Of a stretch of 10,016 nucleotides of DNA, positions 1-10,016 are shown one piece after another (position 1 is the stretch's first letter; the number at the start of each line of letters is the position of its first letter). The DNA is taken from NCBI GenBank assembly GCA_031273885.1, contig JAISRA010000101.1, forward strand, positions 1-10,016. Reading direction: 5' to 3'. The notes beneath the pieces are model-generated. The model searched no databases, was not told the DNA's origin, and saw only the letters and a list, made by a program, of their open reading frames with translations. A program made the translations under genes and the position numbers. This stretch comes from Endomicrobium sp. GTDB taxonomy: Bacteria; Elusimicrobiota; Endomicrobiia; Endomicrobiales; Endomicrobiaceae.

Positions 1-300
1 AAAAAAATGCAAATGGTTGCAACTGCCTATTATCCAGGTGATCCTCTGGCGTGGGGTGATGGGACAGTAACTTGTCTCGGGCAGAAAATGCAAAGAGGCA
101 TAGTGGCCGTTGACCCAAATGTTATACCTCTGAAGACACGCTTGTTTATTTCAGGTTATGGTTATGGATATGCCGGAGATACAGGTAATTTGATAAAAGG
201 TAGACGTATAGATTTGGGCGTTAACAACGTACAGGAGGAACAGGCTTGGATGTTTAGAAACGTAACTGTCTATATCTTAGAAAAGTCCGACACATATTAG
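1..300 (+). CDS. 3D-domain (Asp-Asp-Asp) protein, 5' end cut by window
   Basis: This is the C-terminal catalytic-like 3D domain, named for three conserved aspartates. It is known from MltA-type lytic transglycosylases and from YuiC/Rpf-like cell-wall proteins. Counting from the Met at base 7, the visible signatures are ATAYYPGDP near the start, the GIVAVDP segment with Asp36, VIPLKTRLFISGYGYG, DTG with Asp58, and KGRRIDLG with Asp69. The domain is complete and ends with a TAG at 298-300. The frame is already open at base 1 (two Lys codons precede the Met), there is no ribosome binding site in view, and such domains usually sit at the C-terminus of a longer exported protein, so the true start is probably upstream of the window. 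The likely role is peptidoglycan cleavage or remodelling outside the cytoplasm. The family call is firm; the precise activity and substrate are inferred. Confidence 0.85.
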   Translation, partial: KKMQMVATAYYPGDPLAWGDGTVTCLGQKMQRGIVAVDPNVIPLKTRLFISGYGYGYAGDTGNLIKGRRIDLGVNNVQEEQAWMFRNVTVYILEKSDTY

Positions 301-565
301 TAGTGTACATTAAACCTTTTTCGTCGCAGAAAATATATTCAAACTTAGAAATTTTGCTTGTCAGCTTATAATAATCAATATTTTGTTCTTTTCTTTGATA
401 TCTCTTATATTTTTATTATGTCAAAAATGTCAAAAGAAAATTGTGGATATTTTTATGATCCGTAAGTTTTATTGCTTTCTTTGGTTTTACGTTCCCATTA
501 TTTTTCTACTTCACTCCTCTGACAAAATAAAATTCCCCTCAAAATTTACCAACTGGAGGAGAATC

Positions 566-643
566 ATGCTTTCCAATGAACTTAGTGAAATTTATAGATT
601 TATTAATATATTAATATATGATGATGTCATTACTGTTTTGTAA
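566..643 (+). pseudogene. Possible remnant of a gene start (25 codons) behind a strong ribosome binding site
   Basis: An ATG at 566 lies 5 bases after GGAGGAG-like sequence (TGGAGGAGAATC, 554-565), the best ribosome binding site in the first 2 kb. It opens a short frame beginning MLSNELSEIYRF that stops at TAA 641-643 after 25 codons. The residue mix is plausible for a protein N-terminus, but no family is recognisable. Beyond the stop no frame continues for long. It could be the intact 5' end of a gene whose body has decayed, a genuine small protein, or chance. The call rests only on the ribosome binding site and start. Confidence 0.25.
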
Positions 644-718
644 CGATGTCTGTGACAACCTCGGTATATAATTTATTTTAAAAATGTGATTAAAATATAA
701 AAGGCTGTTGAATCAAAA

Positions 719-763
719 TCTCTTAACAAAAGGTATTTTTTTGCCTGATTTCCTTTTAAGAGA
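719..763. repeat. Imperfect inverted repeat (hairpin) in the intergenic region
   Basis: The left arm TCTCTTAACAAAAGG (719-733) pairs with the right arm CCTTTTAAGAGA (752-763) across an 18-base loop. Twelve bases pair and three bases (CAA) bulge in the left arm. The loop contains a run of seven T, but no T-run follows the right arm, so it is not a standard terminator on the plus strand. On the minus strand the right arm comes first and the downstream flank is also not T-rich. It may be a relic of a terminator or of a small repeat. Confidence 0.35.
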
Positions 764-901
764 TATGCATATGAACAACCTAGGGAAAACATACAGGTGA
801 TTTTTTTTGTTATTTTTAATGTTAGTATAAGGTTTTCAATGCTACTAGATTTTTCATTTTAAAACCAAACTCCTGCTTCTATTGTTTTTAGGAGATAAAT
901 A

Positions 902-1174
902 AGAATCAATTTATCAATTTTGTTAAACATATAAATATTTGTAGTGTTTCCAAGTAAAGTTGTATCAGAAAAGCTTTTCTATATAGATAAGAAATTGATA
1001 GTGATGAAAATGAACAATCAAGGGAATCTCGATTAACAGTTTATTAATAATATTTAATATTTGAAGTATTGTTTAGAGATTATATTATAAATGAAAAAGC
1101 ATGTTGCCTTCAGGTATATAGAGATAATCACGATCATAACGGACAATAAAACTGTAGTGTCTATCCGAGAGTAA
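902..1174 (+). pseudogene. Decayed coding sequence, family unknown
   Basis: Protein-like sequence runs along the plus strand with stops and at least one frame change. A segment near 902-939 reads NKNQFINFVKHINI. It continues in another frame from 935 with FVVFPSKVVSEKLFYIDKK and then LIVMKMNNQGNLD, ending at a TAA around 1034. The same frame resumes after further stops with MKKHVAFRYIEII (from 1091) and TDNKTVVSIRE, ending at TAA 1172-1174. The residue mix, with many charged and polar residues, is less like random AT-rich translation than the surrounding sequence. I do not recognise the family. The call is inference from reading-frame texture alone and could be wrong. Confidence 0.25.
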
Positions 1175-1281
1175 TAGAATTTAGGTCAGCGAATAAATAC
1201 AAAAAATAATAGATATAATTACTCAATTTCCTAATTATAGAGATATTTTGTATAAAATACATTTACATTAAGTAAGGTGAA

Positions 1282-1440
1282 AACAAATCAAACTTATTTT
1301 TGTTAGCACAGGCAGGGTATAAATGAAATTATTCCAAGAAAGATCAGGCTTTTCATACATATTAAAGAGCTTTTTTGAATGCTAAAATTTTTCTATCAAA
1401 ATGAAGATTTTAATGTTGCTGATTCATTAAAGTTAATATA
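1282..1440 (+). pseudogene. Decayed coding sequence, perhaps a repeat-rich helical protein
   Basis: From 1282 one frame reads NKSNLFLLAQAGYK, a TGA stop, NYSKKDQAFHTY, a TAA stop, then RAFLNAKIF. At about 1380-1395 the sense appears to move by one frame into LKFFYQNEDFNVADSLKLI, ending at a TAA near 1440. Joined, the pieces resemble the alternating aromatic and alanine pattern of tetratricopeptide-like helices (AQAGYK..YSKKD..AF..Y.AFLNAK), though this is too short and damaged to assign. Two in-frame stops plus a shift argue that no functional protein is made. The neighbouring decayed stretch at 902-1174 could belong to the same former gene. Confidence 0.3.
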
Positions 1441-1569
1441 AAAAACCTAAATTAAAACTGTGTAAGTCTTTTCTTTTGTAGGCGTAAACTAATAAAACTT
1501 AATAATTCCAGATGACTTTTAATAGTTTGTTGATTGCCACAGTTTCCTGTTTGTAAAAACTGTTTTAAT

Positions 1570-1654
1570 TGCCGAGGGCGGGACTTGAACCCGCACGCCG
1601 CCTAAGCAACTTGAGATTTTGAGTCTCACGTGTCTGCCGTTCCACCACCTCGGC
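1570..1654 (-). tRNA. tRNA-Leu, anticodon CAA
   Basis: Read on the minus strand, the acceptor arms are GCCGAGG and CCTCGGC, with discriminator A at base 1570. The anticodon stem TGAGA/TCTCA encloses the loop CTCAAAA, giving anticodon CAA, which reads UUG leucine codons. A long class II variable arm is present (GTTGC paired with GCGGC around TTAG, using two G-U pairs), which is typical for leucine. The T arm is GCGGG-TTCAAGT-CCCGC. CCA is not encoded: the discriminator is followed by ATT. All stems fold without mismatches, so the gene looks functional. I saw no convincing promoter close upstream. Confidence 0.96.
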
Positions 1655-2011
1655 TCTAAAGGGTTATAAAATTATGCAGACAGTATTGAATATTAATACC
1701 AAATAATTTTATAATAAAAAGGATTTGTAGTCAAACGGTAGTGGCATATGGGAATATACTCATAGCTACAAAATAACGGTTTATGGACAAAGAATTGCAG
1801 TAATTGACAAAGATATGAAGTAAAATAAAACAGAAAAAAATTATACAATAAAACTGTGAGATACAGAAGAAACTGGATTTCAATTTTGCCATTAACGACA
1901 CAACAGCTTTTGAGGGAATCAATCTTGTGCACCCATAATATAAGTGTTGAGTAATGTCTATATTTTTGTTGCAAGAAAGGAGAAATTGAGAATTAATATA
2001 ACATTTTAAAG
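1655..2011. other. Spacer between the two tRNA genes
   Basis: No intact gene is visible. The two overlapping minus-strand frames that can be read here are Phe, Tyr and Leu-rich and look like complements of a broken plus-strand frame, described separately at 1731-1938. The stretch nearest tRNA-Leu (1655-1720) contains AT-rich sequence that could hold its promoter, but no box pair there is convincing. Confidence 0.5.
1731..1938 (+). pseudogene. Broken protein-coding remnant between two tRNA genes
   Basis: The plus strand reads SNGSGIWEYTHSYKITVYG and then QRIAVIDKDMK from 1731, reaching TAA at 1821-1823. The same frame resumes with NKTEKNYTIKL, a TGA, and DTEETGFQF. Sense then seems to move to the next frame with KLDFNFAINDTTAFEG and INLVHP, closing at TAA 1936-1938. 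These fragments have a balanced residue mix and alternating polar and hydrophobic spacing, as in beta-rich proteins, which is unusual for random translation of AT-rich DNA. No start codon or ribosome binding site is apparent and the sense is interrupted at least three times. I do not recognise the family. It is most simply a pseudogene remnant. Confidence 0.35.
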
Positions 2012-2082
2012 TGGAACTAGCGGGAATCGAACCCGCATCTTATCGTTGCGAACGATATATTCTCCCGTTTAACTATAGCCCC
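2012..2082 (-). tRNA. tRNA-Ala, anticodon CGC
   Basis: On the minus strand the acceptor stem is GGGGCTA paired with TAGTTCC. It includes a G3-U70 wobble pair, the classic alanine identity element, and discriminator A at base 2012. The anticodon stem TATCG/CGATA encloses the loop TTCGCAA, giving anticodon CGC for GCG codons. The T arm is GCGGG-TTCGATT-CCCGC. The gene is compact at 71 bases: the D arm (GTTA, a seven-base loop, GAAT) has only three pairs, one of them G-U, and the variable loop has four bases. CCA is not encoded. Identity is well supported by anticodon and G3-U70 together. Confidence 0.94.
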
Positions 2083-2115
2083 GTTTTGGTTTAAATGATC
2101 TACAGAAACTGTATT

Positions 2116-2144
2116 ATTATAGCTATATTTTATTTTTTTGTATA
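2116..2144 (-). promoter_or_regulatory. Likely sigma-70 promoter for tRNA-Ala
   Basis: Reading the minus strand, a -35-like TATACA (2144 down to 2139) is followed after 17 bases by a perfect -10 TATAAT (2121 down to 2116), 34 bases before the first base of the tRNA. The -10 is consensus and the -35 matches four of six bases. A small palindrome TACAG-AAA-CTGTA (2101-2113) lies between the -10 box and the tRNA. Confidence 0.4.
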
Positions 2145-2238
2145 GTTTTAGCTTTATATTTTATTGGCTAAAATAGCGTGAAGAATTGGAAAAGATGCAG
2201 TTAACTTAACTTTGTTTCATTTGTGTTTTAACCCAAAA

Positions 2239-2267
2239 CAATATAATTATATAATATTATAATATTG
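2239..2267 (+). promoter_or_regulatory. AT-rich upstream region of dnaX with three spaced TATAAT boxes
   Basis: TATAAT occurs three times at exact 8-base intervals (2242-2247, 2250-2255, 2258-2263) inside an imperfect inverted repeat flanked by CAATAT (2239) and ATATTG (to 2267). It lies about 75-100 bases before the dnaX start. Any of the three could serve as a -10 element, but no good -35 partner is visible (only a TTGTGT-like site near 2221), so which one is used, if any, is unclear. Confidence 0.3.
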
Positions 2268-2339
2268 TATTAAAATTATTATATTTGCTAAACTTATTGC
2301 CATATTAATTGCCAAATAATAGTGAAGGATATTTGTCTT

Positions 2340-3422
2340 ATGTCATATCTTGGGTTAGCTAGAAAATTCAGACCTCAAAATTTTGATGAAATTGTAGGAC
2401 AGGCACACATTTCTCAAACTCTTAGAAATGCAATTTCAGAAAACCGTATTGCACATGCTTATTTGTTTAGTGGACCAAGGGGTTGTGGTAAAACGAGTAT
2501 GGCAAGAATTTTTGCTAAAGCTTTAAACTGCAAAAGTGTTTCCACAAAGAAGCCTTGCGGAATATGTGAGAATTGTTTAGATATTTCGAAAAGTTCAAGC
2601 GTTGATGTTTTAGAAATTGATGGGGCATCAAATAACGGTATAGATGAGATAAGAGTTTTGAGAGAAAACGTAAAATTTTCAACCGCTAATTCGAAATATA
2701 AAATTTACATTATAGATGAAGCGCACCAGATAACCACGCAGGCTTTCAATGCACTGCTTAAAACTCTTGAGGAGCCTCCTGCACATGTTGTTTTTATTAT
2801 GGCTACAACAGAGCAACATAAAATACCAGACACAGTTCTTTCTAGATGCCAAAGATACAGGTTTAAGCTTATATCAAAAGTAGAAATGTCTGCGGCAATA
2901 AAAAATATTGCGAAAAAAGAAGGGTTTGAAATAGTCGATGAAGCATTAAATATAGTTATTACTGTTTCTGGCGGCTCTATGAGAGATGCTTTAAGTCTTT
3001 TGGATCAGGCATCATCAAATACAGGTAAGATAGAAGGCAAATATGTAAGAGATTTGCTAGGATTGCTTCCCAAATGTATAATAACTTCAGTTACAGAGAA
3101 TATAGCAAAAGGTGATATTCAAGTAATTTTAAAAACTGTTAAAGAAATTACTGAACAAGGATATAATATTTTGCAGTTTGCTAGAGATTTAAGAGATCAT
3201 TTAAGACAAGTTATGATTTATTCAATAAACCCTGCGATTGCAGAAATTTTACCTGAAGATGAAAAGCTTTTTGAAATTCAAAAAAAAATGTTTACGCTTG
3301 CACAGCATGTGCGTATAATAATTTATTGTCAAAAGTTCTTGAAGAAATGCGCTGGCACGATCAGCCAAGGATTCTCCTTGAAATGCATCTTCTTAAAATG
3401 TCAGAGCCATATTATGATATAG
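2340..3422 (+). CDS. dnaX: DNA polymerase III gamma/tau subunit, 5' part of a frameshifted dnaX
   Basis: This is the AAA+ ATPase motor of the replicative clamp loader, which opens and places the beta clamp. I chose the ATG at 2340 because MSYLGLARKFRPQNF is the family's usual beginning and AAGGA lies 10 bases upstream; an upstream GTG at 2322 is also possible. Counted from 2340, the visible features are Walker A GPRGCGKT (45-52), the zinc-binding cysteines 64, 73, 76 and 79, Walker B IIDEAH (124-129), LLKTLEEPP (139-147), the SRC arginine-finger motif (168-170) and GGSMRDALSLLDQ (211-223). Family-like sequence ends at RII (residue 327, base 3320). The remaining 33 residues to TGA-free read-out at 3422 are out-of-frame. 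The rest of domain III continues one frame over. The ATPase core is intact. The split may be real decay, recoding or a sequence error. Confidence 0.93.
   Translation: MSYLGLARKFRPQNFDEIVGQAHISQTLRNAISENRIAHAYLFSGPRGCGKTSMARIFAKALNCKSVSTKKPCGICENCLDISKSSSVDVLEIDGASNNGIDEIRVLRENVKFSTANSKYKIYIIDEAHQITTQAFNALLKTLEEPPAHVVFIMATTEQHKIPDTVLSRCQRYRFKLISKVEMSAAIKNIAKKEGFEIVDEALNIVITVSGGSMRDALSLLDQASSNTGKIEGKYVRDLLGLLPKCIITSVTENIAKGDIQVILKTVKEITEQGYNILQFARDLRDHLRQVMIYSINPAIAEILPEDEKLFEIQKKMFTLAQHVRIIIYCQKFLKKCAGTISQGFSLKCIFLKCQSHIMI
3280..3288 (+). other. Run of nine A in dnaX, candidate slippage site
   Basis: Nine consecutive A lie in the reading frame just before codon ATG 3288-3290 and about 30 bases before the dnaX frame break. 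Adding one A in the transcript, or a -1 ribosomal slip here, would enter the frame that stays open to the end of the gene at 3895. Transcriptional slippage on a nine-A run is known in Thermus thermophilus dnaX, and poly(A) slippage rescuing frameshifted genes is known in insect endosymbionts. Whether it occurs here is inference. Confidence 0.45.
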
Positions 3423-3895
3423 GTGAGCTGATAAGTAGATTAGCCGAGCTGGAGAAAAATGTTAAAAGTGGCAATACAGAAATCTTTTTTGAGAAACAAT
3501 CTGTAGAACAAAAAGGAAACAGTGTTGTTAACGAAGTCATAGCACCAATAAATTTACTTAGTGTGTGGAATGAAATTGTCGAAGAAATAATAAAAAAACA
3601 TCCTCTTACCGCTGAGCCACTAAAAAGAGTGGTTATTAAAGTGTTTGACGATTTGTCAGTACAATTGATAGTTTCAGGACAGTTGGATTATGAGAGCGTT
3701 GTAGAATTCAAAGAACAAATTTCTAAGCTTTTTCAAAGAGAAACTAACTTGAATATAACAATTAAAATTATTCTTGCAAGCAATTCGTTTACTGAAGTGC
3801 AGGATGATGAATATAAGGATACATTCAGAACTGAGGTACCAAAACATATAGAAGAAATAGCTAAAAAATTCGGTTCTGTTGCAAAGAAGATTTAA
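3320..3895 (+). CDS. dnaX: DnaX C-terminal part, displaced by a one-base frameshift
   Basis: This is the continuation of dnaX in the next frame. It opens with NLLSKVLEEMRWHDQPRILL and then EMHLLKM, the conserved end of the oligomerisation domain III (compare the R-W-x-x-x-P-R-I-L-L-E pattern of the family), and runs to a TAA at 3893-3895. Joining RII of the first part to NLLSKVL by restoring a single A near 3320 gives a seamless family-like protein of about 518 residues, a normal length for a gamma/tau subunit. After domain III comes a linker, then a C-terminal segment with LLSVWNEIVEEIIKKHP and LSVQLIVSG, as in many DnaX tails. The only start available is a TTG at 3326 without a ribosome binding site, so independent translation is unlikely. 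The good conservation suggests a recent shift, a recoded gene, or an assembly error. Confidence 0.8.
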   Translation, partial: NLLSKVLEEMRWHDQPRILLEMHLLKMSEPYYDIGELISRLAELEKNVKSGNTEIFFEKQSVEQKGNSVVNEVIAPINLLSVWNEIVEEIIKKHPLTAEPLKRVVIKVFDDLSVQLIVSGQLDYESVVEFKEQISKLFQRETNLNITIKIILASNSFTEVQDDEYKDTFRTEVPKHIEEIAKKFGSVAKKI

Positions 3896-3910
3896 GGGAT
3901 TTAGAATGAA

Positions 3911-4507
3911 ATGAATAGACCGCAGCTTATAGAGAAAATGGTTGAAAAAATTAAAAAACTGCCGGGTATAGGTCCTAAAATGGCTGAACGTTTGAGCTAT
4001 CATATATTAAAAATGTCGCAAAACGAAGTTGACAGACTTGTAGATTCTATACAAAAGGCAAGAACAGGAATGAAGAGTTGTAGTGTTTGTTATAATTTAA
4101 GCGAATACGATCCGTGCCCCATATGTTCAGATCTAAAAAGAGAACACAATACTATATGCGTTGTAGAAACTCCTCAGGATTTAATAGCAGTAAGTAAAGT
4201 TAAAGATTATAAGGGGCTTTATTTTGTGCTCGGAGGCTCACTGTCGCCTCTTGATGCCGTAGGGCCTGACGATATAAGAATTGATAAGTTGATAAGAAGA
4301 ATAAAAATTGGTGACATTAATGAAATAATAATTGCTACGGACACAGATTCCAAAGGTGAAATGACTGCCGTTTACCTTGCGGAGATTATAAAAAAATTAA
4401 GTGTTAAAGTAACAAGGTTGGGCTATGGGTTACCTGTTGGTGGTGATATTGAGTATGCCGATGAAGTTACTATTTCGCGTGCTATTGCAGGTCGGAAAGA
4501 AATGTAA
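3911..4507 (+). CDS. recR: Recombination mediator protein RecR
   Basis: RecR works with RecF and RecO to load RecA at single-stranded gaps during recombinational repair. The protein has 198 residues, the usual length. In order it shows an N-terminal helix-hairpin-helix with LPGIGPKMAERL (17-28), a four-cysteine zinc finger (Cys57, 60, 69, 72), and a Toprim domain with VVETPQDL, LGGSLSPLDAVGPDDI and ATDTDSKGEMTAVYLA. The C-terminal LPVGGDIEYADEVTISRA is a family signature. The ATG at 3911 is preceded by AAGGGA (3894-3899), which overlaps the dnaX stop, so the two genes are probably co-transcribed and translationally close (15-base gap). An earlier ATG at 3906 is followed at once by TGA. The common middle gene ybaB/ebfC is absent between dnaX and recR here. 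All expected motifs are present. Confidence 0.97.
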   Translation: MNRPQLIEKMVEKIKKLPGIGPKMAERLSYHILKMSQNEVDRLVDSIQKARTGMKSCSVCYNLSEYDPCPICSDLKREHNTICVVETPQDLIAVSKVKDYKGLYFVLGGSLSPLDAVGPDDIRIDKLIRRIKIGDINEIIIATDTDSKGEMTAVYLAEIIKKLSVKVTRLGYGLPVGGDIEYADEVTISRAIAGRKEM

Positions 4508-4658
4508 AATGTGATTGTTTTTTGTGTTTATACTTTCTTGTGTGTTCTCACATACATTGCTCTATTTTACTTAAAATATGTTGAAACGCAGAAATATTTT
4601 GTATTTGCAATCTTAACATAGATAGCTTAACAATTTAATGAAAAAGGAGTAAAAAAAG

Positions 4659-5237
4659 ATGTCAACAAAAATGATCGAAGTTCGTTGGCACGGACGGGGT
4701 GGACAAGGTGCAAAAACTGCTGCACTTTTATTTGCTCAGGCTGTTTTAGCAACAGGGAAATATATTCAAGCGTTTCCTGAATATGGCCCCGAAAGGATGG
4801 GGGCCCCGGTTCAGTCGTTTAATAGAATAAGCGAAGATCCTATCACAATTCACTCAGGTATTACAAATCCAAATTATGTAGTTATTTTAGACCCGTCTCT
4901 CATGGAGTCAGTTTCTGTAACAGATGGTATTGGAAGTACCGGAAAAGTTATAGTAAACACCTCTTTTAGTTCTGCGGAAATTGCGCAGAAACTCGGTATA
5001 GATGTAGGTCAGGTTTATATAGTCAATGCAAGTAAAATAGCTGTAGAAACAATAGGTAAGGATATACCGAATACTCCTATGCTTGGAGCTTTGGCAAAAG
5101 TTATAAGAACATTAGATATCAACGGAGTTTTGGAAGATATAAGGGGAAAACTTACTGCAAAATTCAGACATAAACCGGAAGTTATAGAAGGAAACCTTGA
5201 ATCTATAAAACGTGCTTTTAATGAGGTAAAAAACTAA
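4659..5237 (+). CDS. porG: Pyruvate:ferredoxin oxidoreductase, gamma subunit
   Basis: This is the gamma subunit (called porG or porC) of the heterotetrameric 2-oxoacid:ferredoxin oxidoreductase, a cytoplasmic enzyme that converts pyruvate and CoA to acetyl-CoA, CO2 and reduced ferredoxin. The 192-residue length fits the family. Its signatures are the N-terminal EVRWHGRGGQGAKTAA and the FPEYGPERMGAPVQSF segment. It has no iron-sulphur cysteines, as expected for this subunit. AAGGAG at 4644-4649 lies 9 bases before the ATG, a strong ribosome binding site. It opens a gamma-delta-alpha-beta gene set, the order seen in Thermotoga and Pyrococcus. The 151-base gap after recR suggests its own promoter, though I found no clear boxes. 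Related complexes use 2-oxoisovalerate or other 2-oxoacids; pyruvate is the likely substrate from the sequence style of the whole set but is not proven. Confidence 0.94.
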   Translation: MSTKMIEVRWHGRGGQGAKTAALLFAQAVLATGKYIQAFPEYGPERMGAPVQSFNRISEDPITIHSGITNPNYVVILDPSLMESVSVTDGIGSTGKVIVNTSFSSAEIAQKLGIDVGQVYIVNASKIAVETIGKDIPNTPMLGALAKVIRTLDINGVLEDIRGKLTAKFRHKPEVIEGNLESIKRAFNEVKN

Positions 5238-5299
5238 GTTAGGTAAAAGGGGATTATTGTTATCTTGGCCTTTTTTGGAAATTGGAAAGAAGTTAGAGT

Positions 5300-5328
5300 T
5301 AAGTTGTAACATTATAATTTATAACTTA
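5300..5328. repeat. Inverted repeat in the gamma-delta spacer
   Basis: TAAGTTGTAA (5300-5309) pairs with TTATAACTTA (5319-5328) over a nine-base loop, giving ten pairs with one G-U. No T-run follows, so it is not a classical terminator. It could be a processing or stability hairpin in the por transcript, or an operator. Confidence 0.35.
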
Positions 5329-5347
5329 GTTCTTAAGCATTAAATAA

Positions 5348-5360
5348 AGAGGCATTGCCT
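5348..5360 (+). promoter_or_regulatory. 13-base palindromic leader element, copy 1 (before porD)
   Basis: AGAGGCATTGCCT lies just before the ribosome binding site of the delta-subunit gene, ending 14 bases before its start codon. Its last 11 bases, AGGCA-T-TGCCT, form a perfect odd-length palindrome that could fold in RNA as AGGC/GCCT with an ATT loop. An identical 13-base copy precedes the alpha-subunit gene at 5715-5727. Function is unknown; the position suggests translational or mRNA-level control, or a repressor site. Confidence 0.45.
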
Positions 5361-5374
5361 TTTGGAGGAATAAA

Positions 5375-5704
5375 GTGAATAAAGAAGAAAAGGGACATTG
5401 TCCCAATAAAAAATTATCAGCTGTAGAGCTCTCCCTAGGTGGTATAGTTGAAGCCGGAACGGCGGTGGAATTTCATACTGGTAGTTGGCGTTCGCAAAGA
5501 CCGATATGGAGTAAGGACAAATGCATTCACTGTTTAACATGCTGGATTTCATGCCCTGATTCTTCTATAAAAATTGCTTCAGATGAGAAGAAAATAACGG
5601 TTGTTACCGGAATAGATTATGACTATTGCAAAGGTTGTGGAATATGTGCAAGTGAATGTCCGATAAAATTTAAAGCGATTACGATGGAACAAGAAAAAAA
5701 ATAA
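5375..5704 (+). CDS. porD: Pyruvate:ferredoxin oxidoreductase, delta subunit (2x[4Fe-4S])
   Basis: This ferredoxin-like delta subunit carries electrons from the catalytic alpha/beta pair to external ferredoxin. The protein has 109 residues. It holds two four-cysteine clusters: CIHCLTCWISCP (Cys50, 53, 56, 60) and CKGCGICASECP (Cys85, 88, 91, 95), which bind two [4Fe-4S] clusters. The GTAVEFHTGSWRSQRPIW stretch before the first cluster is typical of the PorD family. The start is a GTG at 5375 with GGAGG (5364-5368) six bases upstream; no ATG is available nearby in frame before the conserved region. It is 137 bases from the gamma gene and 40 bases from the alpha gene, and it is preceded by the 13-base palindromic leader shared with the alpha gene. 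The identity is secure; substrate specificity follows from the complex as a whole. Confidence 0.95.
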   Translation: MNKEEKGHCPNKKLSAVELSLGGIVEAGTAVEFHTGSWRSQRPIWSKDKCIHCLTCWISCPDSSIKIASDEKKITVVTGIDYDYCKGCGICASECPIKFKAITMEQEKK

Positions 5705-5714
5705 TTATCTTAAT

Positions 5715-5727
5715 AGAGGCATTGCCT
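5715..5727 (+). promoter_or_regulatory. 13-base palindromic leader element, copy 2 (before porA)
   Basis: This is the second identical AGAGGCATTGCCT, starting 10 bases after the porD stop codon and ending 17 bases before the porA ATG. Like copy 1 it sits directly upstream of a purine-rich ribosome binding site (AGGGAG, 5732-5737). The flanking bases differ from copy 1, so only the 13-base core is shared. Confidence 0.45.
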
Positions 5728-5744
5728 CATCAGGGAGTTAATAA

Positions 5745-6953
5745 ATGATAAAGCCAGTATATTCAAAAGGTAGACTTGTTGCAAAGACAGGAAATGAAGT
5801 CATGGCGGAAGCAATGCGTCAAATAGAGCCGGATGTAGTGGCGGCATATCCCATAACTCCGGCAACTGAAATTGTGCAGATTTTCTCACAGTTTGTTGCC
5901 GATGGTATTGTAAGAAGTGAGTATGTTGCTGTAGAAAGTGAACACTCTGCAATGTCTGCAGCGATAGGAGCTTCTGCAGCTGGTGCAAGGGCAATGACAG
6001 GTACTTCTTCACAGGGCTTGTGCTTTATGTGGGAAATGCTTTATATAGCTTCGGGATTAAGGCTTCCTATAGTTATGGCAGAAGTTAACAGAGCTATTTC
6101 AGCTCCTATTAATATTCACGGCGATCAGTCAGATACAATGGGGGCAAGAGATTCTGGGTGGATACAGATATATTCAGAAAATTCGCAGGAAGCTTATGAT
6201 AATATGATCCAAGCTACAAGAATAGCGGAAAAAGCAAAACTTCCTGTACTTGTAACAACTGACGGATTCATTATTTCTCATTGCATGGAAGTTGTTGAAA
6301 TTTATCCTGATACAGATGTGAAGACATTTGTCGGCGAATATAAGCCTGAAAGATATCTTTTAGATACGAAAAGACCATATACATTGGGTTCAATTGATTT
6401 GCAGGATTATTACTTTGAACACAGATATCAGCTTGCTCAGGCTATGAGGGATTCAAAAGATATAATTTTAGAAGTTGCCAAAATTTTTGAGAAAACCTTT
6501 GGACGTAAATATGAGTTGTATGAAAAATATATGATTGATGATGCGGAGATTGCAATAGTAGTTATTGGTTCAACAGCAGGAACTGCAAAAGTTGTAGTTC
6601 AGGAATTAAGATCAAAAGGAATTAAAGCAGGGCTTTTGAAGATAAGGGTTTTCAGGCCTTTTCCTACAGAGCAGATTGTAAAAGATTTATCGCATGTTAA
6701 AGCAATTGCAGTAATGGATAGAGCAGATTCTTGCTCGGGCGGAGCTTATGCTCCTCTATATTCAGATGTTGTTGCGTCTTTATACGCGGCAGGTGTCACA
6801 AGTCCTAATGTTATAAATTATGTTTACGGTCTTGGTGGAAGAGAAATTAGCATTGATCATATTGCTGATGTTTATGAAATGCTCGGCAACATTGTCTCAG
6901 GTGCACAAGAGCCGTCTAGAAATATTGAATATATCAACGTCAGAAAACAATAA
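5745..6953 (+). CDS. porA: Pyruvate:ferredoxin oxidoreductase, alpha subunit
   Basis: This is the alpha subunit, which together with beta forms the thiamine-diphosphate active site. The 402 residues match the family. The N-terminal domain carries AAYPITPATEIVQ, VAVESEHSAMSAAIGA, the GTSSQGLCFMWEMLY stretch and NIHGDQSDTMGARDSGWIQ, all characteristic of PorA. The C-terminal transketolase-like domain begins around residue 265 with EIAIVVIGSTAGTAK and includes the KIRVFRPFP motif and MDRADSCSGGAYAPLY. The ATG at 5745 has AGGGAG eight bases upstream. It lies 40 bases after porD in the same direction, so the two are surely co-transcribed. The beta gene follows after an unusually long 270-base spacer. 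The sequence shows no interruptions. Related VorA or other 2-oxoacid subunits cannot be wholly excluded, but the motif set is that of pyruvate enzymes. Confidence 0.95.
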   Translation: MIKPVYSKGRLVAKTGNEVMAEAMRQIEPDVVAAYPITPATEIVQIFSQFVADGIVRSEYVAVESEHSAMSAAIGASAAGARAMTGTSSQGLCFMWEMLYIASGLRLPIVMAEVNRAISAPINIHGDQSDTMGARDSGWIQIYSENSQEAYDNMIQATRIAEKAKLPVLVTTDGFIISHCMEVVEIYPDTDVKTFVGEYKPERYLLDTKRPYTLGSIDLQDYYFEHRYQLAQAMRDSKDIILEVAKIFEKTFGRKYELYEKYMIDDAEIAIVVIGSTAGTAKVVVQELRSKGIKAGLLKIRVFRPFPTEQIVKDLSHVKAIAVMDRADSCSGGAYAPLYSDVVASLYAAGVTSPNVINYVYGLGGREISIDHIADVYEMLGNIVSGAQEPSRNIEYINVRKQ

Positions 6954-7051
6954 TAGAAATGAAATTTTTATCTTTTTAATTTTTGTGTTGGGAGGCTTCT
7001 GATCATTTACTTCAATATGTAAACGTCGGTGGGTTTTGTTTAGTAGAGATT

Positions 7052-7075
7052 AAAATAAAAATTATATTTTATTTT
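7052..7075. repeat. All-A/T inverted repeat in the alpha-beta spacer
   Basis: AAAATAAAA (7052-7060) and TTTTATTTT (7067-7075) are perfect complements over a six-base loop. The composition is pure A/T, so the hairpin is weak. A T and a G follow, without a GC-rich stem, so a standard terminator is not supported. Confidence 0.3.
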
Positions 7076-7152
7076 TGTATTATTTAAAGCGTGGAGTGCT
7101 TTGTGTTGTGTTTAGATACAGATACATGTAATATAGAGAAGTTATACACATT

Positions 7153-7180
7153 TGTCATTCTGAACTTTAATTCAGAATCT
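7153..7180. repeat. Hairpin resembling dispersed TGTCATTCTGA-type repeats
   Basis: ATTCTGAA (7157-7164) and TTCAGAAT (7171-7178) form a perfect 8-base stem over the loop CTTTAA, and the stem is embedded in TGTCATTCTGA...TCAGAATCT. Short dispersed repeats with this TGTCATTCTGA...GAATCT form recur in many bacterial genomes. Here it lies in the porA-porB spacer, 46 bases before porB. Membership of a dispersed family is inferred from recall of the motif. Confidence 0.5.
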
Positions 7181-7223
7181 GTAGTGAAAAGTATGAAAAA
7201 AGCTTAGGCTTTAGGAGAATAAA

Positions 7224-8159
7224 ATGGCAAATTTAAAAGAGTTAAGTAAAAATGCAGAACGTGTAACGGGCGGCCATCGCCTTTGTGCTGGTTGTGGAGC
7301 AGGTATAGTTGCTAGACAAGCCTTAATTGCAGCTGGCAATATTCCGGTTGTTGTTACAAGTGCTACAGGTTGTTTGGAAGTTTCAACGACAATTTTCCCA
7401 TTTACAGCATGGAAAAACTCATTTTTTCACAGTGCTTTTGAAAATTCAGCAGCGACATGCAGCGGTATTGAAGCTGCTTATAGAAGTTTAAAAAAGCAAG
7501 GTAAAATTAAAGAAGATATTAGATTTATAGCTTTTGGTGGTGATGGTGGAACTTATGACATTGGGTTGCAATCTTTGTCTGGCGCAGTGGAAAGAGGACA
7601 CAGGATGGTTTATATATGCTACAATAACGAGGCATATATGAACACCGGAATTCAGAGATCTAGTGCAACCCCTAAAGGGGCTCATACAACAACTGCTCCT
7701 ACAGGCAAAGTAACTTCGGGGAAGGAGCAGAATAGAAAAGATTTAACGCAGATTATGATTGCTCATGATATTCCTTATTTTGCTCAGGCTTATGTTGGCA
7801 ATTGGAACGATTTTATAACAAAAGTACAAAAAGCTTTGGCAGTTGACGGTCCATCATTTATAAATATTCTAACACCTTGCAGACTCGGTTGGAATTATAG
7901 ACCAGATGATACAATGGCGCTTGCGCGCCTTGCTGTCGAGACGTGTGTTTGGCCCTCTTTTGAGGTTGAAAACGGTGTATATAAAATAAACGTTATGCCT
8001 AAGGAAAAGAAACCTATAACGGAATTTTTAAAACTACAGGGAAGATTTTCACATCTTTTTAAATCTGAAAATGTCCATGTTCTCGAAACAATTCAAAAAG
8101 ATGTTGACGAAAGATGGAAGCTTTTACGTCATAGGGTGTCAGCTACTTGCCAAGCATAA
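7224..8159 (+). CDS. porB: Pyruvate:ferredoxin oxidoreductase, beta subunit
   Basis: This is the thiamine-diphosphate-binding beta subunit of the oxidoreductase. The 311 residues agree with the family. It carries GGHRLCAGCGAGI with Cys21 and Cys24, ATGCLEV with Cys50, and LTPCRLGW with Cys219, the four cysteines that hold the catalytic-site [4Fe-4S] cluster. The thiamine-diphosphate and metal site is seen as FGGDGGTYDIGLQSLSGA (104-121) and YNNEAYMNTGIQRSSATPKG (133-152). AGGAG (7213-7217) lies six bases before the ATG. It completes the gamma-delta-alpha-beta set, but it is separated from alpha by 270 bases that contain hairpins, so it may have separate transcription or processing. The gene is intact. 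Confidence 0.96.
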   Translation: MANLKELSKNAERVTGGHRLCAGCGAGIVARQALIAAGNIPVVVTSATGCLEVSTTIFPFTAWKNSFFHSAFENSAATCSGIEAAYRSLKKQGKIKEDIRFIAFGGDGGTYDIGLQSLSGAVERGHRMVYICYNNEAYMNTGIQRSSATPKGAHTTTAPTGKVTSGKEQNRKDLTQIMIAHDIPYFAQAYVGNWNDFITKVQKALAVDGPSFINILTPCRLGWNYRPDDTMALARLAVETCVWPSFEVENGVYKINVMPKEKKPITEFLKLQGRFSHLFKSENVHVLETIQKDVDERWKLLRHRVSATCQA

Positions 8160-8226
8160 TTTTCAAGTAAACGGCGAATGAGTTCAAGTAGAGGCTATAT
8201 ATTTTTGGGGAAAGTTTTTGTTTATG

Positions 8227-8246
8227 TTATTGTAATATCACAATAA
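8227..8246. promoter_or_regulatory. Perfect inverted repeat next to the promoter of the 8305 gene
   Basis: TTATTGT (8227-8233) and ACAATAA (8240-8246) are perfect complements over the six bases AATATC. The repeat ends exactly one base before the -35 box of the downstream promoter. The spacing and placement fit an operator for a dimeric regulator. A weak transcript-end hairpin for porB is an alternative, but no T-run follows. Confidence 0.4.
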
Positions 8247-8275
8247 TTGATTTGCATAATTAAAAAATATATAAT
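8247..8275 (+). promoter_or_regulatory. Sigma-70-type promoter for the 8305 gene
   Basis: TTGATT (8247-8252) and a consensus TATAAT (8270-8275) are separated by exactly 17 bases. The -35 matches four of six bases and the -10 six of six. The -10 box ends 29 bases before the ATG at 8305. This is the best promoter in the window and suggests that the downstream gene is transcribed separately from the por cluster. Confidence 0.55.
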
Positions 8276-8304
8276 TTCAACACGTTTTTTAAAAGAGAAA
8301 ATAA

Positions 8305-9021
8305 ATGTTTAGAAAGATTATAATTTCGTGTATAGTTGTCTTTGTTTTTACGTCATTTGTGCTTGCAAATAGAAGGTATGTAATAGATACACCGACTACA
8401 AATGTATTGAATTATGGTTCTTATAATATATGGGTCAGATGTTTTTCCGAAGGTAATGTTATTTCAAAACTCGAGGTTGGCGTATTTAAGTTTTTAGATA
8501 TTGGAATGTCGTTGGAGCTTGATAAATTTATAGGAGATAAAAAGGTTATTAAAGCTGCAGTGCCGGCTTTAGATATTAAACTTAGGCTTTACGGCGGAAG
8601 TATGACTATTCCAGCTATAGCGGTAGGTTATGATGGACAGGGTTATTTTATCAATAGTAAAAATAGCTACAGACAGAAAGAAAAAGGATTGTATTTTGTT
8701 ACTGGCAGAGAATTTTTTATTGATGGACTAATGCTTAATATTGGCATCAATATAAATGATTTTTCAAAAACTAAAGTTTGTGGATTCATAAACGCAATGA
8801 TTCCTGTCTATAAAGAATTAATTTATTTTATGACGGAGTACGACAATATAAATTATTCCCATGATGCAAGGCTTAATTGTGGTTTAAAATTTGTTTTAAC
8901 AGACTATATAGATGTAAGTTGTATTATAAGAGGTTGTTGGTGTGTAAATGTAAATGAGATTTCTGGGACAAGAATCCAAAATGAAAGAGTTTTTAAAGTA
9001 AACTATTCCGGCAAATTTTAA
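8305..9021 (+). CDS. Putative outer-membrane beta-barrel protein with signal peptide
   Basis: The 238-residue protein begins MFRKIIISCIVVFVFTSFVLA, a clear signal peptide with a basic start, a hydrophobic core and an Ala-containing cleavage region near residue 21. The mature part alternates polar and hydrophobic residues in short strands separated by turns, for example KLEVGVFKFLDIGMSLELDK, AVPALDIKLRLYGG and PAIAVGYDGQGYF, and has little helix-like sequence. This fits a small beta-barrel of the outer membrane. I do not recognise a named family. The GVFKFLDIGMSLELDKF and IPAIAVGYDGQG stretches recall uncharacterised outer-membrane proteins of anaerobic Gram-negatives, but that is recollection, not a match. 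There is no strong ribosome binding site (AAGAGAAAATAA precedes the ATG). It has its own promoter and a possible operator upstream. It has five cysteines, of which three fall within CIIRGCWC near residues 210-217, unusual for a barrel. Confidence 0.8.
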   Translation: MFRKIIISCIVVFVFTSFVLANRRYVIDTPTTNVLNYGSYNIWVRCFSEGNVISKLEVGVFKFLDIGMSLELDKFIGDKKVIKAAVPALDIKLRLYGGSMTIPAIAVGYDGQGYFINSKNSYRQKEKGLYFVTGREFFIDGLMLNIGININDFSKTKVCGFINAMIPVYKELIYFMTEYDNINYSHDARLNCGLKFVLTDYIDVSCIIRGCWCVNVNEISGTRIQNERVFKVNYSGKF

Positions 9022-9024
9022 AAC

Positions 9025-9051
9025 TAATAATTGTAATAATTAAGTAATAAT
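9025..9051. repeat. Three short direct repeats after the beta-barrel gene
   Basis: TAATAATT occurs at 9025-9032 and 9034-9041, and TAATAAT again at 9045-9051, directly after the stop codon at 9019-9021. They are direct, not inverted, so they form no terminator stem. They may be simple AT-rich slippage expansion. Confidence 0.3.
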
Positions 9052-9100
9052 AGATAAATATGCAGAAGGAATGAATTTCTGGTGGTGGTAAAGGGGGTAT

Positions 9101-10016
9101 ATGGAAACGACTTTTGATTTTGAGCAACCTATATCAGAAATTGATAAAAGAATTACTGATTTAAAAGAATCTTTTCAAAATGAGAATATAGATTTATCTG
9201 AGCAAATAGAAGCTCTTGAAAAAACAAGAGACGAATTAAAACAGAAGATTTATAGTTCACTTTCGCCTTGGCAGAAAATACAAATTGCAAGACACCCGCA
9301 AAGACCTTACTCTGCGGACTACGTTAAACTTATATTTAGCGATTTTGTAGAACTTTGCGGCGACAGAGTCTTTGGTGATGACCAGGCAGTTTTGTGTGGA
9401 ATTGCTGAAATCGATGGCAGGTCTGTTGTTGTTATTGGACATCAAAAAGGCAGAACTCTTGAAGAAAATATGGATAAAAATTTTGGTATGGCTCATCCTG
9501 AAGGATATAGAAAAGCTATGAGAGTGATGAAACTTGCCGAAAAGTTTAACAGGTCGGTGATAACATTTATAGACACATCTGGCGCATACCCTGGCATTGC
9601 CGCCGAAGAAAGAGGACAAGCTGAAGCCATTGCCAGAAATTTAAGAGATATGTCGAATTTAAAAGTTCCTGTCATAAGTATTGTTATAGGTGAGGGTGGT
9701 TCCGGCGGAGCTTTAGGTATAGGTGTTTCAAATAAAGTTTTAATGTTGGAAAATTCTTACTATTCAGTTATTTCACCTGAAGGTTGTGCCGCTATACTTT
9801 TTAGGGATGGCTCAAAAGCCCCTGAAGCTGCACAAGCAATGAAAGTCACGGCTACAGATTTATTGAATTTGAAAATGATAGATGAAATTATAAAAGAACC
9901 TTTAGGTGGTGCTCATTATGACTATACGAGAGTAGCTGCTAACATGAAAACCGTTTTAAATAAATATCTTAATGAGTATGACGGTATGAGTGGGAAAAAG
10001 ATTGCAGAGGAAAGAT
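9101..10016 (+). CDS. accA: Acetyl-CoA carboxylase carboxyltransferase subunit alpha, 3' end cut by window
   Basis: AccA pairs with AccD to move the carboxyl group from biotin on AccB to acetyl-CoA, giving malonyl-CoA for fatty-acid synthesis in the cytoplasm. The frame is open to the window edge with 305 codons visible; the Escherichia coli protein has 319, so only the extreme C-terminus is missing. It begins [18 protein letters not shown], like the family. It shows the coiled N-terminal helix ([15 protein letters not shown]), [32 protein letters not shown], the SGAYPG turn (160-165), [13 protein letters not shown] (from 197) and [20 protein letters not shown] at 9094-9098 lies just before the ATG at 9101. 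The gene follows the beta-barrel gene by 79 bases. Acetyl-CoA, its substrate, is the product of the por enzyme upstream, although gene adjacency does not prove coupling. Confidence 0.97.

Follow-up and report, generated by a model that had tools for sequence, protein, structure and literature searches.

The window, by which we mean the whole stretch of DNA that was analysed, is 10,016 bases long and makes up the entire contig C119 of a draft genome (G000) that totals 915,914 bases over 143 contigs, with a completeness of 87% and a contamination of 6%. Among named relatives, Candidatus Endomicrobiellum dinenymphae is nearest to the draft, with other Endomicrobium/Endomicrobiellum drafts next. 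The genome is of the Endomicrobium/Endomicrobiellum type and resembles that of a termite-gut protist symbiont; the genus Endomicrobiellum has been described as comprising termite-gut flagellate endosymbionts (PMC11257099). The window carries dnaX, recR and two tRNA genes, and dnaX was the only window gene flagged as broken in the comparison with relatives. It also holds a putative cluster for 2-oxoacid:ferredoxin oxidoreductase and, at one edge, the putative beginning of accA. The features at the locus are:

2340..3422, + strand: 5′ part of dnaX in the zero frame, 360 aa, with the ATPase domains and most of domain III; its last ~34 residues are out-of-family
3275..3422, + strand: the sole interval (148 nt) where a switch of frame could reconnect both parts of dnaX, from stop-codon maps
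3280..3288, + strand: nine-A run, within the zero-frame codons CAA AAA AAA ATG (3279-3290), which contain A AAA AAA
3315..3317, + strand: one-base lesion, with one base fewer than the relatives, at a codon that is Met in 27/29 of them
3317..3895, + strand: 3′ part of dnaX in the second frame, 192 codons plus stop, with the rest of domain III, the linker and the C-terminal motif VPKHIEEIAKKFG
3911..4507, + strand: recR, the intact neighbour, which also adjoins dnaX in relatives

A single frameshift was seen in the recR of one relative, G018 (L231, contig C73, ~3326-3329, minus strand). Elsewhere in the window, positions 301-1569 and 1655-2010 had no DNA match to the fetched relatives and one weak protein match (22 residues, 1857-1922); they are possibly remnants of lost genes. 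An ORF at 8305-9021 shares 51-53% identity with two relatives, where the flanking conserved genes share ~79-87%. It is predicted to encode a fast-evolving protein.

The zero-frame reading of dnaX begins with an ATG at 2340, is family-like over 2340-3314 and ends at a stop at 3420-3422; its product matched the NCBIfam dnaX_nterm model with 425.7 bits. A one-base frameshift, which the earlier note had reported, was confirmed: 2340-3314 lies in one frame and 3317-3895 in another. The N-terminal match ends at or before 3317 in all comparisons and the C-terminal match sits in the next frame. With 15 DnaX relatives, this second match starts at 3317 in 10 cases and at 3194-3311 in 5. The broken codon is at 3315-3316, directly after CGT and 26 bases past the nine-A run, rather than after RII at 3320 and 30 bases past the run as first placed. 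The same note took the missing base to be one A, which is possible but not the most parsimonious reading, as the codon is ATG (Met) in 27/29 relatives, Leu in 1 and Ile in 1. Sequence alignment of the product to solved E. coli structures ended at residues 299-301.

The nine As were exactly where they had been reported, at 3280-3288, and the frame reached by adding one A is open as claimed, with no stop over 3275-3892. In this second frame there are stops at 3260 and 3272 and the next is at 3893 (the true stop, 3893-3895), so a +1 slip at the A-run would reach the true stop. Together with the zero-frame stop at 3420, the stops at 3260 and 3272 mean that only 3275-3422 could rejoin the parts. 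The slipped product would carry a local replacement, as had been proposed, but of 10 residues (to NVYACTACAY) instead of about 11 (MFTLAQHVRII). Its length, said to be unchanged, comes by arithmetic to 518 aa, and most relatives have 527-552. At the sites that the slip would change to NVYACTACAY, relatives have F in 29/29, R in 28/29 and H in 27/29.

The earlier note had suggested looking in close relatives for conservation of the shift and of the run, and neither is conserved. By alignment, all 29 fetched same-genus dnaX genes (29/29) are in one frame across the site (0/29 broken), and the A-run at the homologous site is 4-8 A long in these 29 relatives. The C-terminal part was also searched against 40 genomes and matched in 37; the start positions of the N- and C-terminal matches are in frame in 36/36 other genomes and out of frame in the window's genome. 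The dnaX search had itself given 37 same-genus matches, the window included; 30 of them were made into loci (one of which is the window) and the other seven were compared by coordinates only. There was no dnaX match in 4/41 genomes (G001, G019, G020 and G033), G020 being outside the 40-genome set used in the C-terminal dnaX and EF-G surveys. On the sequences compared, the break and the nine-A run are both private to this draft.

Long A-runs do occur in intact copies: there are 9 runs of at least nine As in 8/29 intact dnaX genes of relatives. In relative G023 (L024, codon 308, reverse complement) an intact dnaX has eight As in a row at the homologous site and an 11-A run close by. In relative G027 (L017, reverse complement) dnaX is in frame for 388 residues and the tau end is decayed, with six stops; judging from this genome, a gamma-only DnaX may possibly be natural in the genus. 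The window's break falls ~60 residues earlier than the G027 decay, inside domain III.

A second intact dnaX, the existence of which the earlier note had set against its own reading, was searched for in the 87%-complete assembly and not found, though the missing part may hold one. The one distant match, on contig C111 (35% identity, residues 15-187), is probably delta prime.

We estimated how often a rescuing A-run would lie in the right place by simulating 40,000 one-base deletions in 220 ORFs of at least 150 residues. A rescuing run of at least nine As was present in 0.7% of the simulated deletions and one of at least eight in 2.7%, and the density of runs of at least nine As in relatives' dnaX gives 2.9% for a 148-nt interval; these chance figures favour a link between run and lesion but overstate it, since dnaX was picked because the run was there. 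In the sampled ORFs of G000, runs of at least nine As are about half as frequent as expected from codon shuffling (26 observed vs 58 expected), as would be the case if such runs slip and are selected against. Among 18 frameshift events in three genomes (19 rows, one event being read in two orientations; one event has no common open interval), only that in dnaX (1/18) has a run of at least nine As in its interval and none of the 17 others does.

How far the draft sequence itself can be trusted was judged from its other genes. Of 140 conserved genes placed on 61 sampled contigs of G000 (window included), 6 are broken, and each of the six has a single lesion: a frameshift in dnaX and in an [FeFe] hydrogenase, and a stop in EF-G, in a weakly AddB-like gene, in a weakly kinase-like gene and in a gene without family match. 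An earlier count of 7/111 had included the stop at the natural end of rpoC, and a tighter rule with more reference genes changed it to 6/140. In the control genomes, 14/184 (G018) and 8/243 (G002) genes are broken, some with many lesions, and in G008 2/51 under the earlier, looser rule. The hydrogenase gene (L138, G000 contig C86, 2374-4379, minus strand) has a single frameshift with at most five As in a row in the interval; the G018 copy has an in-frame stop.

For EF-G, a single copy was found in G000 (L122, contig C110, 123-2201, minus strand); it has one in-frame TAA and is 90% identical to a relative's. At E 1e-150, EF-G matched in 19/39 other genomes, one of them partially, with a stop in 0/19; at E 1e-60 it matched in 20/39. 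The EF-G of G013 shows a TAA in the E 1e-60 search without a counterpart in the E 1e-150 search, probably its natural end. At E 1e-60, 19/40 genomes have no EF-G match, 2 of the 14 near-complete genomes among them. This is odd for an essential gene and may reflect missing contigs; whether through missing contigs or real loss, the absence blunts the argument for error that EF-G would otherwise offer. In the window's genome dnaE is complete. Gene breakage is common in this group, but lone lesions in two genes that are normally essential have the look of errors, minority alleles or very fresh mutations. For a large set of Endomicrobiaceae drafts, Illumina reads were assembled with MEGAHIT (PMC11257099).

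The age of the lesion was approached through the state of the 3′ part. Its dN/dS is 0.13-0.25 against 8 relatives (of 12 aligned) and 0.14-0.34 when those relatives are compared with one another (28 pairs), rough values with synonymous sites near saturation. The 3′ part has no internal stop in 191 codons, and under simulated neutral change the probability of no stop is 0.14 at 0.05 and 0.03 at 0.1 substitutions per site. Because pairwise dS to the nearest relatives is ~0.9, an unbypassed lesion could span no more than a small fraction of the branch. The zero-frame residues from the run to the break, MFTLAQHVR, keep the family's F, H and R, with L changed to M. A long-used bypass would leave these residues out of the full-length product, so their still mostly family-like state suggests a very recent lesion or a consensus error, and not an old programmed site. 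Together with the constraint and the open frame of the 3′ part, this points to a lesion that is recent or an artefact. An old pseudogene was rejected on the single lesion, the normal constraint and the lack of an internal stop.

The observation is thus confirmed, and the cause is a very recent lesion or a sequence error. We favour, as the probable reading, that the nine-A run lies only by chance beside what is a recent lesion or an error of the consensus. The dnaX gene, encoding the clamp-loader subunit gamma/tau, would then lack one base in the middle of domain III, either as an error of the draft consensus or a minority allele, or as a mutation too recent for other decay to have followed. 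As read, it would encode a protein of 360 aa that lacks the tau C-terminus as well as the final portion of the collar domain, and the nine-A run would not be a used recoding site. We infer that the cells mostly carry an intact dnaX or have only just lost it. The absence of the break in relatives, the lack of decay or of a hairpin, and the other single lesions in the draft, including that in the sole EF-G found, are consistent with this. The hydrogenase of the same draft was frameshifted without a long A-run, so frameshifts here need none, and runs of at least nine As are present in 8/29 intact dnaX genes of relatives, including the 11-A run of G023 near the same place. However, DnaX is considered essential, and a real lesion without bypass should therefore be lethal. 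For Illumina reads, if such were used, the loss of one base outside a homopolymer would be an unusual error; a rescuing run is expected by chance in only 0.7% to 2.9% of cases and such runs are depleted in ORFs; and the EF-G argument is weakened by the 19/40 genomes without a match.

The main rival is a real deletion bypassed at the nine-A run, which we regard as a serious possibility, though one that probably does not hold. In some fraction of events RNA polymerase would add an A, or the ribosome would move one base backwards at A AAA AAA; the resulting DnaX, ~518 aa long and almost complete, would differ at 10 residues of domain III, and events without a slip would leave a short gamma-like by-product. 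The run lies inside the only possible 148-nt interval, such a run is expected for 0.7% to 2.9% of deletions, dnaX alone of the 18 frameshift events has one, run and lesion are both private to the lineage, no second dnaX was found and the 3′ part is constrained. There is also precedent in Blochmannia dnaX and other endosymbiont genes (PMC3017870, PMC5009743), and in many bacterial genomes selection against runs prone to slippage becomes visible at nine As (PMC1088944). Against a bypass, the lesion is outside the tract and not inside it as in Blochmannia, most of the 10 residues that would be replaced are conserved, the zero-frame ones have drifted little, and an A-run could not have bypassed the EF-G stop of the same draft. 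In Buchnera, a transcriptome-wide study saw no frame-restoring transcription error (PMC5574713). In its most specific form, a just-arisen poly(A) bypass in which a deletion in the essential clamp-loader gene is tolerated via a nine-A run that substitutions in this lineage created 26 bases upstream, the idea is a little more doubtful still; if true, replication would depend on slippage of polymerase or ribosome, and gamma-like and tau-like DnaX would come from one gene with a 10-residue segment swapped. An established programmed recoding of dnaX, E. coli-like or reversed (tau shifted) and selected for two products, is very improbable. The slippery A AAA AAA is in the zero frame (CAA AAA AAA ATG), as the E. 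coli-type −1 signal would have it, and a reversed arrangement has been described for a few bacteria (PMC5009743). However, 0/29 relatives have the break, and no stable RNA structure follows the nine As (3289-3340, −7.1 kcal/mol, z +0.42; longer stretches, z +0.22 and −0.19), which leaves the signal without its downstream stem-loop and without conservation; on these two grounds established programmed ribosomal frameshifting was rejected. The lack, by inspection, of a Shine-Dalgarno-like stretch in 3255-3279 also counts against it, as does a stop for the short product ~130 bases past the run, after out-of-family residues. No tRNA-Lys gene was found in 60 sampled contigs, which would bear on ribosomal slipping. 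The break, the run and the open bypass frame of the earlier note have stood up and no second dnaX was found, but a consensus error or very recent lesion is at least as likely as the slippage it proposed.

Should the deletion be present in the cells, an essential replication gene would rely on mistakes of transcription or translation, and its lesion and rescue would lie at different places. That separation would allow "tract causes lesion" to be told from "tract permits lesion", a distinction that cases like Blochmannia, with the indel inside the tract, do not allow. An error, in turn, would be a useful warning that essential genes can appear lethally damaged in drafts of this group.

Poly(A) rescue was reportedly described by Tamas in 2008. 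In Blochmannia and Buchnera, poly(A) slippage has been shown, or proposed, to correct frameshifts in genes that include dnaX (PMC3017870, PMC5009743), with 12-50% corrected transcripts for other frameshifted endosymbiont genes (PMC5009743), and laboratory evolution shows bypass of frameshifts that lie inside or next to short repeats (PMC3812077). The earlier note drew a parallel with insect endosymbionts; the named relatives here fall in a group described as living in termite-gut flagellates, not in insect tissue. Our literature search, with subscription papers mostly outside its reach, found no paper joining Endomicrobium with slippage, and by title none of the literature on dnaX, frameshift, homopolymeric and endosymbiont is on Endomicrobium. 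The Endomicrobium endosymbionts resemble the present draft in that broken genes are usual, and in strain Rs-D17 replication initiation/regulation pathways are interrupted by pseudogenes (PMC4505116, PMC8809381). A survey of these endosymbionts found that replication functions had not been lost to any notable degree (PMC11257099), and dnaX is mentioned 0 times in PMC8809381 and PMC11257099.

The parallel with Thermus thermophilus holds for the nine-A run in dnaX (PMC1088944, PMC5009743), but the direction is reversed: tau is in one frame there and slippage gives the shorter gamma, whereas here slippage would be needed for the long product. The tssM1 gene of Citrobacter rodentium is closer in direction, being an interrupted gene in which slippage on an A-run gives the longer product, but the run has 11 A, the slippage was shown experimentally and both products are required (PMC4256274). 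In Blochmannia vafer and B. floridanus, correction of dnaX frameshifts by slippage has been proposed (PMC3017870). There, as here, the same gene in an AT-rich endosymbiont has a long A-run and is otherwise intact. The indel in Blochmannia, however, falls within the poly(A) tract, affects the tau-only region and is common to two species, whereas the lesion here is 26 bases past the tract, in domain III and private to one draft.
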